From positions 962,674 through 1,026,673 of the forward strand of contig NC_018943.1 of assembly GCF_000304475.1 (NCBI RefSeq): a stretch of DNA of 64,000 nt, in the 5' to 3' direction. The translations under genes and the position numbers were made by a program. Origin of the DNA: Kazachstania africana CBS 2517. Taxonomy: Eukaryota > Ascomycota > Saccharomycetes > Saccharomycetales > Saccharomycetaceae. The notes beneath the pieces are model-generated. The model was given only the letters and a program-made list of their open reading frames with translations, was not told the origin of the DNA and did not search any database. This document shows, one piece after another, positions 1 through 64,000 of the stretch. The first letter of the stretch is position 1, and every line of letters begins with the position of its first letter.

Positions 1-639
1 CATGTCTAGTTATTTATTTGAACGGTTGAATCGAGCTGAGTAAAATGATACAAAAAACGTGTTTCTGCCTTACTTATTTACAATAAAAACAGTCTATTTA
101 TATAAAGCAGATCGACAAATTCCTCCGTTCACACTTGTCCCACTACCAGAAAAACGCCGCTCCAGAATATTTTGATAGATTTACCTCGCTTCCCAGTCAT
201 TGAAAGGTCCCTCAATTCACATTGGTCTCTCTATCTCTCCCAGAAATTCTCTAACTTCCTTGCTCCTGCTTAGTATGCATTGCTTTCTGTCTCTCGGGGA
301 TTCTGCCCAGACTTGGGGGGTCTTTGTTCCCGGGAGGCCAAGGCGAGTATTTCAGCCCGCTTGGCTCAAGAAATCCTCCTCCACTATTTTTACGTATGAC
401 GACGGAGTCCAGAACGCGGCTTGTGTGGCTATTTTTTGCAACGGTTTGTCGGTTTCGGGGCTCGTGCATTTTAACCTCCGTAGGCACGGGCTCCTGTCAA
501 TTGGATCGCCCTTTTAATGTATAGTGGCGCCGCTTTAGGTATCATGTGTTAAAGTCTATCTCCCAAATTGGGCAACAGAGACTTTTAAGAAAAAAAAAGG
601 TTCCGTTATCACATATACACATTATATACATTTGTTATA
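1..639. other. Intergenic, 3' flank of SFB3
   Basis: No gene is supported here. The short open frames begin at TTG or GTG or are antisense shadows. About 285-505 is visibly richer in G and C than the rest, with runs such as GGGGGG, CCCGGG and GGCGCC. In S. cerevisiae the next gene on this side lies on the same strand as SFB3, so this may be the promoter of a gene beyond the window edge. The stretch just before 639 is A-rich and could hold the SFB3 3' processing signals. Confidence 0.5.
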
Positions 640-3393
640 TTAAAATTGTACAAATTTCTGATGGAAAGTTTCGTGGCTCTTGGATGAACCGTTGATCTTC
701 ACGTAATCTTCCTTTTTGACTTTTTCTTGGATCTGTGCATGTAGATAGATTAAGTAATTATCGAAACTTTCAATCATATTGATAGTCTTATCTTCTACCA
801 AGAGTTGACTCATTACGTAACCGTAGTATGCGTCTATGTTTGGTCTTAGGAGCTTGATTGGGACAGACTGCTTTCCAACTGATTGTGCCCAATTCTTGAT
901 CACATTTGAAGCTTTTTCATTGATATCAGTGCCGGTCTCTGGTAAGTAGCTACTATACAGGGAAATTTGGTTGATTGATAAATTGGCATCAACACCTAAT
1001 AGATCCTGTAATAACATCTTGTTGGTATTTTCATTAAACCACAAGTACACGACTTCACTTTGGAAAATGAAATAGCAACCGCCATTGGTTAAATTGTGGT
1101 ATCCATTTCTCACAGAAAGATTTTCTAAGGAAGTCTGATCAAGTTGTAGCATCTTGTCGTTAGCATCGTAGAAAGTGAAATCATTCTCGTTTAGTAGAAC
1201 ATGGAAAGGTAAGATTTGAGGGTATAACTTGTATTGTAATTGAGCGCTGTCTAAAGTCTCTAATTTAATCAAATCGTTGATTCTTTCGTTACCACGTGTA
1301 CTTTGTGTATTTGGTTTCATCAAGTCTGTCTTTTCAAATGATAACATGTACATTGGTAGAGTCTTTAAACAATCAGGTAAAACTAATTGCGAAGAAGAAT
1401 TGCCACTTACCAATGCTCTGTATTGTGTTAAAACATCGATTAATTTTGTATCAATACTTTCTCTTATCTTCTTAAAATCACAGTCACCTAATGTTCTAAT
1501 GACATCCTTGATCATAATTCTCATTATAGAGTTCTCGTTCAAGTTTTGGAAGATTTCGTTAATATTATTGGAAACGGTACCGAAACAATTCATGGAACGG
1601 ATTTTCCTAATACCATTGATATCAGTGTATAATAATGCAGTTTGAAAATACACTGGTACACCAGTTTTTTTGAATTTTCCATCATATTTGAATAAAACAT
1701 CTAAAGTTGTGTCCTTAGTTAAGACTGGAATTATTGGATCACGGTCAGAATAATCAACTGATATCGAATAATATTGATCCACAGAAATACCTTCAGATGA
1801 ACGGACTTTCAATAATGCTTGGTAACCTGTGATCTTCGATATGTTATCAATCATATCATTAATAATCATACTGTCATCTTCACTGGCACGGAAATGTGGA
1901 TAATATTTCAAATTTCCACTCGTCATTCTAACAGGTTGAGCAACAGTACACATGTCAACAAAACCTGCGCTCGTGACCAAAAGATCAACAGAAATATATG
2001 ACCTCAATAAATTATGTGACAACTTACTGTAATATTCATTATTACAGTTTAAATCATGTTTTCCATTATCATCCTTCTTCAGTGATAAATTACCATAGCC
2101 GATAGTTGGTAAAGAATTGAGGGAGCAAATGATTTTACCACCCTGCCCTTTAGTTACAGTATCCAGAGCGATTCTGGCAGCTTGTAATGCAACACCGTAA
2201 CATGATTGTGGAACGTGACTATACTTTTGGTTTCTGACGAAGTCACTGATTTTACCTAATGTATCATTTATAACGTGTATTGACTCTTCGGGTCTGACAA
2301 ATAGCCCATTGTAAAATGGAATAAAGACATCATCAGTCAATTCATTGACAATGTATTCTTGGGCAGATTCTAAATTGCTTCTTAGATTATAGAATTTCAA
2401 TTTATTGTCGTATGTCATAATTGCAATTTTACAATTTGGTTGATTTTCCATAATATATTCAACAGAATTCCTTATTGCGTCAATGACAGCATAACTACTG
2501 CCATTCTCATTTGCTAATAAAGAGACATCGACGACAAAGATGTAATGTAGTGGTAATGGATGAACATCAGGAGTGGCATTGTAAGCTTTTGGAGCTAAGA
2601 AGTCAACACAGCCTTTAGTTAATTCAACTTTATTACTAGCAGTATAATTTAAGGTATCCATTCCAAAGGTCTCATCTTCTGATAGTTTCATTTTAACTTT
2701 ACAAAAGTTACAGATAGCTTTCAAATCGTAGGTTAATTGATAGAACGGATTAATGTAAGAACGACAACGTCTACAACGTAGAGGTGGCTTGATTGCATTG
2801 TTAACGTCATTAGAACTAACCACTGGGATTTCACTTTCTTGAGCTGAGATAATATCTGCAAATGGCTGCACTGTCAGTCCAAATGGTAACTTTGTGGCAG
2901 ATCTAACATGTTCATCAGCTGGGATCTTATGCATACTTAATTGCATTAATCTAGGATCACACGATTTTTGGTCTACTGAATAGAATTGAGTGGTTGGTAA
3001 AGGTGGCAAAATGTCTCTTGAAGTATCAAAGGCTTTGGACAAATATTGAATTTGATCCTCCCATCTCTTACTGGAGATATGGTGCGAGGTTGTCGTGAGC
3101 TCAGGTTGTGGGAATGGGTATTGTTGGATTGGTTCTTGGTTCATCGTGACTGGAGATGAAGCAACATTAGCATTGAAGCCTGGTGGTGCTGCGTTAAACC
3201 CAGGAGTAGTTGGAATACCACCGAACGTGACACCTACAGGCATAGTGGGGGTACCAACTGGAGTGTTACCAGTAAAGCTGTGAAAAGCTCTATTTGATCT
3301 CCTGTGCTTCTTTGAATGGCCAGCTGGATTAATATCAACATCGTTGTCCAAAGCTAAATTGGAGATGCTAGACTCTAACTGATCAATCGACAT
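640..3393 (-). CDS. SFB3: Sec24-family COPII cargo adaptor Sfb3/Lst1
   Basis: A 917-residue Sec24 paralogue. With Sec23 it forms a COPII coat inner layer on the ER and selects cargo; in S. cerevisiae Lst1 is known for export of the plasma membrane ATPase Pma1. The protein has a low-complexity N-terminus containing the NRAFHSF motif, a Cys4 zinc finger at about residues 205-232 (CRRC...CNFC), then the trunk (YIFVVDVSLLANENGSS), beta-sandwich, helical and gelsolin-like regions, ending in HQKFVQF as in S. cerevisiae Sfb3. It is Sfb3 rather than Sec24 or Sfb2, because the SCDPRLM, KLPFGLTVQPF and C-terminal segments match Lst1 most closely. Length is close to the S. cerevisiae protein (929). It corresponds to YHR098C. 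The ATG at 3393 is the first in frame. Confidence 0.96.
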   Translation of the reverse strand: MSIDQLESSISNLALDNDVDINPAGHSKKHRRSNRAFHSFTGNTPVGTPTMPVGVTFGGIPTTPGFNAAPPGFNANVASSPVTMNQEPIQQYPFPQPELTTTSHHISSKRWEDQIQYLSKAFDTSRDILPPLPTTQFYSVDQKSCDPRLMQLSMHKIPADEHVRSATKLPFGLTVQPFADIISAQESEIPVVSSNDVNNAIKPPLRCRRCRSYINPFYQLTYDLKAICNFCKVKMKLSEDETFGMDTLNYTASNKVELTKGCVDFLAPKAYNATPDVHPLPLHYIFVVDVSLLANENGSSYAVIDAIRNSVEYIMENQPNCKIAIMTYDNKLKFYNLRSNLESAQEYIVNELTDDVFIPFYNGLFVRPEESIHVINDTLGKISDFVRNQKYSHVPQSCYGVALQAARIALDTVTKGQGGKIICSLNSLPTIGYGNLSLKKDDNGKHDLNCNNEYYSKLSHNLLRSYISVDLLVTSAGFVDMCTVAQPVRMTSGNLKYYPHFRASEDDSMIINDMIDNISKITGYQALLKVRSSEGISVDQYYSISVDYSDRDPIIPVLTKDTTLDVLFKYDGKFKKTGVPVYFQTALLYTDINGIRKIRSMNCFGTVSNNINEIFQNLNENSIMRIMIKDVIRTLGDCDFKKIRESIDTKLIDVLTQYRALVSGNSSSQLVLPDCLKTLPMYMLSFEKTDLMKPNTQSTRGNERINDLIKLETLDSAQLQYKLYPQILPFHVLLNENDFTFYDANDKMLQLDQTSLENLSVRNGYHNLTNGGCYFIFQSEVVYLWFNENTNKMLLQDLLGVDANLSINQISLYSSYLPETGTDINEKASNVIKNWAQSVGKQSVPIKLLRPNIDAYYGYVMSQLLVEDKTINMIESFDNYLIYLHAQIQEKVKKEDYVKINGSSKSHETFHQKFVQF

Positions 3394-4734
3394 CCTCGAG
3401 GAACTAATTACAACAGCTTTTTACTGTTTGGCCTAGCCTTAAAAGAACATCATGTTAAAATTCTGCAAAATTTGATTTTTATTGTTACTTTTTCGCAGCT
3501 TACAAGATGGCCGACATTTGAGAAAAAAAATGAATAAAACCATGCTGATGATTAAGAAACTTCTTGAGGCATCATGATCCAGCAATTACTAGATTGACTT
3601 TCAGATGGCGAGCAACGTTGCATTCAACAATATCTTATACTTATATACGTTTCTGGATCATTAATGAAGCTTGTAGAGGAGTGTTTGAAAGTATAAGACA
3701 AATTGAAAGCACTGACGGTGGGGGATTCGAGAGGGTTGCTATTTCTGTTAATCAAGAAACAGAGACGTTCTTCCCATCAATTTATTCCATCATGACACTA
3801 ACTCTTCTGAATGTGCGTCGTAGGTCTTATTTTAGCTTTTCAAGTGATGGGCTGTCTGCCTTTTCAACAAAGATAGGAAAATATGGGTATGCCTGACATA
3901 TGCAAGTGAATAATCCCACGCTGCCGCCAACTTGCGTCTTACGCCTTCCGAACGTACTCAATTTTTTAATTCAATAATGTGCATAGGCGAGACATATCTC
4001 ATTCATTCTTTGCCATATATCTTGATTTACTGAAGAACTGCGATCGAAGTAGTTAGAAGCTTAAAACTAAAACTTCCGTAATAGTACCAGACTTTCAATT
4101 GCAAAAATTAATGTCCCAGAGACATTACATAATAGCTTTAATAAAGTGTATCGCGCGAACAGCCCTAGTTATGGTGATTCATGTCTGGTCCTTCCTGAAG
4201 CCTAGTCAGAATGTTAGTGCCGCAAAGAAGAAATTGCTCGGGCCAAGAAGGATTAATGCAACCTTTATTGAAGTTCTATGAAGTTAGAATCTACTAAAAT
4301 GTATGTATATTTATATATGAGTGTTCAATTTCATTCATATAAAGATCAGACACGCCTACAACAGAAATAGTATTATCATCTAGCTACGTTGTACTTGTGT
4401 AAATTGTCATTTTGCTTATTGATATAACTAAAGATAGTTTTTATTACGTCTTACAGATGTAGTTTTTCAACGGTTACAAATATATTCAATCAAGGTGAAA
4501 TACCGGCTGATAACCATCCTACTTCCATTCATAGGCTATCCTAGATATTATGATACCTGCGAATCTTGGAATCCAGTCGAAGGTTACCTTTGGGAGTAAG
4601 GGGAGATGAGGATCCCCAACGATTCTGGATATGCTTGTCGCTATTTTGGCTGCGTGAGCCCTAATGAGAGGGGGGTTAATGTATTCTGTATTGGGATGCG
4701 TAGGCAGATCTGTAGTACTACAAGATTGGGTTGT

Positions 4735-4742
4735 GTCACGTG
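4735..4742. promoter_or_regulatory. E-box GTCACGTG (distal)
   Basis: GTCACGTG matches the RTCACRTG core bound by Cbf1-type bHLH proteins. It lies about 400 bp upstream of the ATG at 5137. A second copy lies nearer the gene. Binding is inferred from the motif only. Confidence 0.4.
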
Positions 4743-4992
4743 GTTTAAAGGTCATTTATGTAATACTTAGAGGTCCATCATACAATACACTGTTGTAACA
4801 TAACCTGGAACAGTACAACATTTAGCTAGAATTCGTTTGACTGTTTTTACATATCAGGACATTTACAACAAAACCAGTACATCATTTGCTCAATTTATTA
4901 AAGTTGAGATCTCATGAGATTCGATTGAGTTCTAAGATTAGTGAAAATTTTTCATGGACGCAACTTTACCCAGTTCGAAGAATTCCCTGTAA

Positions 4993-5001
4993 GTCACGTG
5001 A
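4993..5001. promoter_or_regulatory. E-box GTCACGTGA (proximal)
   Basis: GTCACGTGA fits the Cbf1 consensus exactly. It is 136 bp before the ATG of the secreted-protein gene and about 40 bp before a TATA element, a normal upstream activating site position in yeast. Confidence 0.5.
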
Positions 5002-5042
5002 TTCTACGTGTATGATCCTCGTAGTCGATGATTACAGTCCAA

Positions 5043-5050
5043 TATATAAG
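5043..5050 (+). promoter_or_regulatory. TATA box (TATATAAG)
   Basis: TATATAAG lies 86 bp upstream of the ATG at 5137. It matches the TATAWAWR consensus and suits a regulated, TATA-dependent promoter for the secreted-protein gene. Confidence 0.55.
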
Positions 5051-5136
5051 TCGAGAACGAAGGCAATCCGTTTTTAAATCTCTCACACCAATCTATAGAT
5101 TTACATTAAGAAGAATAAAAAAATACACTAAAACAG

Positions 5137-5874
5137 ATGAGACTCTCATTAGTTAACAAATTACTGTGCAGTTCTATGCAACTGGTAGCGTTCATGTCGT
5201 TAGCGCAAGCCAACGAAGAATACCCGTATCTAAATGCCTTAGGTAGTACCAGCACTGGATGGGTGCTTCAGCCAGATCACTTTATAGAACTTGACCTGAC
5301 GAATGAAACTATCTGGCAACTATACAAGGAGGACAATGCGACTGAAGTGCCATTCACGAAGTGGTCCTTTAATGGAACACTAGTATCATCTGAACAGTTT
5401 GATATGAACGTATTTAACACGACTACCGATTTGTTTAAGCGTAGGAACGTCGATATCTGCTGGAAGAAACTGTTCACTGACTCAGTATGCACCGCTGTTA
5501 CCAATTATGCTACCGAAGCCGTTACTAACATAGCGCATGCTGTATATGTGCGGGCTCATGCCGGCACATGCGGCGTCAGCGAGGGTAGCTCAGCCGGTGT
5601 TTATTATAAATATTGGGCTTCGAGCGGACATTGTGCATCTACAGTAGAAGAGAAGACTATAGATGGCGCTGTCCAATGGGGATTTGATGAGTGGGTCACC
5701 AATGGGAGTATGTGCGCCACATATACGTTAAGTTTAAGCCATGGTGGATCTTGGTTAGGATACCTGGTTTTGGGTCCTTCAGCATCTGTATGGTTCACCA
5801 CTACGTCGGTACCCTCATCTAGTAGTTGCTATAGCAAAGGATGTGGGACTGCACACGCTTTCGACAAATGCTAG
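5137..5874 (+). CDS. Secreted Cys-rich prepro-protein, killer-toxin-like architecture, family unknown
   Basis: I do not recognise this 245-residue protein by sequence. Residues 1-25 form a signal peptide (hydrophobic core, AQA before a likely cleavage site). Residues 26-100 contain no cysteine and four N-glycosylation sequons (N56, N67, N79, N94). K101-R102 is a Kex2-type site. The remaining 143 residues hold eight cysteines (108, 118, 145, 166, 193, 231, 236, 245) and one sequon (N189). This is the layout of a propeptide followed by a disulfide-bonded secreted product, as in some yeast killer toxins and fungal secreted effectors. Toxicity is not shown. There is no GPI signal and no clear second membrane span, though 203-222 is fairly hydrophobic. 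The gene has its own E-box and TATA promoter and sits where TRA1 is missing. Its coding sequence looks more GC-rich than its neighbours, so transfer is possible. It could instead be a mating, adhesion or wall protein. Confidence 0.75.
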   Translation: MRLSLVNKLLCSSMQLVAFMSLAQANEEYPYLNALGSTSTGWVLQPDHFIELDLTNETIWQLYKEDNATEVPFTKWSFNGTLVSSEQFDMNVFNTTTDLFKRRNVDICWKKLFTDSVCTAVTNYATEAVTNIAHAVYVRAHAGTCGVSEGSSAGVYYKYWASSGHCASTVEEKTIDGAVQWGFDEWVTNGSMCATYTLSLSHGGSWLGYLVLGPSASVWFTTTSVPSSSSCYSKGCGTAHAFDKC

Positions 5875-6473
5875 GAACGCAATAGGAGCACTGCCTGCGC
5901 GATCACCAATCGTCATTGTGGGAAGGGGGGAGTTCCGTATGAAGCTGGCCTGAGGCCTGATGTTAGGAAGCAGTCTTGACGTTAGCCACGGGAGCCTAAT
6001 TCTGTCATCCTAGGTAAATGAAATGAAATGAAATATAAAATAAAATAAAAATAATATTAATATAATATAAATATAACAAGAAAAAAAAGAAGGAAAGAGA
6101 AGGGAGAGGAAAGAAGAAGAAAAGAAAAGGCGAGGGAGGACGAAGAAATAGAGAGAAATGAATAAATAGTAAAGTAAAATGAACATTAATTCAATAAAAG
6201 CGAGGACCTAGTACTCGCTTGGCCAGTGCTAGTGGTTTTCCTATTCTTTCCAACGTAAGGGAATTCTTTGTCACATTTGTTCTTAATATTGTATTTACTT
6301 TATAGCTTAATATATAAAAAAAAGATAAGCTTTTGACACGCTTTTAGCTACGGTGATACGATCAGTTCCGTCTTCGCCCTAATTGTTCCTAAATCTCAAT
6401 ATATACAAGCCGTGGTATATTCCTGTTGATCATCTATGTATCCACCATATTGAATATGGATATACATACCGAT
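5875..6473. repeat. Intergenic low-complexity block: AAATG repeat, A/T tract, 53-nt polypurine run
   Basis: After the secreted-protein gene there is about 130 bp of fairly GC-rich sequence. Then come three tandem AAATG units (6016-6030), TAAAA-type repeats, and an uninterrupted purine run at 6078-6130, with purine-rich sequence continuing to about 6180. Just before the tRNA, CCATATT and AATATGG (6445-6451 and 6453-6459) form a short inverted repeat. No gene is seen. Confidence 0.8.
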
Positions 6474-6546
6474 GCTTCAGTAGCTCAGTCGGAAGAGCGT
6501 CAGTCTCATAATCTGAAGGTCGAGAGTTCGAACCTCCCCTGGAGCA
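6474..6546 (+). tRNA. tRNA-Met(CAU), elongator
   Basis: 73 nt that nearly match S. cerevisiae elongator tRNA-Met. The acceptor arms GCTTCAG and CTGGAGC pair with one G-T, followed by discriminator A. The D-arm TAGCTCAG and the T-loop TTCGAAC (internal B box) are present. The anticodon loop CTCATAA carries CAT. There is no intron. It lies between the secreted-protein gene and GEP4. Confidence 0.97.
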
Positions 6547-6736
6547 TTTTTATACGAAGACCCACACACAAAATTTTCTTTTTTAAAGATAGCAAGTTAA
6601 ATTAACTCCATTACTCTCTCTTAATTGACTGATAGTCGTGATTTTTTCTCATTCATTAAAATCACAAGCAGGCGAACCGTCTATAACTGCAATCATTTGT
6701 GGCTCTTCGTGTAAGTTTATGGACTTTGATTGATTA

Positions 6737-7303
6737 CTAGAAGCCTAGAAAATTATACAATGATTTTTCAAATTTACTTATAGAGCTGCTTGAAGCTCGT
6801 ACTCCATCTTTGATCCAAATTCCGTAGCCTCCTAACATATTTGCCATGGAGATATCTGTCAACAATCTATCACCAATAACAGCGATTTCACTTGGACTTT
6901 TAACAATTTTATTACTGATAAAATACTTCAATATGTCATCTTTACAACCTGGTTTTTTGGTAGAATGTCTTAATACTTCAACACCTGTTCTCTTTTCTAT
7001 CAATTTCGCTTCTTCGTAATTTGGATCATCATTTGAGCCAGCAGTGTTACTCACTATTAGTACCGCTTTTCCGGGATACTGCTTCTTTAATGCTTCCCAT
7101 TTGTCCACATAAGATGGCCAGATACTGCTTTCGTTAGGGTATGATATGCAATTATCCTTGTCGACCACAACAGCCTTGATTTGATCGCTTCTTATAGGTA
7201 TTGGTAATTGATTGAAGTTAGCAATTACCATCTGTGGCTTCAGCAGATATGGATTGTATAATAATCTGAACGCATTTAATGTACCGCTAAGATTGAATGT
7301 CAT
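6737..7303 (-). CDS. GEP4: Mitochondrial phosphatidylglycerophosphatase Gep4
   Basis: A 188-residue HAD-family phosphatase. It dephosphorylates phosphatidylglycerophosphate to phosphatidylglycerol in the matrix face of the inner membrane, a step of cardiolipin synthesis. The catalytic motif is VVDKDNC with D48 and D50. SNTAGSN follows as motif II, HSTKKPGC as the lysine motif, and GDRLLTDI as the final acid motif. The C-terminus FEKSLYNFLGF is nearly identical to the S. cerevisiae end, and length is close to 185. It corresponds to YHR100C. BIG1 is the next gene upstream on the same strand. Confidence 0.96.
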   Translation of the reverse strand: MTFNLSGTLNAFRLLYNPYLLKPQMVIANFNQLPIPIRSDQIKAVVVDKDNCISYPNESSIWPSYVDKWEALKKQYPGKAVLIVSNTAGSNDDPNYEEAKLIEKRTGVEVLRHSTKKPGCKDDILKYFISNKIVKSPSEIAVIGDRLLTDISMANMLGGYGIWIKDGVRASSSSISKFEKSLYNFLGF

Positions 7304-7824
7304 AGCTTCAGCCTCTTTTAATCTTCCCTTCAGTTGAATTACCTAACTAACTTTATAGTTTTTCAAACACGGTTATATTCTATTCGAATACTTTTACGGT
7401 GCGACCAAATATTAAACTTCATTTAGAGCTTGAAGACGCAGAATAAGAATGTTGCACCAAACGTGAGGCGGTTAATGGTTAGACAACAATAAAGTCGTTA
7501 GTAGGCGAGTATTACTAGAGGCAGGCATATTTTAACGGTGGGATGATATCTCTTGATTATCTTATACAGAGGGAAATATAATCAAATGTACCTCTTAGTA
7601 ATATTTGATGTATATATATAGTTTATTGTATCGAGAGGATTGACTTCGCTTGCATGTTAAACGACTCTTAATAAGATGAGTTATTTGTTATTTTAATCGT
7701 ATCAGTAGTAGAAGCTAGATTCTAGCGTCTGTTCTTTTGTCTTTATTATGTATCGAGAATTCGACACTTTTCAAGAAAGAAAACGAAATTTTATATAAGA
7801 AATATGTATATAATAATGCAAACA
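7304..7824. other. Intergenic GEP4-BIG1
   Basis: About 520 bp between two minus-strand genes, containing the GEP4 promoter and the BIG1 3' end (A/T-rich with TATATATATA at about 7612-7621). No other gene or RNA is seen. Confidence 0.6.
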
Positions 7825-8905
7825 TCAGTCTCTTTTCTTCTCAGCCTCACAAGATTCTGCTTTTTTTTCAGTTTTAGTAACAGGCTTCTCTGGTGACTTC
7901 CTCTTTGGATGCTTATCATTTGGCCTACTTTTTTTGGGCTCTCTCACATACAAGATGGTCTGGTATATTATATAACCAACCAATGACGTGAAAATAGCTT
8001 TAAGCAGCTGACCATTTTGTTCCAAAAATCCAGAATCAAAGATAGAAATGTATTTTGTAGACATGCCAGGATATAGAGTACGAAATTTATTCAATGGGGC
8101 AGGCGGCTCATCCTTCAACCTATCATTCTTCTCTTCCTCTGCAAGATCTTCGAACAACCCTGGAAAGACTTCTATATTATTCATGACGTCCTCTTTGGGG
8201 ACAAGACTTCGCTCCAAAGAAGTATAAATCACAGTTTGATATGGCGACGGAATTTGTGCAAGTATTGTTCGTAGATACAAATCATAATCCATAATATGCT
8301 TTCTACGGAGATCATAGTCGTTCTCAGGCAAAGGTGGATAGTTTATTACTATGATTCTTTTATTAGTGTCTATGTAGGGCTCAAAATCGTCGGTATTATT
8401 TCCTCTTAAAGTCATGAACCTATCGATATTACATTCCTTAGAAGTTATATCAATTAAGTTTTGAAACGTATTTTGGTGTAATCCACTCACTTTTTCGAAT
8501 TTTAACGACGTAGAACTCACCTTGATATACTTCCTCAAAAACTTGAATTCATCTTCAAATTCTTCGAAATCTAGTTTACACAGACCTGGCTGGTTCACAA
8601 ATATGATAGCATCGGAATTACATTTCCTCAATAACTCCTCTGCTATAATATCAAATGACTTCGAAGGTAAAGACATAGCACTCTCGTAATTTTCTTGATA
8701 CTTCAACATCCCAGGTGATCTACTAACACAAACGTACGTTAGTAAAAGTGATAACTAATAAAATCATTACAATCTATCAATAGGGTACATACAGTTTATG
8801 TGAAAACAGAATGGCCGGAACATCCTTCTGCTTCACCAGTTCAGCACAGCAGCTGTAAAACAGCACTTGGAAACAAAGCAACAGTTGCACTAATGCACCA
8901 CACAT
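7825..8905 (-). CDS. BIG1: ER membrane protein Big1 (two exons)
   Basis: Exon 1 is 8793-8905 and exon 2 is 7825-8719, on the minus strand, joined across a 73-nt intron. Together they encode 335 residues, the same length I know for S. cerevisiae Big1 (YHR101C), whose gene also has an intron. Big1 is an ER protein needed for normal beta-1,6-glucan in the wall. Exon 1 supplies the signal peptide (MCGALVQLLLCFQVLFYSCC). Exon 2 holds the lumenal domain with FVNQPGL, then a membrane segment (about residues 270-290) and a basic KKSRPNDKHPKRK cytosolic tail. Taking only the ATG at 8709 would lose the signal peptide, so the spliced model is preferred. KIC1 is divergent from it. Confidence 0.92.
8720..8792 (-). 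other. BIG1 spliceosomal intron
   Basis: The 5' splice site is GTATGT (8792-8787), the branch site is a perfect TACTAAC (8744-8738), and the 3' end is a tandem TAGTAG acceptor. Use of the last AG gives ...HKLSPG; use of the previous AG adds one arginine. Both keep frame. Confidence 0.92.
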
Positions 8906-9282
8906 CTTTAGTTACGGAACTTCTCGAACTTGACTGTTAAATTCAAGTTAAAGCTCATATAAGAAGTCTTTGCTAATAAGATGCCATAATAATCGGAATC
9001 ATCTGGCACGAGATATTTTCGAAAAAATTGGTAAATGGCACAATTGAAAAGAAGAGATCAAGAAATCAAACTGAAACAGTTAATTTTAGGCTGCTCAACT
9101 ATCTGTAACTACCGCATTCCACCATAATCAGTAGGCTCCGAGATCGTATTGAATTCCTTCATCAGAGTTGTCCTTTTAAGAGTTTTTTGCTTTGGTTATT
9201 ACCATTCCAGTGTGAGCATAAGAAAAACAGTTCGAAAAGATTTGAGAAAGGAGTACTTTTAACGTAGGAGACCAGATTTGCA
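8906..9282. other. Divergent promoter BIG1 / KIC1
   Basis: Shared 377-bp intergenic region. No other gene is seen and no strong consensus site was recognised. Confidence 0.6.
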
Positions 9283-12200
9283 ATGAAGAAAACTGTAACC
9301 AGTACTCGTAGTAATAGTGTAACTTCAAGATCTAATAGTGTAAACCCTGAACTTGACGAAGATGACGAAGATATTAATTTTAAGTTTAGAAGAACAAATG
9401 TTATAGGCAGAGGAAAATTTGGGGTTGTTTACAAGGGTTATCACCTTAACACGAAGCATGTGTATGCTATTAAAGTGTTAAATCTGGATTCCGACGAAGA
9501 CGAAGTGGAGGATGTACAGAAGGAGATACAGTTTTTAGCGTCTTTGAAACAATTACCTAACATCACCAGATATTATGGTTCTTATTTGAAAAATACTAGT
9601 CTTTGGATCATTATGGAGTATTGCGGTGGTGGCTCATTAAGATCCCTGTTGAGACCAGGCAAAATCGACGAAAAATATATTGGTGTTATTATGAGAGAAA
9701 TTTTAATAGCTTTGAAGTATATTCATAAAGATAACGTCATTCATAGGGATATCAAAGCTGCAAACGTATTGATTAATAATGATGGCTCGATTAAACTATG
9801 TGATTTCGGTGTTGCCGCGCAATTAAATCAAACGAAGTCGAGAAGACAAACGATGGCTGGTACACCGTATTGGATGGCGCCGGAAGTTATAATGGAAGGT
9901 GTCTACTATGATACAAAGGCAGACATATGGTCTACTGGTATAACAGCCTATGAAGTTACAACTGGAAACCCTCCTTACTGTGATGTAGAGGCTCTAAGAG
10001 CAATGCAGCTGATCGCCAAATCAAAACCTCCCCGTTTAGAAGGTAGAAATTACTCTGCATTAATTAAAGAATTTATCGCTACTTGCCTGGATGAAGATCC
10101 ATCTGAGCGTCCTACAGCTGATGAACTTTTGAAAACAGCATTCATCAAAACATATAAGCCATTACCAACATCCATACTAAAAGAATTGATATCAAGATAT
10201 CTTTTATTTAGAGATAAGACGAAAAGAGAGAGTGTCGCAGTTGTTGCTGAAGAAGAGCACGAAAAGGCAAAACTTCAGAACAATTTCAATAACGATATAA
10301 AAGGAGAAGTTCAGGCTACTGAAAGCAATGATGCTGAGGCTAATGAAATGAAGGAAAATTTTGATACGAAATGGGATTTCGATTCATTGAGTTCAACTGA
10401 TTACATCATCGAAAATAATATCAATATCGACGCCATTCCAGAAGAAAATAACGACTGGATAAATGATGATTATAACTATGCTTATCCAGACGAGGATCAT
10501 TATCCTTATTATCATACAAATAACATTGGGAAGACCATCTTCCAAGGATCCACAATCGGAAAAAATGCAGCAGGGGGGACATACATACATAACTCTACTT
10601 TAAATGCTGTAATGACACAGCAGCATAGTATCATTAATACAGCAGCTACCGGCAATAATACTACTAATAATATTACCATGAGTGCCAGCAACTATCATTC
10701 AAAAGTCATGCAGGCGACAAACAACGGTCTGGTGGGAACAAATGTTAACACGAAGACGGGAACATATACCACAGGAAGAAAAACTGTCGACGCTAAAGCA
10801 CCAAAGGCATTGTTAGATCTTTTTGAAGATAATGATGTAATAAATGAAGAAGATGAAGAACTCATTAATCAAGAATTACCGAGAATGAACAATAATCTTC
10901 ATACAACCTCTTTATCTGATGATATCTCTGCAACAACAGCCGTGGCGGCAGCATCTGATGTTACATCTCCTGTAGCTCATCCCGGTATTCTGACTTCGAA
11001 CGCATATTATAGTCAGAGTTCCCCAGCATTACCTGTTCTTCAAACCAAATTTAGTAAATCTTCCAAGATTCCCGCTGGTCCTATGACAGCCATACCAACT
11101 TCCATAGAAATTGAAATTCCTGAAGAGTTACCAAATAGTAGTATGACCACTCCTTCGAATACTAGTAACACTAACAATATCAATATTACTGGTAATAGCA
11201 GCACAGATCTTAACCTATTGCATACTAAACCAAGGTCTGCCACATTGTCTAGTTCTCCTTTAGCATATAAACAGCCTCTACAAGTCAACAGGAGACCCGC
11301 AATTTCTGGAAGTGGCTCCAACAGTACGAATAGTGTCGTACCTGAGGAGACATCTAGATCTGTTAGCGGCACTGGTCTTCCAACATCTGGATCTAAAGTG
11401 AATATGATTTCAAATCACAAGACGCCTTCACCTTCTCAGCTATTAAATAAAGCTGGTACAAATGTTTCCCCAATCAGGAAACCTACAGTATCTCCAATCG
11501 TAACTTCCTCAATGACAAGTACTGTTCCTGTTGCAATGAAACCTGTCAATTCCTCTTCGAATACGGATTCTGAAGTGAAAGACATTCTATTACAACCATT
11601 GAATAACAACGCATCTAGTATATTAAACGACAAGGAAACAAGTAGAGTCAGTGGCGATTTCAGAAGAAATAACCCAAATTTGAAGTTGCAAATGCCGCTA
11701 CCCACTACAGCATTGCGGACGAAACTTTTGGATGGGGCAACTAATTACGTTTCTGCAATGGCAAATGCTGCTGATGAAAAGATCAATCAGTTTGGTATCA
11801 ACACAAGTACGGCTCAGAATATCCCTGTCTCTATGACACCGATTGGTGACAAGCATATGGATTTTGGCCTGCACGCACGGGTCAAGAGGAGCCACAGCAC
11901 TGTTAATAGGAAAAGCTCGTTTTCTGCCGGTGAGTATCCAGGCTCAACGGTATCTACTATAACCACGGTAACCTCCAACGCCGCTACTGCGTCTACAACT
12001 ATGGCAAGACCACCTACTGTTTTGAAGATGGACATGTTCCAGGACGTTGATCTCAACAGTACGGGCAACAGAGGTCACATCACAGTGGATCGTAAGCCAT
12101 ACATGCTTACCGAACTCGACAAGCTACTCAAGATGTTCGAAGATGGACTCCCCGCTATAGAAAGCATTCTGAAAAAACAACTTGCATCTGATACCAGTTC

Positions 12201-12309
12201 TACCACAGCAGCAGCGACAGCTCCAGCACAAACGGTCACAGCCGCGACAGCTCCAGCTCTCAGCACCAGCGCCACCGCTACAACCATACCGGAAGACCAT
12301 CGCCAGTAG
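9283..12309 (+). CDS. KIC1: GCK/Ste20-like protein kinase Kic1
   Basis: A 1008-residue serine/threonine kinase of the RAM morphogenesis network. In S. cerevisiae it works with Cdc31, Hym1 and Tao3 upstream of Cbk1 at bud tips and in wall integrity. The kinase domain spans about residues 35-290: glycine loop GRGKFGVVYKG (42-52), K64, E81, HRDIKAAN with D156, DFG at 174-176, and GTPYWMAPE, which is typical of the GCK group. The rest is a long Asn/Ser/Thr-rich, probably disordered tail. Near the end, MLTELDKLLKMFEDGLPAIE is a conserved helix, followed by an Ala/Thr-rich stretch. It is slightly shorter than the S. cerevisiae protein (1080). It corresponds to YHR102W and is followed in tandem by SBE22. 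Confidence 0.95.
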   Translation: MKKTVTSTRSNSVTSRSNSVNPELDEDDEDINFKFRRTNVIGRGKFGVVYKGYHLNTKHVYAIKVLNLDSDEDEVEDVQKEIQFLASLKQLPNITRYYGSYLKNTSLWIIMEYCGGGSLRSLLRPGKIDEKYIGVIMREILIALKYIHKDNVIHRDIKAANVLINNDGSIKLCDFGVAAQLNQTKSRRQTMAGTPYWMAPEVIMEGVYYDTKADIWSTGITAYEVTTGNPPYCDVEALRAMQLIAKSKPPRLEGRNYSALIKEFIATCLDEDPSERPTADELLKTAFIKTYKPLPTSILKELISRYLLFRDKTKRESVAVVAEEEHEKAKLQNNFNNDIKGEVQATESNDAEANEMKENFDTKWDFDSLSSTDYIIENNINIDAIPEENNDWINDDYNYAYPDEDHYPYYHTNNIGKTIFQGSTIGKNAAGGTYIHNSTLNAVMTQQHSIINTAATGNNTTNNITMSASNYHSKVMQATNNGLVGTNVNTKTGTYTTGRKTVDAKAPKALLDLFEDNDVINEEDEELINQELPRMNNNLHTTSLSDDISATTAVAAASDVTSPVAHPGILTSNAYYSQSSPALPVLQTKFSKSSKIPAGPMTAIPTSIEIEIPEELPNSSMTTPSNTSNTNNINITGNSSTDLNLLHTKPRSATLSSSPLAYKQPLQVNRRPAISGSGSNSTNSVVPEETSRSVSGTGLPTSGSKVNMISNHKTPSPSQLLNKAGTNVSPIRKPTVSPIVTSSMTSTVPVAMKPVNSSSNTDSEVKDILLQPLNNNASSILNDKETSRVSGDFRRNNPNLKLQMPLPTTALRTKLLDGATNYVSAMANAADEKINQFGINTSTAQNIPVSMTPIGDKHMDFGLHARVKRSHSTVNRKSSFSAGEYPGSTVSTITTVTSNAATASTTMARPPTVLKMDMFQDVDLNSTGNRGHITVDRKPYMLTELDKLLKMFEDGLPAIESILKKQLASDTSSTTAAATAPAQTVTAATAPALSTSATATTIPEDHRQ

Positions 12310-12960
12310 CTAGTACCATGTATAGATTCTCATATATTCAGCAATAAACACGTTCAGCATCACCACCGTCAGCACCAGCCAGTTTAACCGATGGGTCCAT
12401 TTGGAGATAAATATTCATTATGTACGGAGCATTTCCTAATTGGGAGGCGTGGTTCTAGACGCAGAAAGGCAAAGTCGACTGAAAGTTTTCCTATTAAGGC
12501 ATATATTTCTATATTAAGCGACGTAGCTGCCCTAAGAAGAAGTATAATTTCCGTTTCGGGAAAAACAAGTCCTTTTTGGATTTTGTAGGGCAGCCAAGCA
12601 AAAAATCTTCGAGGAAGTCGGAAACAAATATCAGTTTTTTCATAAAAATAGCCACGAAAAAAATTTGTATTGCAACTGCAAGAAGAGACCTAGGAAGTTT
12701 CTGTCATTGCACATTTGATTGCTGTTTGTAAGTTTATTTGTTGGTTCTGCAGTGTACAGCTCGACAGAGGATAGTGTTCCCCACCTCGTTTTTGGGAAAA
12801 TTTATAAGCAGGAAAGGTTCCTTTTATTTTCGCTCCATCAATCATCAGATCAAAAAGAGACTCTTTTTAGTGCCATATTTTCTTATTGCTTTCCACTCAT
12901 TTAGCTAAAAACTTTTTTTTTTGATTTGTGTCTCCATCCTATATAACAAGTTGTTTAACT
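12310..12960. other. Intergenic KIC1-SBE22 with one Swi4-type site
   Basis: 650 bp holding the KIC1 3' end and SBE22 promoter. CACGAAAA at 12653-12660 matches the SCB element read by SBF (Swi4/Swi6). GCTGCCCTA (12526-12534) and its inverse TAGGGCAGC (12586-12594) form a 9-bp inverted repeat. No gene is supported; the open frames begin at unlikely codons or match nothing. Confidence 0.5.
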
Positions 12961-15396
12961 ATGACTAGTGTGGAAAACGACGTTAAATTTCCTGGGATCA
13001 AGTCGTTTCATCTGGGAAAAGCTAAAGGAGAGCCCCAAAACTCATTAAAGACCGCTGAATCCGATACTGTTTCATCTGAAAGAAATTTGCCTTTGAATAG
13101 GAAGATGATAGACCTGGGTATTGCAAGAAGACCTAGTGATAATCTACAGATGAATGAATTTACTGGTAGTAATATTACAAAATTGCCTCCTCCAAAGAGA
13201 AATTTCAAAAATGAGAGACCCATCTCCGACGAATCAATATCCACTAGAGCATCTGAAATATTCTCGCCATTATCATCAGAGACTCCATCTGGAAGTTCGT
13301 CTCTAGCCAATGACAGCGATGACGATGCGGATGCCACGCACGAAGCAAGTATACCGTCCGATGCTAATAACACTACTCTGGTTATAAGCAACAAGAAAAC
13401 CTATAGAAATTCCGCTCCTGTTAATAGTACAATCATCGCTGAAGATTCTGATGGTAATATCAGCTCTTTGTCTAGTCCATCTTCAAAGAGTCAAAATCAT
13501 AACGCGTTATATGGTAATGGCAACAAGGCTAAGATTCCGTTTATACGTTCTATCAACAATAACAGTACACCAAATTTCAACCCAATGCATAAAATAATTA
13601 ATGGACCTTATAATAAAAATATCAACCAGAATACTTCATTATATTCGCGCTCAAATAGTACAACGGCTATATTGCCGAATAAAATCTCACTAACTGCATC
13701 ACAAAGGTATAGGTTACGTAAGGAGCAAACAGAATTATCATTAAGGAAATCAATAAAAAACAAGGAAAAATTTTATGATAGCCAAGACCCTATAGTGGAG
13801 TTACAAGAAAATGATTTTGTTGACGACTCCCTAATTTGGAATATTCCAATGGCATCCTTTTCTACTGCATCATTCTTGAATTCTGCTTCTAGTAAATCTG
13901 CAAAGAGATCTAGCAAGAAGCCTTCGAGCTCAATAATACATCTTAACGAAGATACAGCCCTTCCGCAACCTCCTCCAATACCGTCATCATTTACGCCCTC
14001 TCCAAAACAACACGAACATAGAAACTCAGATACCTCATACACTAGTACAGCATCAAGCAACACATCAATCTTAGACTTTTACGAAATGCCCACTTCACCC
14101 ATTCCGGGAGTCACGAAACTTTCAGATTTTCAATATATCAAGGAAACCACGAAAACTTTATCATCTATTTATTTACATTCACAAAATAGACTTTCGAGAA
14201 CAAAATTAATGGAAAGAACGTCATCTGCAGAAGTCCTTCCTTTCGAATTGAAAGAAGCAAGTGATAAAGGAATGGAAGATTTACTATTGGTATCTGAAGA
14301 TAAACTAGAGCTTGTAAGTCACACAAGACCCAGTTGGTTACCACCAAAGGATGCTAATGAAAAACGGCAGCATGAAGAACAAATTTCAAAAACAATGAGT
14401 ATGGCATCTATTGATGAACTAGACAAACACAAAGGTCGTGAAGAAAGGATAATTAGAGATGAAACAAATAGAGCCAAGCTAGTCCTATTGCTGGACAGAG
14501 AAGTTACAAGAAATTCATCTTTGACTAGTCTGAAAAAAATTGTCTGGGAAACATCATTTAGTGAAGAAAATAGATTTTCACTCTATGACGAAATTTTGCA
14601 AAGTAAATTGAGGTTTATCACAACAAATTATCTCGAAAGTTTTGATAGGCTCTCTTCTTTATTGGACTCAATGAACTTTCCAAAAGGTAAAGAACTTGAG
14701 ATAGAACAACTAATTGAACACAATTTGAAAAACAAAAGGTGCCACGATGATGTTATGTCATCCGATTTATTATTCATGCTAAAACTTAAATCTATCTCTT
14801 CCCAGGGGCTTGTACCCGGTGACGAATTATTATTCCACCATTTCTTAATAGATGGTTCATTCAAATCTTTGAAAGATATTTGGGAAATAGTGAATCTAAT
14901 TCAAATGACATGTTTTAATGACTTAACGAAAGAAAAATATGAAACTAAGATATTAAATTCCAGAGGTGTTGTAGCTAGCTACCTGCTGCGCTCGAACGAT
15001 TTCAAAGACGAATTCAATACTACATGTCTAAATTCTGTTACTTGGTGGCACATTATGCAAAGATTAAATCATAAACTATTCATGTGGATACTTGACATCA
15101 TTGTCGTAGCCAATAGCCAAAGTTTCAAAAACTATCCAATTAAACCGGAAGTGTTTGTAAATAAAGATTGGGAGTATTTTAGATCCAAGAAAGTTGTCGT
15201 AAACTACAAGATACTACTAGCCCTAACGCTGGACGTTTTATTAAATTACCATTTTGGATTTATCGATTTAAATGAGTTGAGTAAGCTAGATGATAAGAAT
15301 TTCACGATACCAATACCGATGGATGAATTATTAGATGAGGATGAAATCAATGGTATGTTCGTCAGAAAATGGCTGCACTACTATAAAAAATTCTAA
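12961..15396 (+). CDS. SBE22: Sbe2/Sbe22 Golgi-to-surface wall transport protein
   Basis: An 811-residue protein of the Sbe2/Sbe22 family, implicated in moving wall components from Golgi to the bud surface. It has no catalytic domain that I can name. The N-terminal half is Ser/Asn-rich and probably disordered. The C-terminal half (about 430-811) is conserved and helical, with VLLLDREVTRNSSLTSLKK and WLHYYKKF near the end. The frame also opens from a GTG at 12928, but the first ATG is 12961 (MTSVENDVKFPGIK) and is chosen. The neighbour order KIC1-SBE22-YPT35 favours SBE22 (YHR103W) over its duplicate SBE2. An SCB site upstream would fit G1 expression. GRE3, next in S. cerevisiae, is absent. 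Confidence 0.9.
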   Translation: MTSVENDVKFPGIKSFHLGKAKGEPQNSLKTAESDTVSSERNLPLNRKMIDLGIARRPSDNLQMNEFTGSNITKLPPPKRNFKNERPISDESISTRASEIFSPLSSETPSGSSSLANDSDDDADATHEASIPSDANNTTLVISNKKTYRNSAPVNSTIIAEDSDGNISSLSSPSSKSQNHNALYGNGNKAKIPFIRSINNNSTPNFNPMHKIINGPYNKNINQNTSLYSRSNSTTAILPNKISLTASQRYRLRKEQTELSLRKSIKNKEKFYDSQDPIVELQENDFVDDSLIWNIPMASFSTASFLNSASSKSAKRSSKKPSSSIIHLNEDTALPQPPPIPSSFTPSPKQHEHRNSDTSYTSTASSNTSILDFYEMPTSPIPGVTKLSDFQYIKETTKTLSSIYLHSQNRLSRTKLMERTSSAEVLPFELKEASDKGMEDLLLVSEDKLELVSHTRPSWLPPKDANEKRQHEEQISKTMSMASIDELDKHKGREERIIRDETNRAKLVLLLDREVTRNSSLTSLKKIVWETSFSEENRFSLYDEILQSKLRFITTNYLESFDRLSSLLDSMNFPKGKELEIEQLIEHNLKNKRCHDDVMSSDLLFMLKLKSISSQGLVPGDELLFHHFLIDGSFKSLKDIWEIVNLIQMTCFNDLTKEKYETKILNSRGVVASYLLRSNDFKDEFNTTCLNSVTWWHIMQRLNHKLFMWILDIIVVANSQSFKNYPIKPEVFVNKDWEYFRSKKVVVNYKILLALTLDVLLNYHFGFIDLNELSKLDDKNFTIPIPMDELLDEDEINGMFVRKWLHYYKKF

Positions 15397-15558
15397 GTCT
15401 AACTGGCCTTTTTTTACATAACTATATACTCTTATAATTCTTGAATACGCATCCATATTTAACACATATTTTTCACCGATGAGCATTAGCAGTGAAAGGA
15501 AAAAAAGGACTGGTTTAAACGCAAGGATATCGCAGTAAATCCACACGAGAGGAATGAC

Positions 15559-16062
15559 ATGAATGACAAGATAACGTTTTTACCACCAGAACCGATTACA
15601 CTACTTGATGAAGAAAATGACGAAGAGGATGGTCATGAAACAAGGGTACGAAGTAGTAGCGCAGTCAACGCTGCTTTCAGAATCTGTAAAATTTCTGTTG
15701 ATAATTTTACCATGGTTAAAGGTGATAAGGGAACAAAATTTGGAGTCTGGAAAGTCACCAGTATATTAGAGCACCGACAGAAGGGCGGTAATAGGTCTAT
15801 AGAGACATTTAGACGGTATTCAGATTTTGTAATACTGCGAGAAAATATACTAGTTAATTTACAAGGTACAAACATCAAAATCCCTGAATTACCATCTACT
15901 GTACCGTGGTACAAGTGTTGGAAATATCAAGAAATAAACTATGATCATACATGGTTGAATGAAAGAAGAAAAGGTTTAGAGTATTTCATAAATTTTGTCA
16001 TATTAAATGAACGTATCTTCAATGTTTGCAAAGATCTAATAATAACGTTTTTGAAGAATTGA
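15559..16062 (+). CDS. YPT35: PX-domain protein Ypt35
   Basis: 167 residues, shorter than S. cerevisiae Ypt35 (214, YHR105W). The start MNDKITFLPPEPITLLDE aligns with the S. cerevisiae N-terminus, so the ATG is secure. A PX domain covers about residues 40-165, with the phosphoinositide-binding RRYSDF motif and a short proline loop (PELPSTVPWYKCWKYQE). In S. cerevisiae it is an endosomal PI3P-binding adaptor that recruits Vps13 to endosomes and vacuole. The shortening is in the acidic linker between the N-terminal motif and PX. A two-codon upstream frame (ATG ACA TGA, 15554-15562) overlaps the start codon. TRR2 is missing downstream. Confidence 0.94.
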   Translation: MNDKITFLPPEPITLLDEENDEEDGHETRVRSSSAVNAAFRICKISVDNFTMVKGDKGTKFGVWKVTSILEHRQKGGNRSIETFRRYSDFVILRENILVNLQGTNIKIPELPSTVPWYKCWKYQEINYDHTWLNERRKGLEYFINFVILNERIFNVCKDLIITFLKN

Positions 16063-16197
16063 ATAAGATACATAAACCTGAACGTATATAAATATTCAGC
16101 AGACAGACTCATGTATATATATATATATTCAAATATATATTACAACAAAAAAAATTCAAATAAATGGAATAAAGGCATATTTTGCTCATTTATTTTA

Positions 16198-17409
16198 TTA
16201 ACGCTTCCTTGATTGTAAAAGTTTATTTTGCTCCTCCAGTTTCTTTATCTTATTTTGTAGTTCTTCCAGATCGGTATTTAGTTTAACTCTTTCATTAACA
16301 ATATTTTGTTCCCATTGTCTAAATCTTTGTTCTTCAGCTTTAACTTGATCGGTAAAATATTTCTTTAACATATTTTCTTCTTCTTTGAATTTTGGATTAT
16401 GTGATAGTTTCCTTAGTGGCGCTCTCAATGGAATTGATGGATCTGCATCATTTGGATTTTCGTTACCCTCCAATCTTAATCTTCTGTAGGTTTCATAATG
16501 TAGTTCATTTGTCGTCAAGATCAAATCTAAAAGATATGTTCTCAATACCAGACTTCTCAATTTGCGGAAGTCGCAGTGTAAATCATTTTCAACTTCCACT
16601 AGACCCCATGGATATTTTCTTGCTAGGACCAGTTGACCAGATCCATTGTCAAATTTTTGAGTTGAACCGATGATGGCGAAAGGCATAGATTCAATCAGTT
16701 GTCTGGCGTGCTCTATTGCAGCAACATCTTGATTATTAGTTATGTCAGAGCTATCAACGTTACTTTCTAATGGTGGTGTGAAGATCCTAATCTCTTGTGC
16801 TTCAATGACTTGTCTAATTCTATTTTTAAATATTTGTAATTCGTTAGAAGTTAGAGTGTCAGCCTTCGCAATGACGGGAATCAAATTAGCTCTTGTTGAG
16901 ATACGTTTCATAGTTTCAATATCTATTGGTTTTAGACCATGTCCTGTTGGTTTAATAAAATATAATACAGCATGAACTCTTAAATCAAATTTGACATCAC
17001 GGAATGGTTGTTGTTCTTGACGCATGAAAGAATCGTGCTGGTCATCAATGAAGTCAACAATTGGTTGCCATGCCTTACTATTGTTAACGTTATCACCAAA
17101 ACCAGGCGTGTCAATAACATTGACTTTCAATTTAAACTTCTTTTCCACTAATTCTGCTCTTAAAATGTCGATTTCCACTGTTTTCTGGATTGGTTGGGAA
17201 TGGCGACGTTGAGGATCTGATTGTTTCAACGTAGTTTGAAATAATGTGTTGATAAATGTCGTTTTACCCAATCCACTTTCACCGCAGATCATCAACGTGA
17301 AATGACCACCATTCTCAGAAACTATTTTGTAACGCTGATTTGGCAGGTTAGAAATACCAACGAATTGCTGTGAAGCTGGTGCGGGTGCAACAGTGGAAGA
17401 TGTGGTCAT
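16198..17409 (-). CDS. CDC12: Septin Cdc12
   Basis: A 403-residue septin, an essential subunit of the bud-neck septin filament with Cdc3, Cdc10 and Cdc11. The P-loop GESGLGKT is at about residues 43-50, followed by DTPGFGD (switch), AKAD (G4), the septin unique element (KYPWGLVEVEND) and a C-terminal coiled coil (about 350-403). The frame continues upstream only from a TTG at 17445. The first ATG is 17409 (MTTSSTVAPAPAS), matching the S. cerevisiae start region before VGISNLPNQRYKIV. It corresponds to YHR107C (407 residues). Confidence 0.97.
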   Translation of the reverse strand: MTTSSTVAPAPASQQFVGISNLPNQRYKIVSENGGHFTLMICGESGLGKTTFINTLFQTTLKQSDPQRRHSQPIQKTVEIDILRAELVEKKFKLKVNVIDTPGFGDNVNNSKAWQPIVDFIDDQHDSFMRQEQQPFRDVKFDLRVHAVLYFIKPTGHGLKPIDIETMKRISTRANLIPVIAKADTLTSNELQIFKNRIRQVIEAQEIRIFTPPLESNVDSSDITNNQDVAAIEHARQLIESMPFAIIGSTQKFDNGSGQLVLARKYPWGLVEVENDLHCDFRKLRSLVLRTYLLDLILTTNELHYETYRRLRLEGNENPNDADPSIPLRAPLRKLSHNPKFKEEENMLKKYFTDQVKAEEQRFRQWEQNIVNERVKLNTDLEELQNKIKKLEEQNKLLQSRKR

Positions 17410-18506
17410 TGTGTCTCTCTGCTTTCTTAACCTCTCTTTAAACAAATAGTTTATTACTCTTTTTGTTGTCGAGAGTTTGCAATTTTTATTTCAGATCAAA
17501 TTCAATCGAACGCGAAACCTGTTTTGAAGAGCAAGGCCGGGTGACGAGATTTGCAGTGACAGGCGACACTAATTAATTCTATTAGGATTAAGCAGCGGTG
17601 AGAGCAGTTGAAAGTAGAGGTTGTGGGCTATTTGAAATAATACTGTACTGCTGCAAATATTGGCCACAAACTACGAAAGTTTCAACTACATAACGTTACT
17701 GTAGCGTGAGAAATTTTCCTTTAATGTGCGTCGAACGGGTATTGGGACGTTCTAAGGGGATTCACACCCCAATTAAGAAATATGTGTTTGGTTACTAGGG
17801 TTTCTATGAGCATGATACCCATGAGTATTCCTGAATGGCTTGTATTTTGCCTGTTCTGAGGCTGAAGCTCCTGGTATTTGTAATACTGTAAGGTTCAATA
17901 GACTGCCACTAATGGCAAATGCATTGAGAGATCCATAAGTTACAGAGCATTCAAGTGTATCCAATAGATTCTGTAAAACGCGGTTTTCTCGAGCAGCTTT
18001 CAACATAAATTTATCTTCTGAGCAAGGTATGCACCATACTTATCGCACAATATGGATCAGTTGCCCTCTAAGAGTTGTGCATAGCACATATATGTGCTAT
18101 CTAACACCTGATGGGATCGTGACAAACATTCTTGCTGGGCATTTTGTCGAAGAAATAAGTATTGAACTTGATCCCATTATATATTCAAATGTTTTGCCAA
18201 AAACATTGCAACTGTACCAATTGGCAAACTCCCAATATACTAAGCTTTGGTAGAAACGCTACACCAAGAGATTGCAACAACGAAGGTATCCTTGGTCGAA
18301 TTAAAATCAAGACTATGTTCCTCCAAGTACCAGTGGTAATTCAACGACAGCTTGTCACACAACCCTTCATGGCCAGTGAAATGATTGCTCAAGAGAATGC
18401 TCTGATAACCCAACACTTTCTCCTTCTAATCCGCCAGCTCAAATATAAATATAACAACACACAAGAAAAGTCCGATGAATTGCACTAACTCAACACATCG
18501 AGGATC
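17410..18506. other. Intergenic at the missing-GGA2 position
   Basis: About 1.1 kb between the divergent genes CDC12 and CTM1, where S. cerevisiae has GGA2. Short frames at 17773-18006 (minus) and 18029-18488 (plus) show no recognisable GGA, VHS or other domain. The region is less A/T-rich than other gaps. I see promoters only. Confidence 0.5.
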
Positions 18507-20195
18507 ATGGAAAAACCGTTCAATTGGGTTCTCAAAAACTCCAAGATATTTTTGAATGATAATGTTGTCACAGGAAAGTCCAATTTAGGTGGGTCTGGTC
18601 TGTTTATCCGTGGAGATACTACTATTGATGCTGATACTATTCTTTTAAGGATCCCTCCTCAATGCGCTATCAATATTCATACAATACTAGACTTTTTAGA
18701 AGACACAAGCCGCTACACAAGTGCTGAGAGCATAGTTCGCACTATAGCCATCTTCAAGCGTACAATTAGAAAGTTCCAAGCTGATACCATTTTGATCCAA
18801 TTTGTATCTGAAACAGTATTGCTGATATTCTACTTTTGCACACTTGACATACTATGCAATGAAAAACACGAAATTCCAAAGTTATTAAAAGTTTATGTTA
18901 GAGAAGTGCTATTAGTAACAGAAACTAATGATACTGTTGGCAAACCTGACCTTTTCAAAATGTACTATAGCCAGTATTCCACAGTTCACGTGCAAGAGCT
19001 GCTTGTAGCTCATTTAACTAACTTGCTTGTTGGCCAATTTGGGAGGGAGGCTGTGAATACAGAGAGAATAAGACACATATATTCTTCAGTTACATCAAGA
19101 ACGCTAGAAATACCATGTGAAATAGAAAGAAGCTGTGAAGACTTTACTATAAATACAACATTGGTACCTATTTTGGATTTTTTAAATCACTCGATGGAAC
19201 CAAATTGTGTATTTGATGTTGACAGAGCCAACAATGAAATCATCGTAAGATCTCTATCCAGTATTTCTCACAAAAATGACACTGAGCTTACCATAGTATA
19301 TGATAATGTTTTTGAATTGACCAAATTCTTCTTCACTTATGGATTTATACCTAAACCTTTCAATAACAGGACCTTTTTCAATCTTTCCATTGATAGAACA
19401 TTTGATCAGGAGAAGACATTATTTTATAAATGGTTTGATATTAACTTTACAGTTCAATTAGCTTATAACGAACAAGAAAACTGCTGGTTTATCAACGATA
19501 TGACAGACACATTCAAAGAACTATTATTACCTTTCATGAGACATCCCAAAAATGTAGTGAGCTCCCGCTGGGAATATGATGAGTATGCGTTTGATACTTT
19601 AACCTACTTCCATGCTAGCAATAATGGCTTGGAGCCCCACAATTTGAATGAGCTTAGGAGATACTACCAAATAGTTGTTCGAATGCAAGAAAATGGGGCC
19701 AATGATTATATCACTCTCGAACAAGTTGCATGGTCATTGTCATCTATTGAAAAATATGGCAGAAATATCAAGAGGAAGGTAACCAAGGAAGAAGCATTAG
19801 ACCATCTGAATGACATGACAGCAGAATATCACAATCATACCCTAATGTGTTTTCTTGATTGGTTCTCTGAGTATATCATCTTCAGAATCAATGAACTAGA
19901 AAGAGCTATTGAAGACACTGAGTTGATATGCTGTGAACTCACAATACTTAGGGATCTGTCAAGCAAAGTACAAACAGAAGGGAACATTTTCATGAGTGCT
20001 ATTAAAATGAGACGGAAAGTAGCATTTCCAGGACTCCCACCGCCGCTTTTGCCTGCTGAACTGGAAAGTCCAGACTACCTGGCGGATCACGAGGTCGGAT
20101 ATGACAGGACTGATACCGAGCTCTGGTCAATTATCAAGGAACATGCTAGAAAATACAACGATTTGCTCGAGGACAGGGCCTCATATTCTCATTAA
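18507..20195 (+). CDS. CTM1: Cytochrome c lysine methyltransferase Ctm1
   Basis: A 562-residue SET-domain enzyme, close to S. cerevisiae Ctm1 (585, YHR109W), which trimethylates a lysine of apocytochrome c in the cytosol. The N-terminal SET segment starts near residue 20 (GGSGLFIRGD, replacing the usual GRGL). The catalytic LDFLNHSMEPNC motif is at about residues 221-232, followed by FTYGF. The C-terminal half is helical, as in Rubisco-LSMT-like SET proteins. The position between CDC12 and ERP5 matches S. cerevisiae. ERP5 starts 136 bp downstream on the same strand. Confidence 0.93.
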   Translation: MEKPFNWVLKNSKIFLNDNVVTGKSNLGGSGLFIRGDTTIDADTILLRIPPQCAINIHTILDFLEDTSRYTSAESIVRTIAIFKRTIRKFQADTILIQFVSETVLLIFYFCTLDILCNEKHEIPKLLKVYVREVLLVTETNDTVGKPDLFKMYYSQYSTVHVQELLVAHLTNLLVGQFGREAVNTERIRHIYSSVTSRTLEIPCEIERSCEDFTINTTLVPILDFLNHSMEPNCVFDVDRANNEIIVRSLSSISHKNDTELTIVYDNVFELTKFFFTYGFIPKPFNNRTFFNLSIDRTFDQEKTLFYKWFDINFTVQLAYNEQENCWFINDMTDTFKELLLPFMRHPKNVVSSRWEYDEYAFDTLTYFHASNNGLEPHNLNELRRYYQIVVRMQENGANDYITLEQVAWSLSSIEKYGRNIKRKVTKEEALDHLNDMTAEYHNHTLMCFLDWFSEYIIFRINELERAIEDTELICCELTILRDLSSKVQTEGNIFMSAIKMRRKVAFPGLPPPLLPAELESPDYLADHEVGYDRTDTELWSIIKEHARKYNDLLEDRASYSH

Positions 20196-20331
20196 ACGGA
20201 TATATAACCTGTAAATATTCATATAACAATTCTGTGTAGTTATTACTCGACATTTTGACATAAAATGCGAGAATGAAATTTCCAATCACCCCAAGAAAAA
20301 TACAGTCAAAGGAGTTGCAAAGTAGGGTGTT

Positions 20332-20979
20332 ATGAAAGCTTTTAGCGGCATAGTAGCGTGGTGTCTATTACTGGTACTGAGCCCAGTGGTCCAGTCATTA
20401 CATATTTATATGAAATCAGGCGAGACGAAATGCTTTTACGAGAAATTGAATGCTGGTAACCTACTTATTGGAGATCTTGACGTGCTAGTAGAGAATCCCG
20501 TTAGTGGAATATACGAGGAGAATTCACGGATCAAAGTGGATATAAGTATCGATGAAACATTTGATAATGATGAGCGTGTCTTACATCAAAGGAATCTTGA
20601 TTCTGGTGATTTCGCATTCACAGCACTGGAAACAGGTGAGCATAGAGTGTGTCTGAAACCAGAGTATCCAAATGTCGATTCAAAACTAAGAGTCTTTATT
20701 GAACTGGAAGTTGATCATTCCAGTTCTCTAGATAGCAAGAGAAAAGATGAATCGGAATATTTGATGAATAGAATCCATGGATTGACTCAAAGACTGCACC
20801 ACATCCGTCAGGAACAAACTATCATAAGAGAGAATGAAACAGTCTTCAGAAATAATAGTGAATCTGCCAACGGCAGGATAATGTTCTGGTCGTTACTACA
20901 ACTAATCGCATTAATCGGCGTCTGTGCCTTCCAATTACGCTATCTAAAGAACTTCTTTGTTAAAAAGAAGATAATATAA
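20332..20979 (+). CDS. ERP5: p24-family cargo receptor Erp5
   Basis: A 215-residue p24/emp24 protein cycling between ER and Golgi in COPI and COPII vesicles. A signal peptide (about 1-22) is followed by the GOLD domain with the two p24 cysteines (C34 and one near 108), a coiled-coil stalk (about 140-175), one membrane span (about 183-202) and a short tail NFFVKKKII. The tail has the FF pair for COPII and lysines at -3 and -4 for COPI. It corresponds to YHR110W by similarity and by its place after CTM1. Confidence 0.93.
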   Translation: MKAFSGIVAWCLLLVLSPVVQSLHIYMKSGETKCFYEKLNAGNLLIGDLDVLVENPVSGIYEENSRIKVDISIDETFDNDERVLHQRNLDSGDFAFTALETGEHRVCLKPEYPNVDSKLRVFIELEVDHSSSLDSKRKDESEYLMNRIHGLTQRLHHIRQEQTIIRENETVFRNNSESANGRIMFWSLLQLIALIGVCAFQLRYLKNFFVKKKII

Positions 20980-21320
20980 GCCCACATACTAACTTCAAGA
21001 GTATACTACATATGTTAACCCCCCTTCATAATCATTATATAAAGTATGCAATTCCACATTTGTAGCCATCGAAACTCCACCAAGAAGAGTCTGTTCAGAT
21101 CAGATTTTTTTGCACCTTCCAAGCATTTAAGACCCACACTCTGCAAACAAGCACGACTAAAGCAACTTAGTTGTTCTTAGTGCTCAATTGTTGGCCGTTT
21201 CTCACTACATTTCTCTGTTACTAGCTACTGGAAAATTTCGTCGAACAAGGCATACTCATAAAAAGAAAAATTAATGCATTATAATCGATCAAATTCTATT
21301 ACTTCATCCTGCAGAGATTA
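20980..21320. other. Intergenic ERP5-APE4
   Basis: 341 bp with the ERP5 terminator and APE4 promoter. One CCCCT stress-element core is at 21021-21025. UBA4 and YHR112C, found here in S. cerevisiae, are absent. Confidence 0.5.
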
Positions 21321-22787
21321 ATGCTAAGAGTTCATCTAAGGGAGATGTCAACTGCTATTAACTATTCCAATGAGTTTGTTAGTTTTTTGAATGCGTCTCA
21401 TTCACCATATCATGCTGTTGAGAATGTCAGACAACATTTATTATCTCACGGTTTTGAAGAATTAACAGAGCGTGGGAATTGGGCTGGTAAAGTCCTACAT
21501 AAGGGTAAATATTTTGTTACTAGAAACAATTCATCTTTAATTGGTTTTGTTGTCGGTAACAAATGGGTCCCAGGCAATCCTATTGCCATCACTGGTGCCC
21601 ATACCGATTCTCCTGTTTTAAGAATAAAACCAATTTCCAAGAGAACCAATGAAAAATACATGCAAGTTGGTATCGAATGTTATGGTGGTGGTATTTGGCA
21701 CTCTTGGTTTGATAGAGACTTGGGGCTAGCCGGAAGAGTCTTTGTCAACGATAAGAACTCTGGAAAATCCATTTCCAAATTGGTCGATATCAATAGGCCT
21801 TTATTAAAGATACCATCTCTGGCTATCCATTTAGACAGGTCTGTGAATGAGAAATTCCAGTTCAATAAAGAATCTCAGCTGCTTCCTGTTTTAGGTTTAG
21901 CCAATGAGGATAGCTGTGGTAATGAAAAGTTAAAGCAGGAATCTACAGAGGCCTTCAATTCAATCAAATCAATTGTAGAAAGACACCATGAAGATTTATT
22001 AAAATTGGTGGTGAAGGAACTTTCTTTAGAATCTGTTAATGATATCGTAGATTTTGAATTGATTTTATACGATCATGATGCTGCTTGTCTTGGTGGTTTG
22101 AACAATGAATTCGTTTATTCTGGAAGGTTAGACAACTTGACCTCGACTTTTACCTCAATGCATGGCTTAACTTTAGCATCAGAAACTAATATTGAGAATG
22201 AAGAAGGCATCAGGCTAATTTCTATGTTTGATCATGAGGAAATTGGTTCTTCCTCTGCTCAAGGTGCTGATTCCAATTTCTTACCAAATATTTTGGAAAG
22301 ATTGACCTCATTGAAATGTGATGGAACCGATGCCACTGATCCCTCTCCAAGATCTCTTATTTTAGAAACCTCAGCAAAATCATTCTTCTTGTCCTCTGAT
22401 GTGGCTCATGCTGTTCATCCCAATTATGCCAGTAAGTATGAATCACAGCATAAACCCCTTATCGGTCAAGGACCAGTCATCAAAATTAATGCGAACCAAC
22501 GTTATATGACAAATTCTCCAGGTATGGTATTATTGAAAAAAATCGCAGACAAATGTGAAATTCCTTTACAACTATTTGTGGTTGCTAATGATTCTTCATG
22601 TGGATCTACTATTGGTCCTATCCTTGCTTCAAAGACTGGTATAAGAACGTTAGATATCGGCAATCCAATTTTGAGTATGCATTCCATTAGAGAAACTGGT
22701 GGTGCGCTAGATATCGACTATCAAATTCGGCTTTTCAAAGGATTTTTCGAAAGTTATAGCACTCTAGAAGGTGAGATAATTGTATAA
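21321..22787 (+). CDS. APE4: Aspartyl aminopeptidase Ape4 (M18)
   Basis: A 488-residue M18 metallopeptidase; S. cerevisiae Ape4 (YHR113W) has 490. It removes N-terminal Asp or Glu from peptides in the cytosol and can be carried to the vacuole by the Cvt pathway. Metal and catalytic motifs are visible: GAHTDSP, the dizinc Asp in SGRLDNLTS, DHEEIGSSSAQGA, SSDVAHAVHPN, and MHSIRE near the end. The first ATG gives MLRVHLREMS, parallel to the S. cerevisiae N-terminus; the second (21345) is less likely. It is the last gene of the YHR-like block; synteny breaks after it. Confidence 0.96.
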   Translation: MLRVHLREMSTAINYSNEFVSFLNASHSPYHAVENVRQHLLSHGFEELTERGNWAGKVLHKGKYFVTRNNSSLIGFVVGNKWVPGNPIAITGAHTDSPVLRIKPISKRTNEKYMQVGIECYGGGIWHSWFDRDLGLAGRVFVNDKNSGKSISKLVDINRPLLKIPSLAIHLDRSVNEKFQFNKESQLLPVLGLANEDSCGNEKLKQESTEAFNSIKSIVERHHEDLLKLVVKELSLESVNDIVDFELILYDHDAACLGGLNNEFVYSGRLDNLTSTFTSMHGLTLASETNIENEEGIRLISMFDHEEIGSSSAQGADSNFLPNILERLTSLKCDGTDATDPSPRSLILETSAKSFFLSSDVAHAVHPNYASKYESQHKPLIGQGPVIKINANQRYMTNSPGMVLLKKIADKCEIPLQLFVVANDSSCGSTIGPILASKTGIRTLDIGNPILSMHSIRETGGALDIDYQIRLFKGFFESYSTLEGEIIV

Positions 22788-23569
22788 GATGCTTACGTAT
22801 TATATATTACGCTTTCCTTATTGATAGTGACAGAATCCATATTTGATAATTGGTGTTATTCGATTATGACTTAACCGTTTGAGTGACATAGCTCGCTTCA
22901 AATTGTCTATCAGTAGATCTATGGAGATCCTCATTTTAAAAATTTGAATTTCTTAATAAGTAAATGCTAGTGCTTCTGTTTCTTTAATATTTGATACTTA
23001 CTCATCCCTTATAGGGACTCCGAACGAAAGAACAAGGACATGGACATGCTGAAACTGGCGTTGTGATCTTACCAAATTGTAATAGTTCAGTTTAGCACGT
23101 CCTGGTGACCGCAAGAAAAAACTGTGAGCCTAAAAGCAGGGAGTACAGTCTCTAAATGAACTTGCAACAGGATCATGCATATAGTTTATTTATAAAAGGT
23201 AAAGCTGAATTAGTGACAGCCTTAGCTACATTCTGCCTTCTTTGAGGTTATGAAAAATGTTCACTCACAAGACAAACAACTTGATTCATCTGTCTTTAAT
23301 CCCAAACAACATTATCTTTACACTGCATCGACGCTGTGACGCAAAGCATGAGTAATGATTGTTTCATGTGATATCGTTGCCACTACGTGCTGTGCTAAAT
23401 TGAACCTAATAAAATAAATCTTATCAATCAGTGTGTATTATCTAAATGCGCCTGATACCCTAAGTGGGATTAATACAAATTGAAACAATTCTCGAGCAAA
23501 CCATCCTTTTCATCAGGGAATTTGTAACATTTCCGACGTGTCATGAATTGTAATAGTAAAAAATATGGT
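22788..23569. other. Intergenic after APE4, synteny break
   Basis: About 780 bp with no supported gene. It begins with the APE4 3' end and leads into the LTR-like sequence. Gene order changes from the YHR-like to the YOR-like block across this interval. Confidence 0.5.
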
Positions 23570-23990
23570 TGTTGGAAATGGCAATATACTGACATTTCAA
23601 TGTTTTGATAGTCAGAATGACAAATTTAGAATGTTAGAGAAGATATGAACAATAATTATGGTGTGATAAACACGACAATGTATTGACACGAACCATATAT
23701 GGCGTGATAAACACGAATGCATATTATCATGCAATAATTATGGTACGATAATTATGACAACGCATTGACTCATAAATCTAGGACATGATAATTATTTTAA
23801 ATCAAAATGTGTTGGAAAATGTATAAATACTCAGGTGAACACTGAAGTTTGATCAAAGTTTGTATCACTTTATATTATTTTATATTATGATTATATTTTA
23901 TATATAACCAGTGCATTATTTGGTATAATCATTGATTAATAAGAATTACTTCACTAACTTGACTGACCTTAAACAAAAATGAACACAACA
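23570..23990 (+). mobile_element. Probable degenerate solo LTR (Ty1/copia type)
   Basis: The segment opens with TGTTGGAAATG and can be closed at ...GAACACAACA, giving TG...CA ends and a length of about 420 bp, in the range of Ty LTRs. It has an internal TATA-like element (TATAAATACTC at about 23822-23832). It sits 243 bp upstream of tRNA-Lys, the usual Ty1-family target zone. No target-site duplication is visible (ATGGT against AACGA), so it is old or the ends are wrong. It contains 41-bp tandem repeats, which is unusual for an LTR. Confidence 0.4.
23657..23795. repeat. 41-bp imperfect tandem repeat, about 3.5 copies
   Basis: A core of the form TATGGYRYGATAAWYAYGA starts at 23657, 23698 and 23739, and in a form lacking one T at 23779. 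Spacing is 41, 41 and 40 bp. Copies 1 and 3 also share the following CAATGTATTGAC / CAACGCATTGAC segment. Confidence 0.85.
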
Positions 23991-24233
23991 AACGAAAATA
24001 ATATAATGGGATCATCCTCTGATCTTCCTTCACGTCAAGTTCTGATGTTCCTTTACGTCAAAGGCCCCCCAGTCATTTTGTGAATCATCATTCTTTATTA
24101 CGGGATTTAGTAGTATTCTAGAACATTATAATACTCACGATATTAAAATGTCAGCCTACTTGCAATTTTGGCGCAGGATTTGTATCTGCTTAACATGGAG
24201 TACATTATTTATCCCACAAAAATAACAAAACAA
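23991..24233. other. Spacer between LTR remnant and tRNA-Lys
   Basis: 243 bp with no gene. CTTCACGTCAAG and CTTTACGTCAAAG occur close together at about 24029-24063. No retroelement primer-binding site is visible after the LTR. Confidence 0.4.
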
Positions 24234-24306
24234 GCCTTGTTGGCGCAATCGGTAGCGCGTGTGACTCTTAATCACAAGGTTAGGGGTTCGAGCCCCCTAC
24301 AGGGCT
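24234..24306 (+). tRNA. tRNA-Lys(CUU)
   Basis: 73 nt, almost identical to S. cerevisiae tRNA-Lys(CUU). Acceptor GCCTTGT pairs with ACAGGGC, discriminator T. The A box is GGCGCAATCGG and the B box GGTTCGAGCCC. The anticodon loop CTCTTAA carries CTT at 24267-24269. No intron. T-run terminators follow at about 24310. Confidence 0.97.
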
Positions 24307-24595
24307 GTTTATTTTTTTCTTCTACTTTCCTACCTGCAAGTTTGGTGCATACGAGCACACCAAGCTTTATGTAAGAATGCCAGTAGTTGTCCTGTTATTC
24401 ATTACCTCTTCCTATACCAGCTTAATTATGGCACGCCTAAATGTAAATTTTTTTTGTGCCAGACTGAACAAAAACGTCAGAAAAATAAAAAATAAAAATT
24501 GTGACAGTATAGAACTTAATTTAGAGCTGTGTAGAAGTCATCTACTCTAAGTACAATAACGCTTTTGCATAGTGACACACTTTGTCCAATTCAAA

Positions 24596-25369
24596 ATGAA
24601 TATTAATCAGACTATCGATGTTTTTGAAGAGAGAATTGATTTTTGTTCTGAAATACTTCGAAAATTAAAAGAAAATGAAATTCCAATTGATGGAGAAAAC
24701 AGACTTAAAGATACTTTAAATTCTATTCAGCAACAAAATTCAAGTATTCTTATAGAATTGAACTTGATGAAGAGGAAGTTGAAGATTGATGACTTGGAAT
24801 TGGATAGTAATGTGTTTTATTCAATAAATAATGATCCGATCTTGAACACAAAAGGAAAGGATTTTGTATGCTTAGATGAAGTAAAATTATCTAGATATGA
24901 AACGTTAGGTCATACAGATGTCCTGAATACAATAGATACTGATTCAAATAGAATTGAAACGAGGGATAAATTAGTGAAAAAACAAAAAGTAAATTGTACA
25001 AAAGCATTTGGTGACACTTTTGAGATTCCAATGATTGAGAATCCAAAGACTGTCCATGAATTGTACTACGATTTTCAAAACTGCGTAAAGGAAACCGTTA
25101 GGGAATTGAAAGAAAAGTATGGTAAAAGCTATTTTCGTAAAGCCACCAATATCAGAAGTTACCAAAGAAGGAGAGCGCTGGTATCTGAAATACAAAAACT
25201 AAGTGAAGAGTATGACATCGATATCGAAGAAGCTTTGCAATGTTTTGAAGAACTGAGAAAAGAAAACTATAAGACTGTTCCATGGTTATATAGTAACCTT
25301 CTTACTGTCGTGCATGATGTTAGGGAAAGCTACGTACTGGAAAAAAACTGTAATTGGAATGATATATAG
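24596..25369 (+). CDS. Orphan GCR1_C-domain protein (Gcr1/Msn1/Hot1-like DNA-binding domain)
   Basis: 257 residues from the first ATG (MNINQTIDVFEERID); the frame upstream of it opens only from a GTG. Residues about 1-70 are predicted coiled coil (LRKLKENEIP, LNLMKRKLK). The middle is acidic and polar. Residues about 155-240 resemble the GCR1_C domain shared by Gcr1, Msn1 and Hot1: a hydrophobic helix (VHELYYDF), LKEKYGKSYF, YQRRRALVSEIQKLSEEY and a final EEALQCFEELR helix. Such proteins bind DNA as transcription factors in the nucleus. It is much shorter than Gcr1 or Hot1 and has no clear S. cerevisiae counterpart next to RPO31, so it could be an extra Msn1-like paralogue. It converges on RPO31 with 116 bp between stops. 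Confidence 0.65.
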   Translation: MNINQTIDVFEERIDFCSEILRKLKENEIPIDGENRLKDTLNSIQQQNSSILIELNLMKRKLKIDDLELDSNVFYSINNDPILNTKGKDFVCLDEVKLSRYETLGHTDVLNTIDTDSNRIETRDKLVKKQKVNCTKAFGDTFEIPMIENPKTVHELYYDFQNCVKETVRELKEKYGKSYFRKATNIRSYQRRRALVSEIQKLSEEYDIDIEEALQCFEELRKENYKTVPWLYSNLLTVVHDVRESYVLEKNCNWNDI

Positions 25370-25485
25370 TAGCTCAGCATTCAATATTGTCGGAAGTTCG
25401 AATATAACCATTTCTATTTTTTTTCATTATATTGTACACCCATTAAATATTTTTTTATATGCTTTATTTACTTTGAAAAATTGAT

Positions 25486-28400
25486 TTAGTTCAATTTAAT
25501 ATTGGATGATGCAGATGATAAGCTCTCGAAAAGAGTCGGCTTTGGTTTCAAATCTTCAGGTTTGATATCTGTACCTTTAACAACCTTGAAAGAACCTGTA
25601 CCAATAGACATGGTTTGACCTAAAATAATACATTCAGAAACACCTTCAACATTGTCTTTTTTCATGTAGAATGCTGCATCGAATAAATGATCAGTTGTCT
25701 TTTCAAAAGAAGCCAATTGTAAGACAGAGTCTCTCATTTTACTCAAACCGAATCTTGTAATACCCAAGACTTCACCCTTATATGTCATAACATCACCTAA
25801 CAGTTGAATATGACGAGGATCGACACTCATACCGTGATTGCTCATAGTATAGTCAATTTCTCCAATGATACTTGATCTAGCAGCTTCAATACCTAATACG
25901 GAACTTACCTCTAGAACATGGTTAGTAACTGTCTTACTACCAATAACACCGTCTGTACACATGACTTCTCTCAAACCATAACCTTCAACAAGCAATTCCC
26001 TTTTACCATCGTCACGAATGTTGATAACCGCTCTAGCGATTTCTGGTAAACCTTTGACGACAATATGTGGTAAGGCACGACGTAATTGTTGCATACGATA
26101 GAAAACATCATTTTCACTTGGATCTTTAGCCGATGTTGAGATGGACTTACTTTTGGAACCTTCAGGGAAAACATTGACAATAACTTTATCATCACCAGCA
26201 ATACTGACATCTGATGCTTGAATTTTGAGTTTTGGGGCCTTGGTAAGTGCAACAGCAATATCTTCAATAGTCAATTCTAATTGAAGCTTTTCAATTGTAT
26301 TTAAATCAATACGAATTTGTAAGAATGATAAATTGTCCTTGTATACATCCTGGATGTAATATGCAACATCAGATAGCATTGTCTTTTCCACTCTACCTTT
26401 AACAACTCTAGCCGCTCTTTCATCATTGTTATTAACCAAGACAGCATTAATAATTGGAGTAGAAATAGTTTTAGAAGCATTAATAATTTCCTTAATACGA
26501 GGGACACCTAATGTAACGTTCATAGAAGCAACACCAGCAAAATGGAAAGTTTTCAATGTCATTTGAGTACCTGGTTCACCAATGGATTGTGCACCAATAG
26601 CACCAACAGCAGTACCTGGTTCCACTCTTGCCTTACGGTATTTAGATAAGGCAATTTCTAAAAATTTAAGCACAGCCTTTTCTGTTATCTTACATAACTG
26701 GTCTACAGAACTTCTTGAGACATCTGTAGCCCTTTCATCTGGATGGAGACTTTGCAATTCCTCACCTGGCTCACTTAGCAATTCTAATAAACCTCTGGAT
26801 TTCCTCACATGCGCAAGGTGATCTGATTTAGATTGAATGTATGATCTCAAAGTCTTGTAGAAGTCTCTTTCGGCATCGAACTGATCGGCATATTCCAGCT
26901 TATCTAAGTCTTCCTTCATGACCTCATTACCCAAATTATCGTACCTAACTAATCTTTCTTCTAGTGGGTTCAACACTTCATTCGTCTTCTTCATCACTTG
27001 ATATGGTAGCAATCCACGCTCGTTATTATTAAATGTAATATTCAATGCATGGTCCCATGATCTATTGAAATTAACTGGCTGTGCACTACCTTCCATTTCC
27101 ATAGGATCTAAGCCATCACCACCATATGTAAATTGCACAATACCGTTCGAAGAAGTTCTCACAGTATTATCGTATTGACATGATAAATCTTCCAAGGATT
27201 TCATCAGTCTACGAGACATATAACCTGTTTCTGCAGTTTTAACAGCAGTATCGACTAAACCTTCACGACCGGAAATAGCATGGAATAAGAATTCCGGTGG
27301 AGTAAGACCTGAAAAGAAAGAGTTTCTAACAAAACCTTTGGATTGAGGTGTTTTAGAGTTTTTAGGGAAATGTGGTAAGGAACGATCTTGAAAACCATCT
27401 GGAACACGATTACCTGAAATAATTTGTTGACCGACGACAGCCACCATTTGGGAAACATTCAAAGTAGAACCTTTAGAACCACACGTTGCCATAATTAACG
27501 GAGCATTTAAGTTATCTAGTTCATTAATGCAAACATCACCGACTTCTTCTCTAACCTTCGATAGTAAACCACCAATTTTTGCTTCCAATGTCTCTTCTTC
27601 ATTACAACCTGGTTGGGTCTCCAATTTACCCTTATTGTAGGAATCAATCAGATCGTCACACTTAGCATAAGCAATTTCAACAAGTTCTTCTTTCTTTATC
27701 TTCAAGTCATCCGCTGGTGTAACGTCACTAATGCCAATCGAGAAACCCCTGTTACCCAAAAATCTGGCACAAAGTTTAGACATTCTGTTCATAGCATTTG
27801 CAGCTTCTTGAGGACCGTAATCTCTCAAAATAGTATAGAAGACTGAATGCTTTTTACCATCCCCTAGAACAGACTTATCCATAACACCACTTAAAATGTT
27901 AGAACCTCTGATAATAACAAAACCGTCATTACGGGACATTTCATTCGGTAAGGATTTAGATTTTGGTGGGATATAAACTTTATTTTTAGCATCTAAGTTA
28001 ATAACAACAGGAGATTTATGATTTGGCTTGATTAGTAAAGAAAAGAGCTGCTTACCTGTCCAGAGATAGTAAGGTTTCATAATAGCTGGTGGAGGAATGT
28101 CAAATTGTAGGTTACCATCAGACATCATGGATAATAGTTGAGTGAATGTTGCTCTATCAAAAAAAGAATCTTTATGTGAAATTAAGTAAGAGCCTGTAAT
28201 AAAATCCTGGGTGGCTGCAATAATTGGTTCACCAGATTTTGGAGTCAGCAGATTATTTTTGACACCCATTAAGTTAATAGCTTCAGCTCGAGCTTCTTCT
28301 GTTTGTGGAACATGTAGATTCATTTCATCACCATCGAAATCCGCATTATAAGGTGTACAAACACATTCATTTAATCTGAATGTTCTCCAAGGACGAATTT

Positions 28401-29874
28401 TGGCATAATGCGACAAAATGGATAATCTATGCAGAGAAGGTTGTCTATTGAACAAAACGACATCACCATCTTCTAAATGTCTTTCAACAATATCTCCATA
28501 TTGTAGATTTTTAGCCAATTTGAGACGATCACCATAACGCAAGTTTCTTCTTGCTTCTTCGTTTTTCTTTAGTAAATAATTTGCACCAGGATGTATATTA
28601 GGCCCATTCATGACCAACTCTTGTAATTTCTTTCTATTGTAACGAGTAACTTTCTCAGGATATGTTAAAACTTTTGCGACACGATCTGGAACTGCAACTT
28701 CATCAATAGAAAGATTCGGATCTGGAGAAATAACAGTTCTACCGGAGAAATCAACACGCTTACCAGATAAATTACCCCTGAATCTACCTTGCTTACCTTT
28801 TAGACGTTGACAGAAACCTCTGATTGGTTTTACTTTACCACCACCACTTGAAGCACCTGGTAGCATTGCAGGATTAACAGAGTCGGCGTTGATGTACATA
28901 GCTACAGTTAATTGTAAATAATCCCAATGTTCCATCATATTGTTAATAGATATACCTTTCTCAAGACCTGCTTTAATTAAGGAAGAGGTCCAGACAATTT
29001 CAGTAAGTTTGATAGTCAAATCATCTTCATTAGATGCTGGAGAATCCTGCATCATAACGGAAGGTCTAATACAGACAGGTGGTGCGGGCAAATATCTCCA
29101 AATATATGTTTCTGGCCTGCCTGATTTCACAGTAGAGTCTATACCTAGTAACTCACAATCTTCTGGTCTTACTTGTTTAAATAAGTTTAACGTTTTCAAT
29201 GGATTTAAGTCATCGGTGCAACGTTTAACAAATCTTTCCAGCTCTGGGTGATGGGATAAGACTTCATTCCAGTCCCCAATCCAGTTATCCTTTTCAGGTG
29301 TTGATTTCTTACCGACCCAACGGAAAGTATCATGGATGATCTTTAATGATGCAGTGCCCGAGCCTGCAGCGGCTTTCTTAACAACACCGTTCAATGCACC
29401 ACAATGTAGACATCTTCTTTGTTTTTTACATTGATCCATAACTTTCTTTAAAATACCCATTTTCTTTAAATTATCAATTCTACCGGAAGTTCTCAATTCA
29501 TGCAAATATTTCTTTTTATCTTCATCCGACAATAGTACTGAGGAACAGTTCTTGCAAATTGCTTGTAATATTTGAATTGTAGCTTTGAAATAACCTACGT
29601 GGAAGACAGGTAAGGCTAATTTGATATGACCAAAATGACCATGACAGGATGCTAAATTACCATGACAAGTCTCACAAGTAAGACTTGAAGAGGAGACACC
29701 CATTCTTGGATCCAAAGCACCATTTTCCTTTTGTTTACGATTCTGCTCAAGATCAAATAGATCACGACTTGAGATTTCCACCTCTGATTGTGCTACAATA
29801 TCGGATGCACTTAATGCACTGAATTCGATCCCACTAATCTTCTTTGGGGCTTCGCTAATTACTACTTCCTTCAT
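25486..29874 (-). CDS. RPO31: RNA polymerase III largest subunit Rpo31/Rpc160
   Basis: 1462 residues, against 1460 in S. cerevisiae (YOR116C). It is the catalytic clamp subunit of Pol III, which makes tRNA, 5S and U6 RNA in the nucleus. The N-terminal zinc site is C67, C70, C77, H80; a second CxxC pair follows near 107 and a further one near 154. The active-site NADFDGD is at 510-516, so D512, D514 and D516 bind Mg. The bridge and trigger regions (GFVRNSFFSGLTPPEFLFHA; GEPGTQMTLKTFHFAG) are intact. It is not Pol II Rpb1: there is no heptad-repeat C-terminal domain. The promoter has adjoining PAC and RRPE motifs. Confidence 0.98.
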   Translation of the reverse strand: MKEVVISEAPKKISGIEFSALSASDIVAQSEVEISSRDLFDLEQNRKQKENGALDPRMGVSSSSLTCETCHGNLASCHGHFGHIKLALPVFHVGYFKATIQILQAICKNCSSVLLSDEDKKKYLHELRTSGRIDNLKKMGILKKVMDQCKKQRRCLHCGALNGVVKKAAAGSGTASLKIIHDTFRWVGKKSTPEKDNWIGDWNEVLSHHPELERFVKRCTDDLNPLKTLNLFKQVRPEDCELLGIDSTVKSGRPETYIWRYLPAPPVCIRPSVMMQDSPASNEDDLTIKLTEIVWTSSLIKAGLEKGISINNMMEHWDYLQLTVAMYINADSVNPAMLPGASSGGGKVKPIRGFCQRLKGKQGRFRGNLSGKRVDFSGRTVISPDPNLSIDEVAVPDRVAKVLTYPEKVTRYNRKKLQELVMNGPNIHPGANYLLKKNEEARRNLRYGDRLKLAKNLQYGDIVERHLEDGDVVLFNRQPSLHRLSILSHYAKIRPWRTFRLNECVCTPYNADFDGDEMNLHVPQTEEARAEAINLMGVKNNLLTPKSGEPIIAATQDFITGSYLISHKDSFFDRATFTQLLSMMSDGNLQFDIPPPAIMKPYYLWTGKQLFSLLIKPNHKSPVVINLDAKNKVYIPPKSKSLPNEMSRNDGFVIIRGSNILSGVMDKSVLGDGKKHSVFYTILRDYGPQEAANAMNRMSKLCARFLGNRGFSIGISDVTPADDLKIKKEELVEIAYAKCDDLIDSYNKGKLETQPGCNEEETLEAKIGGLLSKVREEVGDVCINELDNLNAPLIMATCGSKGSTLNVSQMVAVVGQQIISGNRVPDGFQDRSLPHFPKNSKTPQSKGFVRNSFFSGLTPPEFLFHAISGREGLVDTAVKTAETGYMSRRLMKSLEDLSCQYDNTVRTSSNGIVQFTYGGDGLDPMEMEGSAQPVNFNRSWDHALNITFNNNERGLLPYQVMKKTNEVLNPLEERLVRYDNLGNEVMKEDLDKLEYADQFDAERDFYKTLRSYIQSKSDHLAHVRKSRGLLELLSEPGEELQSLHPDERATDVSRSSVDQLCKITEKAVLKFLEIALSKYRKARVEPGTAVGAIGAQSIGEPGTQMTLKTFHFAGVASMNVTLGVPRIKEIINASKTISTPIINAVLVNNNDERAARVVKGRVEKTMLSDVAYYIQDVYKDNLSFLQIRIDLNTIEKLQLELTIEDIAVALTKAPKLKIQASDVSIAGDDKVIVNVFPEGSKSKSISTSAKDPSENDVFYRMQQLRRALPHIVVKGLPEIARAVINIRDDGKRELLVEGYGLREVMCTDGVIGSKTVTNHVLEVSSVLGIEAARSSIIGEIDYTMSNHGMSVDPRHIQLLGDVMTYKGEVLGITRFGLSKMRDSVLQLASFEKTTDHLFDAAFYMKKDNVEGVSECIILGQTMSIGTGSFKVVKGTDIKPEDLKPKPTLFESLSSASSNIKLN

Positions 29875-29983
29875 TGTTCCAGTGGTGGAATTCTACTCCA
29901 AAGCAGCAGCAATCAACAAACAGTAGCAGCAAACAGCCTAATTACCTATTTTTCACTCTTCATAAAAGCTATTTATTGATCCT

Positions 29984-30012
29984 GCGATGAGTTAAATAAT
30001 CTGAAAAATTTT
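29984..30012. promoter_or_regulatory. PAC + RRPE pair in RPO31 promoter
   Basis: GCGATGAG (29984-29991) is the PAC core read by Dot6/Tod6. TGAAAAATTTT (30002-30012) is the RRPE read by Stb3. They lie 10 bp apart, 110-138 bp upstream of the RPO31 ATG. This pairing marks ribosome-biogenesis and Pol I/III genes in yeasts. Confidence 0.75.
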
Positions 30013-30147
30013 CGTTCGTTTCGCGTGACCTTTGGAACAAATCCTCAATGATACATACGATTGATTGGTATTATAGGAGATTATCTATTCTAAGATTGTT
30101 ATATAAGGTACGTGTTAGTATACGAGGCCACTATTCTGGCATATTAC

Positions 30148-30627
30148 CTAGTATTGGACACCAATTAAGTAGTCCGCTAATTGCTCTACAATCTTGGTAG
30201 CTTCACCCGCTTGCACGGTTGGAGGGTAGTGGGCAATGATGATTGTTTGCTTGGTTCTCACGCAAACAACACCTTCCGCATCATGTCTACCGTAGATACT
30301 TCTGTCGTCGGCTCTGAGAAGCATAAATTTTTGGCCCTGAATGTGTAAACCGTTACTTTGTAAACCGGCAGCGTTATCGAACCCTTGGGCAATCTCCGCG
30401 ATTTCGTTTGGTTGTAGTGCCATGCCTCCAGAGGTAGCCCAGGCAGCATCACCTGCTCTGGAGTAAATAACTGCTCTATCAACTTTATTGGTGGCTAACA
30501 AGTTGTCAGTGTATGCTATTTATAGAAATCAGGTCAACATGAAAACTATTTGTTAGTATCATCGAAACAAAGGGACACTTAATCATTTTCAATTTCAATG
30601 CAATTCTCACATACCTTGCCAAGACAT
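30148..30627 (-). CDS. PFY1: Profilin Pfy1 (two exons)
   Basis: Exon 1 is 30615-30627 (13 nt, MSWQ plus one base) and exon 2 is 30148-30515. Together they encode 126 residues, the exact S. cerevisiae length, starting MSWQAYTDNL. Profilin binds actin monomers and proline-rich formins, and promotes filament assembly at the bud cortex. The C-terminal half from [12 protein letters not shown] to DYLIGVQY is practically identical to S. cerevisiae. The phase and tiny first exon match the YOR122C gene structure. Starting at the ATG-less 30501 frame would lose the N-terminal helix, so splicing is required. Confidence 0.97.
30516..30614 (-). other. PFY1 spliceosomal intron
   Basis: 99 nt. The 5' site is GTATGT (30614-30609), the branch site TACTAAC (30558-30552), and the 3' end TAG at 30518-30516. 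It is shorter than the S. cerevisiae PFY1 intron (about 209 nt) but at the same codon. Confidence 0.95.
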
Positions 30628-30837
30628 TGTGGATTATATAATTTGTCTAATTGTTCAGTTCAGAAAGACTACCTATTACTTGCAATGCTATATAACCACG
30701 TTTTTGTTGTTTTTTCCTTTTTATTTCAGCTTTTGTCTGCAAACGAGCCCCGGTGTTGCCCGGATGTTACTAGTCGCCAAATCCGAAACTATTTGATGTT
30801 AAACTATATACAGCACCATATTTAGATATTATTTTGA

Positions 30838-32097
30838 TCAATCTTCATCTTCATCATCACTTATCACAGGACCTTTTCTCCTCTTTGGCGAGTTTTCATC
30901 GTTTTCTTCTTCGATGACGACCTTGTTTGATCTCTTCATCTCTTTCAGTCTTTCAGCTCGTGCCTCGTCTTCATCGGAAAATTGGGCTTCCTCTTCCTCT
31001 TCGTCATCTTCTTCATCTGCACCGGATTCGAGCTCTACAGATTCATCTTCTTCATCGTCGTCAACTAGGAAATCATCCTCTTCGTATTCATCTTCTCTAT
31101 GTGTTCTTTCATAACCTTGTGATGGTGTTTGTGAACGTCTATTGGAGTGACTAAATGCCCCAAGTTCAGGAGACTCTAATCTCTCTTGTTCCTTCATTTG
31201 TCTTCTTCTTCTTTCCCTTATTATCTGAGTCTGCTTCTTTTCTAATTCTCTCTTCTCTACCTCAGGATCTAAATTAACAATCATGGTACCTGGACCACTG
31301 TGTACCCTTTGATCCCTTCTGGCTATGGCTTTGCTTAGTCGCTGATGTATTTTGGAATTCGTGGAAGTAGGAATAAATATCAAGGTCTTATTAATTTGTC
31401 CCCCATCAACACATTGCATCAATTCCTGTTGATCATGTGAGACTGTTAAAAATGTATTATCCGTACCGTTAACTAAAATGTCTGTGTATTCAGCTCCTAA
31501 TTTCAAAGAATATGAACCGTCTGACCATTGAACTATCTGGGCATTAGATTCCTTGAACACTCTTTGTTCTGCATCTCGTGAATATCTCCATCTAATCGTG
31601 TTTTCATCTATTAATCTATCCCCAAGTTGATCTTCAACGGAAGAAAAATTTGACGTTCTCTCTTTGACTTTGTTTTCAAAACTTGGAGGATCGAATGGCA
31701 ATGGATCTATGCTTAGAAAAGCTGGAACCTTTGTATAATAAATTGTCTTATCATCTTCATTTTCCGGGAACGTTTTATATGGTACGACGTGTCTAACCAA
31801 TTCAACATCAGCTTCCTTAAATAAAGCTTCTTCTTCATGGTCTGACATATCGCTCCCTTCCTCACCGTAGAACTTTCTGTTGTACATTGCCTCTTCCTCA
31901 TCTATATACGAGGTTCTATGGCCTCCATAGGAGCCTTCGTCTTCTTCATCTTCTTGGTCGTCTTCTTCTTTTTGTTCATCATTATCATCCCCAAATAAAT
32001 CGTCCATATCGTCAGGCTCACGTTGATCTTGTGCTACATTGTCAACTTCTTCATGCACATCCGGTTCTAAAGACTCTCTAATCACTGATTCAGACAT
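30838..32097 (-). CDS. LEO1: Paf1 complex subunit Leo1
   Basis: 419 residues, against 464 in S. cerevisiae (YOR123C). Leo1 belongs to the Paf1 elongation complex that travels with RNA polymerase II and supports H2B ubiquitination and H3 methylation. The N-terminus (1-75) and C-terminus (about 330-419) are strongly acidic. The central Leo1 domain (about 120-290) holds KVPAFLSIDPLPFDPPSF, TIRWRYSRD and SNAQIVQWSDGSYSLKLG, a well-conserved core. The C-terminal DEDED end is typical. It is co-oriented with PFY1 and VPS74. Confidence 0.95.
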   Translation of the reverse strand: MSESVIRESLEPDVHEEVDNVAQDQREPDDMDDLFGDDNDEQKEEDDQEDEEDEGSYGGHRTSYIDEEEAMYNRKFYGEEGSDMSDHEEEALFKEADVELVRHVVPYKTFPENEDDKTIYYTKVPAFLSIDPLPFDPPSFENKVKERTSNFSSVEDQLGDRLIDENTIRWRYSRDAEQRVFKESNAQIVQWSDGSYSLKLGAEYTDILVNGTDNTFLTVSHDQQELMQCVDGGQINKTLIFIPTSTNSKIHQRLSKAIARRDQRVHSGPGTMIVNLDPEVEKRELEKKQTQIIRERRRRQMKEQERLESPELGAFSHSNRRSQTPSQGYERTHREDEYEEDDFLVDDDEEDESVELESGADEEDDEEEEEAQFSDEDEARAERLKEMKRSNKVVIEEENDENSPKRRKGPVISDDEDED

Positions 32098-32292
32098 CTT
32101 GTGCTCGTTTACTTCACCTAGCTAAATCACCGTTTTCAATATTGATGTGTTTTTTCAATACATCGACGCTTGCAAAATTTATATTGAAAAAAAAAAATAG
32201 AACTTTATTATAGAAATTTGATTATATACATAAGACAAGATAATAAAACCAGGGGAGACCCTACAATACACTTTTTTTTTGGCTTTTGGTGA

Positions 32293-33273
32293 TCATAATA
32301 GCATGTCCATTCTTGAAAATACTTCAATTACACCGGCTATGACTTCCAGCTGTAATGTAAATTGCGGATTCTCATTGACTTCGTTTTCTACTTCCTTGTT
32401 CAAATTAACAGATATTCCCAATTCCGTATTTTTACTTAAATCAAAAGGATATTGTGCGAATTGTGCTAGAATTTCCTCAGCTCTGGAAATTGCACGATCT
32501 CTTTTCTCGTAATCTAAAGACGATAGAACATTTTCCAGCACATTGGCACCATATGAACAACACACCAATGCTACAATTCTAATATATTTAAATGATGTGG
32601 TTTCTGCAAAGTAGCTATTATAGTTGAGCTCCATATTTCTTGAAACCAACGCAGAAAGTATCCTACGCTTAATAGCTTCTTTGCAACTTGTATCTGTGAC
32701 AGGATGAGTTGCCATATCAAATAGAAAGAAATTTTTCATTTCCGTTCTTAAGACACCTTTATCAACTAAACCTTTAGCTAAACGCTCTCTGACTTGTTTT
32801 AACTGGTAATTGATCTTCAATAAATTCCATGTCTCACCACTAAGCAAATCAATCCAGTTGGCAATAGTCAATGGTTCATCATTTTTCATTAATTGTAAAG
32901 CTTCGTCTAATAGTACTTCACCAGTTTTACTACCATCAATGACCTCCACTAATCTTTCAGACACATCAAATCTCTTTCTAGCAGAATCATCGAGGATACG
33001 GATCTTATTTCTTAAAGCTAGTTCTATCAAGATACAACCACGTAATGCGTATGAAATATTGTCGTTCCAAAATGATAGGTATCCTTCTCTATCTCTTAAA
33101 CCCATTAATAATACTTCCTCCATCAGTGTTAACTTAGGGATGCTAACATTATCTCTAAGTTTTGCCTCTTCTGGGTCGTATGCAACTTTTCTATCTTGAC
33201 TTTCACTTACATTTTCTGAGTCGTCAGCGTTCGAATCACTTCTGTTCTTTCTACGACGTTGTAATGTAGACAT
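32293..33273 (-). CDS. VPS74: GOLPH3-family PI4P effector Vps74
   Basis: 326 residues, against 345 in S. cerevisiae (YDR372C). Vps74 binds PI4P on Golgi membranes, COPI, and tails of mannosyltransferases to retain them. The N-terminal RRRKNR cluster matches the coatomer-binding arginines. The GPP34 domain (about 40-326) has [37 protein letters not shown] and a hydrophobic beta-hairpin near [19 protein letters not shown]. It lies between LEO1 and UBP2, which are neighbours on S. cerevisiae chromosome XV, while VPS74 is on IV. This points to differential loss after genome duplication. Confidence 0.96.
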
Positions 33274-33521
33274 CCTAAATAAGAATATTCAACTTAATTA
33301 ACGCAGCAATTGGTTAGTGTTATCCTCAGTAAGCGAATCTTGAGTTTCTTGATTAAAGGTGTCCTTTACATTTGAAGTATATCAAAATAAAAATACTTTT
33401 ACCATGGCACATCGAAGCGTCTCGTGAAAGATGACCCCAAGTCTTTTGAACCGGTAATGGAATACTTTGATATATGGATATTGATGGTATATATATATAT
33501 AGACCTGTAGCTAGTGTATGA

Positions 33522-36500
33522 TTAATCATCGGCAATTATACGTTTTAGAGGCTCGATGTCTCCCTTGTAGTAATCTTTAACAAACACCAAAAAATATGGT
33601 GTCGCCGTATTACCCTCGGTAAAATTGAATACTTCTTCTTCATTGACTTCTGTAACTGTCTCATCGTTATATTTTCTCCAGATTCCGCTTCTTTCAGGAT
33701 CTTTAATGTACACCCAGTAATGACCATAGCTTGCCTCCCCCCTATGTATGAAAACGGCAAATAACGAATAGCCAATGTCTCTAAATTCATCAAATTGGTG
33801 ATCTATTTTATTTTCAATTAGATTTATCTCATCATAGATTTGTGACAATTCGCTGTCGATGTTACTAATGGCTTTTCTCAATTTTTCAATTATCTGCCCC
33901 CTATTTAGTACGCTTAGACCCTGTGATGTAACAGTGGCTTCATCTGATAAGAAATTGATAGTTTCCAAATAAGATTCCTTTCTAGATAGTCCTAATTCAT
34001 TCCTATTCAATAATTCCACCTGTCTAGCTTTTAAGGTTTTCAACTTATTTCTCAATTCTTTGGTTTCATTTTTTTTCGTTTGTAGCAATTCATTGTCAAG
34101 CGCAGCATATCTATCCATATAAATTGTATTGCTGAAGGGTAATGGTTCTATTGATTTGAATGGCATGAATCTTTCTCTGTCGTAATAGACTCTCTGTATT
34201 TGAATTTGCAATATTTTTGGAAAGTTTGTAATTGAAACAGTTCTTTGAACATCACCATATTCGTCCATTTTCAAAAATTCACTTGCAAAAGATGATTCTA
34301 ATGCATCATATATGTCTCGTGGGTGATCACTAATATTTACAAGGAGAGATGAAAATCCCTCATACTTAGTTCTTGTCTTTGAAATGTCAGATAAAGGAAC
34401 AATTTCTTGTTTTGTCTTTCCATAGAATAACTCTTTGATTAAATCATATTGCTCAAAATCCTCATCCAGTTTAATTGGTTTGGAAGCACTTTCCATTTGA
34501 TATAAGACATTTCCAATACATTCCGTAACATCCTGTTGTCTTCCCATTTCTAAGGCATTTTCAAGTTGATCAGAACTAATCTTAGCAGTCTTTGTGGATG
34601 TGTTAGTCATAACTTTATCTTCAGTGGCTACACTGATATCACTGGTAACTTCCTGAGCGTTATTCGTTGTATTTAAATTGTCGTTACTTAAATCCACCAA
34701 GTCGATATCACCTTCTTTGTCAAACGGTAAATCAACAGTAGTTCGCTCCACTTCCGAAGCTGCAAATTCAACCTCAATATTACTTGGCGCAAATGCCAGG
34801 TATGCAAGTTCGTGCTTTGGAGTGATGCATCTAGATTTACTGTAAATCATATCGTTAAACAGATCGCGAAGTTGATACATGAACTGTATTGATCTCTCAA
34901 CTTCGTTCTCACTCACCTCTCTACCACCTATTCTTCTCTTATTACTTGTTTCATCAATTTCGTAATTAGATATAGAGCCTTTATAGTTCAGAATATACTC
35001 TCTTAAAGGTGCTATAGAAAAATAATATTGCAAAAGAGAATTTAGATAACAGGTATTACCAATATTATTCAGCCCGATAGGCCAATTTTCCGGTTGTAAA
35101 AGATTGGCATCAATCACTCCTGTCTCTAAAAAGTACGATATTAGCTTTGAATTTTTTTCAGAAGCTATTTTTGTCAAAGCAGCTTTTAAAATTAATAGCT
35201 GATCATACTCATTGAGGATTTTTTGGCCCCACCGTTGCTGAAATATCTTTATAACCAATTCATCTGTGGCATTTTCATTAACCTGTAAGAGAGAAAGTGC
35301 CTGTTGGAATGATAGACAATCTGGTCCATAATACGTTATGAAATCTGGGCATTGCTCCATAAGAAAATTGAAAAGCGTTATACTTCTGGTACGAATTGCG
35401 ATAGTGTATAATGCTTTATCACAATCCATTTTAAGTCCTGGAGAATCATTTATTCTTATGGTATAAGCAGTTTGGACTATATCATCATCCACAGATTCAT
35501 CAATGTCTAACAAGTTGTATGCATCCATGACATTTGGATAAGGCTCATGGTCAATAAAAAATTGCAGTTTTTTAGATCTCATGAGTTTTATCATGACTCT
35601 CATAGCACTCTTCAACTCAGTAAGACGTTGCATGTCGCCCCTACTAGCATTTTGTTCTTGCTTGTAGATTGAAAATAACAGTGAATCGTTTAAACTTTTG
35701 ATGTCTACTGAAGTGGCATCCAACCCCAAAACCCGTAGAGAATTTTGTAGAACTTCTTGGCCCACAACATCTTGTTTGCCGCAATATGATATAAGTTGGT
35801 AAGAACCTTTGGTATTTGCAATGTAAGTTAAAGCATCAAAATAAATGCCCTTATTGTTAGTATCGATGTTGCATAAAGTCTCATAATTTTGGATAATATC
35901 TCTATCTGTGTAATAATACGAAGAGCTGAGATTGATGAAATGATAATTATTATCAAGTGGAGAAGCTGATGTATCATCTTGCTGTAACCTCCTTGCAGAG
36001 TCATTGAAAATTTGGAACAAGGCAGTTGTAGATGTGTGTGTATGCATTTTATTAAAAAAGCGGTATGACTTCTCATATTTTTGTATGTTTGCTTTTGATA
36101 ATAATTTATTACTCAACTTACCCCAAAATGCCAATTGAAGACATTTTCTAGTGTAGGAATCTCTTAATTTCCTAATTTTCCAATCATTTTTATGATCAAT
36201 TAAATCGGGGGGTTCGTATTCTAAACCTTGGTCATTAGCTTCTGGATTTTGAAAACTATTTTCTTGGAAGCCATATTTTGATACTAACCACTTGGAATCC
36301 ATATGCGAATTCAAAGCTTTGTTAGTAGCATTTATTGTCTTGATAGGGTCTAAATCAGCTGATTTCCTATCTAGTGGTCCTTTAAAGACTCTGAATAGCG
36401 TACGAAAACAGTCCACTTGACTGGGGATAGTATCGCTGTTCAAACTGTCATATTGCTCACAGACCAGTTGGTACCTACTAGTTATATGTTCTGTCTTGAA

Positions 36501-37205
36501 ACTCTCAATTTCCTCTTCACTACTAAATTCAGGTTTGAATATTTCAATAAGAATTAACTTATTTGTATCACTAGATACATAGGCAGCAAAATCTATAAGG
36601 TTTTCATCCGATTCATCAAATGTCAAAAGATCCTGTTTGTCAAATGGATGCAGTTCAGTAATTAAGTGGTAATGAGAGATACCAACATGTTTTTTCAAAT
36701 GCTCAAGTTTTGTTCTCGTCTTTACGGTTACTTTCAAATGATAGATGGGCGTTTCAGCAACAGCATCGAATGAAGTTGGATTTTCCATATTTGAATCGAT
36801 GAGTACACCAAAAAAGACGTTTATTCTATTATGATCGGGACAACTGATTGATTCATATTCATATTTTGTTTGCAATGTGATTTGATCAATGAAGGTACCA
36901 AGGTGATAGCTAGGTCTTAGCTCTTGTCTCCTTTTAGAATATGTCAGTGGAGATGATTTTAGTATACCTTTGAATTCACTTGATAGATCGGAGTCATTGA
37001 TAAACGCCAAGTCATAAACTATATCATCGATAAGCCTATCAGGTGTTTTAAATGGTAAATTTAGCCCAACAGCTGGATATAGGAGCTGTTTTCCGTCATC
37101 GTTGGGTGGCAATGATTTCTCATCGGCTGTCGTGGAGGAGACAGATTGTTCATCTGAATCCCCAGCATGAGCCTCAATAGATTGTTCCGTATCTTGCTGA
37201 AGCAT
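33522..37205 (-). CDS. UBP2: Ubiquitin-specific protease Ubp2
   Basis: 1227 residues, against 1272 in S. cerevisiae (YOR124C). Ubp2 removes K63-linked ubiquitin and counteracts Rsp5, acting with Rup1. The USP catalytic cysteine is C719 in GNTCYLNS, and the His box is YGHYWVYIKD with H1162. A coiled coil lies between them (about 1040-1120). The large N-terminal region is the Ubp2-specific extension. The frame runs upstream to a TTG at 37253, but the first ATG is 37205 (MLQQDTEQSIEAH) and is chosen. CAT5 lies upstream on the same strand. Confidence 0.95.
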   Translation of the reverse strand: MLQQDTEQSIEAHAGDSDEQSVSSTTADEKSLPPNDDGKQLLYPAVGLNLPFKTPDRLIDDIVYDLAFINDSDLSSEFKGILKSSPLTYSKRRQELRPSYHLGTFIDQITLQTKYEYESISCPDHNRINVFFGVLIDSNMENPTSFDAVAETPIYHLKVTVKTRTKLEHLKKHVGISHYHLITELHPFDKQDLLTFDESDENLIDFAAYVSSDTNKLILIEIFKPEFSSEEEIESFKTEHITSRYQLVCEQYDSLNSDTIPSQVDCFRTLFRVFKGPLDRKSADLDPIKTINATNKALNSHMDSKWLVSKYGFQENSFQNPEANDQGLEYEPPDLIDHKNDWKIRKLRDSYTRKCLQLAFWGKLSNKLLSKANIQKYEKSYRFFNKMHTHTSTTALFQIFNDSARRLQQDDTSASPLDNNYHFINLSSSYYYTDRDIIQNYETLCNIDTNNKGIYFDALTYIANTKGSYQLISYCGKQDVVGQEVLQNSLRVLGLDATSVDIKSLNDSLLFSIYKQEQNASRGDMQRLTELKSAMRVMIKLMRSKKLQFFIDHEPYPNVMDAYNLLDIDESVDDDIVQTAYTIRINDSPGLKMDCDKALYTIAIRTRSITLFNFLMEQCPDFITYYGPDCLSFQQALSLLQVNENATDELVIKIFQQRWGQKILNEYDQLLILKAALTKIASEKNSKLISYFLETGVIDANLLQPENWPIGLNNIGNTCYLNSLLQYYFSIAPLREYILNYKGSISNYEIDETSNKRRIGGREVSENEVERSIQFMYQLRDLFNDMIYSKSRCITPKHELAYLAFAPSNIEVEFAASEVERTTVDLPFDKEGDIDLVDLSNDNLNTTNNAQEVTSDISVATEDKVMTNTSTKTAKISSDQLENALEMGRQQDVTECIGNVLYQMESASKPIKLDEDFEQYDLIKELFYGKTKQEIVPLSDISKTRTKYEGFSSLLVNISDHPRDIYDALESSFASEFLKMDEYGDVQRTVSITNFPKILQIQIQRVYYDRERFMPFKSIEPLPFSNTIYMDRYAALDNELLQTKKNETKELRNKLKTLKARQVELLNRNELGLSRKESYLETINFLSDEATVTSQGLSVLNRGQIIEKLRKAISNIDSELSQIYDEINLIENKIDHQFDEFRDIGYSLFAVFIHRGEASYGHYWVYIKDPERSGIWRKYNDETVTEVNEEEVFNFTEGNTATPYFLVFVKDYYKGDIEPLKRIIADD

Positions 37206-37461
37206 TATATCTTCAAAATGGTGATTGACTTCTCTGTTGTCAGATGTTTCCAAGGTTTCAGAATTATTTCCTTACTACAAAATAAATCTCACTCTAAAAA
37301 CCTGATAGACCGAGAGGCATCACCACTTTCCAAAAACTATTCGAACAAATCGGTTAGGATATAAATGTTTTGATCAGTATATACATTATCGAGATCAGGT
37401 ATTGAACCTGTTTACATAGTTACTTCCAAGTAATGTTTACTAAGGCAAAGTGAGGGCCAAA

Positions 37462-38190
37462 TCATATTCTTTCTGCACTCCAAATGGCAATTTTACAAAT
37501 ACCCTTGATACCTTCGGTAATAACTTTATATGGCACTGCTCTCCTAGAGTCATGCTTGATAGCTGTGTCCAAATGTTCTAATTCTTGATCTCTGAATAAC
37601 TTAATGGTATCAATTAGCGATTTGACCTCTTGTGGTGTTCCCTTTTTATTTTCTGGGCTACTGACATCTTCAAGATCGAATTGATTCGTGAGAACACGCA
37701 GTTGCGCATTGTAATGACCTCCAATCACGGTTTCTACGGCTTCTGTACATGCCATGGCAGCTTCTGGAGAAATCATAGCTGTACCCATCCCCATTGCAAT
37801 GGCCCCCACTTTCCAAAATGGTGTCAATAAAGATGGTCTTACTCGATTCTTAATCTGTAAAGCGTTGAACGTGTTGTGATGATGGATTTCTTGATCACGC
37901 ATGTGGTTCAAAGTTGGTCTTAGATGTGGATATTTCCTTGAAAGTACAAATATTTGACCCGCATATATGTAATTAGCACCCAATTCGCCAGCCTGGTCTA
38001 CCCTTATCACTCTATCTAGGTATGCCCTCTGAGCTTCAGAAAGTTGTTCATATTTGGGAACTTTAGCTTCTGCATGTTTACCAGCTTTGACGGATTTGTT
38101 ACCATTTTTAACTGTAGCTTTTAAGGGAGCTAAGACGGAGAATGGTCTTGAAAGTAGCTGTGATTGATTATACAAGGATGTTCTTAGCAT
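37462..38190 (-). CDS. CAT5: Coq7/Cat5 demethoxyubiquinone hydroxylase
   Basis: 242 residues (S. cerevisiae 233, YOR125C). It hydroxylates demethoxy-ubiquinone in the last but one step of coenzyme Q synthesis, on the matrix side of the mitochondrial inner membrane. Residues 1-45 are basic and hydroxylated, a mitochondrial presequence. The di-iron ligands are visible: VDQAGELGAN, RDQEIHHHNTF, the second Glu set in TEAVETVIGGHYN, and RDQELEHLDTA. The C-terminal IKGICKIAIWSAERI is family-typical. Confidence 0.97.
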   Translation of the reverse strand: MLRTSLYNQSQLLSRPFSVLAPLKATVKNGNKSVKAGKHAEAKVPKYEQLSEAQRAYLDRVIRVDQAGELGANYIYAGQIFVLSRKYPHLRPTLNHMRDQEIHHHNTFNALQIKNRVRPSLLTPFWKVGAIAMGMGTAMISPEAAMACTEAVETVIGGHYNAQLRVLTNQFDLEDVSSPENKKGTPQEVKSLIDTIKLFRDQELEHLDTAIKHDSRRAVPYKVITEGIKGICKIAIWSAERI

Positions 38191-39039
38191 AACTCGATTA
38201 TATTAAAACTAGACAGAAACTAGCTATTGTATCCGTAAAAGTTCGAGAATTCTCTGTACTTTGTCTTGTTTGCAATTTTTCAATATGCACGGAGTATCTT
38301 AATGTTGATCGAAACCGCTACTTCGAAAAAAGACAAGGTGATGATGATTGCTTAATGTAAAGATGGATATAAAGACACCTCAAAGTAGGTGCAGTACTGA
38401 TTGTTAGTATATGTAATTGACAAGGTGGGAGCAAGTGCAGTACACTTGATAAGTTAAGAACCTTGAGTGTTTCTGCAGACTATTGTCCGAAATCCGAGAA
38501 CTTGCTTGGTGAAGGAAAAGTAGTTATATACAGTGTAAAAACGAGTTGTATTACCCTTTTGTGATCCGGTAGCTCTTAAAGGTAACAGTTATACTAAGAC
38601 AATATTCAGTCGATGTTTTATGATCTTCTTTTTGTAGTAGAGTTTCAACACACTAAAATCTTGCCAAAACGTAAAATGGTGGAACAGCACACCGCTTAAA
38701 TTACAGAACTTCCCTTTCAGACGTCTCAAGAATATAGAGATTCGAAGCCAGATGAAAATTTTCGCAGGATAGTGGTTATGTCTTCGTCGGCATTTCCACA
38801 ATTATTCAAAACTAGTTTATGAGAACCTACTTAGTGATACCTATACGCTATAACTACTGCGTCATAACGTCTCACTGCGATGTACATACTTTACAAACAG
38901 TAACAACTTGCTAAATTGTTCGACAAATTTCAACAAGTACAAGTTAGTTCGATAATTTCACGTAGTCCCAGTTCTGACATGGTCCAATTGAGGGAAAAAA
39001 GAATATACGTTATTCATATTTACAAGGAGTTGGCTGAAG
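38191..39039. other. Intergenic CAT5-BCS1
   Basis: 850 bp containing the CAT5 promoter and BCS1 3' end. No gene, RNA or repeat is recognised. Between these genes in the ancestral order other genes (for example ARH1) could have been lost. Confidence 0.5.
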
Positions 39040-40425
39040 TTAAGGTAACTTGTTCGAAAATGCAAGTGTTTGGATTTGATTCAATGCCTCCCTAGGCTTA
39101 TCTTTATTGATAACAAAAAGGCCCTGTAATTGAGCGGTGCTTACACTCGAAACTTCCAACTGCTTGAATGCTTTCAAAAACTCATTACATAACTCCAATT
39201 CATTTGGATAGAACTTGAGGAACATTTTCTCAACTTGAAACAATGTGGAATTACCTATGAAAGCTTTATAGTCAATTCTACCAGGCCTCATAATTGCAGG
39301 ATCCAGCTTTTCAGGATGATTTGTGGTCATAAAAGTTATTGTCTCTTCTGAAGAAGTCACGCCATCCAGGGCATTTAAAAGTCCACTAAAAGTAACGCTA
39401 GTTGACATATACCCCGAATCGTCATTTTTAGCCATTCTATGCTTGAAAGCTGCATCAATATCTTCTAGTAATAAGATGCTCCTCTCAGGCATATTATTCA
39501 TTAGGTGGTTTAACCGATCATCTGTCAAATGCTGCTCAGATAGATTCAGAATGCATATATTATAATCCAACTCACCGGCTAATGCTTGTATAAAACTTGT
39601 TTTACCTGATCCTGGCGGTCCATATAACAAATATCCCCTCCTATACGGTATGCCTCGTTCGAAGTACCATTTTCCGTTCTGAAGAAAGTCTTTAACATCA
39701 TTTAAAATGTTTTCTTTGACACCCTTATCCAGTATTACAGATTGTAATGACCTTTTGGCCTTTGGCTGGCCAAACTTTCTCCATTCAGGGCCAAATGAAG
39801 TATATATTACAGTTTTTCCCTTATTTGTATTTAAAGCTAGTACTTTTGCCTCACTTAAAATTTCATCAAACAGGTGTCTGTCCCTATATAAGGTAGTCAA
39901 TGTTACTGTTTCAAATGGAGAATTGTTTGTGATATCTATCATCCTACCAGACCTTTCCCTCTTGATAAGTATTATAGCTTTCTTATAAATAATCCAGTGG
40001 TTGCCTAACCCTGGAACCAAGGAGAATTTGGTCTGTATAGATCCATTGTCACGTTTGATATAGTTTGTGTTTACAGAAAGATGCTTTGAAAAACGTTTTG
40101 GATAGGTACTCATCCACGTTAAAAACCAACTGTAAGACTTATCCTTTGATATTATTTCCAAATCCACTATCATTTGATTGTAAAACAATTTGCTGAGTCT
40201 AATTGTTACAGATCTTGCGATGGCTAGACCTGATCCCAGTATCATTAATCCACCGCCAGCAGCGAAATATGGATTGTTATTAATCGAGTCATTTACCAAT
40301 TGCTTCAGTTTGCTTTTCAGTGAAGCATCATTCAAATTTGGCACTTCCAGAAGAGTAGTTTGGTCTTGAGGTACTAGTGAGTTCTTCATGACCCTCACAA
40401 CCTCAGAGCCATCGCTTCTTGACAT
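39040..40425 (-). CDS. BCS1: Mitochondrial AAA chaperone Bcs1
   Basis: 461 residues, against 456 in S. cerevisiae (YDR375C). Bcs1 is an inner-membrane AAA ATPase that translocates the folded Rieske protein Rip1 into complex III. One N-terminal membrane span (about 46-66, [20 protein letters not shown]) is followed by the Bcs1-specific domain (to about 225) and the AAA module: Walker A GPPGSGKT at 269-276, Walker [13 protein letters not shown], and the [10 protein letters not shown] second region. It sits between CAT5 and IAH1, whose S. cerevisiae orthologues are adjacent on chromosome XV. Confidence 0.97.
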
Positions 40426-40539
40426 TACTTATACTTTGTTCCTTTCTTATATTATTGTTTTTTCTTAAAACAACTCCGATAGCCATCTTATATCGTTATA
40501 AAATCTATCAGTTATATATGCGTATATTAGTACTTTATT

Positions 40540-41259
40540 CTATGGCAGATTTTCTAGGCTCGACCCAGCTTCACTGACTTCTCTCCAATTGGGAAACTTG
40601 TAAGGTAGCTTAGTGGGTGAGTATTCGGGATAGTAAGTTTCGATGGTTTTTAGGAGCTCATCGAAGAAGATTTTATATCCTAATGATGAAAAATGTAAAC
40701 CATCTTCCAATAGATTTCTCCAATCTCCTTCATAACGTTGAAATGCATCATTTAGATTAACAAATGGGACATTTTCCTCGATAGAAAGTCTGACTAGTGC
40801 ATTAGAGTATTCGGCGAAACTATCCAATGTACGAATGTAACCATTAGCGATTTCAAACATTCTATTCTCATTAGTTTTATCTTCCCAACGACTTTGATCA
40901 ATCATCCCAGGCCCAATTATAATAGGTTTGATGCCTCTACCTTTCATCAGCTGCACCATCTGTCTAATATTTTCCACAAACTCAGATAAAGGAACTCTTT
41001 GATGGCCTCCTAGGCAAGAGTCATTGGCACCGAAGAATATGGTACCCATAACAATGCTGGACTCATTTTCTAGTACTTTTGGCAAGAGCTTCAGACACCA
41101 TCTTGAATTATAACCTGAAAATCCTCTTACTAAGATATCTAACTTGCGTACATAAACGTTGGACAATAACGAGGCTATACCATCCTGCTTGGGGTTGAAT
41201 GAAAACTCAGTTATAGAGTCACCAAACAAAAGGAACGTGTCGTTGTGGAATACACTCAT
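40540..41259 (-). CDS. IAH1: Isoamyl acetate esterase Iah1 (SGNH/GDSL)
   Basis: 239 residues (S. cerevisiae 238, YOR126C). It hydrolyses acetate esters such as isoamyl acetate and so limits aroma ester levels. The GDSL motif is GDSITEFSF with S15. The G and N oxyanion residues are in VRGFSGYNSRW and FFGANDSCLGG, and the catalytic Asp/His pair is in EDGLHFSSLG near residue 190. All four SGNH blocks are intact. It is divergent from RGA1. Confidence 0.96.
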   Translation of the reverse strand: MSVFHNDTFLLFGDSITEFSFNPKQDGIASLLSNVYVRKLDILVRGFSGYNSRWCLKLLPKVLENESSIVMGTIFFGANDSCLGGHQRVPLSEFVENIRQMVQLMKGRGIKPIIIGPGMIDQSRWEDKTNENRMFEIANGYIRTLDSFAEYSNALVRLSIEENVPFVNLNDAFQRYEGDWRNLLEDGLHFSSLGYKIFFDELLKTIETYYPEYSPTKLPYKFPNWREVSEAGSSLENLP

Positions 41260-41782
41260 TGATATTGTTACTACTTGAACTTACTTCTATAAACAGGTGA
41301 AAATTTTCACGTTCAAAGATGATTGTGCGTTTGCAAGTACGTTAAACAGGAATCATTCATACATATGTAAGAGTTAAAATGTACACGGAAAGATCTACAG
41401 TACAGAGACAACATAGTATACTTGCATTATTGAAGAAATTCAATAACTCCCTTGAAACGTCACATTTCTTCTAAGAAAAATGGCGTCAAACACAGCAGTC
41501 TCTCCACTCACAATACTAATGATCAAGGTTACAGTCCACTACATACTATCATACAGCAGGAGTGAAAACCATATACATCTTACCGGAAGCTGTCTTGTTA
41601 AAGCTTGCTCCAGACTTTAAACGATTTTTCGGTGATCTCGAGAATGCCTATTTTCGTCATAAAACGAAGAGATCAAAATTATTTTTAGCTTTCGAGCATT
41701 TGATAAGCAAGCGATCCATATAAACCCAAGGGCGTATAAGTGTTATTTTGAGACCTCAGTTGAAGTATAGTAAACTCTGTCG
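41260..41782. other. Divergent promoter IAH1 / RGA
   Basis: 523 bp. No further gene is seen and no strong site was recognised. Confidence 0.5.
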
Positions 41783-44245
41783 ATGTCTGCCACTGCCAGC
41801 GTGAGTGTAGAGCCTTCATATCAGAAGGAACAATATCCAGACTGTACGAGATGTAAAAATCCGATAACAACAGGTCACGCATATGAATTAGGTTATGACA
41901 GGTGGCACACGCACTGCTTTTCCTGTTACAAATGTGAGAAGCCACTAAGTTGTGATTCTGATTTCCTTGTTTTGGGAACAGGAGCGCTGATCTGTTTTGA
42001 TTGTTCAGATTCCTGCAAGAACTGTGGTAAGAAAATTGATGATTTAGCGATTATACTATCTTCCTCTAATGAAGCCTACTGCTCTGATTGTTTTATATGT
42101 TGCAAATGTAGCAAAAAGATAGAAGATTTGAAATATGCCAAGACGAAACGAGGTCTCTTTTGCTTAAGCTGTCATAAGAAGCTCCTAGCGAAGAGGAAAT
42201 ATTATGAAGAGAAACGAAGGAGATTAGAAAAGAATTTACCAGTTCTACCCAATAATCTAAACAATAATAGTGATACCAGCATTCCTTTAACGATACCAGA
42301 TAGATCACCTGATCGACCAGCTTCTCCAACACAGAGCGTACAAAGTAACATCCCTGCCATCATTACATCTACTTCTGAAAGTATAGTTGCACAGTATCTC
42401 GATGATAGTAAGGGGGAAGAAGAAGAGGGAGAGAACGAAGAGGAAGAGGAAAGAGAAGGTGAGGAAGAAGAAGGAGAGGAAGAAGGACAAGCGAAAATAA
42501 ATCATATCAGGAGCATTTCAATTGACGAAGTTCTGAATGCAACGTTACAGGATGAAGAAACTTCAAGTAAAACGCAAGATGATCCATTGCTACTTTCTCC
42601 ACCACTTTCAAAGACGGAATATATGAATTATTCACCTCTTAGAAGCTCTCCTTTCAATGGCGGAGTTCTTCGTTCGCCAAACAGAAATGGGATGATCCTA
42701 AATTACAATGAAGAAGATTCCGGAAGCAGCGAAGACTCTGAATCTCAAGCTAGAATAAACTTTTCCAACAATAAATCTCTCTTCGATAGCCTACAACCAT
42801 TCAAAAAAGACCAAACTTTGAAGTCGTTGAAAAAATCAACTTCATCTAATCAAATTGCAATTTCAGGTGATACACATTCAGGTTGGGGTGTTGTGCAATC
42901 AAGTTCCCAGGATATACGTTCACGAAGGATAGAATCAAAGGGTCAAAGCGATTCTACAATTTATACTATGTTAGACAAGGTACGGGGCCCTGAAAAACCT
43001 CAAGCTAATGTCTCTGCATTTCGTACTCCTCCGATTGACAGGATTGGCAGACACAGTAAAAATCCCAGTTGGACTAATTATTTTAACGAAGATATAGATG
43101 AGAAAAAGGTGATAAAAACCCAAGACCTTTTTGATAGATTAAGGAGGGACGTTGAAATTTTAGAGATAACCAAACAGGAACTATTGCAAGATATCAGTAA
43201 ACTAAGACAGGAGAAAATCAGTGTAATTGAAGATTTGAAGACTTTAAAATCAGAAAGAGAATCAAGTCAATCCTCTAAAGGATGGAACAGCACTTCGATC
43301 GATGATCGACCTCAGTCACCTCAAAAAAACGCGCTAGTTACAAGTATCGCTAGACCTGCAACAAAACCTAAATTTTGGAAGTTTTTTTCCTCATCTTCAT
43401 CATCGTCAGGATCGTCACCAACCCAACATGGTAATATTCTAAGCATATCTCAACCATCCCCTCTTTCTTTAAATTCAAACCCACTCTCGAATGGGAAGCG
43501 TAACTTGGAAATATCTGGCCCAATGATACAAAATCCTAATGAATTCAAAGATTTAAACCTTAAGGCAATCCAGCAACCATTGCTATCTGCTCCGACTACA
43601 AGTTCCGATGGCCAAGACCTATACAATTCCACGCTTGTTCAGCGATGCGTGTATGAAAATGCTGATATTCCAAAAATTATAACTACCTGCATAAATCACA
43701 TCGAATCAGACGAAGAAAATTTGAGAGTTGAAGGTATTTATAGAAAATCAGGGTCTCAAATTACAATAGAACTTGTTGAAAGTCAAATGGCCTCTGACCA
43801 ATTTGAAATCATCGATTTTAATGAGATTGATATTCATGCTATCACAAGCGTACTTAAACGTTACTTGAGAAAACTTCCTAATCCAGTATTCTGCTTTGAT
43901 ATTTATGATTCTATAATAGATGTGATTAGAGAAAATGATATGATCTCAAAATATCCAATTGGTAAGAGTAGTACTCAAAATATGGAGGATGGTGTCAAAC
44001 TAATCAGGCGAGTACTAGAACGGTTACCACAAGAACATTTAAACCTTTTGCATTTATTATCACGCCATGTCAATTTGGTCAACAAGTATAGTGAATGGAA
44101 TCTTATGCATATAAAAAATTCATCCCTTGTCTTCGCGCCAGGCCTCATTAGAGATCTTACGGGAGAAAAAGATATTATAGACATGAAAGAAAGAAATTAC
44201 GTCGTAGCATTCATATTCGAAAATTATAAAAGACTCTTTCAGTAA
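41783..44245 (+). CDS. RGA1: Rho GTPase-activating protein Rga1/Rga2
   Basis: 820 residues, shorter than S. cerevisiae Rga1 or Rga2 (about 1010). These proteins stimulate GTP hydrolysis by Cdc42 at bud sites and septin rings. Two LIM zinc fingers cover about 20-75 (CTRCKNPI...CFDC) and 77-134. A very acidic Glu/Gly stretch follows at about 211-236. A coiled coil lies at about 455-500, and the RhoGAP domain covers about 620-820 with the Arg finger R654 in VEGIYRKSGS and the LKRYLRKLPNPVF helix. RGA1 (YOR127W) and RGA2 (YDR379W) are duplicates; the ADE2 neighbour favours RGA1 but does not prove it. Confidence 0.9.
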   Translation: MSATASVSVEPSYQKEQYPDCTRCKNPITTGHAYELGYDRWHTHCFSCYKCEKPLSCDSDFLVLGTGALICFDCSDSCKNCGKKIDDLAIILSSSNEAYCSDCFICCKCSKKIEDLKYAKTKRGLFCLSCHKKLLAKRKYYEEKRRRLEKNLPVLPNNLNNNSDTSIPLTIPDRSPDRPASPTQSVQSNIPAIITSTSESIVAQYLDDSKGEEEEGENEEEEEREGEEEEGEEEGQAKINHIRSISIDEVLNATLQDEETSSKTQDDPLLLSPPLSKTEYMNYSPLRSSPFNGGVLRSPNRNGMILNYNEEDSGSSEDSESQARINFSNNKSLFDSLQPFKKDQTLKSLKKSTSSNQIAISGDTHSGWGVVQSSSQDIRSRRIESKGQSDSTIYTMLDKVRGPEKPQANVSAFRTPPIDRIGRHSKNPSWTNYFNEDIDEKKVIKTQDLFDRLRRDVEILEITKQELLQDISKLRQEKISVIEDLKTLKSERESSQSSKGWNSTSIDDRPQSPQKNALVTSIARPATKPKFWKFFSSSSSSSGSSPTQHGNILSISQPSPLSLNSNPLSNGKRNLEISGPMIQNPNEFKDLNLKAIQQPLLSAPTTSSDGQDLYNSTLVQRCVYENADIPKIITTCINHIESDEENLRVEGIYRKSGSQITIELVESQMASDQFEIIDFNEIDIHAITSVLKRYLRKLPNPVFCFDIYDSIIDVIRENDMISKYPIGKSSTQNMEDGVKLIRRVLERLPQEHLNLLHLLSRHVNLVNKYSEWNLMHIKNSSLVFAPGLIRDLTGEKDIIDMKERNYVVAFIFENYKRLFQ

Positions 44246-44294
44246 AATGAGTATATATATATGACAATTATATCAATAGGGACATAATCTTCAA

Positions 44295-46016
44295 TTATTT
44301 TTTCATTGAATTTAAATATTCGTTATAGCCATTCTTTTCTAAAAGTTCAGCTTTTTCAAGGACTTCCATCTCTTGCTTCAATAAAAATCTTTCCATCTTT
44401 GTGAAATATTCAGGATTACTGCTTCCTAACATCCTAACTGCTAGTAAGGCAGCGTTTGTACTATTATTGATTGCCACTGTAGCTACAGGAATTCCTCTTG
44501 GCATTTGAACAATCGAATGTAAAGAATCTACACCATCTAATGTAGATCCCTTAACTGGTACACCTATAACTGGCAATGGTGTCATTGCGGCAACCATACC
44601 CGGCAAATGAGCTGCTCCGCCTGCTCCAGCAATAATTGTTTTTAAACCTCTTTTACTGGCTTCTACTGCATACTTTTTCATTCTATCAGGTGTTCTATGG
44701 GCAGAAACTATAGTTACTTCAAATGGTACACCGAAATCTTCCAGTATTTTGCAAGCTGCAGACATAACGGGTAAATCTGAATCTGAACCCATGATAACAC
44801 CAACCAATGCTGTTTTATTCTCCTTGATAGTCATCCTATCCGTTACAGAAATTGTCACTTGCTTTGATGTTTTACCGGTTATGAAATCAAGCTTTCTTAT
44901 ACAATCATCCATTGAGGAGGAAACCATGTTGATATGACCTACCTTCCTGTTTGGCTTAGATTCTTTCCCATAAAGATACACTGATGCTCCTGGAGTTGAT
45001 AAGGCACGTTCACAGATCTTGAGCTCGTTATTTTTGATAGCTACATCGCCCAGTAGGTTCAGCATAATGACATTGGTATTTGTCGTAGAAAGGTTACAAA
45101 AATTTTTTGGTAATGGAAGTTCTAATATTGATCTCAAGTGTGCTTCGAACTGGGATGTTACACATGCATCAATCGTGTAATGCCCAGAATTATGAGGCCT
45201 TGGAGCTATTTCATTAACTAAGATTTCACCATTTTCAAGACAAAACATTTCAACTCCAAATATACCGCAACTTGAAAATGATTTAATGGCATTTTCAGCC
45301 AATAATTTTGCCTCTAGCTCCACAGAATTCGGAATATTTGCAGGTACGTAGCAGATATGACATATATTATTTTGATGAACAGTCTCAGAGACAGGATAGG
45401 AAAAGACTTGGCCATCAACAGAACGAACTACCATAACGGCTAATTCTTTTACGAAAGGGGACCATTGCTCAGCATATAACGGACGATTTTCTAGAACTTT
45501 CAAAGCCTCATCAATATCAGCCTCCTCTCTTATAACAAAGTTTCCCCTTCCATCATATGCCAAAGTTCTTGATTTTAAGACGAAAGGAAAACCGAAATGG
45601 CGACCTAGTTCTAGTAAATTGTTCTTTGTTGGTGAATCAACTGGCAGACTATCCACAACCTTAATCCTGTTCTTTTGTAGATGCTGTTTTTGCAGGAACT
45701 TATCTTGAATGATCTCAATGCATTCTGGCGTGGGATATATTTTCAGATTTGGGTATTCAGAAGTTAGTTCCTTCAAAGTTGACACATCGACATGCTCTAT
45801 TTCAACAGTTAAAACGTCACATTTGGCCGCTATTTTTCTAATGTCATCAGGATTGCTGAAAGACCCTACTACATGCTCTGTAGAGTTGGATATTTGCTTT
45901 GCAGGGGAGTTTAAAGCGTCCAAAACAACCGTTTTGATATTCAATCTATTTGCTGCTTCTACAAGCATACGACCCAATTGTCCACCGCCCAAAATACCTA
46001 CAGTTCTGGAATCCAT
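44295..46016 (-). CDS. ADE2: Phosphoribosylaminoimidazole carboxylase Ade2
   Basis: 573 residues (S. cerevisiae 571, YOR128C). It carries out carboxylation of AIR to CAIR in purine synthesis. The N-terminal PurK-like ATP-grasp half starts with [16 protein letters not shown] and includes [18 protein letters not shown] and [13 protein letters not shown]. The C-terminal PurE-like half starts near residue 400 with [12 protein letters not shown] and SAHRTPDRM, then [12 protein letters not shown]. It has the fused fungal arrangement and is complete. It converges closely on the RGA gene (49 bp). AFI1, next in S. cerevisiae, is missing. Confidence 0.98.
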
Positions 46017-46462
46017 ATTGTTTCTGGCTATATGATACGATGCTTCTTTTCAGTTAATAAGATTTGTCAGTGACTTACGATTTGTGTTTAAATAGTCTAT
46101 GAAACTGCTGCTTCTCATCTCTCCAATTCCCTAAATATCATTTTTTTAAAGCTTTTGTTAGGCGAAGTCAGATGGAAGAAGTCAACTTTCGCTCGATAAG
46201 TAAAATAAGAGCGAAACACTCTACATTCGGAGAAGACCCACTATTCTATCAGGATAATATGGTCAACCGGCCTCATTGTAGCTGAAACACTATTTTATTA
46301 ATTTTACTTCATACAGTTGCTCTTTGAAATGAGCGAATCATCTAAAAATGCTAGAGAAATACTGATATTAATGTCAAATGTTCATAAGATGTAAGAATAT
46401 ATATAGTGCTAAGATATATCTCTATGTACACTGCTCAAAATAATGGTTAATACAATTTTAGT
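46017..46462. other. ADE2 promoter region
   Basis: 446 bp. Read on the minus strand it contains two TGACTTC copies (46184-46178 and 46170-46164), 14 bp apart. They differ from the Bas1 core TGACTC at one base. No perfect TGACTC is visible. The left end is the ADE2 5' region and the right end the ORT1 3' region. Confidence 0.4.
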
Positions 46463-47368
46463 TCAAGTCTGGACAGGGCTCTGTCCGAAGAACAAACTCA
46501 ACTTTTCATAAGTGAAAAAGACTACTGCATTGGCAGGAACCGCTCTAAATAGAGTTATTCCCAGACCTCTGTAAAACCCCGCTATACCATAGGTGTTTTT
46601 TACCTTACTTACTGCCTCAAGAAGGCCAATACGTTCTGTTTGCATTATTGATTTCACAGTATCAGCTGGAAAAATACTTGCATTGAATGCCAGACCTGCA
46701 CATGCACCACTAAGAAGTAGCTGCCATGATTTGATCTGCCCAGAACCGCCATTTTCCATTATCCAGAATTTTTTCATGAAGGCATACGTAGCGAACCATA
46801 TCAAACTTCCAAAAAATTCTCTTATGAATGTTCCTGACTGACCTTGCCAAAAACCTGATATTCCTCTTTCTTTCAAGATAGCCTTTATCGTACCTAGAAT
46901 TGTGGTATTAACGGCAGGTGCTTCTTCATCTTCATCCTGAGGTAACGCACTATGTAAATTTATCACTTGTAATCTACACTTTATAAGTTCTACGGGTGTC
47001 AAAACCAGACTAGCACATGCTCCTGCAAATGCACCGGAAAGTAATATGACAATAATATGAGACAAACTGGTGTATGTCTCTAAAAATCTGGAGAACTGAT
47101 TGTATGCAACGAACAGCATCGCATTTTCCAATGCAGCACCTATTAGTGGAGATTCTATACCTTGGAAAAAACCGTGCATTATACCTTCATTCTCATATGT
47201 GTATCTTATACATGACCATGTAGTAGGAAAGATATGTGAGCCTTGTGTTTGCATTCTAACCTTCACAGTGTCGAATGGATATTCGATAATTTTTCCAATG
47301 GCACCTGCAATAGAACCATTTATAATATTCCAGAATATCGAGCTCAGCCCGCCACCTGCTTGTTCCAT
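46463..47368 (-). CDS. ORT1: Mitochondrial ornithine carrier Ort1/Arg11
   Basis: 301 residues from the first ATG (47368, MEQAGGGLSS); the frame upstream opens only from GTG. S. cerevisiae Ort1 (YOR130C) has 292. It exports ornithine from the matrix for arginine synthesis. Three mitochondrial carrier repeats are visible, each with a PxD/E signature: PFDTVKVRMQTQ, PVELIKCRLQV and PADTVKSIMQTE, giving six membrane spans. An acidic insertion (QDEDEEAP) in the loop after repeat 2 explains the extra length. Confidence 0.96.
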   Translation of the reverse strand: MEQAGGGLSSIFWNIINGSIAGAIGKIIEYPFDTVKVRMQTQGSHIFPTTWSCIRYTYENEGIMHGFFQGIESPLIGAALENAMLFVAYNQFSRFLETYTSLSHIIVILLSGAFAGACASLVLTPVELIKCRLQVINLHSALPQDEDEEAPAVNTTILGTIKAILKERGISGFWQGQSGTFIREFFGSLIWFATYAFMKKFWIMENGGSGQIKSWQLLLSGACAGLAFNASIFPADTVKSIMQTERIGLLEAVSKVKNTYGIAGFYRGLGITLFRAVPANAVVFFTYEKLSLFFGQSPVQT

Positions 47369-48236
47369 TTGAACACCGAATGCCACTCGATTATTTCGTC
47401 AATTTAGTGGCTTAACCTTTGAAAAGTTTGCATGTTTCTTAACTCTCAAAAGCTCTTTTCTCGATGATGTTCGGAAAATCTCGACAGCCAAATTTGGCAG
47501 TATAAAAAAGAAACAAGAATGTGTTACCCGAAAAGCAATTAATTGATTATATAACAGGAACAGCAATAAATGGAGGCAAACCGTACTGTAGATGTTGTGC
47601 GGCGATGCAGTTTACATTCGATCATGCCTAGTTACACAGAGAGAAGTATTTTACGGTTGTATTTTACCGGATGAAGACTTTGTGGTGATCTGAGACAAGG
47701 CAGTTTGATGACATGGTGGCGATTGAGAAAAATCAGACCAGACCATCGTATGCTAGTGTATGCTATAGTATATAACGGTGTAGAAGTAGTACAGGAAAAG
47801 TGAACTTTGCAACTTTTTAATGATTAGTGCTGCTTTCCTAAGACCCTTTCCGTAGAAACACCTTTTTTTTTCCACTTCTTGACTCTGGTTGGTAAGCCAT
47901 CTAAAGTTTGCAAAGTAAATGAGCGAAATAATCCAACCTCCAGAAATACAGGCTATCCCATTCATGGACTCTCTCGATCAGGATAAAGCTGTTCGAGACA
48001 TGCATTTTGGGCAATTTCAGTAGCATTTTTGTATCTACTACCTTCTTTCAATGACGCATTTTGCCCGTATGGCTGTTACGAAGTTCGGAATATCTTATTT
48101 TTATATATAATAGAAAAAAAAAAAGAAACGGATGGAAATTTTTACCTTTAGCTTTTGCTCATCTCGCAGAATTCACAAATTGGTAAGACACTCACACTCG
48201 ATTAGCAGGCATTCAAGAGTATTAAGCTTGCTAGCT
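47369..48236. other. Divergent promoter ORT1 / FLR1-like; edge of conserved synteny
   Basis: About 870 bp. The syntenic block ends here. An AT-rich element (TATTTTTATATATAAT) precedes the transporter gene at about 48095-48110. A minus-strand 70-codon frame at 47753-47965 matches nothing known. The frame of the transporter is open back to an ATG at 48132. Confidence 0.5.
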
Positions 48237-49856
48237 ATGTACATTAACGAATACAAAAACTCATTTTTCGTGGATATACTCGAGTTTTGTAACATAGTTA
48301 AGATTGAAGAAAAGCTTCCTGATGCAGTGGAAGTTGAAAGATTATCAATTAATGAATCTAAAAATATCTTCTCAAAGCATGATATAACAAATAGTGATGT
48401 CGAAAAGACAGAAGATGGAAGCATTGCTGAAAGTGAGGATCCATTTGATCCTTTCTTCGTACAATGGAATGGTGATGATGATCCGGATAATCCACAAAAT
48501 TGGTCAAATTTCAAAAAGGTTCTCATCATGATCGAAATTATGCTTTTAACCTGTATAACATATATGGGTGCATCTATTTATTCCATAGGACAGTCATCTA
48601 TTCAAGAAACCTTTGGCGTTGGCCAAGTAGTCGCAACACTAAATCTATCTCTCTATGCTCTTGGGTATGGTATTGGACCAGTCATCTTTTCTCCATTTTC
48701 CGAAGTTGCCATGGTTGGTCGTCAAGTAATATACACACTTACCTTTTTCGTTTTCACCATGTTTCAAATAGGCGCTGCCACTGTTCAAAACATTGGTGGT
48801 TTAATTGTTCTGAGATTTTTAACAGGTATCGTTTGTTCTCCGGCATTAGCTACCGGTGGTGCTACTGTTGGTGATATCATCACGCCTAAAAATCTGCCTT
48901 TATGCCTGTCGATTTGGGATTTAGGCCCTACTTTCGCCCCAATTATTGGTCCTTTACTTGGTGCCTCCATGATGGTAGCCAAAAATTGGAGATGGATATT
49001 TTGGTTTATGACTTGGATATCTGGCTTTACATTAATCACCATGATATTTTTGTTTCCAGAAACTTCACCTGACAATATTCTTTATAGGAGAGCAAAAAGG
49101 CTCAGAAAACAAACTGGTGATAATAGATATTATACAAAGCAAGAAAGAATCGATTCTCAGATTAAAATTTCAGACTTTTTAGTAAGGACTCTCTACAAAC
49201 CATTCAAAATTATTGTCCAAGAACCAATTGTGCTTGTTTTCAATATCTATCTTTCATTAGCATATGGTGCATTCTACCTCTTTTTTGAAGCCTTCCCACT
49301 GGTATTTAACGGAATATACAATTTCAGTCCTATAGAAACTGGTTTATCATACATGGGCTTTGCCGTTGGTAGTCTGATCTGTTTTCCCCTGCTTTATCTT
49401 TTCTTAACCAAAGTTTTGAATCCCAGAATCGAAAATAACACAGCGACTCCAGAAACATTTCTCATTCTAGCCATGTGGGTTGGTTGGGCTCTACCTGCAT
49501 CCCTATTTATTTTCGGTTGGGGTGCTGGTGTTCATTGGATGCTACCAATTGCTTCGGAAGTTCTTTTCCAACTTTGTGTGTGGAGTTTATTCCAGGTCAC
49601 ATTTACGTATCTAGGTTCATGCTATCCAAGGCATATGGCTTCTGTTTATGCTGGTAATGGCTTATTCAGAGCTGTTTTTGCTTGCAGCTTTCCATTATTT
49701 GCAACAGCCATGTATAATAATCTAGGAAGTGAAAAATACCCCGTTGGCTGGGGTTCGTCTATAATTGGATTTTTCTCTATTGCCCTTGCATTTGTTCCGT
49801 TTGTATTGTATAAGTATGGAGCAGTTTTGCGTTCTAAATCAAAATATAGCGGCTGA
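48237..49856 (+). CDS. FLR1: FLR1-like drug/H+ antiporter (DHA1, MFS)
   Basis: 539 residues, against 548 for S. cerevisiae Flr1 (YBR008C), a plasma-membrane multidrug/H+ antiporter conferring resistance to fluconazole and other drugs and induced by Yap1. The start MYINEYKNSFFVDILEF parallels the Flr1 N-terminus, so this ATG is chosen over an upstream in-frame one at 48132. The cytosolic N-terminus ends in the DHA1 signature WNGDDDPDNPQNW. Twelve membrane spans follow, with the antiporter-type GGATVGDI segment in span 5 and ETSPDNILYRRA in the central loop. S. cerevisiae has FLR1 elsewhere, so this is a relocated or extra copy in an accessory region. Confidence 0.92.
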   Translation: MYINEYKNSFFVDILEFCNIVKIEEKLPDAVEVERLSINESKNIFSKHDITNSDVEKTEDGSIAESEDPFDPFFVQWNGDDDPDNPQNWSNFKKVLIMIEIMLLTCITYMGASIYSIGQSSIQETFGVGQVVATLNLSLYALGYGIGPVIFSPFSEVAMVGRQVIYTLTFFVFTMFQIGAATVQNIGGLIVLRFLTGIVCSPALATGGATVGDIITPKNLPLCLSIWDLGPTFAPIIGPLLGASMMVAKNWRWIFWFMTWISGFTLITMIFLFPETSPDNILYRRAKRLRKQTGDNRYYTKQERIDSQIKISDFLVRTLYKPFKIIVQEPIVLVFNIYLSLAYGAFYLFFEAFPLVFNGIYNFSPIETGLSYMGFAVGSLICFPLLYLFLTKVLNPRIENNTATPETFLILAMWVGWALPASLFIFGWGAGVHWMLPIASEVLFQLCVWSLFQVTFTYLGSCYPRHMASVYAGNGLFRAVFACSFPLFATAMYNNLGSEKYPVGWGSSIIGFFSIALAFVPFVLYKYGAVLRSKSKYSG

Positions 49857-50973
49857 TCTTTCGATCTGGCGTTTCATAGACCATATCATTTTTGATATAA
49901 TACCTATAGATTTTTATATAATCGACAATCAATAGTCATATACATATCTCATCTAGATCTGAACTCTTGAACTTCAGAAATCTGCCTAGCTATGGTTATT
50001 GCAGAACGGGAGCCGACATTCTTTCTTTCTCAAAGCTCTTCCACTACGCGCTTATTAGTACTAGCAATATAAACCAAAAGGTTTTGCTTAACATCAGTTA
50101 TTTAATATATAATTCAAGTATTGGTGAGATGTATAAAATAAGTTATAAGGACAAAGGTAAGCTGTGAACTTTTAACTCGTAGTGTTAACTTTATGGGTAA
50201 ATAGTATCCTCTGGTTCTGGGCCAGTGGATGCTGTTTGATAAATTTTTGTTTGTTACAAAAAGGCTATTTAAACTTCCTAATTCGAAGACACGGACGCAC
50301 TTCTTCTAATTATCAAAGGAGTTGTTATCATTCCAAAATGGAACTAAAAGCAAGATTGTATTGTTTCTGCCCTCAGTATAAATTTTCCTCATATTCTCAA
50401 TTTAAAATATTAAAGCTACAGAAGCATAGGGCTCTTTTCTCAAAATTCTACACTGATAAGTATTCAATCACAAAGTGGAAATTTCAAGTTAGTCTAATAC
50501 ATGAAGAGGAAGTTTAGATAGTGAAATATAAATACAACAAATTGTGTTTCAAAAAATCGTAATATACCTATATATATTCAGAATGTTTCTTGAAGAAAAG
50601 TTGAGGTTCAAATTATTCTAGCCGCCCACGCTAGTAGTGCATAATCTACTCTATGTATACGTATCATTGTACTAACTTCTCATTATCTGATAGTACCGCC
50701 TTCCTGCTGCCACAGCAAATTAGCTTACAAACTGGTGGTTGTAATATTTCAGTCCGTGACTCCATTACCCTCTGAATGAATATCAAATCTTCTCAAGCAC
50801 CGATAAGGGAAAAAATTTAAACCTCGAATTCGAGGAAATAGGGACCAATGATGCGAAGAAGGAATAGATGAGTATAACGGACAATAGAGAGAGTTAGACA
50901 ATAATTACAATGTATTTATCCATTGTGGTTTAAACGGAGCTCCAAAAAATATAAAGCAAGTTTATTTAGCTAG
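49857..50973. other. Gene-poor stretch after FLR1
   Basis: No gene is supported. The frame at 50182-50517 opens with GTG and matches nothing. The right part may include eroded retroelement 5' sequence. Confidence 0.4.
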
Positions 50974-52960
50974 ATTTACTGAAGATCTGGAATAATAAGG
51001 AAGTTATGAAATGGATGTCCAAGCTTTAGTCAACATGATTGAGTATTACAAACTCGAATATTCATATTCATTGAAAAATAATTCAGTGTAGTAATGGTTA
51101 CACGGTTGGTTTACACCGATTTGGTGTCAATTCTAATCTATCAGGAATGTGCAATCAATTTGATAACCTGAAGAAGAGAGGATTATATGTTGGAAGATGA
51201 GCTATCTTTATATCTTCCAGTCTGAAACAGGAAACAGAAGTGCAGGCTGAATCACAGTTTCATGTTGTTATACAGCTTGAAGTTACGAAATGACTAAAAA
51301 TTTATTGCCTGGACATAAATCCTCCAGAAAAATATTCTAAAGCCCATATGGTTTGTGGCAGCACTATCAAAAATTCAATCATTTGAAGTCAATTGAGGTT
51401 CAAGTGCACTTGCAATAAACACGGCAAGGGACACCTTTAGCCTGATTGGTATCATTTTCAGTTTTCTCCTCTCCTTTGAACATAGGGGCATGTGGAAACT
51501 TGTCCTTTAGCATCTTATAATGGTGCACTTAGTGACAATCACCAGAAATAGAACAGTGTAGCAGCAATGATGACTCTGTTGTCCAAAATAAATGTATCGA
51601 AGCTTATGATCATAAGGAGATTATCATCTTGAATGAAGTTAAAACCATTGTTAGAAGAAAGAATGGAAAAGATCAAAATAATGCTTCCAAGCGGACTCAC
51701 GGAAGTTTGTTGCTGTGTTTATTGGAGGTTCACTTGAACCACAATTAATTTCAGATAATTGAATTTTGGATAGCGGTGCTCTCAACCGTCCCAACTATTC
51801 TTAAAACAGAGGGGAAGGTTAGTGGCGTTGCTGGTTCTGTTTTTATGAAGAGAGGTGGTACAGAACAACTAGGTAAAATCACTATAACAGGCGTCATCTA
51901 TGTGCCTGATCTGCTCAATTTAATTTCTGTGAGGAAAGCCATCTCCCGAAATCAATCGATATTCTATTTCATGTCTGAATCTTATTTTTTTGAGACGGGC
52001 TGAGAAGGTCACTCAAGTGGATTCTTTGAAGGGCAAACAATATGTTTTTGCTTTACCAAGAGCCGCTAACAGAACTTTTTGATAACGATTTCGCTCTTTA
52101 TACAACAGAATTTGTAGACAAGTTGCTACTTCAACCAGTTTCTAATGTCGAAATCAATGTTACTATCCATGCTTGGTTAGGTCATCAAGGACTTGTTTTA
52201 TTCAATAGAATTGCCAAAGAAATCGGACCTCCAACTCTGAACGTATATATCATTTAAAAGGGTAAGATATCCACAACTGCGTATACTCAACCACTGCAAC
52301 TATCACATGCTAATTTGTGCGGAGGTTTCCGCTACAAGGCATTTACCACTGTCAAGTTTTTCTTGACCATTTGTGATGTCTACTCTTGTTACTAATCGGT
52401 CATCCATCTTAAGACCAAGGGAGAAGCTGATAAAAAATTTATTGAATGGATTACTGCTGTTGAAAACTATTTTTCTTCCGGAGGGTTATTGCCTTTGTGC
52501 TATCCTTAAGGATAATGGTGGCGAACTTAAACTGAACTCTACCTGGTATTTTATAAAAGCAAGGGCACAACTCACCACTTAGCTGTATCTTATTCTATTT
52601 TCCAAAAAGGGGCGGTTGAGCGTGCCCATCAATCCGTTGAAGAAAAGACTAGATGCTTGCTAATCGGAAGCCGGGTTCCTCCTTCTCTATGGCATGAAGC
52701 TGCTTCTACCGCTGTGTATTTGGTAAACAGAACTTCTGTTGTATCTAAGAGCAATATTGTACCTTGCTATGCTTACCGCTTCCCGAGGCTCGTTTTATGG
52801 ACTTCAAATATGGAATTCTCTTGGCCAAGATGATTGACATGATGTTCCTAGAGATTGTGTGACATATGATATCATACTAACATCACATGCTGTTTATATT
52901 ACGATTTTGAACTATTACAGCCCTTTTCAAGTACCATCTACATGCACTCAATTTTAGACA
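50974..52960 (+). mobile_element. Degenerate Ty1/copia-type gag-pol remnant
   Basis: Fragments appear in the normal copia order but in shifting frames with stops. A gag-like part (about 50974-51215) comes first. The protease motif LDSGA is at 51766-51780. Then comes the GVIYVPDLLNLISV segment (about 51890-51935) and a GAG-pre-integrase part (HAWLGHQGLVLFNRIAKEIG, about 52165-52230). The integrase core follows with SHANLCGGF (first Asp position changed) and DNGGE at 52511-52525, then ERAHQSVEEKTRCLL...LWHEAASTAVYLVNR at 52618-52735. Reverse transcriptase is not recognised. The element is dead. It separates the intact FLR1-type gene from its decayed copy. Confidence 0.85.
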
Positions 52961-53431
52961 TCAAATTGCCCTTTTCAGTTAATGGAAAATTTAACTGAAG
53001 ATGCAAATGGGTCGGAACTGAACGGCAATTTGCTTACAAATACTTTACTGGACAATGCGACGCAGCAGTAGCAGAATTACGAGGAATATACGTGGTCTAT
53101 GAGACTCCTTTCCGCATTCTCTGTTAAGAAAGCCTCTTTCGAAGCCTTATCTCTTCTTTTGGAACCTTTCAGACCTATTATTGAAGCTTCTCCACTATAT
53201 AATTTTGCTTTTCTTTTTTTTTTTGTCTGACGAACACTTGGTGAATATTGCAAGGTCATACAGGAGATATTCAAATGACAGCATAATCTTAGTCAAGCTA
53301 AAATCAATAAGACATTATGTGTGCTGAGTTATGATATATAACAGCTAAGCAAGAGACTTTTTGTTTCCAGATTTATGGTCTCTTTATGCCAATTTTTTTA
53401 AAAAGAAAGATACATTGAAAAACCATTGTCG
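52961..53431. other. Spacer, no gene
   Basis: About 470 bp between the retroelement remnant and the FLR1 pseudogene, with a run of T at about 53212-53224. Nothing further is recognised. Confidence 0.4.
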
Positions 53432-55006
53432 ATGTATTTACAAGCATTCAAAACTCTTTCTTCGTTGATTTTCTCGAATATTTTCCTCTTGCCAAGATAC
53501 ATGAAAATACAGACAAATACACAGAAGGAAAAGATATCTCAATATATAATAGAGTTCATCATTAACCAACATTGGAGGTAAGGCTGCTGAAAAAGTAACT
53601 GATAATTTAACTTTATTTTTACTGAATTAGAATGTAGACGATGATCCAGCAAATCCACAGAATTGGAGCACTTTGAAGAGGAATTTGATCGTTTTCAAAA
53701 TCATGTTGCTGACATATACCAATTATATGGGATCATCAGTTTGTACACCGGGACAAGAAGGAATTTAGAATGATGTTCACGTAAGTCAAGTCACTGCCAC
53801 GCTAAATTTATCGTCGTACGCTCATGATTATGAGTTTGGTAAAGTCGTCTTTTTACCACAGACTGAAGTGGACAAAATTGGTAGACAACAAATCTATGTC
53901 ATTACTTTCTCTATATTTATGATTTGCAAATACGTTGTGCCATGGTCCAAAATATTGCTGGTTTGGCTATTTTAAGATTTATAGCAGACTTTTTATGCTT
54001 ACCTTCCCCTTCAACTGGAGGTGCCTCAATCGTTGATGTGACTAATCCCGAGAAGCCGAATATCCATATAGCGTCATGGACTTTTGGTACTGTAGTCGCT
54101 CCGATCGTAGCTTCACTATTAGGTGCTTCTATGGTAGTTGCTAAAGATTGGAGACGGGCTTTTTGGTTATTATTGTGGCTCTCTATTTCCATACCTGATC
54201 TGTTGTATCTTCTTTCTTCCTGAAACGTCAGCATCTAATACTCTAGTAAAAAGAGCACCTAGAATTAGGGAAAAAACAGGTGACAGTAGATATTACACGG
54301 AACAAGAAATGCTTGACTCTGGTGTAACTTCTAAAGACTTCTTGATCAATACTCTTTATAGGCCGATTGAAATTGTTATTAAAGAACCTACTGTCCTGGC
54401 ATTCAATGTATACTTAGCTCTTTGTATTGGTACATTGTATCTTTTATGCGAAACTTTTCCCATTGTATTTGTCGAAAATTGGGACTTCCCTTTAATCGAA
54501 CTGGGGCTTTCTTATTTAAGATTTTGTGTTGGGAGTTGTATTGCATTTTTGGCTGTGCTATTATTTGTACACAAAGTCGTAAAACCTAGACGTGAAGACG
54601 GAACATTTGTCCTTAAAAATTTTCTGCTACTTGCCATGTCAGTGAGTTGGGGTCCACCATGTTCATTACTTCTTTTTGGATGGGCTGCAATGACATACTG
54701 GATGATTTCTATAATGGCAGAAATTTTCTTTACTTTATGTGTCTTCAACCTATTTCAAACTTCTTATTCACACTTAGCACTCGTGTTATCCTAAATATAT
54801 TGCCTCAGTCTGCGCGATAATGGATTCTGTCGTTCCGCATTGCTTGTGCTTTTCCATTATTTAGCAGAGCAATGTACAAGAATTTAGCAATCAACGGCTC
54901 TCCCATGGGTTGGTGCTCATCCATCAATGGATTCATAGCACTAGTGCTGGCCCTTATTCCATTTGTTTTATATAAATATGGTGAATATTCACAGGGTTCA
55001 ACATAA
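53432..55006 (+). pseudogene. Decayed FLR1-type transporter copy
   Basis: The whole length of the FLR1-like gene at 48237 can be followed here in pieces. It starts with an ATG (MYLQAFK), then after a frame change NSFFVDFLEYFP. DDDPANPQNW is at about 53640, GGASIVDVTNPEKPN at about 54020, and FFLPETSASNTLVKRA to about 54260. A 150-codon clean stretch follows (about 54210-54794), and the C-terminus YKYGEYSQGST ends at a TAA (55004-55006). Several stops and frame changes break it, for example a stop near 53768, a frame change near 54200 and a stop near 54792. It is non-functional unless a fragment is used. Confidence 0.92.
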
Positions 55007-57773
55007 AAGAGTTTTATAACACATATCTACTTTCTATTATTTAATATATATCCTTTTGAAAAAATATTTAGTTATTCCAAGAATTAATTGTTCCTGAGTT
55101 TTTTTTACTTACTTATGTGTCGTATTTCTAAGGTTTTATCATAGTCCTCTTGTTGCTCATCGATATTCAATTCTCAACTCAAATCATTTCTTTTATGGTC
55201 ACTTTTCTTAAAAAAAGGGAAGAATGGAAACCTAAGACAGTGACAACTTTTCAAAGTTTTTACCGTATCCTACCTCATATAACTAAGGAATATATGCACT
55301 TTTATGCTTATTTCTGACTAGTTTTGAACCTCTTAATATCCGATCCCCATATTCATCTTTGTTAGCGTGATTAATACCAGCTACCATCTGAAACTTATAA
55401 TTTCGTGTAATTGGAGCTTTGGCCTTATTTGAATTTTACATTACTCAATGAACAAAACGCTTCCTTTAGAATTGCCAACTTCATCAAACGAATATCAAAT
55501 CAAGTGTCCGCAAAGGATACTGATCACTGCATCTACTTCCGTTCAGCAGCCACTTTCCTTCTTATAGTTATACGAGTACAAGTGGCAAAACCTGCTACAA
55601 CTCTTGTCTTCTTCATTTAAAACCAAAAAGGGCAAAAAAATGAGTATCTCTCAAAAACTTTATGATGCTTTGCCTTTAGCTCGAGAAATTCGTAATACGT
55701 ATTAGTCCGTAGTTTTTGAATTCAATCACCAACCAATTGTAGATATATACTCGGCTCCTCAGCATGAATGTAGTTTTTGAACAGGATAGGTAAGGTTGTA
55801 CTGCAGGCACTTTTACTTGCTTGCGCCGACTTCCGTTTTATGGTATATTAAGAACAGCATAATTCATTCGAGCAAATTTTGTTTGTGGATACTAGTACCC
55901 TCTTGCAAAGTCAAGAATTAGGAGTCTGACATTTTTTCTATCCTTGAAGAGCCATAATAGTATCAGGAATATATAATCCTTAGACACATTCTTGAAGAAC
56001 GAGTATCATATTCGTTAAGTCAATGCCCTATAACACTACTCGTGATAACACATCTACCACCCCCTCTCGTAACAAATACTAGAATAGGAACTATAAATAC
56101 TTCTATCATGTTTGTGAATATGATGGATGTTATGATCACCATAATTTTGATCATGAGCTTTCTTGGTAGCTTGCTTCCCACAGTCATTGAGATGCTCGAA
56201 GACTGTTTGAAGTGTCAATGCAACTACTGCGTTCCAAACGCTGGTTTCCGAGCAAATTTGATTCTATTCTTAATGTAAATGTTGTAGACCAGCTAATCTA
56301 AGAAGGTGCAAGAAGCATAACTTTGAATGGAATGATGTAGTGTAGTAAGACTACTGTTCTGCTTGTCACATTAGTATCGGTAATACTACTCTTGCGGACT
56401 ATGTAAGTGAATAGCTACCCCCTTGCTCTTTGAAGGAATGATTAAACGATTGTAGAAGTTGAGGTCTTATCCTGAGAAATATTGCACATAACACGGCTTG
56501 TGCAGGTTATTCCCTTTCTGCTACCGCCCCGCCGCTTCCTATACGCAAATGAAAACCCAAAAATGGAAATATACGGTTTCTAATTTTACTGGTTTTTCAG
56601 CAGAGATAATAAAAAACAATACTATGTCATATATTCTATTCAGCAATGTTTATTCTCAAAAAAGGACGTATAATTCTTCACACAGCATACCAATAGATAG
56701 CTATCCCAGAATGCTACAAAGGGTTGATCAGACAATTTATTTGTGAATGCTAACCTAACAACGATCAAAAATAAAGCCAGTATCGCCCAAATGAGAAGTA
56801 CGATTAACGGGAAGCGGCTTTCAATCTACTAGACTGTCTGTCAAGTTTCCAAAATCTCTGTCACTTATTATTTCTATAAATATCCCCTCCATTGTCACAT
56901 CTATAAGCAGTAGTTTTCGCAATGTTTTAAGGTATTCATTGGGGTGACTGTCAATATGAAACCAGTTCCTTCAGGATTTTTTTACTTTAGCTTACATTTT
57001 TCATTCTGAGTGTTATAACATGCTTTTCTATTCCGTTGCATTGCTTGACTCATTCAGTAATGAATTAGCTGATAGTTTTTGTGTAATGAAACGTTATAGT
57101 TTCCCTAATATGCTATCAAATGCAAGGATTTCTCATACTTACGGCTATTTATATGACGAGTTACTAGATGTCTTAAAATTTGATGACTTTATCTATACCA
57201 AAATCAAATTTACATGATATATGTGACACACAACTATGTCCTGAGCAGCTTGTAATCTTTGAGACCAATATCTGAAGCGTAATTTTCGAGGCCTCAAAGA
57301 AATCCAAAAGATGTAGCATGTATTAAAATATTTCACATTAAGGCTTTGTAAATGACTATTTTGAACGGATCGTTTAGATATAGCAGTGATAGCCCCAATA
57401 AAAAAAGTGTAATACACTTTGAACCATAAGTGATGGAAGAAGAAGCATTTTCTAAATAATTACCAGCAATTAGACATCCACGTCCAGTCATCTCCGATTT
57501 CAGCACAGGGCATGGCCCAAGGGATATTTACACTCATAGAAGTATTTGGCATGACCCTAACGTTCATATTATATATCTCACCGTTGTCGATATGTAACGA
57601 GAGAGCAGATCTCCCATGTCGCCGGAAAAAAAATTTTTTGTAAAGGATGAAAAATATCAATTACAAACTGAACAAGGGGAAGGCACATAAAGAGGAACTC
57701 TTGGTGTTCTTTTCAATTGTGTCATTGAAGAAAGAATAATTGCACAACAATTTTCCATTTCTATACAAGATCA
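55007..57773. other. Gene desert
   Basis: About 2.8 kb with no recognisable gene, RNA or element. An ATG-started 65-codon frame at 57020-57217 resembles nothing known. The last 100 bp are the GTT1 promoter, with one AGGGG stress-element core at 57675-57679. Confidence 0.5.
57675..57679 (+). promoter_or_regulatory. Single STRE core AGGGG before GTT1
   Basis: AGGGG, the Msn2/Msn4 core, lies 95 bp upstream of the GTT1 ATG. A single five-base core can occur by chance; it is noted because S. cerevisiae GTT1 is stress-induced. Confidence 0.25.
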
Positions 57774-58481
57774 ATGAAGCAAACAATGTCTAATCTTTTA
57801 GTACGTGTTCATTGGCTAAACAAATCTAGAGCTTTCAGGTTATTATGGTTATTGGATCATCTAAAGGTCGAATATGAAATTATTCCATACATGAGAGTAA
57901 ATAATCGTGCTCCAGAATCTTTGAAAAAGATACATCCCTTAGGTAGAAGTCCAATCCTTGAAATTGAGGACAAAGTTACTGGCAAAAAGAAAATTCTTGC
58001 AGAATCTGGATATATCTTTCAATATGTTTTAGAACACTTTGATACCGACAATATCCTTAAAAATGAAGATATCGATATGAATGAAAAGATTCAATTCTAT
58101 TTATTTTATACAGAAGGTTCATTACAATCTCCTTTAATGATGGAATATATTTTATCGTTAGCTAAGGAATCCCCATTCCCAATATCTTATTTGGTTACAA
58201 TTGTTGCTAATAAAATAAGTGAAGCTTATTCGAAAGGTGAAGTTAAAAATCAATTAGATTTCGTTGAAGCCGAAATTGCTAACAATCGTGGTTATTTAGT
58301 AGATGGTAAATTGAGTGGTGCTGATATTATCATGTCCTTCCCATGCCAAATGGCTTTCCTCCGCAAATTTGCTAAAGAAGAAGATTATCCACTCATGAAA
58401 AAATGGTTGGAAACAATCACTGCCACTCCATCTTACAAAAGTTCAATAGAAAAAGTGCATGCGTTGGGATCATCCATGTAA
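57774..58481 (+). CDS. GTT1: Glutathione S-transferase Gtt1
   Basis: 235 residues, against 234 for S. cerevisiae Gtt1 (YIR038C), an ER-associated glutathione transferase active in detoxification and stress. The thioredoxin-like N-terminus has VHWLNKSRAFRLLWLLDHL and the cis-Pro loop RSPIL, then ILAESGYIFQYVLEHF with the glutathione-binding E/S pair. The helical C-terminal domain has GEVKNQLDFVEAEI and YLVDGKLSGADIIMSFP, the conserved N-capping motif. It is complete. A second ATG at 57786 gives a protein shorter by four residues. It stands alone in a gene-poor region. Confidence 0.96.
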   Translation: MKQTMSNLLVRVHWLNKSRAFRLLWLLDHLKVEYEIIPYMRVNNRAPESLKKIHPLGRSPILEIEDKVTGKKKILAESGYIFQYVLEHFDTDNILKNEDIDMNEKIQFYLFYTEGSLQSPLMMEYILSLAKESPFPISYLVTIVANKISEAYSKGEVKNQLDFVEAEIANNRGYLVDGKLSGADIIMSFPCQMAFLRKFAKEEDYPLMKKWLETITATPSYKSSIEKVHALGSSM

Positions 58482-59114
58482 TTAAAATCAAATTTTTTGT
58501 TCTGATTTATATTTCAAGCTTTATAACTTTTTTTAATATTTCAATATATGACCTTCTAATTGTTGTTTCATTTTTAATGCATATATTATTATTGTTGTCA
58601 TCGTACATAATAAAATGGAGTATATATTAAAGAAAATCATAGAGAAATACCACCAAATGTCATTTTATTATTGAAGTCCATGGGTAAAACCTAATTTTCA
58701 ACTCATGGATTTCAACTGTTACGGAGAATAAAAGGCACATATCATTACTGTATTATTATGCTAGGATAAGGTATATTTTTACACAAGTGTAAAATAATCA
58801 TTTAATATCAAGAAATGGTCGACAATGTAGAAGGAAAATGTTCTTGAGACCATCACAGGTGCTGATGACCACTCTTAAAGTTGCTATCAAAATGCAGCAG
58901 TAGTGTTGCGACAACTGGCTTAATGAACAACAGATATCTTACTCTTCTGTATGTCAGGGGATGATATTCGAACCTCACATAACATGAGATACAGTCTTCT
59001 ATTCCATATTATACGTCTACACTTTTACGTAACCTCTCAGTACCAGATGAACCCTGGACTACAGTCATTTGAGCAATCCTAGCACAATTCTATCTAACAA
59101 TTTCCCATTCAACA

Positions 59115-59148
59115 GTGGAATATTCCACGGAAAGCTTCAATATTGAAG
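59115..59148. repeat. Two adjacent 14-bp perfect palindromes
   Basis: GTGGAATATTCCAC (59115-59128) and CTTCAATATTGAAG (59135-59148) are each fully self-complementary, share an AATATT centre and are six bases apart. Confidence 0.9.
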
Positions 59149-59500
59149 TATCAACCTCAAATTACAGAATCAAATAATGTATAACGTCAAATTCTCAACG
59201 GCGTCCCTTCAGTTATGAGAGCAAACACCTAATACTACCGCACAGACTGGACATTGCTCTCTCCTATGCGTTACCAACTCCATCACGTTCTCAATAAAAA
59301 AGAAAGTAATAATGTATGGGAGGGCCAATAGCCCCCATTTCAGTAACCTTTTTAACAAGGTCCGACTTCAGCTCTGTTACAAAAATAAGATAGAACATGA
59401 ACAATTTTAGCCATTTTGAAACAGCAAAAGACCAATAAATTAGCTCGGTGCACATTGCCTTTTCCATGTTAAACCACTAAGCGATCAGTCGCAAGAGGCA

Positions 59501-59850
59501 ATGTCTTTTGAACAACAAAAACAAACCGCGATCGCTACTCTCAGAGATGATGTTATATCTATCGTCACAATCGAACATTACATCAATAAAATTACCCAAT
59601 CCTTGTTACAGGGATGCTAATATCGGCTCGAAAATGGCAACTTTTTTGCCAATTGTAATGCTATACTCATCTTCAAATATGTACTACAGCATTTCAAATT
59701 AAATTTGAATATCTGCGACCCCGATAGTCATAAAATTGCATTCACCATTCATGATATTAAAGGCACTTCTAAAGTCTGTCAATGTAGTTGTCGCTTTTTA
59801 GGAAGTGCAATGCCTGTGTCTTCATGGGGAATTCTTCACTCCAGCAATTA
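59501..59850 (+). pseudogene. Possible old coding frame with one stop
   Basis: One frame from an ATG at 59501 (MSFEQQKQTAIATL) runs to 59850 with a single TAA after 39 codons. The frame is also open upstream to 59444. The second part has paired cysteines (VCQCSCRF). I recognise no family. Such a run may be chance in 64 kb, so this is weak. Confidence 0.2.
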
Positions 59851-60828
59851 GCGCCACTGCGACTTTTCTTACTTCCGCTTCACGAGCGCAGGGGCCTCTG
59901 GATAAGAAATATCCATGACAGAGACTGCCACTTAGTTCATCATCCCAGATAAAATTGTCCTTGGCAGAGTTTTCCAGAAGAAGTACGCTCATACCAGATT
60001 ATCAGCCTAGAGTGAAGTCTAACGAATTGTTCAAAGTTTTATTAGGCTCATCAAAAAGAGTATTGTCAAACTTACTACAATCCAGCGGCACAGTATGCTC
60101 ACTACTCGGGTGATCAATTTTATTCTCAGTGTAAAATTTCTCACGTAATCTAACACTTCAGCAATATTTTTTGTACCTCTCTCGAAATTTCATACCAGCA
60201 TTATTTGTGTCCTTTGTAGTACAACACATAAACTGTAGAGTAATTTAATATGGAATAGCTAATGCAGGTGCCTTTCTTCTAATGGGATGTGGTTGCTTCC
60301 AGATGAATCCCTCTGTATTTCTGGATTAATTAATTGCATTATCTGAATAATCTGAAGGCTCTCGATTGCGAACACACTCAAATTTTCTTCATTTGTATTT
60401 TACTACTAGGAGATTCTATGAAATGATAAACTGCACGAAGATACTCCATTAAAAATAAGTAACGCAAGAACAGGCATTATTACAGAACTCTAGAAAGGCT
60501 TCTTGTTATTAAAATGTATAATCGGTGCGATGGTCTTTTAAAACCATTAAAAAGCTTTTCTTTCAAAAAAGATTGCTTCTTGTATCAGTTACACTTATTC
60601 GTACACACTATTTTGTCGTCGAGAATGTGTTTCTACATAATGATCTTGAGTATCGAGTAATCCTTATCACATTAGCCATTGAAACTTGAAAATAAAAAGA
60701 TAGCTGCAAGTTTCCCAACTATGTCACAACTGAATGATAATAAGTATTCTAGTTCAAGGATCTTCTGTGGATTTTTTTGAGTGACAGGCACCTAGACCAT
60801 AACAATGGGGAGTTTCGTATACTTCTAA

Positions 60829-61172
60829 TTATTTTTTCGAACCTCTATACATCACAATTCCGGCAGTAATCACAACGATGAAAGCAAAGATGCATTGAGT
60901 TATTGGCCAGCAAGTAGGACCAGCTTCAATACCCTCACATATAGAATTTGCACACATAGAGGTTAAAAACGCGCCTATTATCAGCACCACATAAGATAAA
61001 CTTGTGTAAACAAAAACCTGGAAGACAAGTCACCAGAATGATATGACCAAAGAATGAACAAGATCAGAAATACTACTGCTAACCCATAACTAGGTGTGCT
61101 GTTGTCCACCCGAACTTCTTCATCAGTGTTGATTCCTTCAGCTAAGTATGTACCACTCTCCAAATTGGACAT
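60829..61172 (-). pseudogene. Small multi-span membrane protein broken by one indel
   Basis: From the ATG at 61172 (MSNLESGTYLAEGINTDEEV) an acidic N-terminus leads into a hydrophobic span (YGLAVVFLILFILWSY), and the frame then stops at 60981. The frame one base back continues without a stop to a TAA at 60829-60831. It encodes two more hydrophobic spans (SLSYVVLIIGAFL; CIFAFIVVITAGIVMY) with four Cys between and beside them, and a basic RGSKK end. The frames meet at a run of five A on the plus strand (61012-61016), where loss of one base explains the break. Total coding potential is about 114 residues. I do not recognise the family. The break may be real or a homopolymer sequencing error. Confidence 0.55.
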
Positions 61173-63091
61173 ATTGAAATTGTTTTTTGTAAGGTTTAAA
61201 AGTTAAATTAAGACGGTAAAAAACAGTGTGAACTTCAATATTACGAAGAAAATAAAAGTTCTGAAATATATATATTTGGTTATTGTACCTCTCTTGTATT
61301 TAGCGAAGGGTATTCTTGCTATTAAAATTTTCTTTGATAGGAGCACATAGGCAGAAGCATTTTCCATAGAAAGCAATTTTAGCTTCTGGTTTCTCAAAAA
61401 AAACAAAAAAAAGAACTAGGATCTTACTGCACGGTATTTCGCTTACGCGCTGTCGGGCCATCCAACATTTGAAGCAAGCAGTCACTGTATTTATGGTAAA
61501 CTGCTTCAGCTTCCTAAAAGTACTGTTATAGGCAAAAAAATAACTTTAATTAGGAAATTGTCAGTTTACTTCCTCTGAAAAGTTGAAGATGCACTTTTAC
61601 ATAGAATATGCCTTTCAAATATTTATAGTGCGAAAATGCCCTTCAAATACTTAGCGTGCATTTTCGATGGACGTCTGAGCTGGAAAGGTGTAGATTTGAC
61701 ACCTCAATGTTAGAGTTGTGAGGTATTTGATGGTTTATAGGTGTTAATGAATTATATACAGAGTTAAGTAGTCCGGTTTTACCTTCTTATATAAGAATAT
61801 CTCGTAGTATGGTTTTAAATATGTGTAGTTTGTCGATGTATGATTGATTCTGCGTAGGTAGTTTTTCCAGACATAATATGAGTCTAATTAGTTTGAGTTA
61901 TATGGACTGTCACAGACACTGGCACAGTAAAACATTAATATTATATTCTATTTTTCTTAAAAAGTAATATATAGAACAGAAGAAACTTCCAGCTGAGAAA
62001 TATCTGGAAGATATAGTTCTTGACATGTGTCTAATTTGAGATGAGTGTCAAATTGTAAACCGTACCGCTCTTTCTTCTTAAATCCTAGCTTCCAACGGAT
62101 ATAAAGATGAATCGCCTTCCAACATATTGTCCCACTCTGATGGGGGACCTCATAGTCCGAATGATCTCTGGAGTTGGGAAGATAGATGTTATAACTTTTT
62201 CCCAGCAGTGTTAGATTGGAGTGCTGCAGTACTTGTATCTTCTTATTCTTTGATTATGATTGCGTTTCGATAAATGATTCGAATGATTCGAAAGGCAGAA
62301 TGGTGTGGGATGTTGAATTGAGACAAATATCAGTTATTTTAATAAAAGATTAGATGACTTGTGTATCCGCCACCATAAGAGATACTTGGTCGTTGGATGC
62401 GTCTAATTTAAATGGAAAAGTGGTTGATACGAATGCAATCAAATTCATAGTTACGAATGTTGTCAATACCTCATAACAGTCAAAAATGCTATTCCGTGTT
62501 ATTCTTAGCATTATACACCATTGATGGTGAGAGTATAATTCTTAAAAAGAAGGCAATCCTGAATTACTCAAAAACATTTCATTTTGAAGGAGGATCTAGC
62601 TCAAGAAAGCTGTTCATGAGTTATTGAAGTTAAGACTATCTAATCTGTACGTATGTGGTAAAAGATCAGGAATAGTAGTAACTGATGGTAACGAGTAGCT
62701 GGTCAGTCAATTACGGGACCCTATCCCTTTAGTCATATCTTTATCTTGTCCCTTCATTCTATGAATTCGGCATCGTGCTTGGAAGTAGTAAGTGTACTCT
62801 GTTCAGTCAGCTCTGAAGTTCAATGGAAATGTAAGTTATATCTGTTAGTCAAAGTAATCGTGTAGTTGATTGAATTACATCAAATCTTTTTTCTCGAGAA
62901 TCGAAATTTTAAAAAAAAAAAAATAAATCGAAGATTCGAAGTTGAAGAAAGAGGGAACAGAGCTGAGAAGAGAGAAGGGGTGAGTGACGAGTATGGCAGA
63001 TACGCATGCGAGTTGGATTATAATTAAGGCAATTATGGTCAATTGTCACTAAAATGAAGCCTGAAGTATCGAGATCAGTAGGATTATTCAC
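61173..63091. other. Gene desert with minor repeats
   Basis: About 1.9 kb with no gene recognised. ATGCCTTTCAAATATTTATAG and ATGCCCTTCAAATACTTAG (starting 61608 and 61636) are imperfect direct repeats 28 bp apart. ATGATTCGA is doubled near 62274-62292. The right part may be the eroded upstream end of the gag-like fragment. Confidence 0.45.
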
Positions 63092-63330
63092 CAACATTTA
63101 CTGGAGATCTGAATAGCTGAGAAAGCTATGATGTGTCCAAGTGTTAGTCGACATAATTGTATGCTTTAAGGCTGACTAGTTCTATTCATTGAAGGCCAAT
63201 TGAATGTAGTCATGATTATAGAGTTAGTTTACGCTGATTTGGTGTCAATTCCGATCGATCTGAAATGTACAATCAATTTAATAAGGGGAAGAAGAGTAGA
63301 CAATACAGGCCCAAAATAGCTTATTGAAAG
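63092..63330 (+). mobile_element. Second gag-like retroelement fragment, related to 50974-51215
   Basis: This stretch aligns by eye with 50974-51215: ATTTACTGRAGATCTG, GTCCAAG-TTAGTC, ATTCATTGAA, GATTTGGTGTCAATTC and GTGCAATCAATTT / GTACAATCAATTT occur in the same order and spacing. In one frame both encode a similar peptide (LVYADLVSIPI / LVYTDLVSILI, then CTINLI / CAINLI). Both are interrupted by stops. They are old copies of the same element family. Confidence 0.7.
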
Positions 63331-64000
63331 ATTTTTGATAAAGATAAGTTGTATTATTAGTAAGTGGTTACGTTGGTGGACTTCCCTGATTTCAATTGTC
63401 CCTATATAATGGCGCCCCTTTGGATTGATAAAAGAATATGATACGATGACATAGTCATAGATATTTCAAAGTAAAGATAAGGCAGCATTAGCACAATAAA
63501 TACGCACAGATCTATAATATTGGTCTTAGGTGATGTAATTCACAATGTTGTCGGATTCAGCGACGTTGAAATCAAGATTGTTTAGTCGATTTCTTGAGAT
63601 ATGTTCTAGGGAAGTCGTTGGGCAATTGAGTAATGGTGTTGAAATAGTGACCAGATGTCGATGAGAAGTAGTAACGAAGCTTCGTTGGTAATTGATCGGC
63701 GTATTTGATTTGATCAGAATTTGAGATTGCGGATTGACGAAGCTGGTTTTCAATAGTCTTTCGTAAAGTATAGGTTAGAATTGAATGGATGTATTTATTC
63801 TAAACGATAGTGTTGGCACTGGTTTGTGTTCATTAATTTGGATAATATTCGTATGTGGAAGAAGGGAGACGACAATATGATGCGTGTATTCCTATTATTA
63901 CAAAGAAAAAAATGATGGAATGAATGTCACCTGTTGGTGAAGTATTCAGAACGATTATTATAAATGACGCTAGTGATAAAGAGAATGTCTGAGGTTAATT
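63331..64000. other. Window end, no gene
   Basis: 670 bp with no recognised gene. A TATATAATGGCGCCCC element occurs at about 63402-63417. No telomeric repeat is present, so any chromosome end lies further out. Confidence 0.4.

Follow-up and report, generated by a model that had tools for sequence, protein, structure and literature searches.

A probable killer-toxin-type gene of the DUF6736 group sits within nested long terminal repeats in Kazachstania africana, suggesting capture of killer RNAs by retrotransposons

The described proteins closest to the one reported here are the killer toxins Klus and Ksino and the Saccharomyces cerevisiae protein CSS2. Klus, a 242-residue toxin encoded by the dsRNA satellite Mlus of S. 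cerevisiae, is 32% identical to YFR020W, and 44% identical in the C-terminal half (PMC5618225); YFR020W is CSS2 (PMC13211469), for which no toxicity is described in the literature covered. Ksino of Candida sinolaborantium, 202 residues long and 28% identical to Klus, kills Candida castellii when produced in S. cerevisiae, and its homologues, 75 of 84 of which are from filamentous fungi, include proteins of K. africana (PMC12875307). Killer satellites begin with 5'-GAAAAA and carry a central poly(A) after the ORF, ~220 bp in M1L (PMC7888664, PMC5618225). The KKT (K1-like) genes of K. africana and other yeasts, which form a different toxin family, are chromosomal and mostly subtelomeric, have GAAAAA near the ATG and in two other species lie near tRNA genes; from these leaders and the nearness to tRNA genes, capture by retrotransposons was proposed in 2021 (PMC7888664). 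The way in which killer genes pass between cytoplasmic dsRNA and yeast chromosomes is an open question, and the case for KKT capture had rested on indirect grounds; a term search of the main text of that paper finds neither 'LTR' nor 'long terminal repeat' (PMC7888664).

Here we describe an intact 245-codon ORF, P0001, in the window, by which we mean the whole 64,000-nucleotide stretch of K. africana CBS 2517 DNA that was analysed. Like the KKT genes it is chromosomal, and it lies inside two nested LTR-like repeats, termed LTR-A and LTR-B. The features of the locus are as follows.

4791..4986, plus strand: left half of LTR-A (TGTTGTAAC terminus), the tRNA-proximal LTR; 67.5% identical to positions 1-183 of an uninterrupted copy
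4987..5112, plus strand: 5' part of B, the second, LTR-like repeat, whose right border could shift by a few bases; 83-85% identity with the corresponding part on C2 and C5
5113..5136, plus strand: leader of the putatively captured gene, GAATAAAAAAATACACTAAAACAG, A-rich without an exact GAAAA
5137..5874, plus strand: ORF P0001, ATG at 5137 to TAG at 5874, 245 residues, DUF6736
5137..5211, plus strand: inferred signal peptide, residues 1-25, from hydrophobicity and a predicted helix at 7-20
5212..5442, plus strand: propeptide, residues 26-102, with four sequons, no Cys and KR at its end
5419..5781, plus strand: DUF6736 domain, residues 95-215, Pfam profile match
5443..5871, plus strand: predicted mature toxin-like part, residues 103-245, eight Cys, ~15.2 kDa
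6016..6181, plus strand: purine tract rich in A; of its 166 bases 103 are A, 36 G, 24 T and 3 C
6182..6253, plus strand: 3' part of repeat B, matching the uninterrupted C5 copy at 90% over 69 bp
6257..6454, plus strand: right half of LTR-A, 76.5% identical to positions 193-391 of an uninterrupted copy
6473..6547, plus strand: tRNA-Met (cat), 18 bp past LTR-A

The original prediction was of a secreted Kex2-type prepro-protein with four propeptide sequons, KR at 101-102 and eight cysteines, and on this the ORF and the residue map agree. N-terminal hydrophobicity and an AQA site point to the signal peptide, which contains a ninth cysteine, C11. The propeptide sequons are at N56, N67, N79 and N94, while a fifth, N189, lies in the mature part; the cysteines after KR are at 108, 118, 145, 166, 193, 231, 236 and 245. 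The dibasics of the protein are K101-R102, R102-R103 and KK110, with no other. The predicted fold runs beta-alpha-beta-beta-alpha-beta-beta, an alpha-beta sandwich with two helices whose relatives are DUF26, Gnk-2, Zt-KP4 and LDL, and in the model KR101-102 precedes the helix at 125-142. This first helix is not clearly amphipathic, and thus, although membrane attack is presumed for the published Klus/Ksino group, it is no less plausible that P0001 acts on the cell surface in a lectin-like or KP4-like way.

The protein had also been proposed to found a new family, a view that does not hold. Residues 95-215 match Pfam DUF6736 (PF20521) with an E value of 2.4e-24 and 86.2 bits, against a cut-off of 27, and this is the sole Pfam family for P0001 at E up to 10; moreover, K. 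africana had already been listed with Ksino-like genes (PMC12875307). The words DUF6736 and PF20521 occur in no paper of the open-licence literature searched. C145, C166, T169, I175, H202 and W206 are invariant across 14 DUF6736 sequences, and further members occur in Fusarium, Botryotinia, Aspergillus, Tetrapisispora and metagenomes. The metagenome protein P0008 has 202 residues, KR ahead of the first helix and Cys at 105 and 126, with seven Cys rather than eight, and is near the published description of Ksino (202 residues, C105-C127). Pfam profiles for the KHS, KP4 and Ecp2 families, against which a check had been suggested, did not match P0001. Assignment to the K2/KHS type was rejected, DUF5341 being unlisted at E up to 10 in a search that may drop weak matches; the genome has its DUF5341 genes at other places (12 matches, seven above cut-off). 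Membership of the KP4 or Ecp2/Hce2 families was likewise rejected, there being no Pfam match and the likeness to Zt-KP4 being confined to the predicted fold.

Searched against its own genome, P0001 gives eight matches, itself included, and the DUF6736 profile finds 15 places, 13 of them above cut-off, one only jointly with its neighbours. The possession of a Pfam match and of relatives in the same genome takes P0001 beyond a chance reading frame, as judged from sequence. Hits to the family that carry gene names of strain CBS 2517 are KAFR_0G03000, KAFR_0F00115 and KAFR_0I02950, labelled Secreted protein CSS2 in UniRef. The closest paralogue, on C7, is present as two protein-identical copies in an inverted duplication (L034:3867-4622 and 5232-5987), near which lies an ORF fragment that, by eye, we take to be Ty integrase-like. 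On the minus strand of the window, at 57463-57618 towards the chromosome end, is a killer-like ORF remnant 50% identical over 52 residues to a C11 DUF6736 protein. The profile also picks up preprotoxin-like ORFs of greater length, a number of which have two KR sites, and these together with the DUF5341 matches suggest that K. africana has what seems to be a large toxin-like set.

The link from P0001 to Klus and Ksino runs through published comparisons rather than direct alignment. Ksino, like P0001, has a signal peptide, KR before helix 1, eight Cys and a helix pair on a beta sheet; it is shorter, at 202 residues against 245, and killing has been shown for Ksino only (PMC12875307). Klus, similar in length to P0001, and KHR of S. 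cerevisiae share with it Cys in the C-terminal half, matching Cys spacing and mostly the same fold relatives (PMC13211469, PMC5618225). In contrast, Klus has three predicted Kex2 sites and alpha and beta chains (PMC13211469, PMC5618225), whereas P0001 has KR102 alone and lacks the Klus/KHR-type Kex2 site between the alpha and beta domains, and would thus form a single chain. The two differ also in that Klus is carried on dsRNA and the P0001 gene on chromosomal DNA. CSS2 bears the same UniRef label as the P0001 paralogues. The earlier suggestion of a killer-type protein is backed by family, anatomy, predicted fold and the published work on Klus and Ksino (PMC12875307, PMC13211469), and the chromosomal gene for P0001 is probably of the killer-toxin type, within the DUF6736 (CSS2/Klus/Ksino) group, making its product a putative toxin. 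Sequence and modelled structure make it likely that the protein kills yeasts.

When the window from 3400 to 7300 was searched against the genome as DNA, 73 matches were obtained. The segments 4791-4986 and 6257-6454 together make up a single repeat, one half each; this is LTR-A, which is uninterrupted at many places, with 9 bp between the matched halves in most solo copies. Its termini are TGTTGTAAC at the start and ACAATA at the end, exact 5-bp target duplications are visible by eye at 6 of 15 LTR-A rows (L035, L038, L039, L040, L044 and L045), and ARAGORN reports a tRNA gene at 11 of 14 LTR-A loci (L035-L048); the spacing to tRNA-Met resembles that of Ty3 sigma elements. Repeat B, ~215 bp from TG to CA with a TATA box, is represented in the window by 4987-5112 and 6182-6253, and occurs uninterrupted and without an ORF on C5 (L030:4297 to about 4511) and, at ~70% identity, on C7 (L034:427-622). 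As both B parts flank the gene and the LTR-A halves flank B, the gene lies inside B and B inside LTR-A. The insertion is at the centre of GAAGAATTCC-N9-AAGGAATTCTTC, an imperfect palindrome of LTR-A, and a TATA-like ATATATAAG at 5042, in the 5' part of B, is 95 bp upstream of the ATG. It had originally been suggested that the gene might be inserted where TRA1 was lost. Its neighbours encode a Sec23/24-type protein and a PGP phosphatase, genes that we take to flank TRA1 in S. cerevisiae; that there is an insertion is shown, and its site is an LTR beside tRNA-Met. A copy of LTR-A on C2 (L029:5595-6063) holds an insertion of ~468 bp.

Nine further preprotoxin-like ORFs, one of them broken, begin 6-50 nt past LTR-A or LTR-B, giving with the window ten fused loci that span three families without detectable relation; most have GAAAA-type leaders like those of dsRNA killer satellites. 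On C5 (L030, ATG at 3005) and C2 (L029, ATG at 2955) the left part of B leads into other DUF6736 ORFs, and over 142 bp the C5 part does not differ at all (100% identity) from the uninterrupted B copy behind it. On C1, LTR-A leads into GAAAAATTTGAAGTAACG-ATG, followed by the ORF, an A-rich tract and an inverted left part of LTR-A 16 bp from tRNA-Gly; a similar plan is found on C3 near 1151 kb, beside tRNA-Ser, with ~50 nt from LTR-A to the ATG. The plan is repeated on C3 near 1050 and 127 kb with ORFs, one of them broken, of a second secreted family without a Pfam match, and at ORFs of the same family on C8 and C5 (C5:510k), where the left side was read, the aligned LTR-A ends 19 and 25 nt ahead of the ATG. 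This second family, of Kex2 type, has 19 match rows in the genome, mostly at internal loci and with several copies broken. Junctions were read at four of these rows, chosen for nearby LTR-A matches (L067, C3:1048500-1052000; L068, C3:125500-129500; L069; L070), and all four are fused. The copy at C12:89357 is not fused to its nearby LTR-A (L039), which is uninterrupted and ends ~390 bp before the gene. The third family is represented at C2:1402196-1403182 on the minus strand (L042, C2:1401000-1404100) by a 329-residue preprotoxin-like ORF with two KR sites and a GAAAAA-ATG start inside LTR-A, whose only relatives at E < 1e-10 are subtelomeric, at C6:3832 and C11:23154 (eight stops). In size and places this ORF recalls the KKT genes.

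A tRNA gene adjoins the element, or the LTR-A beside it, at 6 of the 10 fused loci (the window, C1, the three on C3 and C2:1402k), tRNA genes having been looked for at the loci other than C8 and C5:510k; at C2:1301k there is none in the surrounding 8.5 kb, and at L030 the tRNA gene is ~2 kb away. It should be emphasized that the fused loci were reached via DUF6736 or LTR-A matches, and that their share is thus not a random sample. Five of the 15 DUF6736 places are fused to an LTR, the other ten showing neither LTR-A nor LTR-B directly ahead of the gene, and the DUF5341 loci fetched (L051-L055, L063-L066) contain no LTR-A match. Among 11 LTR-A copies picked as plain controls, ten have no sense ORF of at least 100 residues starting inside or within 60 nt; the eleventh proved to be the copy fused to the 329-residue ORF on C2.

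The B flanks of the loci on C4 (the window), C2 and C5 are 82.8-84.5% identical to each other, while at the DNA level the alignments of the ORFs that they enclose do not exceed those of shuffled controls, of which there were five for each pair. A tree was built from 18 domain sequences; the tree program warns of two long end branches, one of them that of the C2 protein. In it the window protein groups with its C7 paralogue (100/100), and a branch with 98/98 support divides it from the proteins of C2 and C5. Placing the three LTR-B proteins in one group was rejected (p-AU 0.00019), as was a single group of all five LTR-borne DUF6736 proteins (p-AU 5.3e-6). The conserved flanks, the unalignable ORFs and the tree tests thus favour capture over common descent, and by these comparisons the LTR-borne genes are of more than one origin. 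Replacement of the ORF within an older cassette fits the flank and tree data as well as separate captures do.

The case for an RNA step draws on the leaders and tails of the fused genes. Of 9 fused ORFs, 6 have GAAAA no more than 30 nt ahead of the ATG, as does the tenth, against 1 of 24 other window ORFs (the 28 in the window minus the gene and three small overlapping or doubtful ORFs), and GAAAAA within the same distance at 4 of 9 fused loci. At the window junction the satellite-type 5' GAAAAA is absent, with GAATAAAAAAA only. The purine tract of the window is 62% A over 166 bp and begins 141 bp past the stop; it contains, narrowly, the most purine-biased 120-mer of the window (0.88 versus 0.85) and has the top A content among plus-strand 150-mers (0.63 versus 0.50), the C1 tail reaching 0.68. 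The tails at C5:616k and C2:1301k are short. Since GAAAA and A-rich tails are uneven across the loci, the RNA step rests on several loci and is weaker for the window taken alone. From these features we infer that an RNA intermediate took part in the origin of the fused genes, and that a killer satellite may have been the source of what was captured.

The explanation that we favour, with moderate confidence, is that P0001 is a killer-type gene of the DUF6736 group captured as cDNA of a killer RNA into an LTR, with LTR-B as its promoter. A killer RNA, whether a dsRNA satellite transcript or a killer mRNA, would have been reverse transcribed by a host retrotransposon and its cDNA joined to an LTR, possibly by a template switch at the LTR start site, by A-tract priming or by break repair in the LTR palindrome; B with its gene would have been set within the older LTR-A beside tRNA-Met. 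The left part of B would then serve as promoter, its TATA 95 bp ahead of the ATG, and the right part as 3' end, and such promoter use of LTR-B by the window gene is what the arrangement points to. The product would enter the secretory pathway, be glycosylated on its propeptide, be cut by Kex2 after KR102 and be exported as one disulfide-bonded chain of ~143 residues that may attack other yeasts at the cell surface. Export, the Kex2 cut and the single chain are what the sequence and the established biology of killer toxins lead one to expect. Like events would have been repeated in this genome with different toxin-like families, and the loci are best read as the outcome of killer RNAs having been captured again and again when retrotransposons reverse transcribed them.

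It could be argued that P0001, though secreted and similar to CSS2, is not toxic and serves in the cell wall or in signalling, and that only some members of the group became toxins. The UniRef label of its relatives and the mostly filamentous-fungal homologues of Ksino (75 of 84; PMC12875307) would suit this view. Genes that are multi-copy, strongly diverged, partly subtelomeric and partly LTR-borne, however, are better suited to toxins than to housekeeping, and Ksino and Klus, of similar anatomy, act on yeasts in published tests; we regard a non-toxic role as possible but unlikely. That the gene is defunct and its frame has stayed open by accident is considerably less probable, for although the surrounding LTR-A is old (67.5 and 76.5% identical to a young copy) and broken copies of related genes exist, the 245-codon frame is intact, retains the family Cys and the HGGSW motif, and has a TATA at a normal distance.

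The association with LTRs could also have arisen at the DNA level, by duplication or by insertion at breaks in LTRs with no RNA step, LTR-B being the promoter and terminator of the killer gene itself. The position of the window insertion at the centre of the GAAGAATTCC-N9-AAGGAATTCTTC palindrome is consistent with such a mechanism, as is the lack, by eye, of an exact target duplication around the fused elements whose ends were read, the inverted pairs among them. So too are the left and right LTR-A parts of three of the four inverted pairs, which at 72-90% identity diverge more from each other than one part does from solo copies, and thus more than expected from a single event. Against this mechanism, B occurs uninterrupted and free of any ORF on C5 and C7, the B flanks are conserved while the ORFs are unalignable at the DNA level, and the coincidence of the junctions with GAAAA leaders, and several times with A-rich tails, across toxin families is not predicted by a DNA mechanism. 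A DNA-level origin is, in our view, rather doubtful. The landing of an LTR retrotransposon beside an older killer gene is the least credible of these explanations and scarcely to be expected overall. Copies of LTR-A are frequent, and many lie close to tRNA genes, but in the window the gene has the two complementary halves of a single LTR-A, and likewise the two parts of B, on its either side, which indicates that the gene went into them, and the plain LTR-A controls had no nearby sense ORF of at least 100 residues in ten of 11 cases, the exception being a fused toxin-like gene. Such a landing is contradicted for the window locus and is possible for C8 and C5:510k, where the left LTR part was read.

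Capture of a killer RNA by a retrotransposon, the reading preferred here, has a precedent in yeast. Derr in 1991 reportedly described copies of mRNA made by retrotransposons, the cDNA being made and inserted through reverse transcription; what differs here is that, at ten loci, toxin-like ORFs are found within an LTR or immediately after one, and that the LTR seems to act as their promoter. No title or abstract reporting killer genes inside LTRs was found in the open-licence literature searched for LTRs or retrotransposons together with killer toxins. What is new here is that the LTR junctions are visible, in several cases within one genome; the gene is a new member of a known toxin group.

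These junctions, in which an LTR is followed by a satellite-like leader, a preprotoxin-like ORF and a second stretch of LTR, preceded at several loci by an A-rich tail, recur in different toxin-like families and make the capture route testable. They can also serve to find toxin-like families that have no Pfam match; two such families came to light here. We lean slightly towards a broader proposal, namely that LTR retrotransposons act as a standing trap in which reverse transcription joins the 5' ends of killer RNAs from several unrelated families to the promoter-bearing U3 end of an LTR, yielding DNA-borne, ready-to-express genes, often near tRNA genes and in some cases flanked by inverted U3 copies. 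Capture by an LTR would explain how a captured gene immediately acquires a promoter and, if true, would be a way by which dsRNA killer satellites in general reach chromosomes, seen in this genome at no fewer than ten loci.
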